A DNA stretch of 64,000 bases, from positions 4,278,001-4,342,000 of the forward strand of contig NZ_CP034660.1 of assembly GCF_003971255.1 (NCBI RefSeq). The letters are read 5' to 3'. The notes under the pieces were generated by a model. The model saw nothing but the letters and a program-made list of their open reading frames with translations. It searched no databases and was not told where the DNA came from. Positions 1 through 64,000 of this stretch are shown piece by piece; the first letter of the stretch is position 1, and each line of letters begins with the position of its first letter. The stretch is from Colwellia sp. Arc7-635. Its GTDB lineage: Bacteria > Pseudomonadota > Gammaproteobacteria > Enterobacterales > Alteromonadaceae. The position numbers were made by a program, and so were the translations under genes.

Positions 1-628
1 ATTGATAATCAAATTCTTGCCAGAAAAATTTCCAAGACAAACTCTCCAATTGTTTTAAATAATCTCTTAATTGAAAGTATTGCCCCTGCAATTTAATTTT
101 AATGCCATGGCGATATAAGTGTAATTGCTGACGACTATCTAATGCCGTATCTACTTGTTCAGTCGCTTTATCACTCTTATTATCAGATTCAGCCATTTCA
201 TTTTTCGCGACGGTACTTGCTGGCATTACTTCAAATGACAATAACTTAACACCTTGTTGTAACTTTAATAGCTTAATCAAGGCATAACGCATTTGAATAG
301 GATTAATTAAATCAGAAGTCAGTGTTAATAACGTCTCGTCAACTTCACCAAGCTTTGTTTCATATTGCTTCAATTCTCGCTTCAGACCAACATTTGGATC
401 TTCAAGCATTGCTTGTTCTAATAGCTGAATTGAGTTTTGAGTGTTTTGATTACTTCTTTGGGTTTGTGAAATTTGCTCATTCAATTGCTCAATACGCTGT
501 AGTGGTGCATCTAAAAATAAGCTGTATAAGATAAAAACAATAGCAACCAGGCCTGCACCGATAATTAAATACTGCTCACGAACAGTGACGTTATTAAATT
601 TTTCATTATAAACAAGCCATTGAGCCAT
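1..628 (-). CDS. mshJ: MSHA pilus biogenesis protein MshJ, C-terminus cut by window edge
   Basis: MshJ is a PilO-like inner-membrane assembly protein of the mannose-sensitive haemagglutinin type IV pilus. Translating the minus strand from the ATG at 628-626 gives an open frame to the window edge. It begins MAQWLVYNEKFNNVTVREQY, followed by one membrane helix (about residues 20-38) and a coiled-coil-like stretch rich in Gln and Glu. The visible end contains LHLYRHGIKIKLQGQY, typical of the periplasmic PilO/MshJ fold. It starts 4 bases after the PilN-like gene stops, so the genes are cotranscribed. The remaining msh genes presumably lie to the left, outside the window. Confidence 0.85.
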   Translation of the reverse strand, partial: MAQWLVYNEKFNNVTVREQYLIIGAGLVAIVFILYSLFLDAPLQRIEQLNEQISQTQRSNQNTQNSIQLLEQAMLEDPNVGLKRELKQYETKLGEVDETLLTLTSDLINPIQMRYALIKLLKLQQGVKLLSFEVMPASTVAKNEMAESDNKSDKATEQVDTALDSRQQLHLYRHGIKIKLQGQYFQLRDYLKQLESLSWKFFWQEFDYQ

Positions 629-632
629 AATA

Positions 633-1229
633 CTATTCTCCTTTTTTTGCCGCAGAGCTGACGACAAACTCGGTAATTTTGTCTTTATTTTCCGTTAAAG
701 AAAAATTAATAAAACCTTCGCCCGAGAGAAACGTTGAAGCTTCAAAACCTGATAACCAACTCGGTACAGCATCTGGTGTGCGTGCAATACCAGAAAAAGT
801 CATATTACCATTGCCAAGAGTGACGCGCTGTAAACTAATATTTTGATTATGCAAAGAAGCCAACTCCGTCATAGCACTCGAAAATCCTGCACCATAAGTT
901 TGGGTAGGATCGGTTAGTTGCAAATGTAAACTTTGTTTATTGGCAATTAATAGTTTAACGGTCTTAAGTTTTTCGAGTAGTGCTGCGTCTTTGCGGTTAC
1001 CGCTGATCGTAGACTCTAAGTCTTTTAATTGTAATTCCTGAGTATTCTTAACAGAGTCTACTGCTTGGTATTGAGCAGTTAAACTAGTGACTTGCATATT
1101 AGCTATCAGCATTAACGCCAGCATTATAAGCAAGGTTACTAGCCATAAACCAACAACACGATTTAGTGTCCATAACGCTTTCGCTGGTAGTAAGCCAGCC
1201 TGCAATAAGTTAATCGAATACTTAGCCAT
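633..1229 (-). CDS. PilN-like MSHA biogenesis protein (MshI2 type)
   Basis: This 198-residue protein has a short cytoplasmic N-terminus, one membrane helix (about residues 25-48, LVTLLIMLALMLIANMQV) and a periplasmic coiled coil plus globular domain. That is the PilN architecture of type IV pilus alignment complexes. It lies between mshI (1 base upstream) and mshJ (4 bases downstream), matching the order in Alteromonadales where MshI is split into PilM-like and PilN-like proteins. It should bind MshI through its N-terminus and pair with MshJ in the periplasm. The assignment rests on topology and position as much as on sequence. Confidence 0.8.
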   Translation of the reverse strand: MAKYSINLLQAGLLPAKALWTLNRVVGLWLVTLLIMLALMLIANMQVTSLTAQYQAVDSVKNTQELQLKDLESTISGNRKDAALLEKLKTVKLLIANKQSLHLQLTDPTQTYGAGFSSAMTELASLHNQNISLQRVTLGNGNMTFSGIARTPDAVPSWLSGFEASTFLSGEGFINFSLTENKDKITEFVVSSAAKKGE

Positions 1230-1230
1230 T

Positions 1231-2130
1231 TTAATTTGGCTCCATAAAGTTTAGCTGTGTTGCACCAATAGCTACGGCACTATCTCGAAAGTTTTCCAAC
1301 GTTACAGGCATAGCAAACAACTTCACTTCTACGTTGGTGTTTTCAGCTAACTTACGCGCCAAAAATGCTTCGTGCTTTAGTGGCATCAATACTTCAATGA
1401 CTTTGATCGGAGCTTGTTTCAATTGTCGCTCAAAATAATCGCTAGAACGCTGTATTTCTAAACTTAAAGCATCAATGGTACCCAGACTTAATTCATCCTC
1501 ACTCTTACCGGAAATTTGTGCAAAACCACGTAATCGTCGACTAAAGAATAATTTGCCATCCTTAACAATCAAAAGATTAACTTCCTCATTAGGCTGCTGA
1601 CAAACAAATAGCACGGCATCTTGCTGTATAGGTAATAAACTCGCAAAAGCGAATTCTTCAGTGGTTATACAATTAACATTGAGGTCATCACCAGTGAGCA
1701 TGGTTACTAACTCAATTAAATCACTCTTAGCAACACAAACCACATTAATTTTTTCTTGTCCGCCAGATAAAGTTGGCCCATCAAAATAATCTAAAACCAT
1801 ATTTTCAGGTGCGATATTAACCAAATCCTTTATTTGCCATTTTAAGGCATCTCTTATTTCAAGCTCAGGCACATTAGGTTTATCGACTTGTACCATCTGA
1901 GAATAGCTATTAGGTAAAACTAAATGGCACTGTCCTGCTAATGACTTTTCACTCAACAACTCTTTGGTGGCATCGGCTATTCGATTAGTTTTATTTTCTA
2001 TGGATTCACACTGATGTTCATTTGATTTTTTGACGAAATAACTAATCGACTGCTGTCGCAGCGCGACACCGATTAAGTCATCGAATGTTGTTTTAGAGAA
2101 AATATTTTTGATACGTGTAATAATCGACAT
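1231..2130 (-). CDS. mshI: MSHA biogenesis protein MshI (PilM-like)
   Basis: A 299-residue soluble protein without a membrane helix, similar to PilM/MshI actin-fold proteins of the cytoplasmic ring of type IV pilus machines. The pattern LALKWQIKDLV-like (residues about 100-112) and the late SLEIQRSSDYFERQ segment are typical of MshI/PilM. The latter is the helix seen as EVQRSLDYF in PilM. It is the first gene of the visible minus-strand msh operon. The 104-base gap to the divergent PLP-enzyme gene should hold its promoter. In many relatives csrD (mshH) sits directly upstream; here another gene intervenes. Confidence 0.85.
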   Translation of the reverse strand: MSIITRIKNIFSKTTFDDLIGVALRQQSISYFVKKSNEHQCESIENKTNRIADATKELLSEKSLAGQCHLVLPNSYSQMVQVDKPNVPELEIRDALKWQIKDLVNIAPENMVLDYFDGPTLSGGQEKINVVCVAKSDLIELVTMLTGDDLNVNCITTEEFAFASLLPIQQDAVLFVCQQPNEEVNLLIVKDGKLFFSRRLRGFAQISGKSEDELSLGTIDALSLEIQRSSDYFERQLKQAPIKVIEVLMPLKHEAFLARKLAENTNVEVKLFAMPVTLENFRDSAVAIGATQLNFMEPN

Positions 2131-2234
2131 TACGCTCTATTATTTTATTTACGTGCCACCATAAATTCATTATCGCTGATTCTCTTTTAGGCGCAAGTAT
2201 TTTAATTAAATCATTATTTTGAGTTATCAAGCTT

Positions 2235-3179
2235 ATGTCTCCGCTATCCGTTTTACAGTCAATTAACCATCCTATTTTTACCCAACATAAAATATCGGTT
2301 CAGATCAAACGTGATGATCAAATAGATAGCATCATTTCTGGTAATAAATGGCGCAAGCTTAAATACAACTTAAGACATGCAAAAGCTACGGGTGCTAAAG
2401 GTATTATTACTTTTGGCGGTTGTTTTTCGAATCATATTCACGCTTGTGCGTTTGCCTGCCAGCAGCAGGGGTTATCTGTTCTCGGTATTATTCGTGGAGA
2501 AGAGCAAAATCAAAATAATTATACACTAGCTTGGGCGAAATATTGGGGGATGAAGCTCTCTTTTGTTGACCGAAAAACTTATCGTATGCGCGATGATGAA
2601 AGTTATTTACAACAGTTACAGCAACAATACCCCGATCATCTGATTATTCCAGAAGGCGGCAGTAATACGCTTGCTTTAACAGGGATGGCTGAAGTTATTG
2701 ATGAATTAAATCAACAAGGGCAATTTGATACGCTATTAACGCCCGTAGGCAGTGGCGGAACCTTTGCGGGCTTGATATTAGGTGATAATAATCAACATAA
2801 CTTACTGGGTATTTCAGTATTAAAACAAGAGGATTATCTAGTAAAAAAAGTCAATGACTTGCTGCCTGAGCACGCTAAAGCCCATACTAACTGGCAGATT
2901 ATGAATCAGTTTCATTGTGGCGGCTACGCAAAATTTAGCCCGAACGACGCCGAAAGAATACGTAGCTTTAGTCAAGCCGTTGGCATTAACTTTGAGCCTG
3001 TTTATTCAGGAAAAATGTTGCTAGCGCTACTAGATTTAATCACAGCGGGATATTTTCCTGCTGAACATCGTATTGTCATGCTACACACTGGCGGATTACA
3101 AGGTTTAGCGGGTATGTATCAGCGAGGTATACTTAACCCAGCTGAATGGCCTTCGCTACCTGTGCCACCGGCTCAGTGA
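2235..3179 (+). CDS. PLP-dependent D-cysteine desulfhydrase / ACC deaminase family protein
   Basis: A 314-residue fold-type II PLP enzyme of the 1-aminocyclopropane-1-carboxylate deaminase/D-cysteine desulfhydrase family. The probable PLP lysine is K38 in SGNKWRKL. GGCFSNH (about residues 61-67) lines the substrate site and GSGGTFAGL is the phosphate-binding loop. In gammaproteobacteria such enzymes usually remove sulfide from D-cysteine; deaminase activity on ACC cannot be excluded. The gene sits divergently between mshI and csrD, which are adjacent in many relatives. Its last 47 bases overlap the 3' end of csrD tail to tail. The start ATG at 2235 has only a weak ribosome-binding site. Confidence 0.82.
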   Translation: MSPLSVLQSINHPIFTQHKISVQIKRDDQIDSIISGNKWRKLKYNLRHAKATGAKGIITFGGCFSNHIHACAFACQQQGLSVLGIIRGEEQNQNNYTLAWAKYWGMKLSFVDRKTYRMRDDESYLQQLQQQYPDHLIIPEGGSNTLALTGMAEVIDELNQQGQFDTLLTPVGSGGTFAGLILGDNNQHNLLGISVLKQEDYLVKKVNDLLPEHAKAHTNWQIMNQFHCGGYAKFSPNDAERIRSFSQAVGINFEPVYSGKMLLALLDLITAGYFPAEHRIVMLHTGGLQGLAGMYQRGILNPAEWPSLPVPPAQ

Positions 3180-4983
3180 AAAAATGACCTTGTCCACCTT
3201 TAAGGCCAAGCTGAACTAAAAGGCGCCACTCACTTTGTTTTTCAACCCCGAGCGCATAAATAGCAATATTTTTTGGAGCGGCTAAGGTTTTCAAGCTTTG
3301 AATGAAAACTTGGTTTTCAGTTTTTTTATCAATATCGATGACAATACTGCTATGCAATTTCATCGCATATATTGGATAAACATTAAGATAGTGAGCACTA
3401 ACCACATATTGTCCGACTTTATCTGCGACAATTCTGATACCGGCCGCGCTTAAACTAGCGATAACAGGCTGTAACTCTTTCAGATGATTAACTAATTGAT
3501 ATTCGCTCACTTCCATCATTAATCGACCCGCAACTCCAGGAAACTTATTCACTATCGCTAAAAACTGCTCGCCAAAGCCATTTGATAATAGTGAATCGAT
3601 TGCTACATTGATACTGCAATCATCTTGTAATTTTTTCTCCTGGGCTAGCACTCGACACACTTGCTCTAGGATCAGCAAATCCATTTTAACAGTCAAGCCA
3701 CATTTTTTAGCCATAGGTAAAAAAACTCTAGCGCTGATCAGGTTACCCTTTTTATCACGAACTTTTGACAATACTTCATGATGTAGAACCTTGGTATTAT
3801 CACAAGCAATAATCGGTTGGAAGAAAATAACAAAACCGTTATTTGCTATTGCCGAACTGAGCAATGTACGCCACTTTAACGACCCCTGTGCTTTCACCTC
3901 TTCTAACTCACCCGCTTCAAACATAAACCACTGAGAAGGCCCTTGTAGCTGCGCTGAGCGCAATGCCATATCAGCTTCTGACATGATCTGATACGGAGCT
4001 TGCTCATGGCTAAAATAGCTAATACCGATATGAATAAATTCATCGCTATTAATTCCAATGGGAGTTACCACCGCTTGTAAGTTTTTCAATAAGCGATCGG
4101 AAAACTTCTTAACCTCTGGTATATAAACACCCGGCAATAACACCGATAATTCATAATCACTATGACGAGCAAGAAAATAGCTTGGGTGGTCTTCTAGCCT
4201 TTGCTTTGTCACTTGGATAAGCGTTGATAAAAGTGACATAGCTTGCTGGTAGCCATATAAACTTTGTACGACTTCAATTTCTTTAAACTGAATTAGCAGT
4301 ACCGCACCTTGTGCATCTTCTCCTTTTATAAAAGCTTGTAAACGATTATCGAAAAAAGCACGGTTGCCAATATGTGTCTCTTGATCAAGTAGAGCGCTAG
4401 CTCGAATACTTTGATCTGAGGAAATATCGCTAGCAACGTTTTCATGAATACGTTGTTGAAGTTGATGGATAGCTAAAATAATGGCATCAGTTTCAGTCGA
4501 TATATTATCCATAGGAACAGCTTGAGTAGTGCCGTGAATCAGCGATAGATTGGCCCAACTTTCTAGTTTTTGCCATGATTTAAGCAAAGCATTAAGCTGC
4601 CGCTGCATATATTCACGTAATGCCAATGCGGTGAGTAAAAGCATAAAGGTAAAAACCAAAAATAATGGTGAAGTAAGCACAAGATAAAGTGGCTGTGAAA
4701 AGTTTAAAGACCAGCGACTGTTCGTAATGATTAACTGTCTTGAGTATTCTTCATCAGCAGTATCTAAGCGAACCAAATGCCCGCTTGAAAGCGTCGGCAC
4801 CTTGGCATAATTTTCCAGTTGCTGGTCATTAAAGTTAAAGGCCTCTATGGCATGATGTTGATTATTTTGTACTTGATAAACAGCCAAAGTAGAAAACGTA
4901 CAAACTAGAAAATAAAACAACAAAAACGTCATAAGTAATACTTTGGTTTTGGTTTGTTGTATCGGTTTAATCTTTGACAGCAT
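3133..4983 (-). CDS. csrD: CsrD/MshH-type degenerate GGDEF-EAL protein
   Basis: CsrD (MshH) targets CsrB-type small RNAs for RNase E decay in the Csr system and does not turn over cyclic-di-GMP. The protein has two membrane helices (about residues 15-37 and 105-125), a HAMP-like linker, a GGDEF domain whose signature is reduced to RHSDYE, and an EAL domain whose motif reads HEVLSK. Both degenerations match CsrD. I choose the ATG at 4983, giving 616 residues, because GGA lies 6 bases upstream. An upstream GTG at 5007 would add eight residues. The position next to msh genes supports the name. Its 3' end overlaps the convergent PLP-enzyme gene by 47 bases. Confidence 0.85.
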   Translation of the reverse strand: MLSKIKPIQQTKTKVLLMTFLLFYFLVCTFSTLAVYQVQNNQHHAIEAFNFNDQQLENYAKVPTLSSGHLVRLDTADEEYSRQLIITNSRWSLNFSQPLYLVLTSPLFLVFTFMLLLTALALREYMQRQLNALLKSWQKLESWANLSLIHGTTQAVPMDNISTETDAIILAIHQLQQRIHENVASDISSDQSIRASALLDQETHIGNRAFFDNRLQAFIKGEDAQGAVLLIQFKEIEVVQSLYGYQQAMSLLSTLIQVTKQRLEDHPSYFLARHSDYELSVLLPGVYIPEVKKFSDRLLKNLQAVVTPIGINSDEFIHIGISYFSHEQAPYQIMSEADMALRSAQLQGPSQWFMFEAGELEEVKAQGSLKWRTLLSSAIANNGFVIFFQPIIACDNTKVLHHEVLSKVRDKKGNLISARVFLPMAKKCGLTVKMDLLILEQVCRVLAQEKKLQDDCSINVAIDSLLSNGFGEQFLAIVNKFPGVAGRLMMEVSEYQLVNHLKELQPVIASLSAAGIRIVADKVGQYVVSAHYLNVYPIYAMKLHSSIVIDIDKKTENQVFIQSLKTLAAPKNIAIYALGVEKQSEWRLLVQLGLKGGQGHFFTEPVAQVAKAIQLG

Positions 4984-5322
4984 AAGCATTCCATCGCTGA
5001 ACAACACTGTGCGCAGTTATCATTTAGTACGTCCTTTCAAAAAAGTAATATGGCTAGTTATAACCATTATTATGTCGATATTTTATCTGCATCAAATTGT
5101 AGACGATAAATACCTTAAAATATTTTTAATTACAGCAAACGGGGTAAATAGTCTGAACGATGATCTGGAATTGGCATTGAGCGTGGCTAACAATCTAATT
5201 TTTGGATAATAAGCGCTTGATAATCAGCCTCAGTATGTATTGTCATATAAACGAACAGGCATAAAAAAACCTTGAATTCATTGCTGAATCCAAGGTTTTC
5301 AATAGACAATTACTGTTAGCTA
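4984..5322. other. Intergenic region csrD-rplI
   Basis: About 340 bases between two minus-strand genes. It holds the rplI terminator at its left end and presumably the csrD promoter at its right. A 45-codon plus-strand frame (ATG at 5071) exists but has no ribosome-binding site and I do not call it. Confidence 0.5.
5263..5299 (-). terminator. Rho-independent terminator of the rpsF-rplI operon
   Basis: On the minus strand, AAAACCTTG and CAAGGTTTT pair around a 14-base spacer that can itself pair partly (GATTC/GAATTC). A run of T follows. It lies 23 bases after the rplI stop. Confidence 0.85.
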
Positions 5323-5775
5323 TTAAGCTTGTGCAATAACAACAACTTTAACAGTTGCGTCTACATCGTTGTGCACGTGAATTACGATATCGAATTCACC
5401 TGTTTCACGAATGCTACCTAAAGGTAAACGTACTTCAGCTTTAACAACTTCAACGCCAGCTTCAGTGATTGCATCAGCAATATCACGAGTACCAATTGAA
5501 CCGAATAATTTACCTTCATCACCAGCTTTAGAAGCGATAGTGATTTCAGCCAATTCAGTTAATTTAGCAGCACGTGCTTCTGAAGCAGTTAGTTGCTCAG
5601 CAAGTTTTTTCTCTAAATCAGCGCGGCGAGCTTCAAAGTGCTCAACGTTTGCTTTAGAGGCAAAAACAGCTTTACCTTTTGGTAATAAAAAGTTACGAGC
5701 GTAACCAGATTTAACTGTTACCTTGTCACCAAGGCCGCCTAATTTGGCGATTTTATCAAGAAGTATTACTTCCAT
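5323..5775 (-). CDS. rplI: 50S ribosomal protein L9
   Basis: L9 binds 23S rRNA domain V and projects from the base of the L1 stalk. The protein begins [17 protein letters not shown], the conserved rRNA-binding N-domain, followed by the long connecting helix and the C-domain. At 150 residues it matches the usual 149-150. I place the start at the ATG at 5775. The frame can be opened two codons earlier at a TTG, but AAGGGG lies 8 bases before the ATG and family members start with M-x-V-I-L-L. It is the last gene of the rpsF operon and is followed by a strong terminator. Confidence 0.97.
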
Positions 5776-5795
5776 TTTCAAAACCCCTTATTAGG

Positions 5796-6023
5796 TTACT
5801 TATGTAAATCAGTATATGGTAATAACGCTAAGTAACGAGCACGCTTGATCGCACGACCAAGTTGACGTTGATATTTAGCATTTGTACCTGTAATACGGCT
5901 TGGAACAATTTTACCACTTTCAGTGATATAGTTTTTTAGTACAGCTGTATCTTTATAATCGATTGCAGCAGCACCTTCCGCTGAAAAGCGGCAGAACTTG
6001 CGACGTCTAAAAAAACGAGACAT
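5796..6023 (-). CDS. rpsR: 30S ribosomal protein S18
   Basis: S18 is a small-subunit platform protein that binds 16S rRNA together with S6. The 75-residue sequence has the basic N-terminus [10 protein letters not shown] and the C-terminal stretch [16 protein letters not shown] that contact rRNA and S6. It lies between priB and rplI in the standard operon order. In E. coli the S6:S18 dimer represses this operon through the rpsF leader. Confidence 0.97.
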
Positions 6024-6088
6024 GGATTTCTCCTAATATGGCTTACTGTATTAAGGTGAAAGTCACCGTTAAATATGTATAGCCTAAA

Positions 6089-6403
6089 TTAAATCATTTC
6101 AATTTGTTGGGCATGTAATACTAAAAGCGGATTACCGTTTCTAGATTCATGACGGTTTATAAAACCAGTCACTTTAACATTACAGCCTTCAATTAAATCA
6201 CGAGTTAAGTGTTGTGACACTTTGCCGGTTGCAACAACTTGTATCCGAACAAACGCTTGTCTGTTCATGCCTGCTTCATTTTGAATAGACTTGTGGTCCA
6301 TTGAAAACTGACAGTGCTGAATACCCGCTGGGCTAGTTGACGTTTTAGGTGGCTTTACCACATGTCCGGTCAATACTAAGCAATTCTCTTGGCTATTATT
6401 CAT
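6089..6403 (-). CDS. priB: Primosomal replication protein N (PriB)
   Basis: PriB is an OB-fold single-stranded-DNA-binding protein. It stabilises PriA on stalled forks and hands over to DnaT during replication restart. The 104-residue sequence starts with the OB-fold strand NCLVLTGHVVKPP and includes GIQHCQFSMDH and IQVVATGK, typical of PriB. It occupies its usual place between rpsF and rpsR. The 24-base gap to rpsF contains an adequate ribosome-binding site. Confidence 0.95.
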   Translation of the reverse strand: MNNSQENCLVLTGHVVKPPKTSTSPAGIQHCQFSMDHKSIQNEAGMNRQAFVRIQVVATGKVSQHLTRDLIEGCNVKVTGFINRHESRNGNPLLVLHAQQIEMI

Positions 6404-6426
6404 AGTAAGAGCAGGTCACAGGTTAC

Positions 6427-6873
6427 TTATTCTTCGCTCGCAGCTTCTTCTGCTTTTGGTGCTTCGGCAACTGGTGCTTCAACATCTGATGCTTCAGTAG
6501 CTGGTGCGTCAGTAACCTCTTTCTTCACTTCGCGACGCTCATCACGACGGTCTTCTTTAGCAACAGCCATAGCTGAAGCTTCAGTAACCGCGTCTTTAGT
6601 ACGCATGATCATGTTACGTATAACAACATCGTTATAACGGAAAGAAGTTTCTAATTCATCAATAGCTGCTTGAGGCGCTTCAATGTTAATTAAAACATAG
6701 TGTGCTTTGTGCAATTTATTGATTGGGTAAGCTAATTGGCGACGGCCCCAGTCTTCAAGACGGTGGATTTTGCCTTCAGCATTAGTGACGATGTCACTGT
6801 AACGCTGAATCATAGCTGGTACTTGTTCACTCTGGTCAGGGTGAACCATAAATACGATTTCGTAATGACGCAT
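6427..6873 (-). CDS. rpsF: 30S ribosomal protein S6
   Basis: S6 pairs with S18 on the 30S platform. Residues 1 to about 100 are the ferredoxin-like S6 domain ([26 protein letters not shown]). The remaining 45 or so residues form a basic then strongly acidic tail ([17 protein letters not shown]). E. coli S6 has a similar but shorter acidic tail, where RimK adds glutamates. At 148 residues it is at the long end for the family. The start ATG is preceded by AAGGAG. First gene of the operon; a promoter and a candidate autoregulatory leader lie upstream. Confidence 0.97.
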
Positions 6874-6957
6874 TACGAGCTCCTTACGGTTGTAGCCTCA
6901 TTATCTGGCTCAGCCACACCAGTTGAGGCAAGGAACAAAAGTTCAGGCTGAATTAAG
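6874..6957 (-). promoter_or_regulatory. Candidate rpsF leader (S6:S18-type autoregulation)
   Basis: The 84-base leader can form GCCTCA/TGAGGC enclosing TGGCT/GAGCCA. An unpaired ACCG sits just before the AAGGAG ribosome-binding site. Gammaproteobacterial rpsF leaders bind the S6:S18 dimer through a CCG-containing element near the start codon. The resemblance is by eye and not covariance-tested. Confidence 0.45.
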
Positions 6958-6964
6958 GACGCGT

Positions 6965-6993
6965 ATTGTAGGGAAAATAAGCAGCAAAGGCAA
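6965..6993 (-). promoter_or_regulatory. Sigma-70 promoter of rpsF operon
   Basis: On the minus strand, TTGCCT and TACAAT are separated by 17 bases and followed by a GC-containing discriminator (ACGCG), as expected for a growth-rate-controlled ribosomal operon. It lies about 92 bases upstream of the rpsF start. Confidence 0.75.
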
Positions 6994-7053
6994 GCACTAG
7001 TTTTTACAGCAGAGTGTGTACTTGAAGTGAAATGAATATATCCCAATAAAAAC

Positions 7054-7082
7054 AAAAATAGTCACCTAAGTGACTATTTTTA
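7054..7082 (-). terminator. Terminator of the DUF945 gene
   Basis: AAAATAGTCAC/GTGACTATTTT stem with a 4-base loop, flanked by T on both strands. It lies about 60 bases beyond the stop of the DUF945 gene, which runs on the minus strand, and upstream of the rpsF promoter. Confidence 0.8.
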
Positions 7083-7140
7083 ATAAATTTAATTAAATTA
7101 TAATTTATCTATTTTCGACATTCACGTGCCGTGACACATA

Positions 7141-8439
7141 TTATAAGGCAATGGCTTGACCATTAACCGTTAATTGTCCTTGTGCAAACTGAGCAGCAAA
7201 AGACAGTTCAGCCTCTTTTTTAATGATAAAGCCTTGCTCAATGTACATATTGATCATGCCTTCTAGACCCATTTTTTGAAAAAATGGTAGTGGTGCAACT
7301 CCCTTTGCATCGGCTTTTAATGCAGCCATAATGCTCATAGGATTCGCTTGGTCATAGCGAGTGTGATCAACCATTAATTGTAAATCAGATTTAATGGCAC
7401 CTTCAGACGTTAGCACACTAAAATCATTAATGTTAAGTTCAGGGTCTTTTGTCAAAAGCTTTGTAGCAACAGTCATTAATTGTTGATTATAATGTTCAAA
7501 ATTTTCAGGGTCTTGTTGCATCTTCGTCGCCCAATCATTTATTTCCATTAACACTTTTGGATCTAAGCGATTAAAAGAAATATCTAAATTCAACTTTTCA
7601 AGCTCTTGTCCCGCACCTTTAAAACGATCAGCGCCATACTTGACACCAATATTCATTAATTCGTCTTCAATTTGACTGTCGGCAGACAATGTTAAATTTT
7701 CAATACTCAATAAATCATTACCTTGATTATCTTGTGCAGAAATACTTTTTATTAGCATAGAGAAATCACCTATTGATAGGCCATTACCGCTATAAATATC
7801 GCCATCAATAATTTCTTGAGAAAAAGTTGATTCTAGTGGTGACAGTTGAACGTTTGCTTCCGGTCCTTTGAAATCTAAACCTGACCAATTTAAATAGCCG
7901 CTAATATACTTGTCATCTTCTAGCGTAAACTCGCTGTCTAAAGCGCCGATATCAATAGTATTGCCATCTTCTTCAAAGGTCGTGGCAGCCATCATCACTT
8001 GTGTAGTGTAATTTAAGCCATAAGTTATTATTGATGAAATAGTGAGCTTTTCGTTCAACTGATCAGTGAACTCAGTAATATCGTTTTGTGCTTCTTGATC
8101 TAAGCTTGAGACATCAAAGTCTAAATTTGCGTTTGAGTGTGCCAATGCGAAATTAACACTATTATCTGCAAAAATAACAGGGCCAAAGGTCAGCTGTTCA
8201 TTAACAATAAGTTGAAAGTCTTCTATTTCAGCAGCTACACCTTTAATTTTCATTTTAGTGACCGACTGACCAGAAAACCAGTGGGTTGTGAAACTACGTT
8301 CAACAATTTCAATAGAAGGGTGATCAACAAAACGACTAGCGATATCATCATATTTTTGTTCGACAATACTACCAATAACTTTTGGGCCAACCAAACCAAC
8401 ACACACAATAGCGCCTAAGGCTATGACAACTTTCTTCAT
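7141..8439 (-). CDS. YdgA-family (DUF945) protein
   Basis: A 432-residue DUF945 protein, the family of E. coli YdgA. A hydrophobic N-terminal anchor or signal (residues 3-24, VVIALGAIVCVGLVG) is followed by a long beta-rich periplasmic region. Family features visible include the N-terminal IVEQKYDDIASRF and the C-terminal GMINMYIEQGFIIKKEAE before a final short strand. The molecular role of the family is not settled; an envelope or AsmA-like role is sometimes suggested. It is a single-gene unit with its own terminator, between the ribosomal operon and rlmB. Confidence 0.85.
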   Translation of the reverse strand: MKKVVIALGAIVCVGLVGPKVIGSIVEQKYDDIASRFVDHPSIEIVERSFTTHWFSGQSVTKMKIKGVAAEIEDFQLIVNEQLTFGPVIFADNSVNFALAHSNANLDFDVSSLDQEAQNDITEFTDQLNEKLTISSIITYGLNYTTQVMMAATTFEEDGNTIDIGALDSEFTLEDDKYISGYLNWSGLDFKGPEANVQLSPLESTFSQEIIDGDIYSGNGLSIGDFSMLIKSISAQDNQGNDLLSIENLTLSADSQIEDELMNIGVKYGADRFKGAGQELEKLNLDISFNRLDPKVLMEINDWATKMQQDPENFEHYNQQLMTVATKLLTKDPELNINDFSVLTSEGAIKSDLQLMVDHTRYDQANPMSIMAALKADAKGVAPLPFFQKMGLEGMINMYIEQGFIIKKEAELSFAAQFAQGQLTVNGQAIAL

Positions 8440-8564
8440 TTTATTTTCCTATATTCCTTTAAATACCACTTCCGTATTAACTTAATAAAACAACGTGATA
8501 AAACTATTTTTAATAAACTAACGTCAACTAACTAACGATACTACTTTTACTACAGTGCTAAAAA

Positions 8565-9323
8565 CTAGCCCTGTAAGCGTTGTCTTACTATTTCAAATAA
8601 ACAAATACCTGTCGCAACTGACACATTTAAACTAGACACACTTCCTGCCATAGGCAATTTAACGAGTTGATCGCAGTTTTCACGTGTTAAACGACGCATA
8701 CCTTTACCTTCAGCTCCCATGACAAGTGCCATAGGGCCTGAAAGTTTTTCATCGTATAAGCAGCTGTCTGTTTCACCGGCAGTACCGATAATCCATACAC
8801 CCATTTGTTGCAATGCTTTCATTGTTCTCGATAAATTAGTGACTTGTACTAATGGCACACTTTCCGCTGCACCTACCGCGACTTTTCGCACCGTTGCGGT
8901 TAGGCGTGCGGCATTATCTTTGGGAACAATGATCGCTTGTACACCTGCTGCATCAGCATTTCGCAAACATGCACCTAAATTATGTGGGTCAGTAACACCA
9001 TCTAAAATTAATAAAAAAGGTGCTTGCCCTTTACGCTCGGCATCCGCAAGAATGTCATCTAAATCAGCTTCAGTGAAGGTTTTTCCGGGCTTTACGCGTG
9101 CCACAACACCTTGATGCTGTTCGTCGTCACTTTTATCATCCAATACTTTTCGGCTTGCCATTTGCGCTGGAATACCATATTCCTTAGCGAGCTCAATAAT
9201 GGGCATTAAACGGTCGTCTTCACGCCCTTTTAGTAGCCATAATTCGATAAATCGTTCTGGTGCATGTTCAATCAGGGCTTTTACTGCATGGATACCAAAT
9301 ACTAACTCTTCTTGCTTTGCCAT
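8565..9323 (-). CDS. rlmB: 23S rRNA (guanosine-2251-2'-O)-methyltransferase RlmB
   Basis: RlmB 2'-O-methylates G2251 in the peptidyl-transferase P loop of 23S rRNA, using SAM. At 252 residues it has the expected length. It has the N-terminal substrate-binding domain ([18 protein letters not shown]) and a SpoU-type knotted methyltransferase domain with motif 1 [20 protein letters not shown], motif 2 [12 protein letters not shown] and motif 3 [14 protein letters not shown]. It follows rnr by about 83 bases on the same strand, the usual rnr-rlmB pair. Confidence 0.96.
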
Positions 9324-9406
9324 AATTTTTCTGTCTTTCTCTATTCAATCAATAATGTATGAGGTCACCGACTTATTACACAAGGCGACCTTTGGGAAGT
9401 ATCTGG

Positions 9407-11863
9407 CTAGGCATCTGCTTTTCGTGCATTTTTACCTGGACGCTTTTTTCGCGCCTTGCGCTTTTTTGCTTTAGTGGTTGTTTTATCACTCACTTTAGCG
9501 TCGGCTTTCGCAGGCTTTTTATTTGCCTTTTCTTGCTTGGCTTGCTCATCTTGCGGTTTTGACTTGCCATTAGTGCGCTTACCCCGCTTATGCTTATCTG
9601 AGCTTTTACCTTTAGGTAACGGCTTAGCACGTTTAACTACGGCATTTTCGCCCGCTAGTGCTAAATCAATTTTTTTCTCATCAAGGTTAACCGCAGCAAC
9701 TTTCACTTCAATCGTATCGCCAATGCGATATTTTAGACCGCTATTTTCGCCCGATAAACACATACGTACATCATCGAAATGATAATAGTCGTGCCCTAAT
9801 GAGGTAATGTGTACTAAGCCTTCAATATGCAAATCAGCCAAACGAACAAATAAGCCAAAGTTAGTCACTGTTGATATCACACCAGTGAATGTATCACCGA
9901 CATGGTCCTGCATGTATTCACATTTCAGCCAATCAGAGACGTCTCGTGTTGCTTCATCAGCACGACGTTCGGTCATCGAGCAATGCTCTCCAAGCTCAAT
10001 AACAGCCTCAGGCGTATAGTTGAAACCGCCAGCATTGGCTTTATCTTGCGCTTGTTCATCTAAAATAGCTTTAATAACACGATGCACAACTAAGTCAGGG
10101 TAGCGACGTATCGGTGAAGTAAAGTGGCTATAAGACGGTAACGCTAAACCAAAATGACCAATATTCTCACTTTGATAGACGGCTTGGCGCATTGAGCGCA
10201 ATAGCATGGTTTGGATCAATTCTTGATCAGGACGACCAGCGATACTTTCTAAAATATGGCAATAATCCATCGGCTCTGGTTGGGCTTTGCGCTCTCCCAT
10301 AGACGATAAATCAAGACCTAGCTCGTTAACGTAACTTAGAAAATTATTATATTTGTCTTCACTTGGCTTATCGTGAACTCGGAATAATCCTGGTTTTTTA
10401 TGTTTTTCAATAAACTCTGCCGTCGCAACATTGGCTAAAATCATGCATTCTTCAATGATTTTATGGGCATCGTTACGTACCATAGCAACAATAGATTCTA
10501 TTTTGCGATCACTGTTAAAAAGAAACTGAGATTCAGTCGTTTCAAAAGCAATGGCACCGCGTTTAGCACGCGCAGCCGCTAAGACATGGTACATGCTATT
10601 AAGATTTTCTAAGTCTGGTACTAATGCTTGGTATTGCGTACTTAATTCGGCGCGATAGTCTTCCTCTTTTTGCTCAGGATTCACCCCTAAAATGGTCGCG
10701 ACTTTACTATAAGTAAAACGTGCTTTAGAGCGCATCACTGCAGGATAAAATTTAGCGTCACAAAGATCGCCAGTGGCGCTAATGGTCATTTCACAAACCA
10801 TACAAAGACGATCAACATCTGGGTTTAATGAACAAAGTCCGTTAGAGAGTTTCTCTGGCAGCATTGGAATAACTTGGCTAGGAAAATAGACAGAATTACC
10901 ACGAGAGATAGCTTCATCATCCAATGCCGTTTTATTACGTACATAATAACTAACATCGGCTATAGCAACCCATAGTGTCCAACCACCATCTGTTTTCGGT
11001 CGACAATAAACGGCGTCGTCGAAATCGCGAGCATCTTCACCATCAATAGTGACTAGCGGTAAGTCACGTAGATCAACTCTAGGTGCTTTAGCCGACTCTT
11101 CAACTTCATCAGCGATACCACTAACTTCAGCAATAACTTCAGCAGAAAATTGATTAGGAAGGTCATGCTCACGTAAGGCTATTTCGATTTCCATACCAGG
11201 AGCCATGTGCTCACCGAGTACCTCAATCACTTTACCAACGGCATTCGAACGCTTGGTTGGGCGCTGGATAACTTCAACGACAACCACCTCACCATGACGA
11301 GCACCGAGCTTTTTATCAGGTTGAATCAAAATATCTTGTTGGATACGTGCGTCATCAGGTACTACACAAGCAATATGATGATCAACGTAGAACCTGCCGA
11401 CAACACCGGCACTTCGAGGCTCAACTACATTAAGAATTTTTACTTCTTTACGGCCTTTACGATCCGTACGATCAAGTAAAATAGCTTCAACAGTATCGCC
11501 ATGAATAACACGTTTCATTTCATAAGAAGAAATATATAAGTCTTTGCCACCATCAACAGGGGCAAAAAAGCCAAAACCATCACGATGACCAATCACTTTA
11601 CCCGTCAACACGTCACTTCGATCAGCGATGGCATATTGTTTAAATTTATTAAATACAATTTGACCGCTATTTTCCATCGCACGCAAACGGTGCTTTAAGC
11701 CAACCAACATATCTTCATCAGTATATTGCAGCTGCTTAACAATGGCTTTAAACGTTGGTGGGATGTTTGATTTTTCAATCAATGACAATAGCAGCTCACG
11801 GCTGGCTACTGGTTTGTCATATTTGTCAGCTTCACGCTGTTGGTGCGGGTCTTTTTCGGTCAC
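9407..11863 (-). CDS. rnr: Ribonuclease R
   Basis: RNase R is a processive 3'-5' exoribonuclease that degrades structured RNA. The 818-residue protein has an N-terminal helix-turn-helix, two cold-shock domains, the RNB catalytic domain with DGEDARDFDDAVY (about residues 276-288, metal-binding aspartates), an S1 domain (about 655-735) and a Lys-rich basic tail of some 75 residues. The start is a GTG at 11863 (MTEKDPHQQREADKYDKP), aligning with the known N-terminus. No clear ribosome-binding site precedes it. In cold-adapted bacteria RNase R is often cold-inducible; nothing in the sequence tests this here. Confidence 0.96.
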   Translation of the reverse strand: MTEKDPHQQREADKYDKPVASRELLLSLIEKSNIPPTFKAIVKQLQYTDEDMLVGLKHRLRAMENSGQIVFNKFKQYAIADRSDVLTGKVIGHRDGFGFFAPVDGGKDLYISSYEMKRVIHGDTVEAILLDRTDRKGRKEVKILNVVEPRSAGVVGRFYVDHHIACVVPDDARIQQDILIQPDKKLGARHGEVVVVEVIQRPTKRSNAVGKVIEVLGEHMAPGMEIEIALREHDLPNQFSAEVIAEVSGIADEVEESAKAPRVDLRDLPLVTIDGEDARDFDDAVYCRPKTDGGWTLWVAIADVSYYVRNKTALDDEAISRGNSVYFPSQVIPMLPEKLSNGLCSLNPDVDRLCMVCEMTISATGDLCDAKFYPAVMRSKARFTYSKVATILGVNPEQKEEDYRAELSTQYQALVPDLENLNSMYHVLAAARAKRGAIAFETTESQFLFNSDRKIESIVAMVRNDAHKIIEECMILANVATAEFIEKHKKPGLFRVHDKPSEDKYNNFLSYVNELGLDLSSMGERKAQPEPMDYCHILESIAGRPDQELIQTMLLRSMRQAVYQSENIGHFGLALPSYSHFTSPIRRYPDLVVHRVIKAILDEQAQDKANAGGFNYTPEAVIELGEHCSMTERRADEATRDVSDWLKCEYMQDHVGDTFTGVISTVTNFGLFVRLADLHIEGLVHITSLGHDYYHFDDVRMCLSGENSGLKYRIGDTIEVKVAAVNLDEKKIDLALAGENAVVKRAKPLPKGKSSDKHKRGKRTNGKSKPQDEQAKQEKANKKPAKADAKVSDKTTTKAKKRKARKKRPGKNARKADA

Positions 11864-12182
11864 ATTTATTCGATAATGGTTTTTTGTTTAGTATATCGTA
11901 GATTAACTATATACCCAAGAGACTTCAAGGTGTAAGGATTTGCTGCTTTAACTGGCATTTCATTTTGACTATTAAGCTCAAACCATAGCGTTCGCCATGA
12001 ATCAAATAGCGATAAAGTGCTATTTAAAGGCTAAGTTCTAACATTCTGAAAACCATACTCACGAAATAGTTTACTCTTTAGAGCAAGAAGTTAAGCTCTT
12101 GATAATGAGCTTTTGTTGCTTATCCAGAGTTCAGGTTAAGTCAGTACTTATAAGAAAAATAGTACACCTTTAAGTAAAGCGG
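11864..12182. other. Intergenic region rnr-motX with a possible repeat
   Basis: About 320 non-coding bases. TATACCCAAGAGACTTCAAG at 11910-11929 continues into GTGTAAG. It is mirrored imperfectly by the complement of 12162-12176 (ACTTAAAGGTGTA). A 7-bp hairpin AAATAGC/GCTATTT lies near 12002-12024. The rnr promoter must lie at the left end. I see no gene. Confidence 0.4.
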
Positions 12183-12800
12183 TTAATACTTTCCGTTCTT
12201 TGCCGCATTAACAACCCGCTCCGGCATTTTTGTTGCCAGTTTGGCTAAGTGTCGCGCTATACTCTTATGTACTTTTTTATCATCAGTTACTGATTGATGT
12301 AACTGCACATAGAGTTCAGGAAAATCTAGTGGACTACCATAGCCAGCAGAATAAAGTTCTGCCAATCGTAACTGCGCTTTTAAGTTATTTAATGCCGCAG
12401 ATTCTTTCAAAAAGATAAGCGCGTGGTTAATGTCCACTTGAACAAACTTACCAAGATGATAGTAACGCCCCATTTGCTCTAAAGCCTCAGACAATCCCTG
12501 ATCGGCGGAAGCTTGCATAAAATGTAATCCTAAGGGCACATCTTTTTTGACACAAACACCATAAGCGAGCATATCGCCCCAAAGAAACTGATACGATGGC
12601 ATTTGAGATTTAACAGCTCTAACTTCAATGTCTTGCACTAACTGGCAATCATCAATAACCACCTGACTCAAATGCTTATTTTCTTTTATCAAATCCAATA
12701 GCACATTATCACTATAGATCTGCACAGCACTCAATTCAGCCGCTGAAGCGCTAATAATATTAACGGCTGATAATAAAGTGGCGATAAGTAATCGTTGCAT
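12183..12800 (-). CDS. motX: Sodium-type flagellar motor protein MotX
   Basis: MotX forms the periplasmic T ring with MotY. The ring anchors the Na+-driven PomA/PomB stator in Vibrio-type polar flagella. The 205-residue protein has a signal peptide (cleavage near SASA-AELSA), then VQIYSDNVLLDLIKENKHL, DDCQLVQDIEVRA and FLWGDMLAYGVCVKKDV, all MotX hallmarks, then Sel1-like repeats (about residues 80-160). Placement near rnr matches Vibrio and Shewanella. The start is supported by AAGAG upstream. It implies a sodium-driven flagellum encoded elsewhere. Confidence 0.93.
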   Translation of the reverse strand: MQRLLIATLLSAVNIISASAAELSAVQIYSDNVLLDLIKENKHLSQVVIDDCQLVQDIEVRAVKSQMPSYQFLWGDMLAYGVCVKKDVPLGLHFMQASADQGLSEALEQMGRYYHLGKFVQVDINHALIFLKESAALNNLKAQLRLAELYSAGYGSPLDFPELYVQLHQSVTDDKKVHKSIARHLAKLATKMPERVVNAAKNGKY

Positions 12801-13664
12801 AATATCTCTTTTTACTGGGATGTGATTGTATAACTGATGCTACTATTTATATCGTCACATCAGGGCAATAACTTTAATAAAGATTATTTAAATTTCTCGT
12901 TGAATAAGTAAGTTACCCTAGATAGCTAATTAGCTATCACCTAAATCATAATTTTTAAAGCTTAAGCAATAACTCTAGAGATATTCGTCAAAAATATCTC
13001 AATGATAGCGTACCTAAGTAACTTCCCCTTATAAACTAAGCAAATATAATACCAATAAAGTGTCATGTTTTCAGTGTTAGACAGCATAAAAGCATTAGCT
13101 GATCTAGTGGCGTTCCAACTAGACATAGCTGACAATTCTACGGGCATATATTGACGAGAATAAACCTCTCGATAGACTGCCTTGAGTCAAAGCAATAATA
13201 ATCCGAAGCATATTATTACTTTAAGCTTTATTGGCTTCCTTCTGAGCAAAAATACACTATATTTTATTAACCAATAGCGATCATATAGTCTTGTGCTCCT
13301 ACATAACCAGTGCTTTAACTAGCAGCTATCATCATAGGCAGCGATAAAGTAGTGGTAGCTTCATCGCGAATGGCGATATATGATTAATTATGATGTTTTT
13401 TTCATCGTTATATAGCAGAGTATTAGACTCATTCGCTTAATGATATAAGCCGTTTTTTGAGAAGCAATGACTAAGTCTATAGCAGAGAATTAAATCTATA
13501 GTCATACATGCTGCCTATGAAACTAGACATCTTAGCTGTTCATTTTAACGATTATAAATAAACTACGTGCTATTAAGTGCTATTAAACAACAAAAAATCT
13601 GTCCTCTGGGGAAGCATTACTATGCAAAGCAATCATTCAAAAGTGCAGGTTATCTAGTTTTATT
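12801..13664. other. Long non-coding region motX-HD-GYP gene
   Basis: About 860 AT-rich bases. The motX promoter must lie at the left end and that of the HD-GYP gene at the right. A 61-codon minus-strand frame (12962-13147) looks accidental. Its flank AATACCAAT at about 13050 resembles one terminal-repeat half of small elements common in marine gammaproteobacteria, but no matching second end was found. I see no convincing gene, RNA or riboswitch. Confidence 0.4.
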
Positions 13665-14834
13665 ATGATGATAAAAGTCGCTATTAGTGATTTAAAGAAA
13701 GGCCATTTTGTTGTTGATATTGTTGAACAACATGGGACTTATAATTTAACACGCGCTGGCCATATTAAAAATAATGACATTATTAATGCGCTAAAGGCTA
13801 AAGGTGTTGAGTCGGTATTAATTGATAGTACCAAAACAATTGACGATGCACTGAGTGTTAATCTCCATGAAAAGCATGAAAAATCAGGACCGGTGATCCT
13901 CGAAGTTACCAAAGCTAAAAAGCTTTTTGACGAGTCGAAAAAGCTTCAACAGCAAATTCTAACTGATGTCCAGCAAGGACGTACCATCAACATTGGGCCG
14001 GTGATTGAAGCGACTAAAAATACCATCACTTCAATATTTAAAAACCCTGACGCATTAATCTGTGTGATCAGTATTCGTAATAAAGACGAATATTTATTAG
14101 AGCACTCCGTTTCTGTTTCTGTCTTTATGACGATATTCGCTCGTTTCTTAAAAATAGAGAAGAAGATTATTCAGCAACTTGCTATTGGTGCATTTTTACA
14201 CGACATAGGAAAAATTAGAGTACCCGACCGGATATTGAACAAAGTTGGGAAACTAACTCAACAAGAATATAAAATTATTCAAAAACATGTAAATCACTCC
14301 ATTGATATTATCAAAGCAACGCCACACATTTCGCCAATAAGTTTAGAAGTAGCCGCTCAGCATCATGAGCGCTCAGATGGTTCAGGTTATCCGATGCAAT
14401 TAAAACAAGGCGAAATTTCTAATTATGGCGCCATGATCGCCATTTGTGATGTTTTTGACGCACTCACGGCAGACCGTTGCTATAAGGAAAGTTACAGCCA
14501 TATTAAAGCCTTTAGTATATTAAGAAAGTTAGCGCAGCAAGGAAAACTGGTACCCAGATTAGTCGATTTATTTATTAAATGTTTGGGTGTATATCCTGTT
14601 GGTACCTTAGTAGAGCTAAATTCCCATCACTTAGCTATCGTTGAAAAAAGTAATCAAGAAGATCCCATTAATCCAAAAGTCCGCTGCTTTTATAACATTG
14701 TAAAACAAAGGTATATCATGACAAGAAACATTGACTTAGCGAAAGATAATGACTTTATCATTCGTGGTGTAACGGCAAAGGAGTACAAGTTAGATATGAA
14801 TAAAATTATCGAATTTTTATTATTAGAAGGATAA
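13665..14834 (+). CDS. HD-GYP domain cyclic-di-GMP phosphodiesterase with DUF3391
   Basis: This 389-residue protein has an N-terminal DUF3391 domain (residues 1 to about 130) and a C-terminal HD-GYP domain. The catalytic motifs are complete: HS at the domain start, HDIGK (H179-D180), HVNHS, HHERSDGSGYP and DVFDALTADRCY. It should therefore hydrolyse cyclic-di-GMP, favouring motility over adhesion. There is no receiver or membrane segment. Two overlapping ATGs at 13665 and 13668 make the first residues uncertain. It is monocistronic, with a terminator 22 bases after the stop. Neighbouring motX and the msh locus fit a motile/sessile switch, which is inference. Confidence 0.92.
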   Translation: MMIKVAISDLKKGHFVVDIVEQHGTYNLTRAGHIKNNDIINALKAKGVESVLIDSTKTIDDALSVNLHEKHEKSGPVILEVTKAKKLFDESKKLQQQILTDVQQGRTINIGPVIEATKNTITSIFKNPDALICVISIRNKDEYLLEHSVSVSVFMTIFARFLKIEKKIIQQLAIGAFLHDIGKIRVPDRILNKVGKLTQQEYKIIQKHVNHSIDIIKATPHISPISLEVAAQHHERSDGSGYPMQLKQGEISNYGAMIAICDVFDALTADRCYKESYSHIKAFSILRKLAQQGKLVPRLVDLFIKCLGVYPVGTLVELNSHHLAIVEKSNQEDPINPKVRCFYNIVKQRYIMTRNIDLAKDNDFIIRGVTAKEYKLDMNKIIEFLLLEG

Positions 14835-14856
14835 GAGAAGTTTGAATGATAGTAAA

Positions 14857-14894
14857 AATAACAAACCTGTCGAACCAGTCAGGTTTGTTATTAT
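14857..14894. terminator. Bidirectional terminator between HD-GYP and M28 genes
   Basis: AATAACAAACCTG/CAGGTTTGTTATT stem of 13 bp around a 10-base loop, between convergent genes. Confidence 0.8.
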
Positions 14895-14914
14895 AAAAGC
14901 TTTAGTGTTGCTCG

Positions 14915-16324
14915 CTACTTGCGAAAGTCTACTGGAGCTTGTGCTGCGAAATAAGCATACATTGCATAGATTGCGGTATTAAATTTTAGTGCTTTGGGTT
15001 CAACTTTATCCAAAGTATCATTTTCAGTATGATGATAATCAAAGTAATTTGAGCCATCAGGCGCGAAGTTAATGCTTGGCATACCTTCATTGCTTAAAGC
15101 GCTCATATCAGATTGACCTTTAGCATCATTATCTGGTGACAATGCGACTCCCATAGGAGCCAAATACTGTGCTAGCTCTCGAATAGCATTTAACGATTGC
15201 GCGCCGACACCTGGAGTCATTTTATAGATGCGTCCAATACCGAAATCCCACTCAGCACCAATAACATGATTAGTCATGTCATTTTTATGATCGATCACAT
15301 ACTGTTTTGCACCCAATAAGCCAACTTCTTCGGCAGCAAATAAAATCACTCGAATAGTACGTTTTGGACGTTTAGGTAATTGTCCAATATGATGTGCAGC
15401 AGCCATAACCATACCGATGCCTAAACCGTCATCTAACGCGCCGGTGCCTACATCCCAGCTATCTAAATGCGCACCTAAAGCAACAATTTCTTCTGGCAGT
15501 TCACTGCCTGTAAATTCACCGATAACATTTGCTGATGTTGCAACAACTTCAGCGTCAGTTTTCGCGGTCATTTGCAAGTACATGCTAACTTCACCGCCAC
15601 GCTTTAGTTGGTTAACTAACAAATCAGCATCAGGATTCGATAACGTTGCTGCTGGAATTTTCTTTACATCATCTTTATAACGCATTACGCCAGTATGGGC
15701 GGTACGATTATTGTCGGTACCTACAGAACGCATTACTAAAGCTGAAGCGCCCTTTTGTGCAGCAACAACTGCACCATTAACTCGTGTACCTACAGCAGCG
15801 CCATAACCTTTTCCATCAATATGGCGTTCCATTTGATATGAAACAAAAGCTATCTTGCCATCAAGACTATTATCAGGAGCAGCTTTTAAGTCCGCAAATG
15901 TTGCGAAATGGGCAATATTGGCTGTTAAACCTGATTTAGCAGTACCAATACTGCCTCCTAACGCTAAAACGACAACATCGTGCGGATAAGGCGCAACAAT
16001 TCGTGCTTTAGCTTCACCACGTAACCAATAACTACCAGTTACTTCCTCGGTCCAGACTTTATCAAAGCCTAACGCTTTCATTTTATCAACCGCCCAGACA
16101 ATCGACTTTTTATCGCCGTCTGAGCCCATCAAGCGATGGCCTACTTCTGTCGTCAATGATTCGATTAACTGATAAGATAAATCTGACTTCAATGCTGTTG
16201 TTTTTAATTCATTTAATTGTATTTGCTGCTCAGCGTTCAGCTGTTGTGCAGACACAGAAAAGCTACCAACACTCATACATAGGGCTAAGCAGGTGCTAGC
16301 AATGATTTTTATTCTTGGCTTCAT
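14915..16324 (-). CDS. Secreted M28-family zinc metallopeptidase
   Basis: A 469-residue exported aminopeptidase or carboxypeptidase of family M28. Signal peptide residues 1-26 (cleavage after VSA). A PA-type insertion lies around residues 130-240. The co-catalytic zinc site is readable: AHLDSWDVGTGALDDG (His, Asp), AAEEVGLLGA (the Glu pair), EWDFG and a late HHTENDTLDKV. It resembles carboxypeptidase Q-like enzymes in having the PA-type region first. Its likely role is extracellular or periplasmic peptide breakdown, usual in marine heterotrophs. GGGAAACC precedes the start. Substrate preference cannot be read from sequence. Confidence 0.88.
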   Translation of the reverse strand: MKPRIKIIASTCLALCMSVGSFSVSAQQLNAEQQIQLNELKTTALKSDLSYQLIESLTTEVGHRLMGSDGDKKSIVWAVDKMKALGFDKVWTEEVTGSYWLRGEAKARIVAPYPHDVVVLALGGSIGTAKSGLTANIAHFATFADLKAAPDNSLDGKIAFVSYQMERHIDGKGYGAAVGTRVNGAVVAAQKGASALVMRSVGTDNNRTAHTGVMRYKDDVKKIPAATLSNPDADLLVNQLKRGGEVSMYLQMTAKTDAEVVATSANVIGEFTGSELPEEIVALGAHLDSWDVGTGALDDGLGIGMVMAAAHHIGQLPKRPKRTIRVILFAAEEVGLLGAKQYVIDHKNDMTNHVIGAEWDFGIGRIYKMTPGVGAQSLNAIRELAQYLAPMGVALSPDNDAKGQSDMSALSNEGMPSINFAPDGSNYFDYHHTENDTLDKVEPKALKFNTAIYAMYAYFAAQAPVDFRK

Positions 16325-17090
16325 GGTTTCCCTTAAGGCTATTATTTAACTATTTACTGAATAATTACGGTTAAGTATCTAGAAAAGTTAATTAACTTGC
16401 AATCAGTTCCCTAACTTTTCAGCTATCGCCAAGGATAACGTTCTATAAAAAATCACATCAGAAAATGTATGGCTAAAAACGCAAATGATATGCTTATGTT
16501 AGTGCTTTTTTCAGTACCATTCTCGCGACTAATATCCCAGCCAATTCGATAAAAACTTGTATTAAAATTCGCATTAAAACACCTAAATAATCAACAATGA
16601 ATAGGATGTTATTTCACTTGAAATCATTCCTGAATGCGCAGTTCCTATTGCTGCAAAACTAACATGCTTACTTGCTATGTTTCCTACTAACAATGAGTGG
16701 AACACAACTTTAAAAAATTGCGCATTAGAGCTTGTTAAAAGTTGAAGCGTTAACAGCAAATTTAGGTAGTAAAACCGAACACTGACAAGCTCGAAAAGAT
16801 AGTAAAGATTAACCACTAATATTTACTTATACCTAAGCTAACAATCAAAGTTTCTAAAAGCCCTCTGAAGTGAATAGAAGCTTTGTACGTATAGCTATTA
16901 ACTAATAGTAACTCTAGATTATGTTCGAATTTGTAACCTCATAAGAATTATCATTGATGATTAAGTACCAATCGGTATAAAATAAACCCATATGATACAG
17001 CAGTAGTGAAGGACAACATGTTTTCTGTTGATGATATTAGAAGGTAACAATCAAAACCTTCGTTACATAACCCCATAAAGTTGACAATAA
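16325..17090. other. Gene-poor region upstream of the lipoprotein gene
   Basis: Some 770 AT-rich bases. They include a possible 26-codon minus-strand gene at 16494-16574 and a 9-codon frame with ribosome-binding site at 17018-17047, both described separately. A longer minus-strand frame at 16583-16816 lacks a ribosome-binding site and is not called. Confidence 0.4.
16494..16574 (-). CDS. Possible 26-residue membrane peptide
   Basis: A short minus-strand frame, ATG to TAA, encodes a hydrophobic helix (start MRILIQVFIELAGILVARMV) ending in basic residues. AGGTG lies 5 bases before the ATG, an above-average ribosome-binding site for this region. No family is recognised. The size and single helix fit small membrane proteins or type I toxin peptides, but no antisense partner was identified. 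It may equally be chance. Confidence 0.3.
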   Translation of the reverse strand: MRILIQVFIELAGILVARMVLKKALT

Positions 17091-17102
17091 ATGAGAGATA
17101 AA

Positions 17103-17441
17103 ATGTTTAGTAAATCTGTAAAATTAATAATGTTGGTATTGTTTACTACGGTTATTACCGCTTGCGCAAGTAATGATCAGATAAAATCAGGAAAGGTTAT
17201 ATCTGCTAACGAAACAAATGCTAGCGTTTATGTAAGTGCTGATAGCTCTGTAGTGCAAGGAGAAGTCATCACTGTGCGTAGACTACTTCCAACTAATACT
17301 GTACTTGAAGGAGAGCCGCTTTATTCATATCAGGATATAGGTAAAGCAGTGATTGAATCGAAAGGTAAAGCTCGTTACCTTAATATAAAAATTGATGAAC
17401 TTGATATTAAACAAGGCGATATAATTGAGTTAACTGAATAA
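17103..17441 (+). CDS. Small putative lipoprotein
   Basis: A 112-residue protein with a type II signal peptide. The lipobox VITAC ends at the cysteine of ITACASND, followed by a short beta-rich domain. I start it at the ATG at 17103, where GAGA lies about 5 bases upstream. An ATG four codons earlier is possible. Aspartate is absent at position +2 after the cysteine (Ala-Ser), so outer-membrane sorting is likely under Lol rules. No family is recognised and no neighbour shares the transcript. A 9-codon frame with its own ribosome-binding site ends 55 bases upstream. Confidence 0.7.
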   Translation: MFSKSVKLIMLVLFTTVITACASNDQIKSGKVISANETNASVYVSADSSVVQGEVITVRRLLPTNTVLEGEPLYSYQDIGKAVIESKGKARYLNIKIDELDIKQGDIIELTE

Positions 17442-17785
17442 CATAATTAGCTATTAAACTTATTTCTTTTGGTGATTATTATCTTACTCACCATGAATTA
17501 ATAATCTTCGCATGGTTGATGTCTGAGCAACAAGCAAATAGGCACAATTACATTTCAGTGCCATATGAGGCATCGATTTAACTTAAAAGTTAATGACTCA
17601 TTATCAATGAGTTCATGCTAGATAAAATGCTAATTATTTGAGATTGGGTTTGTCATTAAAGTTACTTTTCAATAACTTTAATGGCTAAACTTGAGGCTTT
17701 AAATGGAATGACTATAAACTCAGGATCTTACACTCTGTAATACAGAGCTATTGTATATTTCTTTAAATTAACCAATACAGGTTAA
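17442..17785. other. Intergenic region lipoprotein-erpA
   Basis: About 340 bases between convergent genes. A perfect 11-bp hairpin CATTAAAGTTA/TAACTTTAATG at 17654-17683 and AATTAACC/GGTTAATT at 17767-17787 may act as terminators for the two genes. No gene is seen. Confidence 0.45.
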
Positions 17786-18127
17786 TTAAATAGAGAAAGA
17801 CGAACCGCAACCGCATGTTGTCGTAGCATTTGGATTATTAACCAAAAATCTACTCCCTTCTAAGCCTTCTACATAGTCAACTTCACCATCAACTAAATAT
17901 TGTAAGCTCATAGGATCAATAACCATAGTGACACCTTTTTTGACAATGGTCATATCGCCGTCATTGATTTTCTCATCGAAGGTAAAGCCATACGAAAAGC
18001 CCGAGCAGCCGCCGCCTGTAACGTAAACACGTAACTTCAGCTCTGGATTCTCTTCTTCTGTGATCAACGACAATACTTTAGTCGCAGCAGCGTCCGAAAA
18101 TTTAATAGGTAAATCAGGATTTGACAT
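17786..18127 (-). CDS. erpA: Iron-sulfur cluster insertion protein ErpA
   Basis: ErpA is an A-type carrier that delivers Fe-S clusters to apoproteins such as IspG/IspH. The 113-residue protein has the three cluster ligands: Cys in [10 protein letters not shown] (C41) and the C-terminal pair in TCGCGSSF (C105, C107). The ATG at 18127 ([11 protein letters not shown]) is preferred over an upstream TTG because it aligns with the E. coli N-terminus. Single gene in this window, convergent with the lipoprotein gene. Confidence 0.95.
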
Positions 18128-18191
18128 AAAACTCAACTTAAAACAAATGAACTAGGGCGATTATCTTAAACTTGACTGTTTTAATCAAGTA

Positions 18192-18935
18192 TTATGGTGC
18201 ACTCTGTGAATTATTCTCAATACTTTTTAGCCAAGGATAACTTTGATCGATGCGATTATATTTTTGCCACTTACCTTTTGGCAGTATGGCTGAGACATTT
18301 ATAGTTTCAGGAATAAAGCCCTCGGGTAATGTTAAACCACCGCTAACCACCTGAAAATACTGAAAACTAAAGGATAAATCTTTTTGCGTCAGGAGAGAAA
18401 GTTTTGATAATGGCATACTACTTGGCTTACCATTTAAGCTACCTGCGATAGTGATTTCAATATAGCCTTTCGCATAACGCTTACGAAGTAATTGCTGCAC
18501 TAATACGACTTGAAAACGATAATGAGCCGAGCTTTCGGTTTTTGTTAAATTGACATTATCAATAACTAAGCCGTTTGCCGCTTTTTCTGGCGCCATAACT
18601 TTTTCATAAAATGCGAGCTCTTTTTTTACTTCAAAGTGCTCTTGTTCAATTGATTTTAACATTTGCTGACTACGTTGATTAGCCATGCGCTCAACTTCAA
18701 GCTCTACATCTAATGTATTAATGCGTTGTGTCTTTTCAACAAGCTGCTGATAGATAAAGTCTAAGCGGTTTTTTTGCTGTGCTAACATTTCAATTTGATA
18801 GCTATGATAAAAATTACCCAGGCGATAGCCACAGAATAAAGAAATCGCGACAATGGCTAATAATAAGATTGCCGAACGGAATGTTCCCAAGCGGAGAACG
18901 ACTGTGCTGAGATTTATTTTTGCTAACCAATTCAT
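18192..18935 (-). CDS. Membrane-anchored coiled-coil protein of unknown function
   Basis: A 247-residue protein with one N-terminal membrane helix (about residues 20-40, AILLLAIVAISLFCGYRLG), a coiled coil (about 45-110) and a beta-rich C-terminal region (LVIDNVNLTKTESSAHYRFQVVLVQQ). It resembles conserved hypothetical proteins (DUF6776-like) often found beside erpA in gammaproteobacteria. I start it at the ATG at 18935. An ATG at 19046 keeps the frame open but would overlap the divergent ClC gene by 52 bases. The function is unknown. The topology would suit a scaffold on the periplasmic face of the inner membrane. Confidence 0.65.
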   Translation of the reverse strand: MNWLAKINLSTVVLRLGTFRSAILLLAIVAISLFCGYRLGNFYHSYQIEMLAQQKNRLDFIYQQLVEKTQRINTLDVELEVERMANQRSQQMLKSIEQEHFEVKKELAFYEKVMAPEKAANGLVIDNVNLTKTESSAHYRFQVVLVQQLLRKRYAKGYIEITIAGSLNGKPSSMPLSKLSLLTQKDLSFSFQYFQVVSGGLTLPEGFIPETINVSAILPKGKWQKYNRIDQSYPWLKSIENNSQSAP

Positions 18936-18994
18936 TTGAAAAGTATTATGATATCCAAAGGTTTTGTAAATATGTCCAATAAAAATAATTAAAT

Positions 18995-20683
18995 ATGAAG
19001 ATAATATACCAGCTAAAAAAATCTCTGGCGTTACCAAAAACTTCATGGCAACTATGTTTACTCGCTACCATTGGTGGATTTGCATCAGCCATGATGGTTG
19101 TACTGTTCATTTTTACCGTTGAAGGTATACAATTATTTTTTCTGGACGGAAAAGACAACTATAGCAGCTTAACCGCACTAAGTCGTTTCCAATTACCTAT
19201 CATTGGCGCCATTATCATTCTCTTCTTCGCCTGGCTGACTGGATACAAATACATTCGAACCGGTATTCCATTTGTTTTGCATCGCTTAAAGATCGCCAAC
19301 GGCGTTATACCGCTACGTAATACCATTAATCAATTTATTGGCAGTTCTGTCGCCCTTATCGCAGGATTTTCTGTCGGTAGAGAAGGCCCTGCGGTACATT
19401 TAGGTGCTGCATGTAGTAGCTATATCGGCAATAAATTAAACCTACCCTATAATGCTATTCGTTGTTTAAGTGCGTGTGGCATTGCCGCGGGTATTGCCGC
19501 CTGTTTCAATACCCCTATTGCCGCGGTATTATTTGTCATGGAAGTTATCTTACGCGAGTATAAAGTCCATATTTTTATCCCCGTAATGATCGCCGCTATT
19601 GTTGGCTCTATGACAACAAGCCTTATTTTTGGCCCTAATCATGAATTTGGCCACTTCAGTGAAATTTCATTAAATAGTGACCATTACCCTGCCTTAGTGC
19701 TCCTAGGTGTTGCACTTGGGATCATCGCTTTTGCCTTTAATCGCACCCTAATTTTAGTAATAAAACATAGTGCAAGTTTTCATATTGTCCCTCGTATATT
19801 ACTTGCGGCATTTATTACGGGTCTTATCGGCTATATATTACCTCATGCAATGGGCACAGATTTAAGTGCCATAAATTTTTCTTTGCAAGATAATATCGGC
19901 ATAAAAATGCTATTAGCTTTATTGTTGGCAAAAATATTTATGACCACTATGGCACTTGGTTTGGGTATACCTGGCGGAATTATTGGCCCTATTCTTGGTA
20001 TTGGCGCTGTTGCTGGAACTTGTTGTTCAGTTATTACTATGTATTTTATGACGGGTGATATTACGGTCAGTGACTTTGCACTGATGGGTATGGCTGGTTT
20101 TATGGCTGCGACACTAAATGCTCCCTTAGCCGCATTGCTTTGCATCGTCGAGATGTCTAATCAACTTGAAGTTATTATACCGGCAATGATTGTGGTCACC
20201 ACAGCTTGTATTATTTCAGGGCAATTTTTTGGTAACCGCTCAATTTTTATTATGCAGTTAGAAGTTCAAGGTTTACCTTATCGTCGACCACCAATAGAGA
20301 AGACACTGCAACGCATTGGCGTCATTGGTGTTATGGACGAAAATATTACTTTATTAACAAAGGCGAATGAAGCGTCTGTTGCAACCGCATTATCTCATCA
20401 AGCTGCACAAGATAATGTCGTTAATAAAATAATGCGACCAGATGAACCCGTGCAATTTATATATTATCAGCAAAGCAAAACTAAAATTGATGCCGAGCCG
20501 ACGATCGAAAGGCATGAGTTGATCCCGTTAAATAGTCAATCCACACTTGCCGAGGCTTATTTGCTACTCGTCAAGGCAAGAACAGGCGCTGTCTATATAT
20601 ATCAAGATGATCCAGATGAAATTATGGGTATAATCTCTTTTGACTCCATTCGCTCTTACTTATTGAAAGGAAATACTTATTAA
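18995..20683 (+). CDS. ClC-family chloride channel/transporter with C-terminal CBS region
   Basis: A 562-residue ClC protein: 10 or more membrane helices (to about residue 415) and a cytoplasmic CBS-type tail (430-560). The gating glutamate is present (GREGP, E130). Other landmarks differ from E. coli ClcA: RTGIP replaces GSGIP, the internal proton glutamate is Val (FVMEV, V184), GGIIGP replaces GGIFAP, and the pore Tyr is Phe (SIF, F418). Val at the proton-glutamate position is seen in ClC channels, so passive chloride conduction is possible. It overlaps hemJ by one base, indicating coupled translation. Confidence 0.88.
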   Translation: MKIIYQLKKSLALPKTSWQLCLLATIGGFASAMMVVLFIFTVEGIQLFFLDGKDNYSSLTALSRFQLPIIGAIIILFFAWLTGYKYIRTGIPFVLHRLKIANGVIPLRNTINQFIGSSVALIAGFSVGREGPAVHLGAACSSYIGNKLNLPYNAIRCLSACGIAAGIAACFNTPIAAVLFVMEVILREYKVHIFIPVMIAAIVGSMTTSLIFGPNHEFGHFSEISLNSDHYPALVLLGVALGIIAFAFNRTLILVIKHSASFHIVPRILLAAFITGLIGYILPHAMGTDLSAINFSLQDNIGIKMLLALLLAKIFMTTMALGLGIPGGIIGPILGIGAVAGTCCSVITMYFMTGDITVSDFALMGMAGFMAATLNAPLAALLCIVEMSNQLEVIIPAMIVVTTACIISGQFFGNRSIFIMQLEVQGLPYRRPPIEKTLQRIGVIGVMDENITLLTKANEASVATALSHQAAQDNVVNKIMRPDEPVQFIYYQQSKTKIDAEPTIERHELIPLNSQSTLAEAYLLLVKARTGAVYIYQDDPDEIMGIISFDSIRSYLLKGNTY

Positions 20684-21114
20684 TGAATACCCTTCTTTGG
20701 CTTAAAGCATTTCATGTTTTTTTTATGGTGGCTTGGTTTGCTGGTATTTTTTACTTACCACGTATATTTGTTAATCATGCAGAATCAGATGAAGCACTGG
20801 TTCATCAGCAACTTAAAGGCATGGAGCGCCGATTACTTTATTTCATTACCCCCTTTGCAATATTCACAGTACTATTAGGTATTGCTATTATTTATCAATA
20901 TGGTCACGCTTGGTTTGTTGCCTCAAAGTGGTTGCACGTGAAAATTTCCTTTGTGATTTTATTGCTAATTTACCATGGATATTGCTTCAAGTTAGTAAAA
21001 ACATTCGCCGCTGATAAAAACACTCGTTCAGGTAAGTTTTATCGATTTTTCAATGAAGTACCCGTAATAATTTTATTAATTGTTATACTGCTAGTTTACC
21101 TAAAACCCTTCTAA
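20683..21114 (+). CDS. hemJ: HemJ-family protoporphyrinogen IX oxidase
   Basis: HemJ converts protoporphyrinogen IX to protoporphyrin IX in haem synthesis. The 143-residue integral membrane protein has four predicted helices. The family pattern LKAFHVFFMVAWFAGIFYLPR carries the conserved His (H11), and SKWLHVKISF carries the second His/Lys cluster. Its start ATG shares one base with the ClC gene's TAA. A hairpin follows 30 bases after the stop. hemL lies two genes downstream, so two haem genes flank pyrB. Confidence 0.88.
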   Translation: MNTLLWLKAFHVFFMVAWFAGIFYLPRIFVNHAESDEALVHQQLKGMERRLLYFITPFAIFTVLLGIAIIYQYGHAWFVASKWLHVKISFVILLLIYHGYCFKLVKTFAADKNTRSGKFYRFFNEVPVIILLIVILLVYLKPF

Positions 21115-21482
21115 AATTTATATCTATGTAAGCGTAAATATAAGGCCACAAGATAATAGCGCTATTTTATCTTGTGGCAAAAATACTTTCCTGAGTTTTT
21201 TGCGTTGAAATAATGATTAAAATCATAGTGATTGATGTAATAGAAACGCGGAGCATTACTGAGACGATAAATACGTAAATCGAACTTGCCATTGCGTTTA
21301 AAATTCAGTCTATTTTCTTAATCAAAATCAACTTAATACATTCTCAGCATTCAACTTTTGTGCTATATTTCGCTGCAAATTTTTGTTGTTGTTTTAAGAG
21401 CAGCAACCCACTAGACCATGAAATTATCAAGGTTAGCAGGCCAAACTCCTTGATCACGATTTCGATAATTTAGGTACTACCT
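21115..21482 (+). promoter_or_regulatory. hemJ-pyrB intergenic region with structured pyrB leader
   Basis: After the hemJ hairpin, a possible promoter TTCTCA-17-TATATT (around 21340-21368) precedes a leader. The leader can form GTTGTTGTT/AGCAGCAAC (around 21387-21409) and TCAAGG/CCTTGA (around 21430-21456), with AAATTATC/GATAATTT as a competing outer pairing. Pyrimidine-responsive attenuation is known for pyrB operons. Here it is only suggested by structure. Confidence 0.35.
21145..21178 (+). terminator. Hairpin terminator after hemJ
   Basis: A perfect 12-bp stem GCCACAAGATAA/TTATCTTGTGGC encloses the palindrome TAGCGCTA. The T run afterwards is poor, so it may be a processing or stabilising hairpin. 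Confidence 0.6.
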
Positions 21483-22493
21483 ATGATGAAATTTGAAGGA
21501 AGCCATATATTATCTGTATCGCAACTTGATAGAGAAAGTATTTCCCGTATTTTAGAAATTTCAACGCTAATGGCACCTTATGCCATGCGAAAAAAGCGCT
21601 GCCATGTACTTGAAGGTGCAATATTAAGTAATTTATTTTTCGAACCTAGCACCAGAACACGTGTCAGCTTTGGTACCGCTTTTAATTTATTAGGTGGTTT
21701 TGTCAGAGAAACAGTAGGCCAAGAGAACTCTTCACTTTCAAAGGGTGAATCTTTATTTGACACGGCACGTGTTATTAGCGGCTATTCTGATGTGATTGCG
21801 ATGCGCCACCCAACTATGCATTCTGTCAAAGAGTTTGCTCAAGGTAGCAGTGTTCCTGTCATCAATGGTGGTGACGGTGCTAACGAGCACCCTACACAAG
21901 CACTACTTGATTTGTTCACCATTCAGTCAGAAATGGCACGATATGACATGGGCCTAGATGGTTTAAATATTGCGCTGATGGGGGATCTTAAACATGGCAG
22001 AACAGTTCATTCGTTATCGAAATTGCTGAGCTTATATAACAACATTACCGTTACCATGATCGCCCCTAAAGCCTTACAAATGCCAGACAGCATAGTCGCA
22101 ACGTTGACCAATGCTGGGCACAAAGTGGTGATGACAGACAAGATTGAAGGCAATTTAGCTTGCGATGTTATTTACCAAACTCGTATCCAGCAAGAGCGTT
22201 TTGCCAGTAAAGATGAAGCCGACTTATATCGTGGTCACTTCAGTCTAAACCGAGAAATTTATCAGCAGTATTGTCACGATCACACCGTAATAATGCATCC
22301 ATTGCCGCGTGACTCTCGCGCTGAAGCCAATGAACTCGATATAGATTTAAATGATTTGGATAATTTAGCCATATTCCGTCAAGCACAAAATGGTGTACTC
22401 GTACGCATGGCATTATTTGCTTTAAGTTTAGGCGTTGAGAATAGGCTGAGTCATTACGAGAAGCCGGTTACTTGGCACACCAACAAATACTAA
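21483..22493 (+). CDS. pyrB: Aspartate carbamoyltransferase catalytic subunit
   Basis: PyrB joins carbamoyl phosphate and L-aspartate in the committed step of pyrimidine synthesis. The carbamoyl-phosphate loop FFEPSTRTRVSF (S56 to R60), GGDGANEHPTQALLD and HPLPRDSRAEANELD are all present. At 336 residues it is longer than E. coli PyrB (311) and fits the longer form in Shewanella and relatives. No pyrI regulatory-subunit gene follows, so it may be an unregulated trimer or its partner may lie elsewhere. Confidence 0.95.
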   Translation: MMKFEGSHILSVSQLDRESISRILEISTLMAPYAMRKKRCHVLEGAILSNLFFEPSTRTRVSFGTAFNLLGGFVRETVGQENSSLSKGESLFDTARVISGYSDVIAMRHPTMHSVKEFAQGSSVPVINGGDGANEHPTQALLDLFTIQSEMARYDMGLDGLNIALMGDLKHGRTVHSLSKLLSLYNNITVTMIAPKALQMPDSIVATLTNAGHKVVMTDKIEGNLACDVIYQTRIQQERFASKDEADLYRGHFSLNREIYQQYCHDHTVIMHPLPRDSRAEANELDIDLNDLDNLAIFRQAQNGVLVRMALFALSLGVENRLSHYEKPVTWHTNKY

Positions 22494-22538
22494 TTTTAAC
22501 CTTAATGATTAGGTTACGTAGACAGCGAGTAGAATATT

Positions 22539-23822
22539 ATGACAAAAAATTCACAGCAATTATTTAATGCAGCTCAAGATATTATTCCTGGTGGCGTAAA
22601 TTCACCAGTACGTGCTTTTAACGGCGTTGGTGGCACCCCATTATTTATTAAAAAAGCACAAGGTGCTTATATCTTTGATGCCGAAGATAACAAATATGTC
22701 GACTATGTTGGCTCATGGGGACCAATGATTTTAGGTCATAATCACCCGGTTATTCTTCAAGCCGTTATTGATACTGCCCAAAATGGCCTCAGCTTTGGCG
22801 CGCCAACAGAACTAGAAATCACCATGGCTGAGAAAGTACGCGAAATTGTTCCTTCAATGGAAAAGTTGCGTATGGTTAGCTCTGGCACCGAAGCAACAAT
22901 GAGTGCTATTCGATTAGCCCGTGGCTTTACTGGCCGTGATAAAATCCTGAAGTTTGAAGGCTGTTATCACGGTCATGCCGACTCTTTATTGGTAAAAGCT
23001 GGCTCTGGTATGTTAACAATGGGTGTGCCAAGTTCTCCGGGCATTCCAAACGATGTTGCTAAGCACACGCTTACCGTTAGCTACAATAATATTGAAGAAG
23101 TAAAAGAAATTTTTGCCAAATACGGCGATGAAATTGCTTGTATTATTGTTGAACCTGTTGCCGGCAATATGAACTGTATTCCTCCGGTAGATGGATTTCT
23201 ACAAGGGCTACGTGCTATTTGTGATGAATACAAAAGCGTCTTAATTTTTGATGAAGTTATGACTGGATTTCGTGTTGCTTTAGGCGGCGCTCAAGCTCAT
23301 TATAATATCGTGCCTGATTTGACTACGTTAGGTAAAGTTATTGGCGGTGGTATGCCGGTTGGCGCTTTCGGTGGTAAAAGAGAAATAATGGATTATATCG
23401 CTCCAGTAGGGCCTGTTTATCAAGCAGGTACATTATCAGGTAACCCTATTGCGATGGCAGCTGGCTTAGCGTCGTTAAATGAGCTTTGCAAAGGTAATAA
23501 GCATCAACAACTTAGTGATACTACCGAAAAACTAGCGATGGGCTTAAAAGCCGCTGCAGAACGCAATGGCGTTTCGTTGTCGATTAACTATGTTGGCGCT
23601 ATGTTTGGTTTCTTTTTTACTGACGAAGAACATATTACCACTTTTGCTCAAGCAACTGCCTGCGATAGCGACAAATTCAAACGCTTCTTTCACCTCATGT
23701 TAGATGAAGGCGTTTACCTTGCTCCATCTTCATTTGAAGCCGGCTTTGTCTCTACTGCACATGGTGAGGCTGAAATTGAGTTTACCCTAGCAGCAGCAGA
23801 TCGCTGTTTCGCCAAATTATAA
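22539..23822 (+). CDS. hemL: Glutamate-1-semialdehyde 2,1-aminomutase
   Basis: HemL makes 5-aminolevulinate from glutamate-1-semialdehyde in the C5 haem pathway. It is a 427-residue fold-type I PLP enzyme. [11 protein letters not shown] is the diagnostic N-terminus, [10 protein letters not shown] and [10 protein letters not shown] bind the cofactor, and the PLP lysine is in [14 protein letters not shown] strong terminator follows. Its gap of 45 bases after pyrB would allow cotranscription. Confidence 0.97.
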
Positions 23823-23842
23823 AGCGAATATTACGGACAAAT

Positions 23843-23875
23843 AAAAAAGGTAAGCTTAATGCTTACCTTTTTTTT
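23843..23875 (+). terminator. Rho-independent terminator after hemL
   Basis: AAAAAAGGTAAGC/GCTTACCTTTTTT stem with a 5-base loop and a run of eight T. Confidence 0.92.
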
Positions 23876-23927
23876 AATCACAATTTAGATAAATTAATCT
23901 ATTGAATTAACTATTACTGCTTAATGA

Positions 23928-24410
23928 CTATTTTTTGACGACTGACAGAGTAGGTTTTTTAGCTTTTGAAGGCTTGCTACCTTGTAGTTTTGTTGATGAC
24001 TCCACATCCGACTTGTTATCTACCACTTTTATCGTGGACATTATTACAGGTGCTGGTGTGGCTTCTTCAACAATACTCTCTGGCTCAGGGTGTTCAATCT
24101 CTAACGATGTGCCTGCGCCATTTTCTTTTGCATAAATAGCGGCAATAGCACCGTAAGGTACACTCATAAGCTCTAGCTTACCGCCAAAGCGAGCACTGAG
24201 CTCAATCGTTTCATCACCGAGTGCAATAGATCCCACCGCTGAACCTGATACGTTTAATACGATCTGGCCATCGTTGACATAGGACATTGGCACCATAACA
24301 CCATAAACACTTACATCAACAACAATGTAGGGTGTTAGGTCATTATCAGAAATCCAGTCATAAAAAGCCTTAACAATATAAGGCTTATTTGAAGTCATTT
24401 CAATTGTCAT
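23928..24410 (-). CDS. sspB: ClpXP protease specificity-enhancing factor SspB
   Basis: SspB tethers SsrA-tagged proteins to ClpXP. Residues 1 to about 110 form the substrate-binding fold (KPYIVKAFYDWISDNDLTPYIVVD, split in two beta strands and a helix). A flexible acidic-Pro-rich linker follows. The C-terminal tail KPTLSVVKK is the ClpX-docking motif and is conserved here. It follows sspA by 11 bases, the standard sspAB operon. Confidence 0.95.
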   Translation of the reverse strand: MTIEMTSNKPYIVKAFYDWISDNDLTPYIVVDVSVYGVMVPMSYVNDGQIVLNVSGSAVGSIALGDETIELSARFGGKLELMSVPYGAIAAIYAKENGAGTSLEIEHPEPESIVEEATPAPVIMSTIKVVDNKSDVESSTKLQGSKPSKAKKPTLSVVKK

Positions 24411-24421
24411 GACTTACGTCT

Positions 24422-25063
24422 TTATACTGGTGCGCCAAAGCGTAATTCACGCTCAGACTCAGTTAAAGATGCTTGAAATGATTCACGTTCAAACACTTTT
24501 AACATGTATGATTTTAATTCTTTTGAACCTTGACCTTCAAGCTCAATACCCATAACAGGTAAACGCCATAATAGAGGAGCTAGGTAGCAATCAACTAAAC
24601 TGAATTCTTCACTCATGAAGTAAGGCGCTTCATTCAAAATCGGCGCTACACTAAGTAAGCTATCTTTCAATTCTTGACGTGCTTTAGCCGCAGCATCAGC
24701 AGGTCCGTTGTAGATAGTTTTAGCTAAGCTGTACCAGTCTTGCTCGATGCGATGCATCATTAGACGACTGCGACCACGAGAAACTGGATAAACAGGCATC
24801 AATGGTGGATGAGGAAAACGTTCATCCAAGTATTCAATAATAATAGATGCTTCATATAGCGCTAATTCGCGATCAATTAACGTAGGCACTGTTCCATAAG
24901 GATTCAAATCAATTAAATCTTCAGGTAAATTGGCTAAGTCAACCAAATGGATGTCAACACCGACACCTTTCTCTGCCAACACAATGCGGGTTTGATGACT
25001 ATACATATCATCTGCATGCGAATATAAAGTCATAACAGAGCGTTTGTTTGCGGCTATGGCCAT
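24422..25063 (-). CDS. sspA: Stringent starvation protein A
   Basis: SspA is a GST-fold, RNA-polymerase-associated regulator of stationary-phase and acid responses. The 213-residue sequence starts MAIAANKRSVMTLYSHADDM, nearly identical to the E. coli N-terminus, followed by the thioredoxin-like half and the helical half containing the PHPPLMPVYPVSRGR surface segment. It lacks a GST catalytic residue as expected. Operon with sspB; directly downstream of petABC as in many gammaproteobacteria. Confidence 0.96.
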   Translation of the reverse strand: MAIAANKRSVMTLYSHADDMYSHQTRIVLAEKGVGVDIHLVDLANLPEDLIDLNPYGTVPTLIDRELALYEASIIIEYLDERFPHPPLMPVYPVSRGRSRLMMHRIEQDWYSLAKTIYNGPADAAAKARQELKDSLLSVAPILNEAPYFMSEEFSLVDCYLAPLLWRLPVMGIELEGQGSKELKSYMLKVFERESFQASLTESERELRFGAPV

Positions 25064-25101
25064 AATGCCTCCAAAAATTTTTAATTAAAAAAACTAACAA
25101 A

Positions 25102-25117
25102 GGGGGCCAAAGCCCCC
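25102..25117 (-). terminator. GC-rich hairpin between petC and sspA
   Basis: GGGGGC/GCCCCC stem with a 4-base loop, followed on the minus strand by a T-rich stretch after ten bases. It probably ends most pet transcripts, with read-through to sspAB possible. Confidence 0.7.
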
Positions 25118-25159
25118 AGTAATATCTAAAGTTTACACTACGTTATTGTACATAAATAA

Positions 25160-25858
25160 CTAGTGTACATCTCTCCAGTATTCTTTCTTCAATAAGTAAG
25201 CAAAGAATAACAAGATAAATAGGAAACCAATAACCCAATAACCCATGCTTTCACGCTCAAGTTTATTTGGTTCACCGGTATATTCCAAGAAGTTGGCTAA
25301 ATCACGAGCAAAATCATCATATTCTTCTGCTGTCATTGAACCACCAGTAGCCTCAGAAAGGTTACCATGTTCGTCCATTGTACGAACACCTTGGAGGTTT
25401 TGTAATACGTGTGGCATACCAACATCTTTAAACACTTTGTTGTTAACACCAAATGGGCGGCTTTCGTCAACATAGAAAGAGCGCAAGTAAGTGTAGATCC
25501 AATCAGGGCTTCTAAAGCGTGCTTCAAGTGTTAAATCTGGTGGCGCACTACCAAACCACTTAGCTGCTTCTTTTGCAGGCATAGTGTTAGTAATATGGTC
25601 ACCAACTTTTTCACCGGTATACATATAATTAGCCATACCATCTTCATCAGAAATACCAAGATCTGCAAAGGTACGATTGTAACGCTGATACTTTAATTCA
25701 TGACAAGCTAAACAATTATTAATGTAAGATTCAAATCCACGCTTTAAAGACGCTTTGTCACGTAAATCATTATTAGCTTCATCTAAGTGTAAGCTAGGAC
25801 CAGAGGCTACCGCTAGCATAGGTAGCACAGCTAAAACTGCTAAAATAAATTTTTTCAT
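25160..25858 (-). CDS. petC: Cytochrome bc1 complex, cytochrome c1
   Basis: Cytochrome c1 takes electrons from the Rieske protein and passes them to soluble cytochromes. The 232-residue protein has a signal peptide (to about residue 18), the haem c site CLACH (49-53), a distal Met in the region before the tail, and a C-terminal membrane anchor (about 207-225, WVIGFLFILLFFAYLL). It shares one base with the end of petB, showing translational coupling. Confidence 0.95.
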   Translation of the reverse strand: MKKFILAVLAVLPMLAVASGPSLHLDEANNDLRDKASLKRGFESYINNCLACHELKYQRYNRTFADLGISDEDGMANYMYTGEKVGDHITNTMPAKEAAKWFGSAPPDLTLEARFRSPDWIYTYLRSFYVDESRPFGVNNKVFKDVGMPHVLQNLQGVRTMDEHGNLSEATGGSMTAEEYDDFARDLANFLEYTGEPNKLERESMGYWVIGFLFILLFFAYLLKKEYWRDVH

Positions 25859-27123
25859 TATCCTGTCACCCTATCTGGAACTGGCTTAGTCTTTTCGTTT
25901 TTGCTGTAAATCCATATCGCAACAAAAAAGCCAAAGTAACCAAAACTCGCAATGGTACCAATCATATTATTTAGTGGGTTCGAAGGTAAAGTACCTAAAA
26001 CACCTAAAACGATAAAACAAATAGCAAATTGAACAAGGTTAACGGTATGAGCAGTACAACGGTAACGTAGTGACTTAACCGTACCTCGATCAAACCAAGG
26101 CAACATGAACAATGCGATAATCGCACCAAACATACCAATAGCACCCAAGAGCTTATCAGGGATAATACGTAAAATCGTATAGAAAGGTCCAAAATACCAT
26201 ACTGGCGCTATGTGCTCTGGTGTTTTCAAGCCATTCGCAGGTTCAAAGTTTGGCGCTTCCATAAAGTAGCCACCGCCCTCAGGAGCAAAGAACATCACCC
26301 AACAGAAAACAATAAGGAAAATAACAACAGCAACTAAATCTTTTACGGTGTAATAAGGATGAAATGGTATCGCATCAACGATATCGTATTTCTTAGTGTA
26401 TTGCTCATGGAAAGTAAATTTACTAAGCTCTTCAGGAGGTACACTTCCTTTAGGCTTTTTAATATTAGTACCGTCTGGGTTGTTTGAACCAACTTCATGT
26501 AGCGCTAAGATATGTAAGAAAACTAGCACAACCAAGACTAATGGTAAGGCAATAACGTGTAAGGCAAAGAAACGGTTTAGCGTTGCTCCCGATATGACAT
26601 AGTCACCACGGATCCATAATGTTAAATCATCACCAATAACGGGAATAGCACCAAAGATTGAAATAATAACTTGTGCGCCCCAGTACGACATATTACCCCA
26701 AGGTAATAAGTAGCCCATGAAGGCTTCAGCCATTAGCACCAAGAAGATCAACATACCGAATAACCACAATAATTCACGCGGTTTCTGGTAAGAGCCGTAC
26801 ATCATGCCACGGAACATATGCATGTAAACAACGATAAAAAATGCCGAGGCACCGGTTGAATGCATGTAACGTAATAACCAACCGTAGTCGACATCACGCA
26901 TGATATATTCTACAGAAGCAAACGCGCCATCGCCTGATGGTTCATAATTCATTGTTAACCAAACACCTGTTAACAATTGGTTGACTAAAACAACACTCGC
27001 CAAAATACCAAATACGTACCAAAAGTTGAAGTTCTTCGGTGCAGGATATTGTGCCGCATGTTTGTTCATTGCGTCCATTAACGGTAGACGCTGTTCGATC
27101 CAAGCCATTAAATTAGAAAACAT
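25858..27123 (-). CDS. petB: Cytochrome bc1 complex, cytochrome b
   Basis: Cytochrome b oxidises ubiquinol at Qo and reduces it at Qi across the inner membrane. At 421 residues it is of the single-chain proteobacterial type. It has about eight helices, the paired haem-ligand histidines (RYMHSTGASAFF and the later FALHVIALP), and a PVWYFGPFY-type Qo motif in place of PEWY (here APVWYF). It overlaps both petA and petC by single bases. The PEWY change to PVWY is common in some gammaproteobacteria. Confidence 0.95.
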   Translation of the reverse strand: MFSNLMAWIEQRLPLMDAMNKHAAQYPAPKNFNFWYVFGILASVVLVNQLLTGVWLTMNYEPSGDGAFASVEYIMRDVDYGWLLRYMHSTGASAFFIVVYMHMFRGMMYGSYQKPRELLWLFGMLIFLVLMAEAFMGYLLPWGNMSYWGAQVIISIFGAIPVIGDDLTLWIRGDYVISGATLNRFFALHVIALPLVLVVLVFLHILALHEVGSNNPDGTNIKKPKGSVPPEELSKFTFHEQYTKKYDIVDAIPFHPYYTVKDLVAVVIFLIVFCWVMFFAPEGGGYFMEAPNFEPANGLKTPEHIAPVWYFGPFYTILRIIPDKLLGAIGMFGAIIALFMLPWFDRGTVKSLRYRCTAHTVNLVQFAICFIVLGVLGTLPSNPLNNMIGTIASFGYFGFFVAIWIYSKNEKTKPVPDRVTG

Positions 27124-27713
27124 TATGCTTCTCCTCCAGATACACCAATTAACAGAGTATCTTCAGTAGGAAATGAATGCTCAGGGATCATCAAGTTCGT
27201 TGGTGCGGGAACACTTTGGAAAACACGACCAGCCATATCAAACTTAGAACCATGACAAGGACAGAAAAAGCCGTCTTTTACGCCTTCAACTTCTTGATCA
27301 AAGTCGCCCTTGCGATAAGTTGGTGCACAACCTAAATGAGTACAAACGCCTAACGCAACCAAAAGCTCAGGTCTAATCGAGCGATGTTCGTTCATGGCAT
27401 AAGCGGGTTGTTGTGGCACTTCTGATTGTGGATCTTTCAATTGGCCATCATGGGCACTTAAATTAGAAACAGTTTCTGCTGTTCTACGTACCACATATAC
27501 TGGTTTACCGCGCCATTCGGCACGAATTAATTGACCAGGCTCTATTTTGCTTACATTGACTTCAACCGGCGCACCTGCAGCTTTCGCACGAGCGCTAGGG
27601 TTCCAAGAACCAATGAAAGGCACAGCCACACCGACAACACCAACACCACCAACTACCGAAGTAGCCGCAGTTAAAAAGCGTCGACGGCTGTTGTTAACAG
27701 GCGCATTGCTCAT
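27123..27713 (-). CDS. petA: Cytochrome bc1 complex, Rieske iron-sulfur protein
   Basis: The Rieske subunit carries the 2Fe-2S cluster that accepts the first electron from ubiquinol. The twin-arginine signal NNSRRRFLTAATSVVGGVG also serves as membrane anchor. Cluster ligands are in CTHLGC and CPCHGSKFD. 196 residues, normal length. First gene of petABC; GGAGAG precedes the start. Confidence 0.96.
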   Translation of the reverse strand: MSNAPVNNSRRRFLTAATSVVGGVGVVGVAVPFIGSWNPSARAKAAGAPVEVNVSKIEPGQLIRAEWRGKPVYVVRRTAETVSNLSAHDGQLKDPQSEVPQQPAYAMNEHRSIRPELLVALGVCTHLGCAPTYRKGDFDQEVEGVKDGFFCPCHGSKFDMAGRVFQSVPAPTNLMIPEHSFPTEDTLLIGVSGGEA

Positions 27714-28102
27714 TCAAACTCTCCAATTATTATCTAGCTAAAACAACAACACATGACTAATAAAAAGACCTAGTTAATGTGAAGATTGTTGATCGACTAA
27801 ATCAACGAAAAAAAAATTGTTTTGATGATAAAGAAAACCCTTGTTTTTTACAAGGCAATTAACCTTTTCAGCATAGGTTTATACAAATAAAAGTCAATTA
27901 ATAACTGACATCAACCTGTAAATAAAAACTATTCGCACTTGCGAGTTGTTTGTTTGCGATTTCACACAGTAATAATAGCAAAATCTTTAAGGCCAGTGAC
28001 AACTTATAGCAATTTCCATGTGGTAAAAAATCATAAGCTAGCGAGAGCGATTTGGCGAGTATTAAAGTGGAAAAAGTATGACGTTCATCAATTTTTTGAC
28101 AT
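27714..28102. other. Intergenic region petA-rpsI
   Basis: About 390 AT-rich bases that should contain the petA promoter. A CCTTG/CAAGG hairpin followed by T-rich sequence on the minus strand lies near 27836-27852. No gene is seen. Confidence 0.4.
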
Positions 28103-28128
28103 AAAAAAACCGGCAAAAGCCGGTTTTT
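28103..28128 (-). terminator. Rho-independent terminator after rpsI
   Basis: AAAAACCGGC/GCCGGTTTTT stem with a 4-base loop, 20 bases after the rpsI stop; T runs on both strands. Confidence 0.92.
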
Positions 28129-28148
28129 GAAATAACATAACGTAAATA

Positions 28149-28541
28149 TTAACGTTTTGAAAATTGTGGCTTTTTACGAGCCTTGTGTAGACCAACTTTC
28201 TTACGTTCAACTTTACGAGCATCACGAGTAACGAAACCAGCATTACGTAGAGCACTACGTAAAGTTTCATCAAACTCCATTAATGCACGAGTAATACCGT
28301 GACGGATCGCGCCAGCTTGACCAGAAATACCACCACCAGTAACAGTGATGTTAAAGTCAAACTTTTCTAACATTTCAACTAAATCTAATGGTTGACGAAC
28401 AACCATACGAGCCGTTTCACGACCGAAATATACAGAAATGTCACGTTTGTTAATTGTGATAGCACCGTTACCAGCTTTCATGAACACACGAGCAGTTGAG
28501 CTCTTGCGACGACCAGTACCGTAATATTGATTATCAGCCAT
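28149..28541 (-). CDS. rpsI: 30S ribosomal protein S9
   Basis: S9 sits in the head of the 30S subunit; its C-terminal tail reaches the P-site tRNA. The 130 residues include [15 protein letters not shown] at the start, [18 protein letters not shown] in the middle and the basic tail ending KKPQFSKR, whose last Lys-Arg touches tRNA. It follows rplM by 3 bases. Confidence 0.98.
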
Positions 28542-28544
28542 TGC

Positions 28545-28973
28545 TTACAGCTCCAAAAGTTGTGGTTGTTGTGCAGTATGTTTATGTTCAGTACCCGCGT
28601 AAACTTTAAGCTTACGGAACATTTCACGACCTAAAGGACCTTTAGGTAACATACCCTTAACTGCGAATTCAATAACGCGTTCTGGAGCTTTTTCGATTAG
28701 CTTTTCAAAGCTAATTTGCTTAAGACCACCAACAAATTCTGTATGCGAGTAGTAAATTTTACCTTTCGCTTTATTACCTGTTACTTTTACTTTCTCAGCA
28801 TTGATAACAACGATGTAATCGCCAGTATCTACGTGAGGAGTATATTCTGCTTTATGCTTACCGCGTAAACGGCTTGCAATTTCAGTAGCGATACGACCTA
28901 AAGTTTTATCTTCGGCGTCCACTAAGAACCATTCGCGTTGTACGCTTTCTGGTTTAGCTACAAAAGTTTTCAT
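28545..28973 (-). CDS. rplM: 50S ribosomal protein L13
   Basis: L13 is an early-assembly 23S rRNA protein and, in E. coli, the autogenous repressor of rplM-rpsI. The sequence starts [20 protein letters not shown] and includes [18 protein letters not shown]. The ATG at 28973 gives the standard 142 residues. A TTG four codons upstream keeps the frame open but does not match the family. Confidence 0.97.
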
Positions 28974-29123
28974 TAAAAAACCCAATTATATAAATGTTAC
29001 TTAAATAATAACCTGAGAAAACCTCAAATTATCCGTTAAAGACTACGCTATTGCCCCTTCGAGCATCGAGTCCGGTGCAAGCCCTCTGGAAAAAGGACAA
29101 GCTTTGTAACGTAGGGACCGCGG
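28974..29123 (-). promoter_or_regulatory. Structured rplM-rpsI leader
   Basis: The 150-base 5' leader starts just after a TATAAT box and contains a folded block (29043-29119): CTACG/CGTAG closes a domain with internal pairings such as GCTTG near GGGCTTGC and CTCG/CGAG. Its GC content stands out from the AT-rich surroundings. In E. coli L13 represses its own operon through the leader, so this is the likely target. The fold is by eye. Confidence 0.5.
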
Positions 29124-29152
29124 ATTATACAGAACAAAGATACAAAGATCAC
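29124..29152 (-). promoter_or_regulatory. Promoter of rplM-rpsI
   Basis: A consensus TATAAT with a weak -35 (GTGATC) 17 bases upstream and a GC-rich discriminator CCGCGG, typical of stringently controlled ribosomal promoters. Confidence 0.6.
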
Positions 29153-29208
29153 GCCTAATTTTTAATCTTTTGCCGGTTAATATAAAATTAAATATTTTTC
29201 TTTTTACC

Positions 29209-30324
29209 TTACGGTAAGTGTTGTGAAGCTAAATAGTCATTCGACTGCATTTCTTGTAAGCGACTTAAGCAACGTTTGAACTCAAAACTTAGTCTGCCAT
29301 CGCTATACAGGTTTTCTAATGCAACTTCTGCTGACATAATCAATTTAACATTTCGCTCATAAAATTCATCGACTAAAGCAATAAAACGACGAGTACTATC
29401 GTCATTGTTAGCGCCCATCTGCGTAACATTAGCTAATAACACGGTGTGATATAAACGACTCAGTTCCATATAGTCACTTTGGCTCCGCGCTGATTCACAT
29501 AAGGTTGAAAACTCAAAGTGCACAATACCATCCGACTCTTCTACAGTTATAAGCTCACGATGATTAATTTCAATCACTTTGCCCTTATGGCCAGTTTCAG
29601 TAGACAGTTGCTGAAAATAGTGCGCTAAGTTATCAGCAGCCTGTTTATCCAAAGGAAAATGAAAGATTTCAGCTTGCTCTAAAGTACGAAGACGATAATC
29701 AACACCGCTATCAACATTTACTATATCGCAAAATTCATTAATCAATTTTATCGCAGGTAAAAAGCGTTCTCGTTGTAAGCCATTACGATATAACTCATCA
29801 GGAATAATATTCGATGTCGCAACAAGCGTGACATTATGAGCAAATAACTCTTCAAATAAAGTACCTAAAATCATGGCATCGGTAATATCAGAGACAAAAA
29901 ATTCATCAAAACAAATGATACAAGTTTCATCAGCGAAGCGTTTTGCGATCACTTTCAGTGGATCAGATTGTCCGTGCAGCGATTTCAGCTCTTCGTGCAC
30001 ACGATGCATAAAACGATGAAAATGCACGCGAGATTTATTTTTAAACGGTAAGCAATCATAAAAGGTGTCAACAAGGTAAGTTTTCCCTCGGCCAACACCA
30101 CCCCAAAAATAAATCCCGATAATCGGTTTACTGTCAGGTTTTGCAACAATTCGCTTCCAACGATTGAGTACCTTTTTAAAACCAGTAACGGGTAGAGGTT
30201 TCGTGACTAAATCTTCATACAAACGCTGTAAGTTTTTTACTGCATTTTCTTGTGCCGCATCAAAAAGAAAATCATCGCGCGTTAAATCTTGAGTATATTT
30301 TTCAATAGGTGATAATTTAATCAT
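29209..30324 (-). CDS. zapE: Cell division protein ZapE (AFG1-like ATPase)
   Basis: ZapE is an AAA-type ATPase that acts on FtsZ rings during constriction. The 371-residue sequence has the Walker A GGVGRGKTYLVD, Walker B ICFDEFFVSD and sensor LVATSN. FHRFMHRVHEEL is characteristic of AFG1/ZapE. It is divergent from zapG with 180 bases between, the usual zapE/zapG-degQ arrangement. Confidence 0.93.
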   Translation of the reverse strand: MIKLSPIEKYTQDLTRDDFLFDAAQENAVKNLQRLYEDLVTKPLPVTGFKKVLNRWKRIVAKPDSKPIIGIYFWGGVGRGKTYLVDTFYDCLPFKNKSRVHFHRFMHRVHEELKSLHGQSDPLKVIAKRFADETCIICFDEFFVSDITDAMILGTLFEELFAHNVTLVATSNIIPDELYRNGLQRERFLPAIKLINEFCDIVNVDSGVDYRLRTLEQAEIFHFPLDKQAADNLAHYFQQLSTETGHKGKVIEINHRELITVEESDGIVHFEFSTLCESARSQSDYMELSRLYHTVLLANVTQMGANNDDSTRRFIALVDEFYERNVKLIMSAEVALENLYSDGRLSFEFKRCLSRLQEMQSNDYLASQHLP

Positions 30325-30504
30325 TTGACAACCGTTTATTAAGTGCTGATTTTATTTTATTACAACGTTTATACAAACTACGCTTGAAAAATATTTTTTT
30401 GCAAATATATTCATTAGGCAAGTAGCGTGAAGCACGTTATATTGAACTGGATTGAGGGTTATTTTCCCTAATTTTTTCCATGAATACAATGAAGGTATCG
30501 AAAT

Positions 30505-30969
30505 ATGAATGTTGTTTTAGGACTAAGTCTATTTATCGTTGGCGCAATTATCGGTTTTTTTGCTAATAGAACACTTTTTTCATCGGCTCAACAAACAAAA
30601 AAACTGGCGGCTAAAGCCAGCCAAAGCGAATCAGAGCTAGCACAATATAAGCTTGATGTTGCAGAGCATCTAGGCAACTCAGCTAAATTGCTTGAGCAAA
30701 TGAACAGTACTTGTCAAACCGCTATGGCACAAATGGCGCAAAGTACACAATTGTTGCAACAAGCAACACCTGAAAATATTGAAAGCATGCCGTTTTTCTC
30801 GAAAGAAACTCAAGAGCAATTAGCTCAAACGGTCAGCCTACGACACAACAAAGATGAACGTAAAGGCGACGTCGAAATATCAGAGGCTCCGTTGGATTAT
30901 TCTGGCGCACCAAGTGGCTTATTCGATGATAAGAAACATAGTGTTACAAATAGCACGACCAATAGTTAG
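30505..30969 (+). CDS. zapG: Cell-division/envelope protein ZapG (YhcB, DUF1043)
   Basis: YhcB/ZapG is an inner-membrane protein linking cell division, elongation and envelope synthesis. The 154-residue protein has an N-terminal helix (about residues 4-22, LGLSLFIVGAIIGFF), then a coiled coil (30-85), the conserved NIESMPFFSKET-like segment of DUF1043 and a disordered tail ending in Ser/Thr/Asn. It precedes degQ as in other gammaproteobacteria. Confidence 0.88.
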   Translation: MNVVLGLSLFIVGAIIGFFANRTLFSSAQQTKKLAAKASQSESELAQYKLDVAEHLGNSAKLLEQMNSTCQTAMAQMAQSTQLLQQATPENIESMPFFSKETQEQLAQTVSLRHNKDERKGDVEISEAPLDYSGAPSGLFDDKKHSVTNSTTNS

Positions 30970-31092
30970 GAACTAATTTTTTTATTCTATGTCTTTAATT
31001 GGGTAGACCAGCAGGATTAAATTGGCGAAACGTTAGCTAAAGGTTTGTCAGTCCTGTTGGCATCAACACTTTAATTAGGAGTTTCCTTTTAT

Positions 31093-32454
31093 ATGAAAAA
31101 TTTATCAGTTTTAGTTAATACCGTATTACTTTCCAGTACCATCGCTATGGCAAGTCTTCCTGTGCAAGCCGCCTTACCTCAATCAGTTGATGGGCAAACT
31201 ATGCCTAGCCTTGCTCCCATGTTGGAGCAAGTAACCCCAGGCGTTGTCCTCATTTCGGTTCGTGGCACTCATGAAGTGGAACAACGTGTTCCTGAGGCCT
31301 TTAAATTCTTCTTTGGAAATCCTCGACAGGGGCAAGGCCAGCAAAAAGAACGACAGTTTCGCGGTTTAGGCTCTGGCGTTATTATTGACGCTGATAAAGG
31401 TTATATCGTCACTAACAGCCATGTTGTTAATGATGCCGATGAAATTCAAATTACCTTAAAAGATGGTCGTCAACTTGATGCGAAAAAAATTGGTGGCGAC
31501 GAAGCTAGTGATATCGCCCTATTACAAATAGAAGCGGATGATTTAGTTGAAGTAAAAATAGCTGATTCCGACCGTCTACGCGTTGGCGATTTTGCCGTAG
31601 CGATAGGTAGCCCATTTGGTTTAGGGCAGACCGTAACCTCTGGTATCGTTAGTGCATTGGGTCGTAGTGGTCTTAATATCGAAAACTATGAAGACTTTAT
31701 TCAAACTGATGCCGCTATTAATAGTGGTAATTCAGGTGGCGCCTTAATCAACTTACGTGGTGAGCTTATTGGGATTAACACTGCTATTTTAGGTCCTAAC
31801 GGTGGCAACGTCGGTATTGGTTTTGCTATCCCAAGTAATATGGTAGAAAACCTAGTTAACCAGATAATTGAGTTTGGTGAAGTCAGACGCGGTGTTTTAG
31901 GTGTTGCTGGTCGTAGTGTTAATAGTGAAATTGCTAAAGCAATGGAGCTGGATATCAACCAAGGTGGTTTTGTTGAGCAAGTAACTCCAGATTCGGCGGC
32001 AGACGAAGCAGGTATTCGTGCTGGTGATGTTATCATCAAAGTGAATGGTAAAATGATTAAAACCTTTAATGAACTTAGAGGTAAAATCGGCTCGATTGGT
32101 GCAGGAAAAGTGGTAAGACTTACCGTGATCAGAAAAGACGGTAAAGAGAAAGAATATGACGTTACTTTGAAAAAATCTGAAACTGCTAATATAGAGGCGG
32201 CAAGTTTACACCCAATGCTTGACGGTGCTGAGCTAGAAAATGATAGTCAAAGTAATGGTGTTATTGTTGCTGAAGTTGCTGAAAATAGCCCAGCAGCTTC
32301 TGTAGGATTAAGAAAAGGTGATGTCATTAATGGTATTAATCGTCAACGTATTAATAACATTGGAGAGCTACGTAGCTATCTAAATGATCATAAAGGTGTG
32401 TTTGCACTTAATGTACTGCGAAACAACTCTTCGTTGTTCTTGATGATTCGTTAA
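31093..32454 (+). CDS. degQ: Periplasmic Do-like serine protease DegQ
   Basis: DegQ/DegP is a periplasmic protease-chaperone for misfolded envelope proteins. A signal peptide ends near VQA-ALPQ. The trypsin-like domain has the triad His in TNSHVVND, Asp in SDIALLQ and Ser in GNSGGAL. Two PDZ domains follow (about residues 265-355 and 375-450). At 453 residues and with a short LA loop it fits DegQ rather than DegP. AGGAG precedes the ATG. Two tandem hairpins follow. Confidence 0.94.
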   Translation: MKNLSVLVNTVLLSSTIAMASLPVQAALPQSVDGQTMPSLAPMLEQVTPGVVLISVRGTHEVEQRVPEAFKFFFGNPRQGQGQQKERQFRGLGSGVIIDADKGYIVTNSHVVNDADEIQITLKDGRQLDAKKIGGDEASDIALLQIEADDLVEVKIADSDRLRVGDFAVAIGSPFGLGQTVTSGIVSALGRSGLNIENYEDFIQTDAAINSGNSGGALINLRGELIGINTAILGPNGGNVGIGFAIPSNMVENLVNQIIEFGEVRRGVLGVAGRSVNSEIAKAMELDINQGGFVEQVTPDSAADEAGIRAGDVIIKVNGKMIKTFNELRGKIGSIGAGKVVRLTVIRKDGKEKEYDVTLKKSETANIEAASLHPMLDGAELENDSQSNGVIVAEVAENSPAASVGLRKGDVINGINRQRINNIGELRSYLNDHKGVFALNVLRNNSSLFLMIR

Positions 32455-32471
32455 TATGCACATTTAACATG

Positions 32472-32535
32472 GGCGTATTTACCTTTGGTAAATACGCCGT
32501 TAATGATTAAGCCTGTCAAACGACGGGCTTTTTTA
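32472..32535 (+). terminator. Tandem hairpins ending degQ transcript
   Basis: First a perfect 12-bp hairpin GGCGTATTTACC/GGTAAATACGCC (32472-32498). Then AAGCCTGTC/GACGGGCTT with six T (32509-32535). The second is a classical intrinsic terminator. Confidence 0.85.
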
Positions 32536-33316
32536 TATCTGTAAATTGAGTACTTTCATATACTAATAAACTAAAAACAGCACTTTGCGCTCGTACTACT
32601 GACACTAAAATAAGTGTACTCGCATGTTATTGCAGAGTCATAGAATATAAAGTCATGCTAATTATCTAAACAACAGTTTGGTATGTTGTCATTGAAGTCG
32701 ATATACTCAGGCTCATTAATATATGAATTCACCACTTGCGATAATTAAGGCGATTATAAATACAGGTACTTAGCTCATGGCTCGGCAAAAATGCCAGTAA
32801 AATTTTAGACGAGCTTGTTAAATTTACCGCAACCTAATCTACTACTCAAAATATCTATGACTTTGCTTAATATATTTTGCATATTCTCCATTCGTGACTC
32901 AACCCCTTGGTTAATGGACTTATGATTTTGAGTGGTATTATTTTTTATAAAAGCTTGTCTGGGCAAAAATCCTCCTAAACTGCTACCTTTGTTAACAACG
33001 AATATAAATTTATGGCGCACCTAGCTATTAGCTCTGCTGGTGCATTTACGCTCAGTGCTAATTAACTTTCAAAGCAAGGTTCATTTATCGTTATTCAGCG
33101 TTAACCTTTGCACGTCAGGTAAAAAGTAAGAACTTATTTTCAATAAATTACGATAACACGGGTGTAGTTGATTTTATCGACGATGTTTATGCTCATAAGT
33201 ACATCACCATCAATTAAAACAAAAGACAATTTAGTAAATAACTAATGACTTACTTAGTCGTTTGCTTAATAAATTAATGAGCTGTTAATGTTCAGTTCAA
33301 TACCGGAGAGAAAAAT
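32536..33316. other. Non-coding gap between degQ and the molybdenum hydroxylase genes
   Basis: About 780 AT-rich bases where degS would normally follow closely. It holds one possible small gene on the minus strand (32805-32966). GGAGAG just before 33317 is the ribosome-binding site of the next gene. Nothing else recognisable. Confidence 0.4.
32805..32966 (-). CDS. Possible small protein, 53 residues
   Basis: A minus-strand frame starts at a TTG with AGGAGG, a full-consensus ribosome-binding site, 4 bases upstream. The product is polar, with a predicted helix near MENMQNILSKVIDILSSR and a GCGKFNKLV end. No family is recognised. A GTG 18 codons upstream also keeps the frame open. The strong ribosome-binding site is the only argument for it; it may be a relic. 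Confidence 0.3.
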   Translation of the reverse strand: MPRQAFIKNNTTQNHKSINQGVESRMENMQNILSKVIDILSSRLGCGKFNKLV

Positions 33317-33811
33317 ATGATTGCATTCAAGTTAAATGGCAAGGATGTGTCCTCGACTGCCGAAGCCGACACACCATTATTATGGGTAATACGCGATGAG
33401 TTTGGCTTTAAGGGGACAAAATTTGGCTGTGGTATTGGTATGTGTGGGGCCTGCACAGTACATGTCGATGGTGCTGCAGTCAGAACATGTTCTTTTCCGT
33501 TAGTTGCAGCAAAAAATAAGAATATAACCACCATTGAAGGTTTAGATAATAAACACCCATTGCAACAAACATGGATTGATGAGCAAGTGCCTCAGTGTGG
33601 CTACTGTCAGTCAGGACAGATAATGCAAGCGGCGACGCTATTAGCAAATAACGCAACGCCTAGCGATCAAGAGATAGTCGATCATATGACAGGTAACCTC
33701 TGTCGTTGTATGGCCTATGCTCGCATAAAAAGTGCGATTAAAAGTGCTGCCGATGTTATGTCCGCAGACGTTCAGTACTTTGATCCTACCTCTTCAACAC
33801 AGCAATCATAA
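33317..33811 (+). CDS. Molybdenum hydroxylase 2Fe-2S subunit (IorA-like)
   Basis: Small subunit of a two-component xanthine-oxidase-family enzyme like isoquinoline 1-oxidoreductase IorAB. The plant-type 2Fe-2S motif is CGIGMCGACTVHVDG, with a fourth Cys in RTCSFP. The second, helical cluster domain has CGYCQSGQ and LCRCMAY. All eight ligands are present in 164 residues. It passes electrons from the Mo site of the next gene's product to a cytochrome or other acceptor. No FAD subunit gene follows, as in the Ior type. A gap of 12 bases separates it from the large subunit gene. Confidence 0.92.
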   Translation: MIAFKLNGKDVSSTAEADTPLLWVIRDEFGFKGTKFGCGIGMCGACTVHVDGAAVRTCSFPLVAAKNKNITTIEGLDNKHPLQQTWIDEQVPQCGYCQSGQIMQAATLLANNATPSDQEIVDHMTGNLCRCMAYARIKSAIKSAADVMSADVQYFDPTSSTQQS

Positions 33812-33823
33812 AGGCGTACGATA

Positions 33824-36103
33824 ATGCAAAATATTAAAGATGCAAAAAATAATGTCAGCTTATCTCGACGTCGATTTTTAATTGGTACGGTTAGCAGTAC
33901 GCTGGTTATGGCTTTTGCGCCCCTCGCTAGTGCTGCAAGTTTAACTAAAAGTCCGCAAGAAACGCTGGCAAGTAAATTATTTTCTCCAAATGTTTGGTTT
34001 GAAATTAACACTGTAGGTGAAGTTAATATCAATATTGCTAAAGCAGAAATGGGCCAACATATTGGTACAGCATTAGCACGTGTTGTTGCTGATGAATTAG
34101 GTGCAGATTGGTCTAAAGTTTCAATAACTCATGTAGATACCGATCCTAAATGGGGTTATATGGTCACGGGCGGCTCATGGTCAGTTTTTCAAACCTTTAA
34201 GCCTCTTTCACAAGCCGGTGCTGCAGGGCGTATTGCTTTAATAGCCGCCGCAGCGAAAATATTACAGTGTCCTGTTGAGCAATGTCGCGTAGAGAATGGC
34301 GCAGTACTTTGCCAAGATAAATCGATTAGCTTTGGTGACATTGTTGCTAAAGGTATATTTAATCAAGCTCTTACTCCAGAAGAAATTGACGCGCTGCCAC
34401 TAAAACCAGCCAGTAAAAGAACATTAGTGGGTAAGCCAGGAGGAGCACTTGATATTCCAGCTAAAACTAACGGTTCAGCAGTTTACGGTATTGATGTGGA
34501 ATTGAAAGGCATGGTCTATGCTCGTCCAATTATTCCTCCAACACGCTATGGCAGCAAAATACTGAGTGTTGATGACAGTGCAGCTAAAAAGGTTAAAGGT
34601 TATTTGGGCCATCATATCCTGCAAGATCCTAGCAACAATATTCAAGGCTGGATTGCTGTAGAAGCTGACAGTTATTATGGCGCAATTAAGGCTGGTGATG
34701 CTTTACAGGTAGAATATGAAGCAGGGAAAACTACGAAAGTTAGTGAGCAAGACATTATTGAAGAAGGCGAACGTTTAGTCGCCGATAAAAGCGCTGGTGG
34801 ACTATTTGTTAACGAAGGTGACTTCTCAATAGTCAACAGTAAAGCCACTAAGTCTATTGATGCTATTTATCGCACCCACACCGCATTACATTTTGCATTA
34901 GAACCATTGAATGCCACCGTTGAAGAAAAAGCAGGTAAATGGCACATTTATACAGGTAATCAATGGCAGTCTTTAACCTTACCTGCCATTGCCAAGGCAC
35001 TACAAGTTGCTGATGAAGATGTAGTTATGCATCAACAGTACTTAGGAGGTGGATTTGGCCGACGTTTATTCGGCGATTATGCCATTCCTGCTGCGTTAAC
35101 AGCTAAAGCCATTGGTAAGCCAGTTAAAATGGTATTTACCCGCGAAGATGACTCACGATTCGATCAACCAAGATCTCCGTCTGTGGCTTCATTTCGCGCT
35201 GTGTTTGATCAGAGTAATCAATTAACGGGCATGGAACATGTATTTGCGGCTGGTTGGCCAACGTTATCGATGGCGCCTGGCTTTATGCCTGAGAGCTTAG
35301 ATAAAAAAATCAATTTAGACCCTTTTTCAACGAGTGGCGCCGATCATTGGTACAGCATGGACAATCACCGAGCGCGAGCAGTTAATAACGCTTTAGCACA
35401 GCAAACAATTTTACCCGGTTGGTTAAGATCAGTAGGACAAGGTTGGATTGTTTGGGGACTGGAGTCTTTTATAGATGAAATTGCTCATGAAATGAAAGTG
35501 GACCCTATTGATTTGCGCCTATCTATGCTCGACGGTTTAGGTAAACAAGCAGGTAAAGCACCAGAAAGTGTTGGTGGTGCCAAACGTTTAGCCAGTGTTT
35601 TGAATAGACTGAAGCAAAAAACCAAACATGTTAAGTTAGCTAAAAACGAAGGCATTGGTATCGCGATCAGTGCCGGACAAGAACGTACGATGCCAGCTTG
35701 GATGGCCTGTGCTGCTCAAGTCCATGTCGAACCTGGTTCAGGTAAAATAACCGTTAAGAAATTAACCATGATTGCTGACGCTGGCGTGATTATTCATCCT
35801 GATGGCGCCTTGGCGCAAGTACAAGGTTCAATGCTTTGGGGCACAAGTTTAGCGTTACATGAACAAAGCCCAATAGAAAATGGCCAAGTGAGTAACATAA
35901 ACTTAAATACCTACTCCCCTCTACGCATGGCTGATATGCCTGAGTTAGATATTGAGTTTATTGAAAGTGAAGAGTTTCCTGTTGGTTTAGGCGAACCTGG
36001 CGTGCTGGCTATAGCGCCCGCTATAGCCAACGCCATATTTCAAATAACAGGCGTTCGAGTGCGTGATTTACCTATTACGTCAGCGGCAATAAAACAGGCA
36101 TAA
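33824..36103 (+). CDS. Molybdenum hydroxylase large subunit (IorB-like), Tat-exported
   Basis: A 759-residue molybdopterin-binding subunit of the xanthine-oxidase family. It has a twin-arginine signal (LSRRRFLIGTVSSTLVMA), then the IorB-type fold with two ancestral halves. GGGFGRRLFGDYA binds the cofactor and GLGEPGVLAIAPAIANAIF carries the catalytic Glu (GEPG). The enzyme is probably periplasmic, and the small subunit would be carried along in the folded complex. Substrate is not predictable: aldehydes or N-heterocycles are typical. No XdhC-like maturation gene is adjacent. The pair separates degQ from degS. Confidence 0.92.
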   Translation: MQNIKDAKNNVSLSRRRFLIGTVSSTLVMAFAPLASAASLTKSPQETLASKLFSPNVWFEINTVGEVNINIAKAEMGQHIGTALARVVADELGADWSKVSITHVDTDPKWGYMVTGGSWSVFQTFKPLSQAGAAGRIALIAAAAKILQCPVEQCRVENGAVLCQDKSISFGDIVAKGIFNQALTPEEIDALPLKPASKRTLVGKPGGALDIPAKTNGSAVYGIDVELKGMVYARPIIPPTRYGSKILSVDDSAAKKVKGYLGHHILQDPSNNIQGWIAVEADSYYGAIKAGDALQVEYEAGKTTKVSEQDIIEEGERLVADKSAGGLFVNEGDFSIVNSKATKSIDAIYRTHTALHFALEPLNATVEEKAGKWHIYTGNQWQSLTLPAIAKALQVADEDVVMHQQYLGGGFGRRLFGDYAIPAALTAKAIGKPVKMVFTREDDSRFDQPRSPSVASFRAVFDQSNQLTGMEHVFAAGWPTLSMAPGFMPESLDKKINLDPFSTSGADHWYSMDNHRARAVNNALAQQTILPGWLRSVGQGWIVWGLESFIDEIAHEMKVDPIDLRLSMLDGLGKQAGKAPESVGGAKRLASVLNRLKQKTKHVKLAKNEGIGIAISAGQERTMPAWMACAAQVHVEPGSGKITVKKLTMIADAGVIIHPDGALAQVQGSMLWGTSLALHEQSPIENGQVSNINLNTYSPLRMADMPELDIEFIESEEFPVGLGEPGVLAIAPAIANAIFQITGVRVRDLPITSAAIKQA

Positions 36104-36499
36104 ATAAGAGCAGCTATACTGGAAGATATAAGGAGGCAATATAAATCATGCTCTCCTTATATCGCCCCAGTCACTCAATAGTAATCATCGTTATTAAGGC
36201 GATTATTGCTGAGTGACTAAAATTTTCGTGATAAAGTACCATGGATAATATTAAGTCATCGTGTAATTTTTTTACCTTAATACGCAAACTACAGGCTTCT
36301 GTTTCATCGCGTTATAATTAGCACACCTATTTGTACAGCAATAATTAATTTGTGTTCACTATAAAGATTCATCTTCCTTTCCAGCTTATGGCTCTCACCA
36401 TTTATATTTACTTAACTTAAGCACTAACTAATACAAAACTGTATAACAACAAAGGGTTTATGTTAATCTACAAAAAATAGACTAATAAAAATACTCCCG
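36104..36499. other. Non-coding gap before degS with two long hairpins
   Basis: About 395 bases. GATATAAGGAG/CTCCTTATATC (36125-36163) is the probable terminator of the hydroxylase genes. AGTCACTCA/TGAGTGACT with an extended imperfect inner stem spans 36169-36218. A TTATAATTAG box near 36313 may be the degS -10. Confidence 0.5.
36125..36163 (+). terminator. Hairpin after the molybdenum hydroxylase operon
   Basis: An 11-bp perfect stem with a 17-base loop, 22 bases after the stop. There is no T run, so it may protect the 3' end rather than terminate. Confidence 0.5.
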
Positions 36500-37579
36500 T
36501 TGAAAATTATTAATGCCCTAAAGTTTTTCTTTCGTTCAGCTAGCTACGGCGTCATGTTTGCCGTAGTCCTACTATTATTAGTACCTGAACTACGTGAAAA
36601 AAATATCCTTCCTTGGCAAGTATTTAACTCCGCCAACGAAAAGCCACAACCATTATCCTATGCAAAAGCAGTGCGTTCAGCCGGCCCTGCTGTAGTTAAT
36701 ATTTATTCTGAGGATATTCAAGTCAATCCGACTTATGGTCGTCAGTCACGAAAAGTAACCTTAGGTAGTGGTGTGATTATGCACAGCCAAGGCTACATAT
36801 TAACCAATTATCACGTTGTGCAAAGCGCAGATTTAATCGTCGTTGTATTGCAACGTGGTCAAGAATTACATGCTGAACTCATTGGTTACGATGTTTTAAC
36901 TGATCTCGCAGTTCTAAAAGTGCAAGCGAACAATTTGCCCGTTATTCCACAAAATAATGCCTTAACAGCACAAGTAGGCGATGTTGTACTCGCCATCGGT
37001 AATCCGCTTAATTTAGGACAAACGGTTACTCAAGGCATTGTTAGCGCGACAGGCCAAAGTGGCTTAAGTACTAGCTACTTGCAATTCCTACAAATGGATG
37101 CAGCAATCAACGAGGGCAACTCAGGTGGTGCGCTTATAAACTCTAATGGCGAGTTAGTGGGCATTAACTCACGAAAATTTACTCAAGCAAACCCTAACCT
37201 AAATATTCAAGGCATCTTTTTTGCCGTGCCTTATCAACTAGCACATAAAATTATGCTAAAAATCATTGAGCATGGCAGAGTTATTCGTGGTTGGTTAGGC
37301 GTTGAGGCTAACGACTCCCTAACGAGTCTTAAAGGTTTTGTTATTGGTAATGTTACGCCCTATAGCCCAGCAATGAAAGCAGGTTTACAATCAGGCGATC
37401 TCGTTTATCAAATTGGCTCTATGCAATTACAAAACGCAAAACAAGGCTTAGATGTTGTCGCAGAAGCAGCACCTGGAAGTGTATTGAGTTTTATGGTGTC
37501 TCGCGATAATCAACAATTAACAATACCTGTTACCATCGCTGAAGTGCCAAAATCGCTTGAGTCCTTACCTGAGAATTAA
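36500..37579 (+). CDS. degS: Membrane-anchored site-1 protease DegS
   Basis: DegS senses unfolded outer-membrane proteins through its PDZ domain and cleaves RseA to release sigma-E. The 359-residue protein has an N-terminal anchor (about residues 13-30), the triad in TNYHVVQ, TDLAVLKV and GNSGGALI, and a single PDZ domain (about 260-345). The start appears to be a TTG at 36500 (MKIINALKFFFRSASYG); no ATG lies upstream and the next in-frame Met is inside the anchor. The absence of a good ribosome-binding site suggests low expression. Confidence 0.92.
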   Translation: MKIINALKFFFRSASYGVMFAVVLLLLVPELREKNILPWQVFNSANEKPQPLSYAKAVRSAGPAVVNIYSEDIQVNPTYGRQSRKVTLGSGVIMHSQGYILTNYHVVQSADLIVVVLQRGQELHAELIGYDVLTDLAVLKVQANNLPVIPQNNALTAQVGDVVLAIGNPLNLGQTVTQGIVSATGQSGLSTSYLQFLQMDAAINEGNSGGALINSNGELVGINSRKFTQANPNLNIQGIFFAVPYQLAHKIMLKIIEHGRVIRGWLGVEANDSLTSLKGFVIGNVTPYSPAMKAGLQSGDLVYQIGSMQLQNAKQGLDVVAEAAPGSVLSFMVSRDNQQLTIPVTIAEVPKSLESLPEN

Positions 37580-37593
37580 AAAAGCCTACAACT

Positions 37594-37624
37594 AAAAATC
37601 CCAGCTAATTAGCTGGGATTTTTT
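37594..37624. terminator. Bidirectional terminator between degS and murA
   Basis: AAAAATCCCAGCT/AGCTGGGATTTTT, a 13-bp stem with T runs on both strands, between convergent genes. Confidence 0.93.
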
Positions 37625-37639
37625 ATGCTTGAAATAAAA

Positions 37640-38929
<1,290 letters not shown>

Positions 38930-39187
38930 TTAAAGGGGTAAGTTAAACATTTTTTCACGTTGCCATACAGCAGTCGTGAAGGTTTTAATAGATACCGCGT
39001 GAATTACGCCTTCGTTAATTATTGCTGCTAAAGGGGCGTAAATTGTTTGCTGCTTTTTCACTCGGCTCAATTCACCTAAAAAGTCTGCAACTGCAATAAT
39101 TTTACATTGTGAACCATCAAATGACACATGAATCTCGTCTAATTCAACCGCATCGGTAATTAGTTTTTCTATATCTTTTACTTCCAC
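38930..39187 (-). CDS. ibaG: BolA-family protein IbaG
   Basis: IbaG is a BolA-like protein that works with monothiol glutaredoxin and is linked to acid stress and envelope homeostasis. The 85-residue product contains LSRVKKQQTIYAPL and HAVSIKTFTTAVWQR, including the conserved His. I start it at a GTG at 39187 because GGAG lies 6 bases upstream and the N-terminus (MEVKDIEKL) then matches IbaG length. A TTG four codons earlier is less likely. Confidence 0.9.
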   Translation of the reverse strand: MEVKDIEKLITDAVELDEIHVSFDGSQCKIIAVADFLGELSRVKKQQTIYAPLAAIINEGVIHAVSIKTFTTAVWQREKMFNLPL

Positions 39188-39211
39188 TTTTTGCTCCAAA
39201 TAGCGTGTAGA

Positions 39212-39508
39212 TTAGGTGTTGTCTATCGGCAGCATCGTATCAACTGCACTGAGTTTTGCCAACTTCAATAAATCATCAGGTAAATTCACTAAACTGATGT
39301 CGCAAGCATTAGCTGCTGCTAATTCGATTAATAACAAAATCCAGGCTAAGCCGGCAGTGTCAATTTGATTAACCTTAGCCAAATCCAAAACGATTCGTTT
39401 ACCGTCGATTAATTTACGATACTTTTTGTCAAATGCTCGCGTTATTGTAGCACGCGTTAACGCACCACTAAAAATCGCTTTTTGATCTGCTTGTTGGACA
39501 TCTATCAT
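39212..39508 (-). CDS. mlaB: STAS-domain phospholipid transport protein MlaB
   Basis: MlaB is the small STAS protein that binds the MlaF ATPase and supports assembly of the MlaFEDB complex. The 98-residue sequence has the STAS strands, and VDTAGLAWILLLIEL (written here IDTAGLAWILLLIEL) is the loop with the conserved Thr that contacts MlaF. It lies between mlaC and ibaG. Confidence 0.9.
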   Translation of the reverse strand: MIDVQQADQKAIFSGALTRATITRAFDKKYRKLIDGKRIVLDLAKVNQIDTAGLAWILLLIELAAANACDISLVNLPDDLLKLAKLSAVDTMLPIDNT

Positions 39509-39589
39509 TGTAATCTACTAACAACCTTATAATACGCTATTTAATCGATACGATTATGGGTGATTTATATGCAATAAATCTGCGTCTAG

Positions 39590-40231
39590 TTATTTAAAAA
39601 CGATATTTCTTTTACTTTTTTCTTTGAGCATTTCAGTAACATGCGCCAAGCCTTTCTGACGAATCAAACTACTTAATTCCGCTTGCTTACTATCAAGTAA
39701 ACTAATACCTTCAGCCACCATGTCATAAGCTTTCCAGTCGCCTGTTTTTTTATGCTTACGTACACGAAAAGAAATATTAATGGGTTCTCTGCCTGGCTCC
39801 ATAACACTTGTGTCTACCGATACAACACGGTCTTTAGAAAAATCTTGTGCCGGTGCGAACTCTACCTTTTGATTATTGTATAAGGTAAAAACTTGAGCAT
39901 ACGACGTAATAAGATACTCGCGAAAAGCAGGCACAAATTCAGCACGATCAGCTTTATTGGTTTTTTTAAAGTTACTGCCAATCACTTTATAAGCGGCATA
40001 CTGGTAATTTACATAAGGCATTAGCTCTTCACGCACAATGACCTTTAATAAATTAGGCTCAGCACGTATAGCTTTCTGTTCATTAGCAAAGCGCTTAAAG
40101 GTGATGTCTGCCACCGTTTTAATCATTTGGTATGGGTCTTTCTTGTCAACGTCTGCCGCAGCGTTTACCAACACGGGTGAGAGTAAAAGCGTTAAACAAA
40201 AAGCTATTTTTTTCACTGTCTTATTGATCAT
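39590..40231 (-). CDS. mlaC: Periplasmic phospholipid-binding protein MlaC
   Basis: MlaC shuttles phospholipids between MlaA-porin complexes and MlaFEDB. The 213-residue protein has a signal peptide ending in VNA-AAD and the MlaC/Ttg2D fold, with NYQYAAYKVIG and FRVRKHKKTGDWKAYDM (in the WKVYDV position of E. coli). It starts 2 bases after the mlaD stop. Confidence 0.94.
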   Translation of the reverse strand: MINKTVKKIAFCLTLLLSPVLVNAAADVDKKDPYQMIKTVADITFKRFANEQKAIRAEPNLLKVIVREELMPYVNYQYAAYKVIGSNFKKTNKADRAEFVPAFREYLITSYAQVFTLYNNQKVEFAPAQDFSKDRVVSVDTSVMEPGREPINISFRVRKHKKTGDWKAYDMVAEGISLLDSKQAELSSLIRQKGLAHVTEMLKEKSKRNIVFK

Positions 40232-40233
40232 AA

Positions 40234-40704
40234 CTAATCACCACTTCCTTGACTAAATAGAAATTGCCCTATCAGTTCTTCTAATATTAATGCTGGTTTT
40301 GTATCTTCAATAAAGTCACCTGGTTGCAATGTTTCAACTGACACATCAATAAAACCAGGTAATAAGCCAACATATTGCTCACCAAGTAAGCCGGCCGTTA
40401 AAATTGACACTGAAGTTGCCTCAGAGAAGTTATTATATTCAGCATAAATATCTAATGTAACTAATGGCGTATAATCTTCACTGTCTAGCGAAATATCACT
40501 GACACGCCCGACGACGACACCACCAACTTTTATTGGCGAACGGACTTTTAGACCACCAATATTGTCAAATTTTGCGTACAATTGATAAGTACTACCATTA
40601 CCTGACATACCGCTGTCCGCAACTTTCAGTGCTAACATCAGCAATGCTGCAATACCAATAACCGCAAATAACCCAACCAATAACTCTACTTTTTTCGACA
40701 CCAT
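40234..40704 (-). CDS. mlaD: MCE-domain phospholipid transporter subunit MlaD
   Basis: MlaD forms the periplasmic hexameric ring of the Mla transporter. It has an N-terminal anchor (about residues 7-27) and one MCE domain (about 35-115, LYAKFDNIGGLKVRSPIKVGG). The ATG at 40704 is preferred, with GGA five bases upstream. An upstream TTG would add four residues. At 156 residues it is shorter at the C-terminus than E. coli MlaD (183). Confidence 0.94.
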   Translation of the reverse strand: MVSKKVELLVGLFAVIGIAALLMLALKVADSGMSGNGSTYQLYAKFDNIGGLKVRSPIKVGGVVVGRVSDISLDSEDYTPLVTLDIYAEYNNFSEATSVSILTAGLLGEQYVGLLPGFIDVSVETLQPGDFIEDTKPALILEELIGQFLFSQGSGD

Positions 40705-40765
40705 GTCTTCCACCAAATTTCAAAAATTATTTAACTAACTAACCGCAATAACTTATTTACAAGTA

Positions 40766-41542
40766 TTAGCTCGTAAACATTAAAGCCGTTAATACAAAAT
40801 CTAAACCTAAAACTAATAATGACGATTGCACTACCGTCGACGTTGTTGCTCTACTAATGCCTTCAGAGGTCGGTTCACATGCATAACCTTTATAAACGGC
40901 AATCCAAGTCACAACAAAAGCAAACACTAAGCTTTTAATGATGCCATTCAAGATATCTTTTTCAAAAGACACTTGCGATTGCATGACTGACCAAAACGTA
41001 CCACTATCTACGCCCAACCAATCAACACCCACCAAATGAGCACCTAAAATACCGACCGCCGAAAATATTGCAGCCAATAAAGGTAAACTGATAAAGCCGG
41101 CCCAAAAACGAGGAGCTATAACACGACGTAATGGATCTACCGCCATCATTTCTAGGCTCGATAGTTGCTCTGTGGCTTTCATTAAACCTATTTCAGCCGT
41201 CAGTGCAGAGCCTGCTCGACCTGCAAACAGCAAGGCAGCAACCACTGGTCCTAGTTCTCTTAATAGTGACAAAGCCACCATTGGACCTAGACTTGCCTCA
41301 GCTCCAAAGTCCACTAAAATAGTGTACCCCTGTAGAGCTAATACCATGCCGATAAACAGCCCTGAAACTAAAATAATAATTAAAGACAATACACCAACTG
41401 AGTACAATTGGTGCAATAGCAAAGGAAATCCCTTGCGTGGGCTAGGCACGTGCAATAACGCCGATGCTAGCATCAATAATGCTCTACCTAAGCCTGACAA
41501 TTGTTCAATAATGGTATGACCCAATATTTGTAGTTGCTTCAC
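40766..41542 (-). CDS. mlaE: Mla transporter permease MlaE
   Basis: MlaE is the inner-membrane permease of the Mla ABC system. The 258-residue protein has about five membrane helices, and [21 protein letters not shown] is the signature of the MlaE/Ttg2B family. The start is a GTG whose G is the last base of the mlaF TAG, giving a 1-base overlap. Confidence 0.95.
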
Positions 41543-42348
41543 TACTTAACACCTCGACCAATTAATTCTTCACAATATGACGCGGCAGGATAATGAAATG
41601 CCACCGGACCATCAGCTTCACCTTGGACAAATTGCTGCACTAAAGGTGATGTGTGTGCGTAAATTTCTTCCGGTGTACCTTGACCAATAATTTTTTGTTC
41701 AGCAATAATATAAATATAATCGGCAATACTCATCACTTCAGGAACGTCATGAGAAACCACTACAGACGTCAAACCTAATGCTTGTCCTAATTCACGAATT
41801 AATCGCACAATAACTCCCATAGAAATAGGGTCTTGACCTGCAAAAGGCTCATCATAAAGAATAAGTTCCGGATCTAAGGCAATTGAACGCGCTAAGGCAG
41901 CACGACGCGCCATACCACCAGACAATTCACTTGGACGTAAATGTCTTGCTCCGCGCAAACCAACAGCCTCTAATTTCATCAAGACCATTTTTTCAATAAT
42001 ATCTTCAGATAATTCAGTATGTTCGCGTATTGGAAAGGCGATATTGTCGTAGACACTCATATCAGTAAATAAAGCGCCACTTTGAAACAACATACTCATG
42101 CGTTTACGCACTTCATATAACGCGCTACGAGATAACTGAGGAATATCGTGTCCATCAAATAGAATTTGACCCGACTCAGGTTTAATCTGGCCACCGATAA
42201 GACGCAGTAAGGTGGTTTTCCCGATACCACTTGGCCCCATTATCGCAGTTATTTTACCTTTAGGAATAGATAAACTGATGCCATCATAAATGACACGTTC
42301 ATCACGCTTAAAAGTCATGTTTTTGATATCAACTAAAATTTCGGACAT
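41542..42348 (-). CDS. mlaF: Mla transporter ATP-binding protein MlaF
   Basis: MlaF powers phospholipid transport at the inner membrane. Walker [12 protein letters not shown], the signature [13 protein letters not shown] and Walker [16 protein letters not shown] are intact. The frame opens further upstream to 42426. The ATG at 42348 ([13 protein letters not shown]) gives the usual 268 residues and lacks the non-conserved leader. First gene of mlaFEDCB-ibaG-murA. Confidence 0.95.
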
Positions 42349-42755
42349 AGGTTTTGGGATAACATCACTGTTTATTATTGTCTTATGTCGCGGAATTCTA
42401 ACGCAGTGCAACACCTCAGTCATCACAAATTAGCAAATATTTGGTCGTAAAAGGGTAAGTAAAAGTATGTAATTGTAATTAAGTGTAAGAAAGGCTTCGT
42501 AAATGCTAGTTTTGGGGCTATCGAATTTTCGCGTTAAGCTTGTATTCACTAGCCTAAGGTTTATTTTGACGACTTTATGCTGAATCTACGTGCCAATAAT
42601 ATCAGAAAAAGTTTATAATGTTTTTTGCTCAGCATATTGTTGGCAAAATGAGTATTAATTAGGTGTCATCGGTTATCATCATTGGTTTATAATCCCTCTT
42701 TTTATTTCATCACTCGCACAAAAATACTATTTACCTAGCCAAACAGGAGCTTTGA
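42349..42755. promoter_or_regulatory. Divergent promoter region mlaF / Na-Ca exchanger
   Basis: About 400 bases between divergent genes. A consensus TATAAT with weak -35 lies near 42690, on the plus strand, some 65 bases before the exchanger gene. No structured RNA is evident. Confidence 0.45.
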
Positions 42756-43736
42756 ATGTTAATCCAAATTTTGATCTTATTACTTTCACTAATCACTTTA
42801 GTGTGGAGTGCAGACAAATTTGTATTTGGTGCCTCAGCATTAGCACGTAACCTTGGTATTTCTCCAATGATCATTGGTTTAACCATCGTCGCCATGGGGT
42901 CTTCAGCACCTGAAATGATGATAGCAGCAACTGCTTCTTTACAAGGTAATGTCGACACGGCAGTGGGAAATGCCATAGGTTCAAACATCACTAATATTGC
43001 ACTGGTATTAGGCATAACGGCACTATTTCATCCACTGTCGGTTTCTTCTTCGACCATTAAACGTGAAATTCCTCTTATTTTGATTGTTACGGCCATTGCT
43101 ACCTTCATGTTAGCTAACAGCTACTTTAGTTTTATTGAAGGTCTAATACTGATTATTGGTTTTGTGCTTTACATCGCCACATTACTGTTCGTGACACTAA
43201 AACGTTCAAAGCAAAACCCTATCGACGACAAAATGGTATTAGAAGCTGAACAGGATGTTCCAGACGGGGTCAGCACTAAACACTCAGTTATCTGGTTAGT
43301 TGTGGGCATTATACTACTGCCACTCAGTGCTAGCTTCTTAGTTGACTCATCAGTATTTATTGCTAAAGCTTTCGGTATTAGTGACTTAGTTATAGGCCTG
43401 ACCGTTATTGCTGTTGGTACTAGTTTGCCTGAATTAGCAGCCAGTATTATGAGTATTATTAAAAAAGAAGATGATCTAGCCTTAGGTAATATCATCGGTT
43501 CAAATATCTTTAATATTCTAGCCGTATTATCACTAGCAGGATTAATTGCCCCTGGCGATATAGATAACGCTGCCGCAGTGCGCGATGCACCGTTTATGCT
43601 AGCAACAACCTTCTTACTATTTTTACTTTGCTTTAGTCGTAGCGGAAAATTTCGCATCACTCGCGCGAAAGGGGTACTATTATTAGCGGTATTCATTGGC
43701 TATCAAGTATTACTTTTCAGTCAAATCAACGGGTAA
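42756..43736 (+). CDS. Calcium/sodium antiporter, YrbG type
   Basis: A 326-residue CaCA-superfamily exchanger with about ten helices in two inverted repeats. Each repeat has its ion-binding motif: IVAMGSSAPEMMIA with GNAIGSNITNIALVLG in the first, and VIAVGTSLPELAASI with GNIIGSNIFNILAVL in the second. It sits upstream of kdsD as yrbG does in E. coli, where its disruption has little phenotype. Direction and ions are from family knowledge. Confidence 0.92.
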   Translation: MLIQILILLLSLITLVWSADKFVFGASALARNLGISPMIIGLTIVAMGSSAPEMMIAATASLQGNVDTAVGNAIGSNITNIALVLGITALFHPLSVSSSTIKREIPLILIVTAIATFMLANSYFSFIEGLILIIGFVLYIATLLFVTLKRSKQNPIDDKMVLEAEQDVPDGVSTKHSVIWLVVGIILLPLSASFLVDSSVFIAKAFGISDLVIGLTVIAVGTSLPELAASIMSIIKKEDDLALGNIIGSNIFNILAVLSLAGLIAPGDIDNAAAVRDAPFMLATTFLLFLLCFSRSGKFRITRAKGVLLLAVFIGYQVLLFSQING

Positions 43737-43752
43737 TTATTGGTCTATCGTC

Positions 43753-44718
43753 ATGAAAAACTTTAAACAATTAGCGTTAAATGTAATTAATATTGAGCAA
43801 CAAGCTATTGCTGAATTATCGCAATTTATTGATGATGATTTTGTTCAAGCCTGTGAGCTAATGTTTCATTGTCGGGGCCGTGTCATCGTAATTGGCATGG
43901 GAAAGTCCGGCCATATTGGTGGAAAAATTGCCGCGACATTAGCGAGTACGGGAACACCGTCATTTTTTGTTCATCCTGGTGAAGCAAGTCATGGAGATCT
44001 CGGTATGGTCACTGCAGCCGATGTTGTTCTGACTATTTCTAATTCTGGCGAAACTGGCGAAGTACTCGCCATTATTCCGGTGCTCAAGCGTATTGGCGCA
44101 AAAATTATTGCCATGACAGGCAACCCTGACTCTACATTAGCTAAATTGGGTGACACCCATGTTTGTGTCAAAGTATCGCAAGAAGCCTGTCCTTTAGGCT
44201 TAGCACCAACATCTAGCACCACAGCAACATTAGTCATGGGCGATGCACTAGCGGTCGCTTTGCTAAATGCACGCGGTTTTACTGCTGACGATTTTGCTTT
44301 ATCACACCCAGGTGGCAGTTTAGGCAAAAGATTATTACTGCGTCTTACTGATATTATGCATAAAGATGATCGTCTACCAAGCGTTCGCGAAGAAGCTAAA
44401 ATTAAAGATGCCTTAGTGGAAATGTCACTCAAAGGTTTAGGCATGACCGCAGTAGTTGACGCAAGCAACCAGCTTATCGGTCTATTTACTGATGGTGACT
44501 TACGACGAATTTTAGATGCTCAGATAGATATCCACCAAGACTGCATTACCAGTGTGATGACTAAAAACCCTTATGTGGCAACACAAGATATGCTAGCCGC
44601 TGAAGCACTTAAAATCATGGAAGACAAAAAAATTAATGGCCTCATTATTGTTAATGATAAGCACCAACCCATTGGTGCTATGAATATGCATGACTTACTA
44701 AAATCTGGAGTGCTATAA
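43753..44718 (+). CDS. kdsD: Arabinose-5-phosphate isomerase KdsD
   Basis: KdsD converts ribulose 5-phosphate to arabinose 5-phosphate for Kdo synthesis. It has a SIS domain (residues about 35-170, GMGKSGHIGGKIAATLASTG) and two CBS domains (about 205-320). The ATG at 43753 (MKNFKQLALNV) gives 321 residues. An earlier ATG would overlap the exchanger gene and has no family support. kdsC follows 1 base after the stop. Confidence 0.95.
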   Translation: MKNFKQLALNVINIEQQAIAELSQFIDDDFVQACELMFHCRGRVIVIGMGKSGHIGGKIAATLASTGTPSFFVHPGEASHGDLGMVTAADVVLTISNSGETGEVLAIIPVLKRIGAKIIAMTGNPDSTLAKLGDTHVCVKVSQEACPLGLAPTSSTTATLVMGDALAVALLNARGFTADDFALSHPGGSLGKRLLLRLTDIMHKDDRLPSVREEAKIKDALVEMSLKGLGMTAVVDASNQLIGLFTDGDLRRILDAQIDIHQDCITSVMTKNPYVATQDMLAAEALKIMEDKKINGLIIVNDKHQPIGAMNMHDLLKSGVL

Positions 44719-44719
44719 G

Positions 44720-45265
44720 ATGAACAGCTTGTATGGAAAAGTTCAGCCAAGTATTTGGCAAAAAGCGCAACAAATTAAATTATTTGTATGTGATATTGAC
44801 GGTGTTTTCTCAGATGGGCGTATTTACCTAGGTAATAACGGTGAAGAATTAAAAGCTTTTCACACCAAAGATGGCTATGGTATTAAAGCATTAGGCGCAA
44901 ATGGCGTTGATGTCGCCGTAATCACAGGCAGAAAATCCGCTATTGTACAAACACGTATGACAGCATTAAATGTTAAACACATAGTGCAAGGTGAAGAAAA
45001 CAAGTTGCCCGCATTAAAAGCCATGATAGCTTCATTACAGTTAGCACCAGAGCAAGTCGCTTATATTGGTGATGATATGCCGGACTTTGATTGTCTGAAT
45101 TATGTAGGCTTAAGTATCTCGGTTAATGACGCACATCCTGCGATATTGCAACTGTGTGACTATGTTACTTATACGCGTGGTGGCTTTGGTGCCGTGCGCG
45201 AAGCTTGCGATTTAATAATGCAAAGTCAAGATACCTTAGCTAATGCCACAGGTGCTAGTATATGA
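44720..45265 (+). CDS. kdsC: 3-deoxy-D-manno-octulosonate-8-phosphate phosphatase KdsC
   Basis: KdsC dephosphorylates Kdo-8-phosphate. It is a HAD-family enzyme without a cap domain. The catalytic motif is CDIDGVFSDG with nucleophile and acid aspartates. AVITGRKS is motif II and YIGDDMPDFDCL is the metal site. 181 residues. It overlaps lptC by 4 bases (ATGA). Confidence 0.96.
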   Translation: MNSLYGKVQPSIWQKAQQIKLFVCDIDGVFSDGRIYLGNNGEELKAFHTKDGYGIKALGANGVDVAVITGRKSAIVQTRMTALNVKHIVQGEENKLPALKAMIASLQLAPEQVAYIGDDMPDFDCLNYVGLSISVNDAHPAILQLCDYVTYTRGGFGAVREACDLIMQSQDTLANATGASI

Positions 45266-45828
45266 GTCGAATATCTCTTGCCACCATAATCCTATTTATC
45301 ATTGCTATAAGTACTTATGGCTTACTTGAATGGTATGGCGCACAAGAAGAAACGACTGATATACTGGAGCGTACTGATAACCCTGAGTTTATTGCTGAAA
45401 ATCTCAACAGTGATGTTTACAAAGCATCAGGCGCATTAGCCTATAACGTTGAAGCACAACGCATGGAACATTATGAGAAGTTAGAGGTCACACACTTTGA
45501 GTACCCTCGATACACCTTGTATCCAAAAAATGATAAACCCACTTGGCAGATAACCGCCAATGAAGGTACGTTATACGATAACAACCGAGTAAAATTAGAA
45601 AATCGCGTACGCTTAATCGCCACTGATAAAGAAAGTTTGATACAGGAAGTACATGGAAAAAATTTAGAAATGGACTTGAAAACTAATATTATCAGCTCAG
45701 AGCAGACTATCTTAATATTAGGTAAAGGATTTACTATGTATGGCTCAGGATTAATTGTAGACTTAAACACAACACAGATGACATTGACCGAACATGTGCA
45801 AACCATTTATAAAAAAACTAAAAACTAA
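45262..45828 (+). CDS. lptC: LPS export protein LptC
   Basis: LptC is the bitopic inner-membrane protein that receives LPS from LptB2FG and passes it to LptA. The 188-residue sequence has an N-terminal helix (about 6-24) and a beta-jellyroll periplasmic domain (YTLYPKNDKPTWQITANEGT). Weakly conserved in general but fixed in position between kdsC and lptA. Confidence 0.93.
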   Translation: MSRISLATIILFIIAISTYGLLEWYGAQEETTDILERTDNPEFIAENLNSDVYKASGALAYNVEAQRMEHYEKLEVTHFEYPRYTLYPKNDKPTWQITANEGTLYDNNRVKLENRVRLIATDKESLIQEVHGKNLEMDLKTNIISSEQTILILGKGFTMYGSGLIVDLNTTQMTLTEHVQTIYKKTKN

Positions 45829-46339
45829 ATTAACGTGCTTAGCTGCCGTACTCCTATTGATACCTACGGCTAATGCTGAAAAATTTGATGTTGAACAAGA
45901 AATTAAAATTTCTTCTTCGCGCCAAGCTGCCGATCTTAAAAACAAAATATTCAGCTACATTGATAATGTTATTATTACTCAAGGCACACTGAAAATACAC
46001 GCTGAATTAGTGCAGGTTATCACCCAAGAAAAAAGTGATAACAAAATTTATATTGCTAAGGGATCTCCAGCTACATTTGAACAAATATTACAAGACGGTA
46101 GCCCAATCAACCTACAAGCCAATGAAATTAGATATGAGCCAGGCCTAAGTACGGTTGTTATTGCTGGTAATGCACTACTGCGCCAAGAAGGTAGTGAAGT
46201 GAGTGGCAGCAAAATCACTTATAATTTCGATACCGAATACGTCAATGCTGAAAGCTTAAAAAATGCTAAAGTTGAAACAGTATTGCAACCGAAAAACAAA
46301 ACTGAACTCCCTAAAAAAGCCAAGGATAAGCCAGAGTAA
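45794..46339 (+). CDS. lptA: LPS transport periplasmic protein LptA
   Basis: LptA polymerises into the periplasmic bridge that carries LPS to the outer membrane. It has a signal peptide (KKLKTKLTCLAAVLLLIP, cleavage after ANA) and a beta-jellyroll domain with IDNVIITQGTLKIHAELVQV and the late ITYNFDTEYV. The start lies 35 bases inside lptC, so translation is probably coupled. No ribosome-binding site is obvious. lptB begins on the next base after the stop. Confidence 0.93.
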   Translation: MCKPFIKKLKTKLTCLAAVLLLIPTANAEKFDVEQEIKISSSRQAADLKNKIFSYIDNVIITQGTLKIHAELVQVITQEKSDNKIYIAKGSPATFEQILQDGSPINLQANEIRYEPGLSTVVIAGNALLRQEGSEVSGSKITYNFDTEYVNAESLKNAKVETVLQPKNKTELPKKAKDKPE

Positions 46340-47071
46340 ATGTCAATTTCAACATTATCAGCAACCGGCCTAGCCAAAGCATACAAAGGCAGAAAAGTCG
46401 TAAAAAACGTCAGCATGAAAGTTTCGGCAGGCCAAATTGTTGGCTTACTGGGTCCAAACGGTGCCGGTAAAACGACCTCTTTTTATATGATTGTCGGTTT
46501 AGTTAATAACGACAGTGGTTCGATTGTACTAAATGATGAAGACATCACCCTGTTACCGATGCATGAACGTGCACGAAAAGGTATCGGCTACTTACCACAA
46601 GAAGCCTCTATTTTTCGAAAACTATCTGTTTATGACAACATCATGGCAATTCTACAAACACGTAAATCACTTAGCGATGTTGAACGAGAAGAAAAACTTG
46701 AGCACTTGCTTGAAGAATTTAACATTAGCCATATAAAAGACAATTTAGGCATGAGTTTATCCGGGGGTGAACGCCGTCGTGTTGAGATAGCACGTGCTTT
46801 AGCGGCAGACCCTAAATTTATTTTATTGGATGAACCCTTCGCTGGTGTTGACCCAATTTCAGTAGGTGATATTAAAAAAATTATCCTACACTTAAAAGAG
46901 CGTGGCATCGGTATTTTGATCACAGATCACAATGTACGAGAAACTCTCGATGTTTGTGAGCATGCATACATTGTTAGCCACGGCGAGCTTATTGCGGAAG
47001 GTGATTCGAATCAGATTCTTGCAAATCAGCATGTAAGAGATGTATACCTTGGCGAACAATTCACGCTATAG
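46340..47071 (+). CDS. lptB: LPS export ATPase LptB
   Basis: LptB drives LPS extraction by LptFG. At 243 residues it has Walker [12 protein letters not shown], the Q-loop [13 protein letters not shown], signature [15 protein letters not shown], Walker [16 protein letters not shown] and the switch His in ITDHNVRE. It follows lptA with no gap. Confidence 0.97.
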
Positions 47072-47131
47072 TGAATTACATACCATAGCGGCACAATAAT
47101 AATGTCTTTGAACAGGGAAAAGAAAAAGTAA

Positions 47132-48640
47132 ATGCGCCCTACACTTCAACTCCGTATCGGACAACAGCTCACAATGACCCCGCAATTGCAGCAGGCCATT
47201 AAACTGTTGCAATTATCTACCTTAGATCTTCAGCAAGAAATTCAAGAAGCACTTGAAAGTAACCCTTTACTGGAAATTGATGAAACACCCGATAGCACTT
47301 CAGAAAGCACACCTGATCATTTAGAAGAAGCGTTTTCAGCAAGAGTGAATGAAAATTCAGATATGGCCTCCTCAGATGGCAGTGAAGATTCAGCACCCAG
47401 TATTGATGAAATTAGCTCATCGGAAGGCTTAGCAAAAACAGACATCCCTGAAGAACTTAATAGCGATAGTACCTGGGACGACAATTTTAGTGCCGGTGCA
47501 AGTAGCGGTGGCGTTGGACCCGCTTCAGAAGATTATACTTACCAAGGTGAAACAAAAGACTCATTGCAAGACCACCTTATTTGGCAAATGGAGTTAACTC
47601 CCTTTAGTGATACCGACAGAACCATTGCTATTGCTATTATTGAAGCCGTAGATGAAGCCGGTTATTTAACCGTATCTGCAGATGAAATATTGGAAAGTGT
47701 TGGCATTGAAGATGTTGAGCTTGACGAAATTGAAGTTGTACTTAAGCGTATTAACATGTTTGATCCTGTTGGTGTCGCCGCGCGTTCAATTCCTGAATGC
47801 CTATTGATCCAGCTGAATCAGTTTGCCAAAGACACCCCTTGGCTAGCCGAAAGTAAATTAGCGGTCACTGAATATATTGATCTACTTGGCAACCGCGATT
47901 ATCGTCAATTGATGCGTAAATTACGCTTAAAAGAAGATCAACTGCGTGAAGTTATTCGCTTGATACAAACCTTAGATCCTCGTCCAGGCGACAGCGTCAT
48001 AAAAAATGAAGAGCAGTATGTTATTCCAGATGTATCTGTTGAAAAGAAAAACGGTCGTTGGACAGTAGAGCTTAACCCTGATACAGCACCTAAATTATCA
48101 GTAAATCAACAATATGCGGCTATGTCGAGAACGATGAAATCATCTACTGATAGCCAGTTTATTCGTTCGAATTTACAAGAAGCTAAATGGTTTATCAAAA
48201 GCTTAGAAAGCAGAAATGATACACTATTAAAAGTTTCAAACTGTATTGTGCAACGCCAGCAAGGATTTTTTGAACATGGTCCAGAAGCCATGCGCCCTAT
48301 GGTATTGAACGATATTGCTGAAGCCGTAGATATGCATGAATCGACAATATCACGTGTCACGACACAAAAATATATGCATACACCAAGAGGTATTTACGAA
48401 CTTAAATACTTTTTCTCTAGCCATGTTAGTACCGAAAATGGTGGTGAGTGTTCATCGACTGCAATTCGAGAATTAATTAAAAAACTTGTCGCCGCCGAAA
48501 TACCTGCTAAGCCGCTCAGCGACAGTAAAATGGCAGATATATTAGCAGAACAAGGCATAAAAGTAGCAAGACGTACGATCGCTAAGTATCGAGAGTCGCT
48601 CTCCATACCGCCATCGAATCAACGTAAGAGCCTATTGTAG
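47132..48640 (+). CDS. rpoN: RNA polymerase sigma-54 factor
   Basis: RpoN directs polymerase to -24/-12 promoters and needs AAA activators. The 502-residue protein has the Gln/Leu-rich activator-contact region ([19 protein letters not shown]), an acidic linker (residues about 50-135), the core-binding domain, a helix-turn-helix and the RpoN box [10 protein letters not shown] near the C-terminus. Likely targets here are polar flagellar and nitrogen genes. Confidence 0.97.
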
Positions 48641-48675
48641 GCTAGCTTATTCACCCGAAAAAAGGATTGAAGCAT

Positions 48676-48963
48676 ATGCAAATTAATCTTACCGGACACC
48701 ATGTCGATGTTACCGATTCATTACGTGACTATGTTAATGGAAAATTTGAAAAGCTAGAACGCCATTTTGATCATATCAATAATGTGCACGTGGTCTTAAC
48801 GATAGAAAAATTGAATCAAATTGCTGAATCAACGGTCCATTTAAGTGGCGCAGAAGTTCATGCTAGAGCAGAAAATAGTGATATGTATGCATCGATTGAT
48901 GCATTAATTGACAAGCTAGATCGCCAAATACTGAAATACAAAGGCAAAATTAGCCACCATTAA
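48676..48963 (+). CDS. hpf: Short ribosome hibernation-promoting factor
   Basis: HPF binds the 30S A/P sites and promotes 100S dimers in stationary phase. The 95-residue product is the short gammaproteobacterial form, starting MQINLTGHHVDVTDSLRDYV. A TTG three codons upstream keeps the frame open, but the ATG at 48676 matches the family. It follows rpoN by 35 bases as usual. Confidence 0.95.
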   Translation: MQINLTGHHVDVTDSLRDYVNGKFEKLERHFDHINNVHVVLTIEKLNQIAESTVHLSGAEVHARAENSDMYASIDALIDKLDRQILKYKGKISHH

Positions 48964-48992
48964 TACCCCGTCACCTTAGGTCGTAGAAGTTT

Positions 48993-49445
48993 ATGAAGTT
49001 GCAAGACATCTTAACCCTGGACTGCACAATTTGTGCAGCACCAGGTGCCAGTAAAAAGCGCACATTAGAATATTTAAGTAGCTTAGCGGCCGAAAAATTG
49101 GAAAATCATGATACTTTTCAATTATTAGAAAGCCTAGTAAAGCGTGAGAGAATGGGCTCGACCGGCATAGGTAATGGTATTGCGATACCTCATGGACGCT
49201 TAGCGGATGCCACGCAACCGATTGCGGTGGTTATTACAACAAAAGAAGCGATTAATTTCGATGCAATTGATCATCGACCTGTTGATATTTTTATTGCTTT
49301 ATTTGTACCTGAAGAAGAATGTCAAAATCACTTATGTACATTACAGAGCATCGCTAAAATTTTTCGTGAAAAGCAGTTTTGTAAACAAGTGCGAAAATGT
49401 CAAAGCAACCAAGAGCTTTTTCAGTTAATTCAACAAGCGAGTTAA
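48993..49445 (+). CDS. ptsN: Nitrogen-PTS EIIA protein PtsN
   Basis: PtsN (EIIA-Ntr) is the end acceptor of the nitrogen phosphotransferase chain and regulates potassium uptake and envelope stress. The 150-residue EIIA domain has the phosphorylated His in GIAIPHGRL and the conserved RERMGSTGIGNG lead-in. rapZ follows 6 bases later. Confidence 0.95.
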   Translation: MKLQDILTLDCTICAAPGASKKRTLEYLSSLAAEKLENHDTFQLLESLVKRERMGSTGIGNGIAIPHGRLADATQPIAVVITTKEAINFDAIDHRPVDIFIALFVPEEECQNHLCTLQSIAKIFREKQFCKQVRKCQSNQELFQLIQQAS

Positions 49446-49451
49446 GCACGA

Positions 49452-50306
49452 ATGAAGTTAATTATAGTAAGTGGCCGTTCAGGCTCAGGAAAGAGTGTCG
49501 CACTGCGTGTTTTAGAAGATTTAGGCTATTACTGCGTCGATAATATACCGGTGAATTTATTACCCGCATTAACGCATACAGTGATTAATGATTATGAAAA
49601 TGTTGCCGTCAGCCTTGATGTCCGTAACCTCCCTGCAGATCCAAACGATGTACCCGAAATTATTGATTATCTACCGAGCGCGGTTGAATTAAGCTTAATT
49701 TATTTAGACGCGGATGACAGTGATCTTATTCGCCGATTCAGCGAAACTAGACGCTTACATCCTTTGATCAAACAAAATATTGCTCTTGATCAAGCCATCG
49801 CGTTAGAAAAAAAGCTGCTTGAACCCATTGCTACTCGTGCCCATTTATATATTAATACTAGCCAATTGTCTCCTCATCAACTTGCCGATCTTGTCAGAGA
49901 GCGTGTACTGGGGAAAACATCAGGTTCTATGGTGGTAGTTTTTGAATCATTTGGTTTTAAACATGGTGTACCGCAAGATGCAGACTATGTCTTTGACGCC
50001 CGCTTTTTACCTAACCCTTTTTGGGATAAAGAACTAAAAGGCTACACAGGTTTAGATAAACCCGTACAAGATTTTTTATCTAGCCAACCAATCGTGACTA
50101 AATTTGTTTGGCAAATTAATAGCTTTATGATGACTTGGTTGCCACATTTAGAGCGCAACAATCGCAGTTATATAACGATTGCTATTGGCTGTACTGGTGG
50201 TAAACATCGCTCAGTTTACATAGCTGAGTTACTCGCAAATAATATGCGTAAAGAACGTAAAGATGTGCAATCACGTCACCGTGACTTGCCGGTTGAAGGT
50301 ACATAA
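49452..50306 (+). CDS. rapZ: RNase adapter protein RapZ
   Basis: RapZ controls glucosamine-6-phosphate synthase by presenting the sRNA GlmZ to RNase E. The 284-residue protein has the N-terminal kinase-like P-loop GRSGSGKSVALRVLEDLG and the C-terminal RNA-binding domain with GCTGGKHRSVY and the basic end. Standard place between ptsN and ptsO. GlmY/GlmZ are not in this window. Confidence 0.96.
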   Translation: MKLIIVSGRSGSGKSVALRVLEDLGYYCVDNIPVNLLPALTHTVINDYENVAVSLDVRNLPADPNDVPEIIDYLPSAVELSLIYLDADDSDLIRRFSETRRLHPLIKQNIALDQAIALEKKLLEPIATRAHLYINTSQLSPHQLADLVRERVLGKTSGSMVVVFESFGFKHGVPQDADYVFDARFLPNPFWDKELKGYTGLDKPVQDFLSSQPIVTKFVWQINSFMMTWLPHLERNNRSYITIAIGCTGGKHRSVYIAELLANNMRKERKDVQSRHRDLPVEGT

Positions 50307-50448
50307 GCTCTAACCACGTGCTTTTTTAACATCACACATAATATCGCCCTGAGCATAAAAGATAATCTCAATTTTCAGGGCCGTATAGTCGCGACACTAA
50401 ACATTTTTAATTAGCCGCTTAACCGTATTTAAATTTGCGAGAATAATC

Positions 50449-50727
50449 ATGGATACAGAAGTTAGTCGCCAAGTATTAATCATTAATAAACTAGGCTTGC
50501 ATGCTCGAGCAGCATCCAAACTAGCCCAGCTCAGCCAAAAGTTTACTGCAAAAGTCACGATTGAATTAAACGAAAATAGTGCAGATGCAAATAGTATTAT
50601 GGGACTTATGTTACTTGCTGGTGCCCAAGGTAAAACAGTTAATGTTATCGCTTCAGGCAAAGATGCAAAAATAGCATTAGAAGAGATCTGCCAACTTTTC
50701 AGTAATAAGTTTCACGAAACTGAATAA
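50449..50727 (+). CDS. ptsO: Nitrogen-PTS phosphocarrier protein NPr
   Basis: NPr is the HPr-like carrier between EI-Ntr (PtsP) and PtsN. It has 92 residues, with the phosphorylated His18 in KLGLHARAASKL and the second motif NSIMGLMLLAGAQG. It lacks the regulatory Ser context of Gram-positive HPr. It closes the rpoN-hpf-ptsN-rapZ-ptsO series, separated from rapZ by 142 bases. Confidence 0.95.
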   Translation: MDTEVSRQVLIINKLGLHARAASKLAQLSQKFTAKVTIELNENSADANSIMGLMLLAGAQGKTVNVIASGKDAKIALEEICQLFSNKFHETE

Positions 50728-51099
50728 TTAATATCCCTACCAGGCTGTTATCGTAGCGTTTAAGTCAATAAAAAAGCTGTGAAAAGTAGCAAATTACGGT
50801 AAACTCAAGTCGATAATAATTAGCTATTAACGTAACATAATCTTAATAATTATCCTTCATAATAGGAATTGTTTCACTTTCAGGCTTAACATTTACTCAT
50901 GCTCAATCGACTTAATACAAGTCTAAGCCAGCATTGGTTTTAAATTGACACAGTATTTTCGCACGTTTATGTAGCTAGCTACACTTGCAGTGCTCCACTT
51001 TGTCTTCATACCAAACTTATTGCTGTAGAAAGTAACCTCGAAGTTTAGCAGTACCTAATAATTTTCAGTTTTCGTTTTACAACGGCACAAGGTAGCAAT
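50728..51099. other. Intergenic region ptsO-mgtE
   Basis: About 370 AT-rich bases. I looked for an M-box magnesium riboswitch and found none. No gene or strong hairpin; the mgtE ribosome-binding site AAGGTAG lies just before 51100. Confidence 0.4.
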
Positions 51100-52461
51100 A
51101 TGCCGGAAGTTTCAGAGCAAGAATATAATCATCAACGCCTACAACAGGTCAATGATGCCCTTGATAGCGGTATGTTTGTCTATGTCCGAAAACTATTACA
51201 GGACATGCCCGCTTATGATCTCGCCTTATTATTAGAGTCTTCTCCAACAAAAAGCCGTATGGCACTTTGGCAACTTATTGATGCTGATCATCACGGTGAT
51301 GTACTCGAAGAACTAAACGAAGAAGTTCGAAAAGGTATTCTGAAAAATATTCATCCAGAAAAGCTCGCGGTTGTCGCTGAGGGCATGGATGTTGATGATT
51401 TAGCGGAAGTATTTAGAACATTACCTGATAGTGTCTATCAGGAAGTACTCAACGCTATGGACTGGCAAGACCGTAGTCGTGTCGAAGCCGCACTTTCTTA
51501 TGAGGAAGATACCGCTGGCGGTATCATGAACACTGATACCATTTCGATTCGTCCAGATGTGACTGTTGATGTGGTATTACGTTATTTACGTCTGCGTGGT
51601 GAATTACCCGAAGCAACCGACTCATTTTATGTTGTTGATCGTGCTGATCACTTTATTGGCGCTGTGTCTTTATCTGCCATTGTTACTGCCAAAGCAGAAA
51701 CTATTATTTCAAACCTGATTGATAAAGATATTCAAGCGATCGCCGCTGACATGAACGAAAAAGATGTCGCGCAGCTGTTCGAGCGCTACGATTGGTTTTC
51801 TGCACCTGTTGTTGATCACGAAGACCGGTTATTAGGTCGTATTACTGTCGATGACGTTGTTGATATTATTCGTGAAGAAGCCGAACATTCCATGATGAGT
51901 ATGGCGGGTCTAGACGACGAAGCCGATACTTTTGCTCCCGTCTTAAAAAGTACTCAACGCCGTTCTATTTGGTTAGGCGTAAACTTAATTACCGCACTAT
52001 TAGCCGTTGCAGTATCGAGTATGTTTGAAGGTATTTTGAATCAACTAGCCATTTTAGCGGTATTGAACTCTTTAGTGCCGAGCATGGGCGGTGTCGCTGG
52101 CAATCAAACGCTAACGCTCGTTATTCGTGGTATGGCTTTAGGTCATGTCGGTGAAAGTAACTCGCGAATTTTGCTTTATAAAGAATTGGCTATTGGTTTT
52201 TTCAATGGTCTAATTTGGGCAGTATTAATCGCTTCTGTTGTCGCTATTTGGCAGCAAAACTTAATGCTTGGGGCGATTATTGCGTTTGCGATGCTGATGA
52301 ATATGACCGCTGCCGGTATTGCTGGAGTGACTGTACCTTTGATGTTGAAAAGAATGAATATTGATCCGGCTCTCGCTGGTAGCGTTATTTTAACAACCGT
52401 TACTGATGTGGTGGGTATATTCGCATTCTTAGGTACCGCTACGTTAATGCTAGGGTCATAA
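51100..52461 (+). CDS. mgtE: Magnesium transporter MgtE
   Basis: MgtE is a Mg2+-gated channel. The 453-residue protein has an acidic N domain (about 1-130), two CBS domains (about 135-255), a plug helix and five membrane helices (about 285-450). The selectivity-related PSMGGVAGNQTLTLVIRG and the late ITTVTDVVGI-type motif (LTTVTDVVGIF) with its conserved Asp are present. Confidence 0.95.
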   Translation: MPEVSEQEYNHQRLQQVNDALDSGMFVYVRKLLQDMPAYDLALLLESSPTKSRMALWQLIDADHHGDVLEELNEEVRKGILKNIHPEKLAVVAEGMDVDDLAEVFRTLPDSVYQEVLNAMDWQDRSRVEAALSYEEDTAGGIMNTDTISIRPDVTVDVVLRYLRLRGELPEATDSFYVVDRADHFIGAVSLSAIVTAKAETIISNLIDKDIQAIAADMNEKDVAQLFERYDWFSAPVVDHEDRLLGRITVDDVVDIIREEAEHSMMSMAGLDDEADTFAPVLKSTQRRSIWLGVNLITALLAVAVSSMFEGILNQLAILAVLNSLVPSMGGVAGNQTLTLVIRGMALGHVGESNSRILLYKELAIGFFNGLIWAVLIASVVAIWQQNLMLGAIIAFAMLMNMTAAGIAGVTVPLMLKRMNIDPALAGSVILTTVTDVVGIFAFLGTATLMLGS

Positions 52462-52502
52462 AAAATTAGCTGTAAGCTTTCAGTTTAGAGCTATCAGTAA
52501 AC

Positions 52503-52529
52503 AAGTAAAACTAGCTACTGTTTTACTTG
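52503..52529 (+). terminator. Hairpin after mgtE
   Basis: AAGTAAAAC/GTTTTACTT stem followed by GCTTTACTTGCTTTTC; a moderate terminator between convergent mgtE and pmbA. Confidence 0.55.
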
Positions 52530-52575
52530 CTTTACTTGCTTTTCTGTCAACTGAGAGATTTAAATTGCTTGTTTA

Positions 52576-53931
52576 TTAACTGCCAGCGACTTGCATCTCG
52601 TTAACGATAATTGAACCGGTACGAATACTGCCACGCATATCAATATCGTTACCAATAGCCACAATACCAGCAAAAATATCCTGTAATTTACCGGCAATAG
52701 TAATTTCATCAACCGGATAAGCTATTTCACCATTTTCTACCCAGAAGCCTGCCGCACCACGAGAATAATCACCCGTAACCACATTAACCCCTTGTCCCAT
52801 CAACTCAGTAACTAATAAACCTGTACCTAAAGTTTTCAGCATGGCATCAAAATCACCACCTTGTCCCGCGCCTTTCATACCAAGTTGCCAGTTATGAATA
52901 CCACCAGCATGGCCAGTCGTTTGTAAACCTAACTTGCGCGCAGAATAACTGGTTAAAAGGTAAGTCGCTAAATTACCATCAGTAATAATTTCACGATCCA
53001 TTGTAGCAACACCTTCAGCATCGAAAGCACCACTTGCTAGTGCTTTTTTCAAATGAGGGCGTTCACTAATACTTAAAAAGTCAGGAAATACTTGCTTGCC
53101 AATCGAATCCATTAAGAAAGACGACTTACGATACAAATTACCACCGCTGATCGCAGCGATAAAATGACCAAACAAGGTATTGGCAATATCAGCACGAAAC
53201 ATTACCGGTACTTTACTGGTTGCTAATTTGCGTGCACCTAAACGAGACAAAACTTCTATTGAAGCTTGTTGGCCAATTTTACTAGCACTTTCCATCGCAT
53301 CAAATTCACGACTAACGGTATAGGCGTAATCACGTTGCATGTCATCACCTTCATTAGCGATCATGACACAACTTAAGCTGTGGCGAGTGCTCGGGTAACC
53401 GACTAACTGACCATGACTATTACCATAAACTTTAAAGCCTTCGAAACTTGCTAACGTCGCGCCATCTGAATTGGTAATACGTTTATCATAACCTAGGGCC
53501 GTATCCTCACACGCTTTTGCAATACTGATCGCTTCTTCAGTAGTTAACACCTTAGGATGGTATAGATCTAAATCTTCAGGCTCCATCGCGAGAAATTCTT
53601 TATCCGCCATACCAGAGTATTCATCAACCGAGGTATATTTAGCGATATTAACCGCGGCTTCAATAGCTTGCTTTAACGCTTTTTCAGATAAATCGGCTGT
53701 CGAAGCACTACCTTTACGGCCATCTTTATAAACCGTAATACCAAGGCCACCATCATTAGTAAACTCTACATTTTCCACTTCACCGAGGCGAGTATTCACG
53801 CTCAAACCCTGTTGACGGCTCATGGCAACTTCAGCGCCATCGGCTCCAAGTGATTTGGCCATTTTCATGGCATCATTAACACGTTGTTTTACATGTTCTA
53901 TTTGCATTTGGATACTATCTGAATCGCTCAT
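52576..53931 (-). CDS. pmbA: Metalloprotease PmbA (TldE)
   Basis: PmbA/TldE forms a heterodimer with TldD that processes peptides such as microcin B17 and antitoxin CcdA. At 451 residues it has the TldD/PmbA N-terminal domain and the C-terminal barrel with MLKTLGTGLLVTELMGQGVN and NLATYLLTSYSARKLG. I start it at the ATG at 53931; a GTG six codons upstream is less supported. As in relatives, it is divergent from darP. tldD is elsewhere. Confidence 0.93.
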   Translation of the reverse strand: MSDSDSIQMQIEHVKQRVNDAMKMAKSLGADGAEVAMSRQQGLSVNTRLGEVENVEFTNDGGLGITVYKDGRKGSASTADLSEKALKQAIEAAVNIAKYTSVDEYSGMADKEFLAMEPEDLDLYHPKVLTTEEAISIAKACEDTALGYDKRITNSDGATLASFEGFKVYGNSHGQLVGYPSTRHSLSCVMIANEGDDMQRDYAYTVSREFDAMESASKIGQQASIEVLSRLGARKLATSKVPVMFRADIANTLFGHFIAAISGGNLYRKSSFLMDSIGKQVFPDFLSISERPHLKKALASGAFDAEGVATMDREIITDGNLATYLLTSYSARKLGLQTTGHAGGIHNWQLGMKGAGQGGDFDAMLKTLGTGLLVTELMGQGVNVVTGDYSRGAAGFWVENGEIAYPVDEITIAGKLQDIFAGIVAIGNDIDMRGSIRTGSIIVNEMQVAGS

Positions 53932-54036
53932 GGCTAAATTATTTCTCACATTTTATCGATACAAACAACAGGAATGTTTTTGCTGATACTGCTTTGTTGT
54001 ATACTATAGGTAATTATCACTTTATTACTTAACATT

Positions 54037-54555
54037 ATGCCCCACTCTGCCAACGATATCGATGAATTAGAAGAAGAATTACTGAGTAAATCGGAAATAA
54101 AACGAGAAATGCATCGACTGCAAGATTTTGGCTTAGTCATAGTCAAAATGTCGAAGCATCAACGCAGTAAATTACCGCTGACTGATGAACTAAAGGCTGC
54201 TATGCAGCTTGCGGATAAAATCACCAACAAGCATGAAGCCTTGCGCCGTCATGTTCGTCATATTGCAAAAATACTGGCTGAAACGGATCTTGAACCGATT
54301 AAGCAAGCTATGGATGTTATGGCTAATAAACATCAGCAAGAATCAGTTAAATTTGAAAAGCTAGAAAAAATGCGCGATAACCTTATCGAACAAGGTAATG
54401 ACTCAATCGAAGCATTGTTAGCAGAATTCGACACCATGGAACGACAAAAGCTTAGACAACTAGTGCGTCAAGCTAAAAAAGAGCATAGTGCCGAGAAAGT
54501 CGGAAAGCATTATCGCGATTTGTTCGCTTACTTAAAAGAGCATGTGGTTTTTTAG
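54037..54555 (+). CDS. darP: Ribosome-associated protein DarP (YjgA)
   Basis: DarP/YjgA is a 50S assembly factor (DUF615). The 172-residue, highly helical and charged protein contains DELEEELLSKSEIKREMHRLQ and, at the end, KHYRDLFAYLKEH, both typical. Head-to-head with pmbA in the conserved arrangement. Confidence 0.93.
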   Translation: MPHSANDIDELEEELLSKSEIKREMHRLQDFGLVIVKMSKHQRSKLPLTDELKAAMQLADKITNKHEALRRHVRHIAKILAETDLEPIKQAMDVMANKHQQESVKFEKLEKMRDNLIEQGNDSIEALLAEFDTMERQKLRQLVRQAKKEHSAEKVGKHYRDLFAYLKEHVVF

Positions 54556-54571
54556 CTTAAACTCTTGATAG

Positions 54572-54610
54572 AAAAAACGCCTTGATTTACAAGGCGTTTT
54601 TGTTTTTTTT
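54572..54610. terminator. Bidirectional terminator between darP and the M14 gene
   Basis: AAAAACGCCTTG/CAAGGCGTTTTT stem with a 5-base loop and T runs on both strands. Confidence 0.93.
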
Positions 54611-54629
54611 CTATTTGCCATATTCGCAA

Positions 54630-55778
54630 TTATAAAATACTGAACTTACTAAATACTTTATAAAGCTCAGTGCCTTGATTAACACTGGCCGACGCAAAGT
54701 GTAGTATCGGAATAACTTGATGATCTAAGCTAATATAGTGCAAGGGATCGCCATCACCATAATTATCCATACGAAGAATACGAGCTAAAGGCTCTCCAGG
54801 TGCTAACGGCTGACCAAATTCGGCTAAGTAATCGACCATACCACCCATTGGTGAATATAACGCTTTGTAATCTTCGAGCATACAGCAGTACCGCGTCATC
54901 TTTTTCGGATGATAATCATCACTATTTATCACGCCTTGATACTGTAGATAACTCAATATTCCTAGTGCATCCTCATGAGCGATATCAAGATCAATTTGCT
55001 CTTGTGAGCCGAGCTCAACAGTAAAACTTTCCTTAATAATTAACGCCTCACCCTGCTTCTCATCTGCTTTAGTGATTGGAAAATCACGCCCTAAATCAGC
55101 AAAGGCTTGCTTTAACTGCCACCAAGGACAAAATGTTGCTTCATCTAATGCGCCATCAAAACTATTCGGGATCAACAAGGTATGTGGGATATCAAAGTAC
55201 TTTGCACTTGCTTTTGCATATTCAGGACAATATAAATGCTTACTAGAAATAGGACCTGTGTGCAGATCTAAAACAATATCAGCTTGGTGCGCTAAGTGCT
55301 GCAGTTGAAAAGCAATACGCTGTCCGGTAGTTAATCCATAAACATTATGATTAAGCTTTTGGCTTATTTTTTCTAGCATTAAAGCTCTGAATGCCTGCTC
55401 AATTTCGATGTTGCTCTGGTTTAAGTTTGCTTGAGCAAAAGGCGCCACCATCTCTGTATCAAAATGATACATACGGTTCCAATTCACGCCTGTTATCGGA
55501 TCAAATCGGCCTAAGGTGTACTCGCCATTTTTATGATTACAAGCAACAGGATTGGCATACGGCACAAGCGTAATACTGCCTTTCAATTCAATGGTTTTTA
55601 ATAACTCTAACAACTGAAAAATAACCGCATTGCCTTGAACTTCCGCGCCATGCATATTAGCTTGAATATAAACGCTAGGCCCTTGTTGCTGTCCTTCAAG
55701 ACGGTAAACGGGCACAGTAAGCGCAGCACCACTCGCCATTTCTCCAACATGCATCACTTCTTTACTGACTATATTCAT
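54630..55778 (-). CDS. M14-family deacylase, succinylglutamate desuccinylase/aspartoacylase type
   Basis: A 382-residue zinc hydrolase of the AstE/AspA branch. The metal and catalytic residues are visible: NMHGAEVQG (His and Glu), DLHTGP (second His) and FTVELGS (catalytic Glu). A C-terminal beta-domain (about 300-375) contains GGMVDYLAEFGQPLAPGEPLA, similar to biotinyl-like domains common in this branch. It should cleave an N-acyl amino acid. AAGG precedes the ATG by 6 bases. It lies on the same strand as the dapA/dapD/lysA-like operon, separated from it by a 314-bp repeat. A role as desuccinylase for that pathway is a hypothesis. Confidence 0.85.
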   Translation of the reverse strand: MNIVSKEVMHVGEMASGAALTVPVYRLEGQQQGPSVYIQANMHGAEVQGNAVIFQLLELLKTIELKGSITLVPYANPVACNHKNGEYTLGRFDPITGVNWNRMYHFDTEMVAPFAQANLNQSNIEIEQAFRALMLEKISQKLNHNVYGLTTGQRIAFQLQHLAHQADIVLDLHTGPISSKHLYCPEYAKASAKYFDIPHTLLIPNSFDGALDEATFCPWWQLKQAFADLGRDFPITKADEKQGEALIIKESFTVELGSQEQIDLDIAHEDALGILSYLQYQGVINSDDYHPKKMTRYCCMLEDYKALYSPMGGMVDYLAEFGQPLAPGEPLARILRMDNYGDGDPLHYISLDHQVIPILHFASASVNQGTELYKVFSKFSIL

Positions 55779-55826
55779 AAATACCTTCTACTCAAGCTTA
55801 TTAATATTTATCACGTTTGGCACAAC

Positions 55827-56140
55827 TATACCCGCTCCACTTCAAAATACAGATTTCAGCAAGTCGATAACGGGTTAGCACCAAGGCATTGATTGAAGAA
55901 AATAGTTATTCTATTATCGAAATCAATAACGCCGGAGATGACCCGTTATCGGCTTGCCCGAGGGAGCTATGCTAGAAAGTCAGTCCTGCGTTGCATACAT
56001 GGATGTATGTACTTAGCTTTTGTCTGGAGCAAAAAAGCTGTGCAATACTTGATAAGGGAGTGACCATTACCTGCGTATCGCGCCTTGATCTGAATTCCTA
56101 GCTTAGCTCTGAAACTGCATCTTGAAGTGGAACGGGTATA
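55827..56140. repeat. 314-bp element with terminal inverted repeats (MITE-like)
   Basis: The ends TATACCCGCTCCACTTCAA (from 55827) and the complement of the right end, TATACCCGTTCCACTTCAA (ending 56140), match over about 30 bases with few mismatches. Inside, CGATAACGGGT pairs with ACCCGTTATCG at 55862-55952 to form a long hairpin, and CATACATGGATGTATG is another. There is no coding capacity. It looks like a non-autonomous mobile or ERIC-like repeat; copy number in the genome is unknown. Confidence 0.75.
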
Positions 56141-56168
56141 AGCGTTACACCTATTCGCTTCATTTCCA

Positions 56169-57431
56169 TTAGCGCAAATACCATGAGGCAGGCTCTGCTA
56201 CGCGCACTTGTTCAATTTTTCCTTGCTGTAATACATATTCAGCGGCTACTTGATGACACAAGAAAAAAGGCATACTTTCAGTAAAGCCATAGGCGCCAGC
56301 TAAACCAAATATTAATTGATCATCAACATCAACATCATCGGCGATTGCCATGCGACCTAATTTATCTAAGCTGGTACAAAGAGGACCGTGTAAATCGAAA
56401 TCTCGAGTATTCGCCACTGACTCTCTGAGCATAGCAACAGGAAAGGGCTGTTCGGTTATTGCTGGACGTAACAGATGATTAATACCACCGGCGAGTACTA
56501 GCTGTTGTTGTTGAAAATTTTCTTTACGATCAACCACTGACGTGACGTAATAACCCATTTCAGCAACAGCAAAACGCCCTAACTCTAACCATAATTCACT
56601 GACACCGGCCTGAGCTTTTATTTGCGCCAAATCTGTAATGACTTGCTGCCAACTTAAACCTTTTCCTGCCTGCAGATAATCAACCCCGAGCCCGCCACCT
56701 AAATCTAATACCTCTAGCGGCATGCCTAATTGCTCAGCTAACGATACCAGTGGCGCGACCATTTGCGACCAAAGCTCATACATGCGTACATTGCTGAGCA
56801 TATTTCCCCACTGGAAAATATGTAAGCCATTGATATTTAATGCAGGAAAGTCAGATACTTTTATCGATTGCCACTCTTGGCAAGATAAACCAAAAGCCGT
56901 GACTTCATTACCACCTAATGGATTTTTTTCACCTTCTGCCCATTGCAACTGCACCCTCAACAACACTTGCGGTCGGCATGACAGTTCGCTCGCCGCTTGT
57001 TCAAGCCATTGCAATTGATTTAAGCTTTCAACAACAAAGGTGCGCACACCTTGTGTTAAAAAAGCTTTCATCTGCCGTTTTGACTTTGCCGGCCCAGTAT
57101 TGAGAATACGATCTGCCTGAACATCTTGCGCTAAAACTTGGGTTAACTCACCTTGACTAGCAACATCGAAATTAAAGCCTTGCTGCGCCAATGTTTCCAA
57201 CACGCGTGACAAAGGGTTTGCCTTAACCGCAAACCAAAGTTTAATAACGTCTTGCTGCATTAGCTGTGATAAGTGCTGTTCAAGATAATCTAGGTCATAA
57301 AGAAAAAAGCCTGCGTCATCTTCCCGTATTTCATCACGATGCTTCAGTGCTTCACTGTGCTCGCTCAACGACTCAAGTACCGCAGGTCTTAGCCAATTTG
57401 GCCTAGCAGGATAATTTAACATGGCAGTCAT
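56169..57431 (-). CDS. LysA-like PLP-dependent decarboxylase (fold type III)
   Basis: A 420-residue alanine-racemase-fold decarboxylase. The PLP lysine is K70 in LWFAVKANP, the glycine loop is DLGGGLGVDY and the inter-subunit cysteine is C352. That last motif reads GPLCTSLDKLG. Classical diaminopimelate decarboxylase has CESGD there, and HIGSQ where this protein has HIFQWGN. It is closer to the BtrK or exosortase-associated decarboxylases than to housekeeping LysA. AGGAG lies 5 bases before the ATG and overlaps the dapD-like stop. Last gene of the riboswitch-controlled operon. The substrate is uncertain: meso-diaminopimelate or an acylated analogue. Confidence 0.8.
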   Translation of the reverse strand: MTAMLNYPARPNWLRPAVLESLSEHSEALKHRDEIREDDAGFFLYDLDYLEQHLSQLMQQDVIKLWFAVKANPLSRVLETLAQQGFNFDVASQGELTQVLAQDVQADRILNTGPAKSKRQMKAFLTQGVRTFVVESLNQLQWLEQAASELSCRPQVLLRVQLQWAEGEKNPLGGNEVTAFGLSCQEWQSIKVSDFPALNINGLHIFQWGNMLSNVRMYELWSQMVAPLVSLAEQLGMPLEVLDLGGGLGVDYLQAGKGLSWQQVITDLAQIKAQAGVSELWLELGRFAVAEMGYYVTSVVDRKENFQQQQLVLAGGINHLLRPAITEQPFPVAMLRESVANTRDFDLHGPLCTSLDKLGRMAIADDVDVDDQLIFGLAGAYGFTESMPFFLCHQVAAEYVLQQGKIEQVRVAEPASWYLR

Positions 57432-57439
57432 TTTTGCTC

Positions 57440-58189
57440 CTAACGCAAGACAGATTCAAGTTCTAACGCGGCATTGCTTTTCTCATCACGATACTTAACA
57501 ATCAGGGCACATGCCATATTTAAACCATGCTGCTGCGCCCAAGCCCCGGTAACTGGTCGTGTACCTGGAACTACAACAGCATTTTCAGGAATATCTGCAC
57601 CCTTTTCTAACATGACATTGTTAACACAATCATAAACCGGCACCGACGCCGACAAAGAAACCCCCGGCGCTAACACCGCACCTTTCTTCACGACAATACC
57701 TTCTACAATAATCACGCCAGCACTTAAAAAAGCATTATCTTCAATAATCACTGGGCTCGCACCAATAGGCTCAAGCACCCCACCGATTTGTACCGCGGCA
57801 GAAACATGGACATTTTTACCTATTTGCGCGCATGAACCAATTAAGGCATGGCTATCAACCATAGTGCCACTATCCACGAAAGCACCGACATTGATATAAG
57901 CCGGTGGCATGATAATGACACCAGGTGCGACATAAGCGCCACGACGAACTGATGAACCGCCCGGTACCATTCTGACTTTATCTTCAACCGTAAACTCACG
58001 TGCAGGTAAATTATGCTTATCAACAAAACCACTATAAATACCGTCAAATACGATATTTTCGCCCGCTTTAAAAGCCGCTAAAATATCTTGCTTTACTGCT
58101 GTATTTACCTGCCATGTGCCATCGTTATTTTGCACTGCTGCACGAATTTTACCTGCTTCTAAATCTGTTAATGTTTGCTGCCAAGTCAT
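57440..58189 (-). CDS. DapD-like tetrahydrodipicolinate N-succinyltransferase homologue
   Basis: A 249-residue left-handed beta-helix acyltransferase. It aligns with DapD without gaps across YINVGAFVDSGTMVD, GSCAQIGKNVH and IGGVLEP. The catalytic aspartate equivalent (D112) is kept. In the segment where DapD has GARSEIVEG it reads SAGVIIVEG, so the glutamate thought to act in catalysis is I160. The N-terminus is about 25 residues shorter than E. coli DapD. Its ATG overlaps the dapA-like TGA by 4 bases. Acyl transfer to a tetrahydrodipicolinate-like acceptor is likely, but the reaction may differ from DapD. Confidence 0.8.
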   Translation of the reverse strand: MTWQQTLTDLEAGKIRAAVQNNDGTWQVNTAVKQDILAAFKAGENIVFDGIYSGFVDKHNLPAREFTVEDKVRMVPGGSSVRRGAYVAPGVIIMPPAYINVGAFVDSGTMVDSHALIGSCAQIGKNVHVSAAVQIGGVLEPIGASPVIIEDNAFLSAGVIIVEGIVVKKGAVLAPGVSLSASVPVYDCVNNVMLEKGADIPENAVVVPGTRPVTGAWAQQHGLNMACALIVKYRDEKSNAALELESVLR

Positions 58190-59190
58190 AAGTTTACTTC
58201 TCGTTTGTTAGTTACTGCTGAATGAGGGTGTGCTGCGACATTTGAAGTGTCATCTGTAGTCGGGATTTGCGCTGACAGGTTATGACTCTCTAGCCATTGC
58301 TGAATTTGTTGGTTAATCTCTTGCAAGCCATGCTGCGTGGTTATCTCTTCTTGGCACAGTGGCAAGCGTAGAGTTGCAGAGCTAATTGTTTTAAGTTCTG
58401 CCATTAAAATCTTTGGTGCTATTGGACTGGTCACTTGGAATAAAGCGGCTATCGCGTTATGCCAAAGAGGAAATAAACCTTCATGCTGATTTGATAAAGC
58501 TAATGCAACATACTGACATGTAGCTTCAGGCCAAACATTGGCACATACAGAGATTAACCCTTTCACACCAGCGCCAGCAAGATAAGGCATCATGGCGTCT
58601 TCACCACTATAAACCTCAACATTAGGGCAATGTTGACGGTAAGCTAATAGCTTATGGATATCACCACTGGCTTCTTTTAACGCCCAACAATTTTTATGAT
58701 TTTGCACCTGTTGCAAGGCCGAAATAGCAATTTCAACGCCGGTACGAGAAGGGACGTTATAAAGCATGCAAGGAAAATCAGCGGCATCAAGTAAACGTGT
58801 AAACCAAGCAGCTTGACCAACGGGACCTGGCTTCGCATAAATAGGACATGTTAACAGGTAGGCATGAATAGGTAAGGTATTGCACTTGGCTATCCAAGCA
58901 ACTTGCTCTTTAAGATTATAGCCACCAACAGCAACCATTAAGGGCACCTGCAAAGATATTGCACATACGTACTCAACAATGCTTAAATGTTCACTGGCGG
59001 TTAAGGCTAAGCCTTCGCCCGTACTACCTAATAATAAAATGCCATTGTTAGCAGCGTTTTGCTGTAAAACTAAGTTGCGTAAACTGGTGTAGTCAATTTC
59101 GCCATCATCGAATAATGGCGTGATCAGTGCAGTCCAAACCAATGGTCGGTCTGTGCAGGGATAATTTTTTGATAATATTTTTTGACTCAT
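58186..59190 (-). CDS. dapA: DapA-like 4-hydroxy-tetrahydrodipicolinate synthase
   Basis: DapA condenses pyruvate with aspartate semialdehyde, the first lysine-branch step. The Schiff-base lysine K172 (LKEASGD), Y144 in YNVPSRTG, and STGEG are conserved, so it should be active. The C-terminus has an extra polar tail of about 40 residues. I start it at the ATG at 59190 (334 residues), preceded by GAGAG. A TTG at 59241 keeps the frame open but lies inside the leader. First gene of the operon; a lysine riboswitch lies just upstream, which strongly ties the operon to lysine. Confidence 0.88.
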   Translation of the reverse strand: MSQKILSKNYPCTDRPLVWTALITPLFDDGEIDYTSLRNLVLQQNAANNGILLLGSTGEGLALTASEHLSIVEYVCAISLQVPLMVAVGGYNLKEQVAWIAKCNTLPIHAYLLTCPIYAKPGPVGQAAWFTRLLDAADFPCMLYNVPSRTGVEIAISALQQVQNHKNCWALKEASGDIHKLLAYRQHCPNVEVYSGEDAMMPYLAGAGVKGLISVCANVWPEATCQYVALALSNQHEGLFPLWHNAIAALFQVTSPIAPKILMAELKTISSATLRLPLCQEEITTQHGLQEINQQIQQWLESHNLSAQIPTTDDTSNVAAHPHSAVTNKREVNL

Positions 59191-59272
59191 TTCTCTCGAA
59201 CTCTTGTTGTTCGGAGAACTTTTAGGCGCTTGCACAGACAAAATTTCAAGGACGAAATTTGGCCTTTACAAA
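59191..59272 (-). promoter_or_regulatory. Expression platform of the lysine riboswitch
   Basis: TGGCCTT/AAGGCCA can form a hairpin that uses the P1 3' strand and so competes with the aptamer. Then TTCTCCGAAC pairs with GTTCGAGAGAA (59191-59218, one bulge), burying the GAGAG ribosome-binding site just before the dapA ATG. No T run follows, so control is probably translational. Confidence 0.6.
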
Positions 59273-59474
59273 GGCCAGAAGCTCTCCACCTATAAGGTGA
59301 CAGTTGCAAGGATTCAACCTAATACTGAGTCACTATTTCTAGTCACCAAGCTTTAACAACCGATAATTACATTATCAAAAATATAATTACCTCGGCGTTA
59401 TACCCCCTCATTATTGCTCACTAGAGTTTGATCTCTTCACAATAACTACCTGGTTAACGCTCCTCTTCTGGCCC
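59273..59474 (-). ncRNA. Lysine riboswitch (L box) aptamer
   Basis: The minus strand reproduces the conserved order of the E. coli lysC leader: GGCCAGAAGAGG, TGAGGGGGT, AACGCCGAGGTAATT, ATCGGTTGTT, GGTTGAATCCTTGCAACTGT and GGTGGAGAGCTTCTGG. P1 is a perfect 9-bp helix, GGCCAGAAG (59473-59465) with CTTCTGGCC (59281-59273). It lies 83 bases upstream of the dapA-like ATG. Lysine binding should switch the operon off. Confidence 0.93.
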
Positions 59475-59531
59475 TTTCATCGTGGCGATTAATGCATTGC
59501 AATTAATCTCACTGGAATAAGGGACAACAAT

Positions 59532-59572
59532 ATTAAAACATTTTAGTCTAAGAGCAGTCAATAGACGTCTAT
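59532..59572 (-). promoter_or_regulatory. Promoter of the lysine-responsive operon with adjacent palindrome
   Basis: TTGACT and TTTAAT with an 18-base spacer (59561-59532), about 58 bases before the aptamer. A perfect 12-base palindrome ATAGACGTCTAT (59572-59561) abuts and overlaps the -35 by one base, a place suited to a regulator. Confidence 0.55.
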
Positions 59573-59592
59573 ACGTTTATTGAGAATGACAT

Positions 59593-60903
59593 TTAACTAT
59601 TTGATTGAAATAGTTTTATTTCCTTCTCTAAAGATGGAATACGATCTTGCCCCCAATAACTCGATTCACTATAACTAAAGCAAGGTACGCCCCACAAGTT
59701 TAACTTAGTCAGATCAACTTGATTAATGTCGGCCCATTGTTGCCAATCATGCTGTTGCTGATAGGCATTTGCTTCACCTACATCTAAGCCTAAACCTTTT
59801 ACGATATTATCAACGTTCACAGGGTTGGTTAAATCAATGCCATTAACATAAATAGCCCTAAAACAAGCCAAAATATATTCCGTTGCTTTGCCTTGTTGTT
59901 GAGCCCAAGCAAAGAAACGATAAGCATTAACAACCCCTTCACCCAAAGGGTCGACAAAACCATTAAATTCAATCGCTAATTTTTTAGCTTCGCGAACGGC
60001 ATCTAAATAAATGTACTTTTGTTTTACCAGCGGAATCGACTCACCACGCATGAGCAATGGTAATACTGGCTTAATCACCAACTCAAGTTGATTAGCTTTA
60101 GCTAAATCAACAGCACGAATAAAACCAAGATAGGAATAAGGACTACGCAAGGATAAATAGATCACCAAGGGTTCTGCAACAGACGATTTTATTGGGTCAC
60201 ATTGTTCATTTTGTTCAGTAAACTTTGCCTTTGAACTATTTTTTTCAAACAGGTGGTTAGACGATAAAATATCACTCACCTTTTCAACTAAAGCCAATTT
60301 CAGTAACATTTTTTCGAAATGGTACAAACGATCAACGCCAACAAACCAGTCGCCCGCAAAGAAAATATTTGCCGGTGCATAATGGCCCTTTTCTTGTAAA
60401 CGCGCTTGATTTTTCACTTGATGATTAATCGTCGGTGTCGACGTTTGAAAGTGCTCGTTATATTGATTTCCCCAGGTTTTGATGAAAATTTCTTCAGCAT
60501 TTTCGATATTGTTCTCAACTAACTGCCAAGTTTGTTGGCCGGTGGTGAGCGACATCAACGAGGGTTCAGCTGTAATGTTAGTCAACTGATACTGTTCGGC
60601 GGTTAAATTTGCGTCTTTAATCGCCCATTGTCGATAAAGCTTCGGTGAAATAGTAATGCCAGGTAACGCACCCCAGATAAAAAGCACCTTAAAATTAATA
60701 CGATATTGCTTAACTAAACGAGAAAGCATTTGTACCAGCATAAAACTCTGGGGATCATTGAGTGAAAGGTACACTTCTGCTTGTGCTTTTTTCCCAAAAA
60801 AACGCGCCAAAATAAAATAACGAAACAGCAATAATTGCTGTCTAAATCCACTATGCAGCCATTTTATTTTGAGTCGTAGTACCGTTTTGTTAAAAATAGC
60901 CAA
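59593..60903 (-). CDS. Tandem thioredoxin-fold (DsbA/HCCA-isomerase-like) protein
   Basis: A 436-residue protein with two DsbA-like domains. The first (about 30-215) has VYLSLNDPQSFML; the second (about 235-430) has IYLSLRSPYSYLG and WGVPCFSY...WGQDR, the pattern of 2-hydroxychromene-2-carboxylate isomerase/GST-kappa-like proteins. Neither has CXXC, so disulfide exchange is unlikely; a glutathione- or CoA-linked role is possible. No signal peptide is evident. The start seems to be a TTG at 60903 with AAGGA almost touching it. No partner gene on its transcript. Confidence 0.7.
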   Translation of the reverse strand: MAIFNKTVLRLKIKWLHSGFRQQLLLFRYFILARFFGKKAQAEVYLSLNDPQSFMLVQMLSRLVKQYRINFKVLFIWGALPGITISPKLYRQWAIKDANLTAEQYQLTNITAEPSLMSLTTGQQTWQLVENNIENAEEIFIKTWGNQYNEHFQTSTPTINHQVKNQARLQEKGHYAPANIFFAGDWFVGVDRLYHFEKMLLKLALVEKVSDILSSNHLFEKNSSKAKFTEQNEQCDPIKSSVAEPLVIYLSLRSPYSYLGFIRAVDLAKANQLELVIKPVLPLLMRGESIPLVKQKYIYLDAVREAKKLAIEFNGFVDPLGEGVVNAYRFFAWAQQQGKATEYILACFRAIYVNGIDLTNPVNVDNIVKGLGLDVGEANAYQQQHDWQQWADINQVDLTKLNLWGVPCFSYSESSYWGQDRIPSLEKEIKLFQSNS

Positions 60904-61056
60904 TTCCTTAAGGACTAATGATGGCGAGATAATTTAATTCGCGTAGAATACGCGCATTATGACATATTAATAACGACTACGATGCTTATTTGTATATAAT
61001 TAATACAAATAAGTTACTGTAAATAAGCAAGATTTCACATAATCACAGGTACCTTC

Positions 61057-62106
61057 ATGGCAACAAGCAACATTAACCAATTACTGATACGCAATATCGA
61101 CGCATTGTCAGCAACGACACCGCTTTTGGTTAATATCGCAGATGACGGTTTTATTACCCAGTATTTAACTCAACATGGTGCAGCAAAGGTTGATAGCTAC
61201 CATACTAACTATGCTGAATATAAAACTTGTCAGCAGTTAAATAATGCTCGTGTACAAGCGCATTTTTGTGTCGAATATATCGCTAAAAACAAACATGATA
61301 TGGCTATTATTCATTTCCCTAAAAGCAAAGCAGAATTTGCTTTTACCTTAGCTATGCTTGCAGAGTCAATGACTGAAGATGCCACCATTGTTATTGTTGG
61401 CGAAAATAAAGGCGGCATAAAGTCAGCTGAAAAACTCAGTAAAACCTATCTCGAATATTGCCATAGCGCTGACGCAGCACGTCACTGCCTTATGTATATA
61501 GCTAAATTTATACCTAACATTCCACGTTTCGACTTACAAAAATTCTACAAACATTACTCCGTGCAAGTGCAAGATAAAACCTTACAAATTGCAGCTTTGC
61601 CTGGTGTGTTTAGCCAAAAGTCATTAGATGCAGGTACCGCAGTATTGTTAGCGAATTTACCTGACACCATTAGTGGTAAAGTATTAGATTTTGGTTGTGG
61701 CGCAGGCGTTATTGCAGCCTACATTGGTACAATTCATCCAAAAACTACGCTCTCTTTAGTCGATGTGAGTGCCCTAGCATTACATTCCGCTAAAACTACG
61801 CTAGCGTTGAATCAATTAACCGGTGAATATATTGCTTCTGATAGTTTATCCCAAGTTAAAGAGCGCTATGACTTTGTTATCTCTAACCCACCATTTCATC
61901 AAGGTCTAAAAACACATTACGGTGCGACAGAGCATTTTTTAGGGGAAATAAAGCAAAACCTAGCCAGTAAAGGTTGTATTACTATTGTGGCTAATAGCTT
62001 CCTAAAATACGCCCCCATTATGGAAAAATCGATTGGTAAAACAAAAACATTGGTCGTTAAGAAGGGCTTCGCTATTTATCAATGTTATCTTAATGGCAGA
62101 AATTAA
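61057..62106 (+). CDS. rsmC: 16S rRNA (guanine-1207-N2)-methyltransferase RsmC
   Basis: RsmC methylates G1207 of 16S rRNA in the 30S subunit. The 349-residue protein has a degenerate N-terminal methyltransferase-like domain and a C-terminal SAM domain with VLDFGCGAGVIAAYIG (motif I) and the catalytic SNPPFHQG. AGGT precedes the ATG by 6 bases. Confidence 0.95.
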   Translation: MATSNINQLLIRNIDALSATTPLLVNIADDGFITQYLTQHGAAKVDSYHTNYAEYKTCQQLNNARVQAHFCVEYIAKNKHDMAIIHFPKSKAEFAFTLAMLAESMTEDATIVIVGENKGGIKSAEKLSKTYLEYCHSADAARHCLMYIAKFIPNIPRFDLQKFYKHYSVQVQDKTLQIAALPGVFSQKSLDAGTAVLLANLPDTISGKVLDFGCGAGVIAAYIGTIHPKTTLSLVDVSALALHSAKTTLALNQLTGEYIASDSLSQVKERYDFVISNPPFHQGLKTHYGATEHFLGEIKQNLASKGCITIVANSFLKYAPIMEKSIGKTKTLVVKKGFAIYQCYLNGRN

Positions 62107-62190
62107 AAATAACTAAGACAAATGATTGTTGAAAGCCAGAAGGTTTTCTACAATCACTTTATAACAACAATTAATCGAGTTTAGTATTAT

Positions 62191-63804
62191 ATGCTAACAA
62201 CCAAACGTATTTGGTCTATTCGTCGGATTTTTCTGTTCTCCATCATAGGTTCTATTTCGCTATTAGCGATCGCTAGTATTGCAATACTCTCTCAGCAACA
62301 AGCGAATAGCTACAACATGCTTGCCGCAAATAACATAAAATATTGGGCAAATGTTTTGACGGACGAAAGTCGAGACTATTTAGTTAATTCAGAACGACAA
62401 GCACTTAGTAATAATTTATCGATTTCCAAGATAATTCCTAATTTAAATTATCTACACATTTACCAGCTTAATAAAGAAACAGCCACACCTGAGCTTTTTT
62501 ATAGCTATAAACGCAATGATAGACGTTCTGCAATAACAGAAAAATCTAATGATATAAATGATTTACTCACACCGGCGTTTAAAGATAAATATGTCGAGTA
62601 TATGCAAGAAATTAAAGCTGATGAAAAAGTCATTGGTTTTATTTATCTACAAAATAGTACTGAGCATATCGCATTAATTACCGATAAATTATTGACCACT
62701 AACATTATCATTGCGCTTATCGTGATACTTATCGCTATTTTTATTACATTGCAGCTTGAGCGTTATATCAGTACGCCATTTATAGCATTAATAAACACCG
62801 TGCAAGTCACTGCTCGACAGAAAAACTTTCAACAACGCTGCCAAGCAATGCCATATCTTGAAGCCGATATGTTAGCCCGTAATATGAATATTTTATTCGC
62901 GCGCATGGAGAAACACATCACACAGTTAGCAGCAGCCGAGCAGCTGAGTATTGAGCATTCACATGAACTAGAACATAAAATAAATAAACGTACAGAGGCG
63001 CTTAAGGAGTCTAATCAAGACTTACTTTCCACTTTAGAAAAACTCCATCAGTTTCAAAGCCAATTAGTAGAGAGTGAAAAAATGGCCTCTCTAGGTGATA
63101 TGGTTGCCGGTGTTGCTCATGAAGTAAATACACCGATAGGTTTAGGGGTAACAGCCTCAACATTATTAGCCGATCGGCTAGAAGAAATAAAACTTGCTTT
63201 TGAAGATAAAACACTCAAATCTAGTCAATTGAAGAGATTCTTGAACGAAGGTAGCGAAAATGTTGCCATTATCTATCGAAATCTCAACAGAGCTGCAGAT
63301 TTGATTTCTAGCTTTAAAAAAGTTGCCGTTGATCAATCCAGTGAAGAAGTCCGTACCTTTGAAGTAAAAGAGCTATTAACTGAAGTATTATTGACACTTA
63401 GGCCGCAATTAAACTGCTTACCTTACGTCGTCGATATCGATTGCCCTAATGGTTTGAGTATTACCAGCAAACCGGGCCCTATTAATCAGATTTTAATTAA
63501 TTTAATTATGAACTCTATCCTTCATGGCTTTGAAGGCAGAGATCACGGGAATATTTCCATCGCGGTGATGCCATTAAGTAACCAACTTAATATTATCTTT
63601 AAAGATGATGGTATTGGTGTTGACGAATCAATCAAAAATAAAGTTTTTGAACCTTTTACCACCACAAAACGCGGTGAAGGTGGCAGTGGTTTAGGCATGC
63701 ATTTAGTTTATAACCTCGTTACCCAAGCCTTGGGAGGCACTATCGTACTTCACAGTGAGTTAAATCAAGGTGTGAATATTGAAATTAATTTTCCTATCAA
63801 CTAG
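62191..63804 (+). CDS. Membrane sensor histidine kinase
   Basis: A 537-residue kinase with two membrane helices (about 13-34 and 170-190) flanking a periplasmic sensor of some 135 residues. A HAMP-like stretch, a coiled coil (about 250-295), a HisKA-type dimerisation domain with phosphoacceptor H310 (GVAHEVNTPIG) and an HATPase_c domain with N box NLIMNSILHG, DDGIGVDE and GGSGLGMHLV follow. It lacks a receiver domain, and no response regulator gene is seen before the window ends. The signal is unknown. Confidence 0.9.
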   Translation: MLTTKRIWSIRRIFLFSIIGSISLLAIASIAILSQQQANSYNMLAANNIKYWANVLTDESRDYLVNSERQALSNNLSISKIIPNLNYLHIYQLNKETATPELFYSYKRNDRRSAITEKSNDINDLLTPAFKDKYVEYMQEIKADEKVIGFIYLQNSTEHIALITDKLLTTNIIIALIVILIAIFITLQLERYISTPFIALINTVQVTARQKNFQQRCQAMPYLEADMLARNMNILFARMEKHITQLAAAEQLSIEHSHELEHKINKRTEALKESNQDLLSTLEKLHQFQSQLVESEKMASLGDMVAGVAHEVNTPIGLGVTASTLLADRLEEIKLAFEDKTLKSSQLKRFLNEGSENVAIIYRNLNRAADLISSFKKVAVDQSSEEVRTFEVKELLTEVLLTLRPQLNCLPYVVDIDCPNGLSITSKPGPINQILINLIMNSILHGFEGRDHGNISIAVMPLSNQLNIIFKDDGIGVDESIKNKVFEPFTTTKRGEGGSGLGMHLVYNLVTQALGGTIVLHSELNQGVNIEINFPIN

Positions 63805-64000
63805 TCTTTGATTTAAATGAGGTTTATATTTTTCATCATCGAAGTAAGAATCACATGACAAACGTTGATCTCTAGTGGTTTATTTATCGACATTTAAGCG
63901 CTGAAAATAAGATATAAGGAAATATGGTACAGCCGCAGTTTACTTAGCGATCAGGTTATTTACTACTAGAGCAAAGACATACATCTTGTTCACCTGCGCT
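63805..64000. other. Window end, no gene recognised
   Basis: The last 196 bases hold no convincing frame or hairpin; the next gene starts or ends outside. Confidence 0.4.

Follow-up and report, generated by a model that had tools for sequence, protein, structure and literature searches.

The 64,000 nt window analysed here (Colwellia sp. Arc7-635, assembly GCF_003971255.1, contig NZ_CP034660.1, positions 4,278,001 to 4,342,000) carries on its minus strand, at 54630–59475, a lysine riboswitch followed by dapA2, dapD2, dcb2 and a gene for an AstE/aspartoacylase-like deacylase. We propose, with a probability of roughly 0.58 judged from sequence comparison, that this set is a lysine-repressed parallel lysine pathway in which an N-acyl-DAP is decarboxylated before it is deacylated. 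The sequence itself establishes which genes are present and in what order, along with the riboswitch, the conserved substitutions and the existence of a separate canonical set. In the proposed route, DapD2 would transfer an acyl group to tetrahydrodipicolinate (THDP), an aminotransferase from outside the window's set would make N-acyl-LL-DAP, Dcb2 would decarboxylate the free-amino end before the acyl group has left the other amine, giving N2-acyl-L-lysine, and the AstE-like enzyme would strip the acyl group to yield lysine. DapE, DapF, meso-DAP and LysA would all be skipped, and the cell could increase its lysine supply, or let lysine switch it off, with the DAP destined for the cell wall untouched. 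We recognised no description of N-acyl-DAP decarboxylation to lysine among the open-licence papers searched.

The riboswitch aptamer (RF00168; 59271..59475, minus strand; cmscan 90.1 bits, gathering score 30) lies ahead of the gene set. The first gene, dapA2 (58186..59190, minus strand), encodes a DapA-like 4-hydroxy-tetrahydrodipicolinate synthase (TIGR00674, 239 bits, cut-off 206.15); these coordinates are those of the ATG form, and the open-reading-frame list has a longer TTG form reaching 59241. It is followed on the same strand by dapD2 (57440..58189), which encodes a short DapD-like THDP N-acyltransferase (NF008808, 296 bits, cut-off 204) with an acetyl-type AG[VCA][IV] in place of ARSE, and by dcb2 (56169..57431), which encodes a fold-III PLP decarboxylase (PF02784, 126.2 bits) and is proposed, from residues T353, R286 and R322 and from trees, to be an N-acyl-LL-DAP decarboxylase. 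The last gene (54630..55778, minus strand) encodes the AstE/aspartoacylase-like zinc deacylase (PF24827, 101.8 bits, cut-off 25), a proposed N-acyl-lysine and probably also N-acyl-DAP deacylase. Between dcb2 and this gene is a MITE-like insert (55827..56140) with 29-nt terminal inverted repeats that are 86% complementary; it is no part of the pathway. A 76%-identical copy of the insert occurs at locus L047 and partial copies at L059 and L106. The sequence-only reading had located the three genes from dapA2 to dcb2 correctly, and the motifs that it quoted (SAGVIIVEG, HIFQWGN and GPLCTSLDKLG) are present as given. Its core suggestion, that an intermediate is modified and that lysine is both the product and the signal, agrees with the findings; it missed the deacylase, with which the pathway would end.

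We compared 100 rows, 12 of which are second copies from the same genomes, leaving 88 distinct loci. The genes dapD2, dcb2 and the deacylase gene are kept together from Colwellia to Pseudoalteromonas, with a gene order that is conserved across genera. The deacylase gene lies downstream of dcb2 on the same strand in 99/100 rows, with a median gap of 16 bp (99 rows); the sole row without it (L113) stops at a contig edge, and in one further row (L091) the deacylase is a 108-aa fragment. In 77 of the 100 rows dapA2 is placed ahead of dapD2, and of 44 distinct dcb2 loci scanned for the RF00168 riboswitch, 41 have it. Next to the set in this window we read no genes for tailoring, peptide formation or export. 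At one other locus (L058), two genes reading as ABC ATPases lie beyond the riboswitch on the opposite strand.

DapA2 was thought to keep all of its catalytic residues, and for the active-site Lys, Tyr and Arg this is borne out in the window's protein, with the Lys pattern in 76/77 rows and the Tyr-Arg pattern in 73/77; the first Thr of GTTGE is the exception, being Ser in 77/77 rows. The motif counts for DapD2 cover 99 rows, with one split gene (L086) left out. Both the Arg and the Glu of GARSE are gone in all of these rows (ARSE in 0/99), whereas ARSE is retained in 20/20 canonical DapD sequences, and the Glu position is occupied by Ile or Val in 99/99. Two acetyl-type THDP transferases of solved structure (3cj8 and 3r8y) have Val at this position, the sequences at the GARSE site being GANAVVLEG and GANVVVLEG. 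As judged from the alignment, the DapD2 motif therefore resembles that of acetyl-type DapH and the change is not the loss of a universal catalytic Glu: the replacement of Glu by Ile that had been noted is real, and it was over-read as the removal of a residue that acetyl-type enzymes, which have Val, do without. DapD2 scores below the cut-offs of both TIGR00965 (192.1 versus 375.4 bits) and the DapH model TIGR03532 (83.5 versus 231.75 bits). The acyl group that it would put on is more likely to be acetyl than succinyl. At E up to 1e-20, NF008808 matches nothing but DapD2 in three members of a genus with 2-Mb genomes (G665, G527 and G769; 99–100% complete) and in G323 (92% complete); the search in the first three used the NF008808 model alone. 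Because it is the sole match in these four genomes, DapD2 is probably a working enzyme, and a dead enzyme is unlikely given also that its motif matches DapH.

The active site of Dcb2 was analysed in 99 full-length rows, with one 316-aa row (L048) left out. The position of the Glu in the LysA motif CESGD is Thr in 99/99 rows, versus Glu in 20/20 canonical LysA sequences, and HxFQWGN is found in 100/100 rows. Conservation of such changes over 99 to 100 rows shows that they are no sequencing slips. The loop that replaces CESGD reads CT[SA].D in Dcb2, CTPKD in SbnH, CTPED in BtrK and CTPLD in three TIGR03099-type rows. The catalytic Lys, Cys, Asp and Tyr and both distal-carboxylate Arg residues (R286 and R322) are invariant (99/99), with an Arg-Arg spacing of 36 residues, as in Thermotoga maritima LysA. 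The first Arg says little, since it is present in every family member aligned; the second occurs in 20/20 Dcb2 and 14/14 LysA sequences and in none of SbnH, BtrK and the three TIGR03099-type rows, so that in this alignment only R322 discriminates a LysA-like distal site. As described for T. maritima LysA in PMC8277567, the distal carboxylate is held by R249 and R285 and the distal amine by E315; the E315T variant is left with little of its activity on DAP and favours 2-aminopimelate, a compound that lacks the distal amine. The same source states that the engineered E315T enzyme remains D-specific (PMC8277567); N-acyl-LL-DAP would present an L centre, which counts against the proposed route.

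Dcb2 lies below the LysA cut-off (TIGR01048, 194.9 versus 297.9 bits) as well as below those of TIGR03099 (192.1 versus 478.45 bits) and FslC (48.3 versus 500 bits). Two trees group it with SbnH, BtrK and TIGR03099-type proteins (support 99/97 and 97/97), outside LysA. An AU test did not reject a single clade of Dcb2 and LysA (p 0.26). The closest PDB sequence match is SbnH, followed by LysA and BtrK; by structure comparison LysA comes top with Foldseek, and SbnH and LysA are tied with VIA-align. Dcb2 is thus probably a relative of acylated-substrate decarboxylases of the SbnH/BtrK kind rather than, as the sequence-only reading had it, a LysA with an altered site, with the AU result keeping the trees from being decisive. 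SbnH is given as an N-citryl-diaminopropionate decarboxylase in PMC7857480.

The AstE-like deacylase has 3lwu and 3fmc as its PDB relatives. The H..E, NR, H and E patterns are found in 96 to 99 of 99 deacylase rows, and we take these residues to be the AstE/aspartoacylase motif, with the roles presumed for them there. Co-occurrence with dcb2 was scored at E thresholds of 1e-30 and 1e-60. Among 197 genomes of the order, 13 of the 14 with dcb2 carry the deacylase; in the remaining one the assembly is 80% complete and the dcb2 match only partial. A strict partnership is rejected, as 20 of 33 genomes have the deacylase without dcb2. These dcb2-free contexts include riboswitch-lysC-deacylase sets and, in G043, a deacylase alone beside an rsmC-like gene; a deacylase paralog overlaps dapF. 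An N-acyl-DAP deacylase fits the dcb2-free contexts at least as well as an N-acyl-lysine deacylase, and the enzyme probably acts on N-acyl-DAP too, because it occurs without dcb2 and has a paralog beside dapF.

The genome of the window also encodes canonical LysA (547.7 bits), DapD (370.9 bits) and DapE (563.7 bits). A search for a second dapD and lysA had been suggested earlier, with simple divergent housekeeping copies as the reading to be excluded; both genes are present, and that reading is rejected. A canonical-type LysA is kept in 23/23 dcb2 genomes with a readable result (19 plus G665, G527, G769 and G323), so that the bypass is needed in none of them, and no near-complete genome with the set and without canonical lysA was seen. 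Eight of 295 genomes had no match above the lysA cut-off, and two were rescanned: G148 (78% complete) has dcb2 only, and G201 (71% complete) has two decarboxylases, by reading ODC-like and arginine-decarboxylase-like, and no dcb2. DapE is above its cut-off in 13/14 dcb2 genomes of the order. No canonical dapE was found in G665, G527, G769 and G323, which makes it probable that their deacylase produces LL-DAP. In the three genomes of the 2-Mb genus, lysC-dapB-dapA-dapD2-dcb2 follows the lysine riboswitch, and an aminotransferase gene has its own lysine riboswitch (G769), directly follows dcb2 (G527) or lies upstream with an asd-like gene (G665); dapE, dapF and lysA were not read in these riboswitch-set stretches. 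In G038 the order is riboswitch-lysC-dapA2-dapD2-dcb2-deacylase, and neither dapE nor dapF was read in the riboswitch sets examined.

The same genes could form ordinary isozymes, with DapD2 and the AstE-like enzyme as lysine-repressed counterparts of DapD and DapE and with Dcb2 decarboxylating free LL- or meso-DAP, so that flux would still pass through free DAP. We regard this as a serious but rather unlikely alternative. It would account for the deacylase beside lysC under a lysine riboswitch without dcb2, for the paralog overlapping dapF and for the failure to find dapE in genomes where no DapD other than DapD2 was found; Dcb2 also retains the discriminating distal-carboxylate Arg of LysA, and the AU test allows a position as sister of LysA. 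It accords poorly with the loss of the amine-binding Glu in 99/99 Dcb2 rows, a change that cripples T. maritima LysA on DAP, and with riboswitch sets that read without dapE or dapF. Moreover, the deacylase would be superfluous to dcb2 if DapE supplied DAP, an argument that holds for the 13/14 genomes of the order with DapE and not for the three of the 2-Mb genus.

A different end product, such as N-acyl-lysine or a lysine-like metabolite with lysine as signal only, has a precedent in tabtoxin, where a LysA-like TabA occurs with TabB according to a review (PMC3927611). We consider it improbable: the window's set adjoins no tailoring, peptide-forming or export genes as read (the ABC-ATPase-like pair at L058 being on the other strand), lysC, dapB or dapA join the set in other lineages, and the deacylase ends the gene line in most loci. 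Degenerate copies under relaxed selection are highly improbable, as the catalytic residues of Dcb2 are invariant (99/99) and the gene order has held over genera, and the broken cases are single ones (the 316-aa dcb2 product of L048, the split dapD2 of L086 and the 108-aa deacylase frame of L091).

In the bacterial DAP variants known to us, meso-DAP is both a cell-wall precursor and the last precursor of lysine. The chances are slightly better than even, as we read these genomes, that the set represents a further variant of the DAP route that never passes through free DAP, controls lysine and wall synthesis separately and uses an AstE-like enzyme in place of DapE where that is missing. If true, a route branching off ahead of free DAP would separate lysine from cell-wall synthesis and account for the duplication of both the THDP acyltransferase and the LysA-like enzyme in these bacteria. 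It would also reassign DapD-, LysA- and succinylglutamate desuccinylase-like enzymes in many marine genomes, offer a substitute for DapE where no dapE was found and predict new enzyme activities that are simple to assay.

A 2017 survey (PMC5584792) tabulates riboswitch operons of the form dapA-dapD-lysA-hypothetical-hypothetical (Pseudoalteromonas) and dapD (Colwellia psychrerythraea) as ordinary lysine genes; going by its main text and tabulated operons, these are very probably the same loci. That main text describes the operon as confined to one genus, whereas the present set spans many genera, and it leaves two proteins hypothetical and does not contain the word desuccinylase (PMC5584792). 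In the tabtoxin system, the review reports that an E. coli lysA mutant was not complemented by TabA, and it names TabB as DapD (PMC3927611). LysA-like (tabA) and THDP-pathway (tabB) genes were recruited jointly there, as here, but tabtoxin is a toxin pathway with many extra genes, unlike the present set. We know of no lysine riboswitch on tabtoxin genes. Among the acylated-substrate decarboxylases, SbnH, FigC/FslC and BtrK serve siderophore or antibiotic synthesis, and FigC is a published case in which the precursor is decarboxylated in its acylated rather than its free form (PMC7857480). SbnH and BtrK share the CT..D loop and tree placement with Dcb2; the position of LysA R285 is Leu in SbnH (with Arg one place earlier), Ala in BtrK and Arg in Dcb2. 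To our knowledge, none of SbnH, FigC/FslC and BtrK is regulated by lysine. The succinylase and acetylase DAP variants (DapD/DapH, ArgD/PatA, DapE/N-acetyl-DAP deacetylase, DapF and LysA) have the entry through DapA, DapB and THDP acylation, and the use of an acyl group for protection, in common with the present set. In these known variants the acyl group is removed before decarboxylation and flux runs via free LL- and meso-DAP, whereas the present riboswitch sets read without dapE and dapF and contain a decarboxylase that lacks the amine-binding Glu, with a deacylase of another family after it in most cases.

The gene set occupies 54630–59475 on the minus strand of the window; the genome of Colwellia sp. 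Arc7-635 is a single contig of 4.74 Mb, and Colwellia and Cognaticolwellia were the closest named relatives found. A lysine riboswitch (59271–59475, minus strand, 90.1 bits) is followed in order by dapA2, dapD2 and dcb2, which encode DapA-, DapD- and LysA-like proteins, and by a gene for an AstE/aspartoacylase-like deacylase. The last gene appears detached because a MITE-like element (55827–56140; 314 bp with 29-nt terminal inverted repeats) sits ahead of it, between dcb2 and the deacylase gene; the gap of 390 bp is the largest in 99 compared rows, with a median of 16 bp. Locus L047 has a 76%-alike copy of the element, and L059 and L106 have parts of one. The genome also contains canonical lysA (547.7 bits), dapD (370.9 bits) and dapE (563.7 bits) and a second lysine riboswitch ahead of a lysine-sensitive aspartokinase gene; the window set is therefore a parallel set. 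The sequence-only reading had proposed a possible variant lysine pathway with altered DapD and LysA sites, an idea that the absence of any other dapD or lysA, together with full complementation, would have undermined and that survives with both genes present.

A first survey covered 40 genomes (this one and 39 relatives), and dapD2 with an adjoining dcb2 was found in 19 (the window genome, 16 others from its genus, and one each from the same family and the same order), with the deacylase also present in the window and in each of the 18 relatives fetched. In all 19 genomes PF02784 gives an additional match, of canonical LysA type, at 239 bits or more; a canonical DapD was found in 18, the miss being a 66%-complete assembly. 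In a separate lysA search, the best match in two genomes of the family (G178 and G284, 99% complete) was weak, with E about 1e-30; these may be lysine auxotrophs, or the assemblies may have gaps. The best 80 of 162 confirmed matches in a scan of named genomes came from Colwellia, Cognaticolwellia, Litorilituus, Thalassotalea, Thalassomonas, Pseudoalteromonas and a few other gammaproteobacteria. Together with the window, the 18 relatives and locus L185, these 80 loci give 100 rows, 12 of which (L062–L071, L112 and L120) repeat genomes already counted, leaving 88 distinct loci. dapD2 adjoins dcb2 in all 100 rows and the deacylase gene follows dcb2 in 99, including a 108-aa fragment in L091 (7250–7576); the remaining row stops at a contig edge. 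A short dcb2 (316 aa; L048, 6513–7463) and a dapD2 broken into two frames (L086, 5242–5992) each occur in a single genome. A scan of 44 distinct dcb2 loci gave the lysine riboswitch in 41 (window, 1/1; fetched relatives, 18/18; further sets, 10/10 and 9/11; L185, 0/1; a genus with 2-Mb genomes, 3/3) and no match in L100, L107 and L185. dapA2 was found in 77 rows; 14 of the 23 rows without it were scanned, and 11 have the riboswitch directly before dapD2.

DapD2 passes the DapD model NF008808 and fails TIGR00965. Canonical DapD reads ARSE in 20 of 20 sequences, whereas DapD2 has AG[V/C/A][I/V] at the same site in 99 of 99 rows. The corresponding stretch is GANAVVLEG and GANVVVLEG in two acetyl-type enzymes of known structure, so the altered motif points to a different acyl group, perhaps acetyl, and not to lost function. 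In the P. aeruginosa enzyme, according to PMC3281039, a Glu contacts the substrate amine and acetyl-CoA is not accepted. Decarboxylases with HIF.GSQ and GPLCTPLD, labelled TIGR03099-type from the motif alone, were seen in L190 (1435–2658) and L191 (1155–2393), each adjoining a gene whose product looks like an acyl-CoA ligase.

Three genomes of the 2-Mb genus (G665, G527 and G769; 99–100% complete) carry a lysine riboswitch ahead of lysC-dapB-dapA-dapD2-dcb2, in which lysC and dapA, like an asd-like gene, were recognized by reading and dapB of G665 falls under the model cut-off (81.9 versus 122 bits). A class I aminotransferase gene, above no specific cut-off among the 25 models listed, has its own lysine riboswitch in G769 and lies directly 3′ of dcb2 in G527; in G665 it is upstream, together with the asd-like gene. 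No canonical dapE over the cut-off was found in the three genomes, and a search with one DapD model, NF008808, gave dapD2 as the sole match at E up to 1e-20. All three have a LysA that retains the Glu which binds the distal amine of diaminopimelate (DAP), and a deacylase homolog distant from the operon. A second AstE-like paralog in G769, 31% identical to the first, overlaps the dapF frame (L241; paralog 1489–2631, dapF 2603–3388, DapF 204.1 bits) and, since this genome gave no match to canonical dapE, is a candidate DapE substitute. G323 (92% complete, 5% contamination) has the order dapB-dapD2-dcb2-deacylase (dapB 106.7 versus 122 bits) and a LysA with the Glu; neither a dapE over the cut-off nor an NF008808 match besides dapD2 was found.

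In these lineages the genes under lysine control account for a large part of the route from aspartate to a decarboxylated product; no dapE, dapF or lysA was read among them. Taken with the residue evidence, this gene content is most simply explained if the acyl group comes off only after decarboxylation (probability roughly 0.58). Tetrahydrodipicolinate would be converted via N-acyl-2-amino-6-oxopimelate to N-acyl-LL-DAP, which would be decarboxylated to N2-acyl-lysine, and the deacylase would close the route by releasing lysine. Where dapE is missing, the deacylase probably supplies the cell wall with LL-DAP as well.

The main rival, an isozyme set with flux still passing through free DAP, seems unlikely to us. 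It draws on the wider distribution of the deacylase: among 197 genomes of the order (deacylase, E up to 1e-30; dcb2, E up to 1e-60), the deacylase occurs in 33 and dcb2 in 14. Twenty genomes have the deacylase without dcb2; in two of these settings (L198 and L199) a lysine riboswitch precedes a lysC-like gene and an AstE-like deacylase gene, and in G043 a lone deacylase gene lies next to an rsmC-like gene, the site of the whole set in other genomes. The deacylase thus has a function independent of dcb2, most simply the deacylation of N-acyl-DAP. Two relatives with solved structures, 3lwu and 3fmc, carry no more specific name than (putative) succinylglutamate desuccinylase/aspartoacylase. Against the isozyme account stand the Thr that replaces the Glu in Dcb2 and the fact that dcb2 depends on the deacylase but not the reverse: the deacylase accompanies dcb2 in 13 of the 14 dcb2 genomes (the other genome is 80% complete and its dcb2 match is partial).

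The available portion of a 2017 survey (PMC5584792) lists a Pseudoalteromonas riboswitch operon dapA-dapD-lysA-hypothetical-hypothetical and a C. psychrerythraea dapD under riboswitch control, very probably the same loci as the dcb2 sets, and proposes no alternative lysine route. No recognizable description of decarboxylation before deacylation in lysine synthesis was found in searches of open-licence papers. Lysine-pathway relatives have also been recruited in the tabtoxin genes (PMC3927611), and PMC7857480 describes a parallel: N-citrylornithine decarboxylase acts on an acylated precursor and circumvents putrescine.
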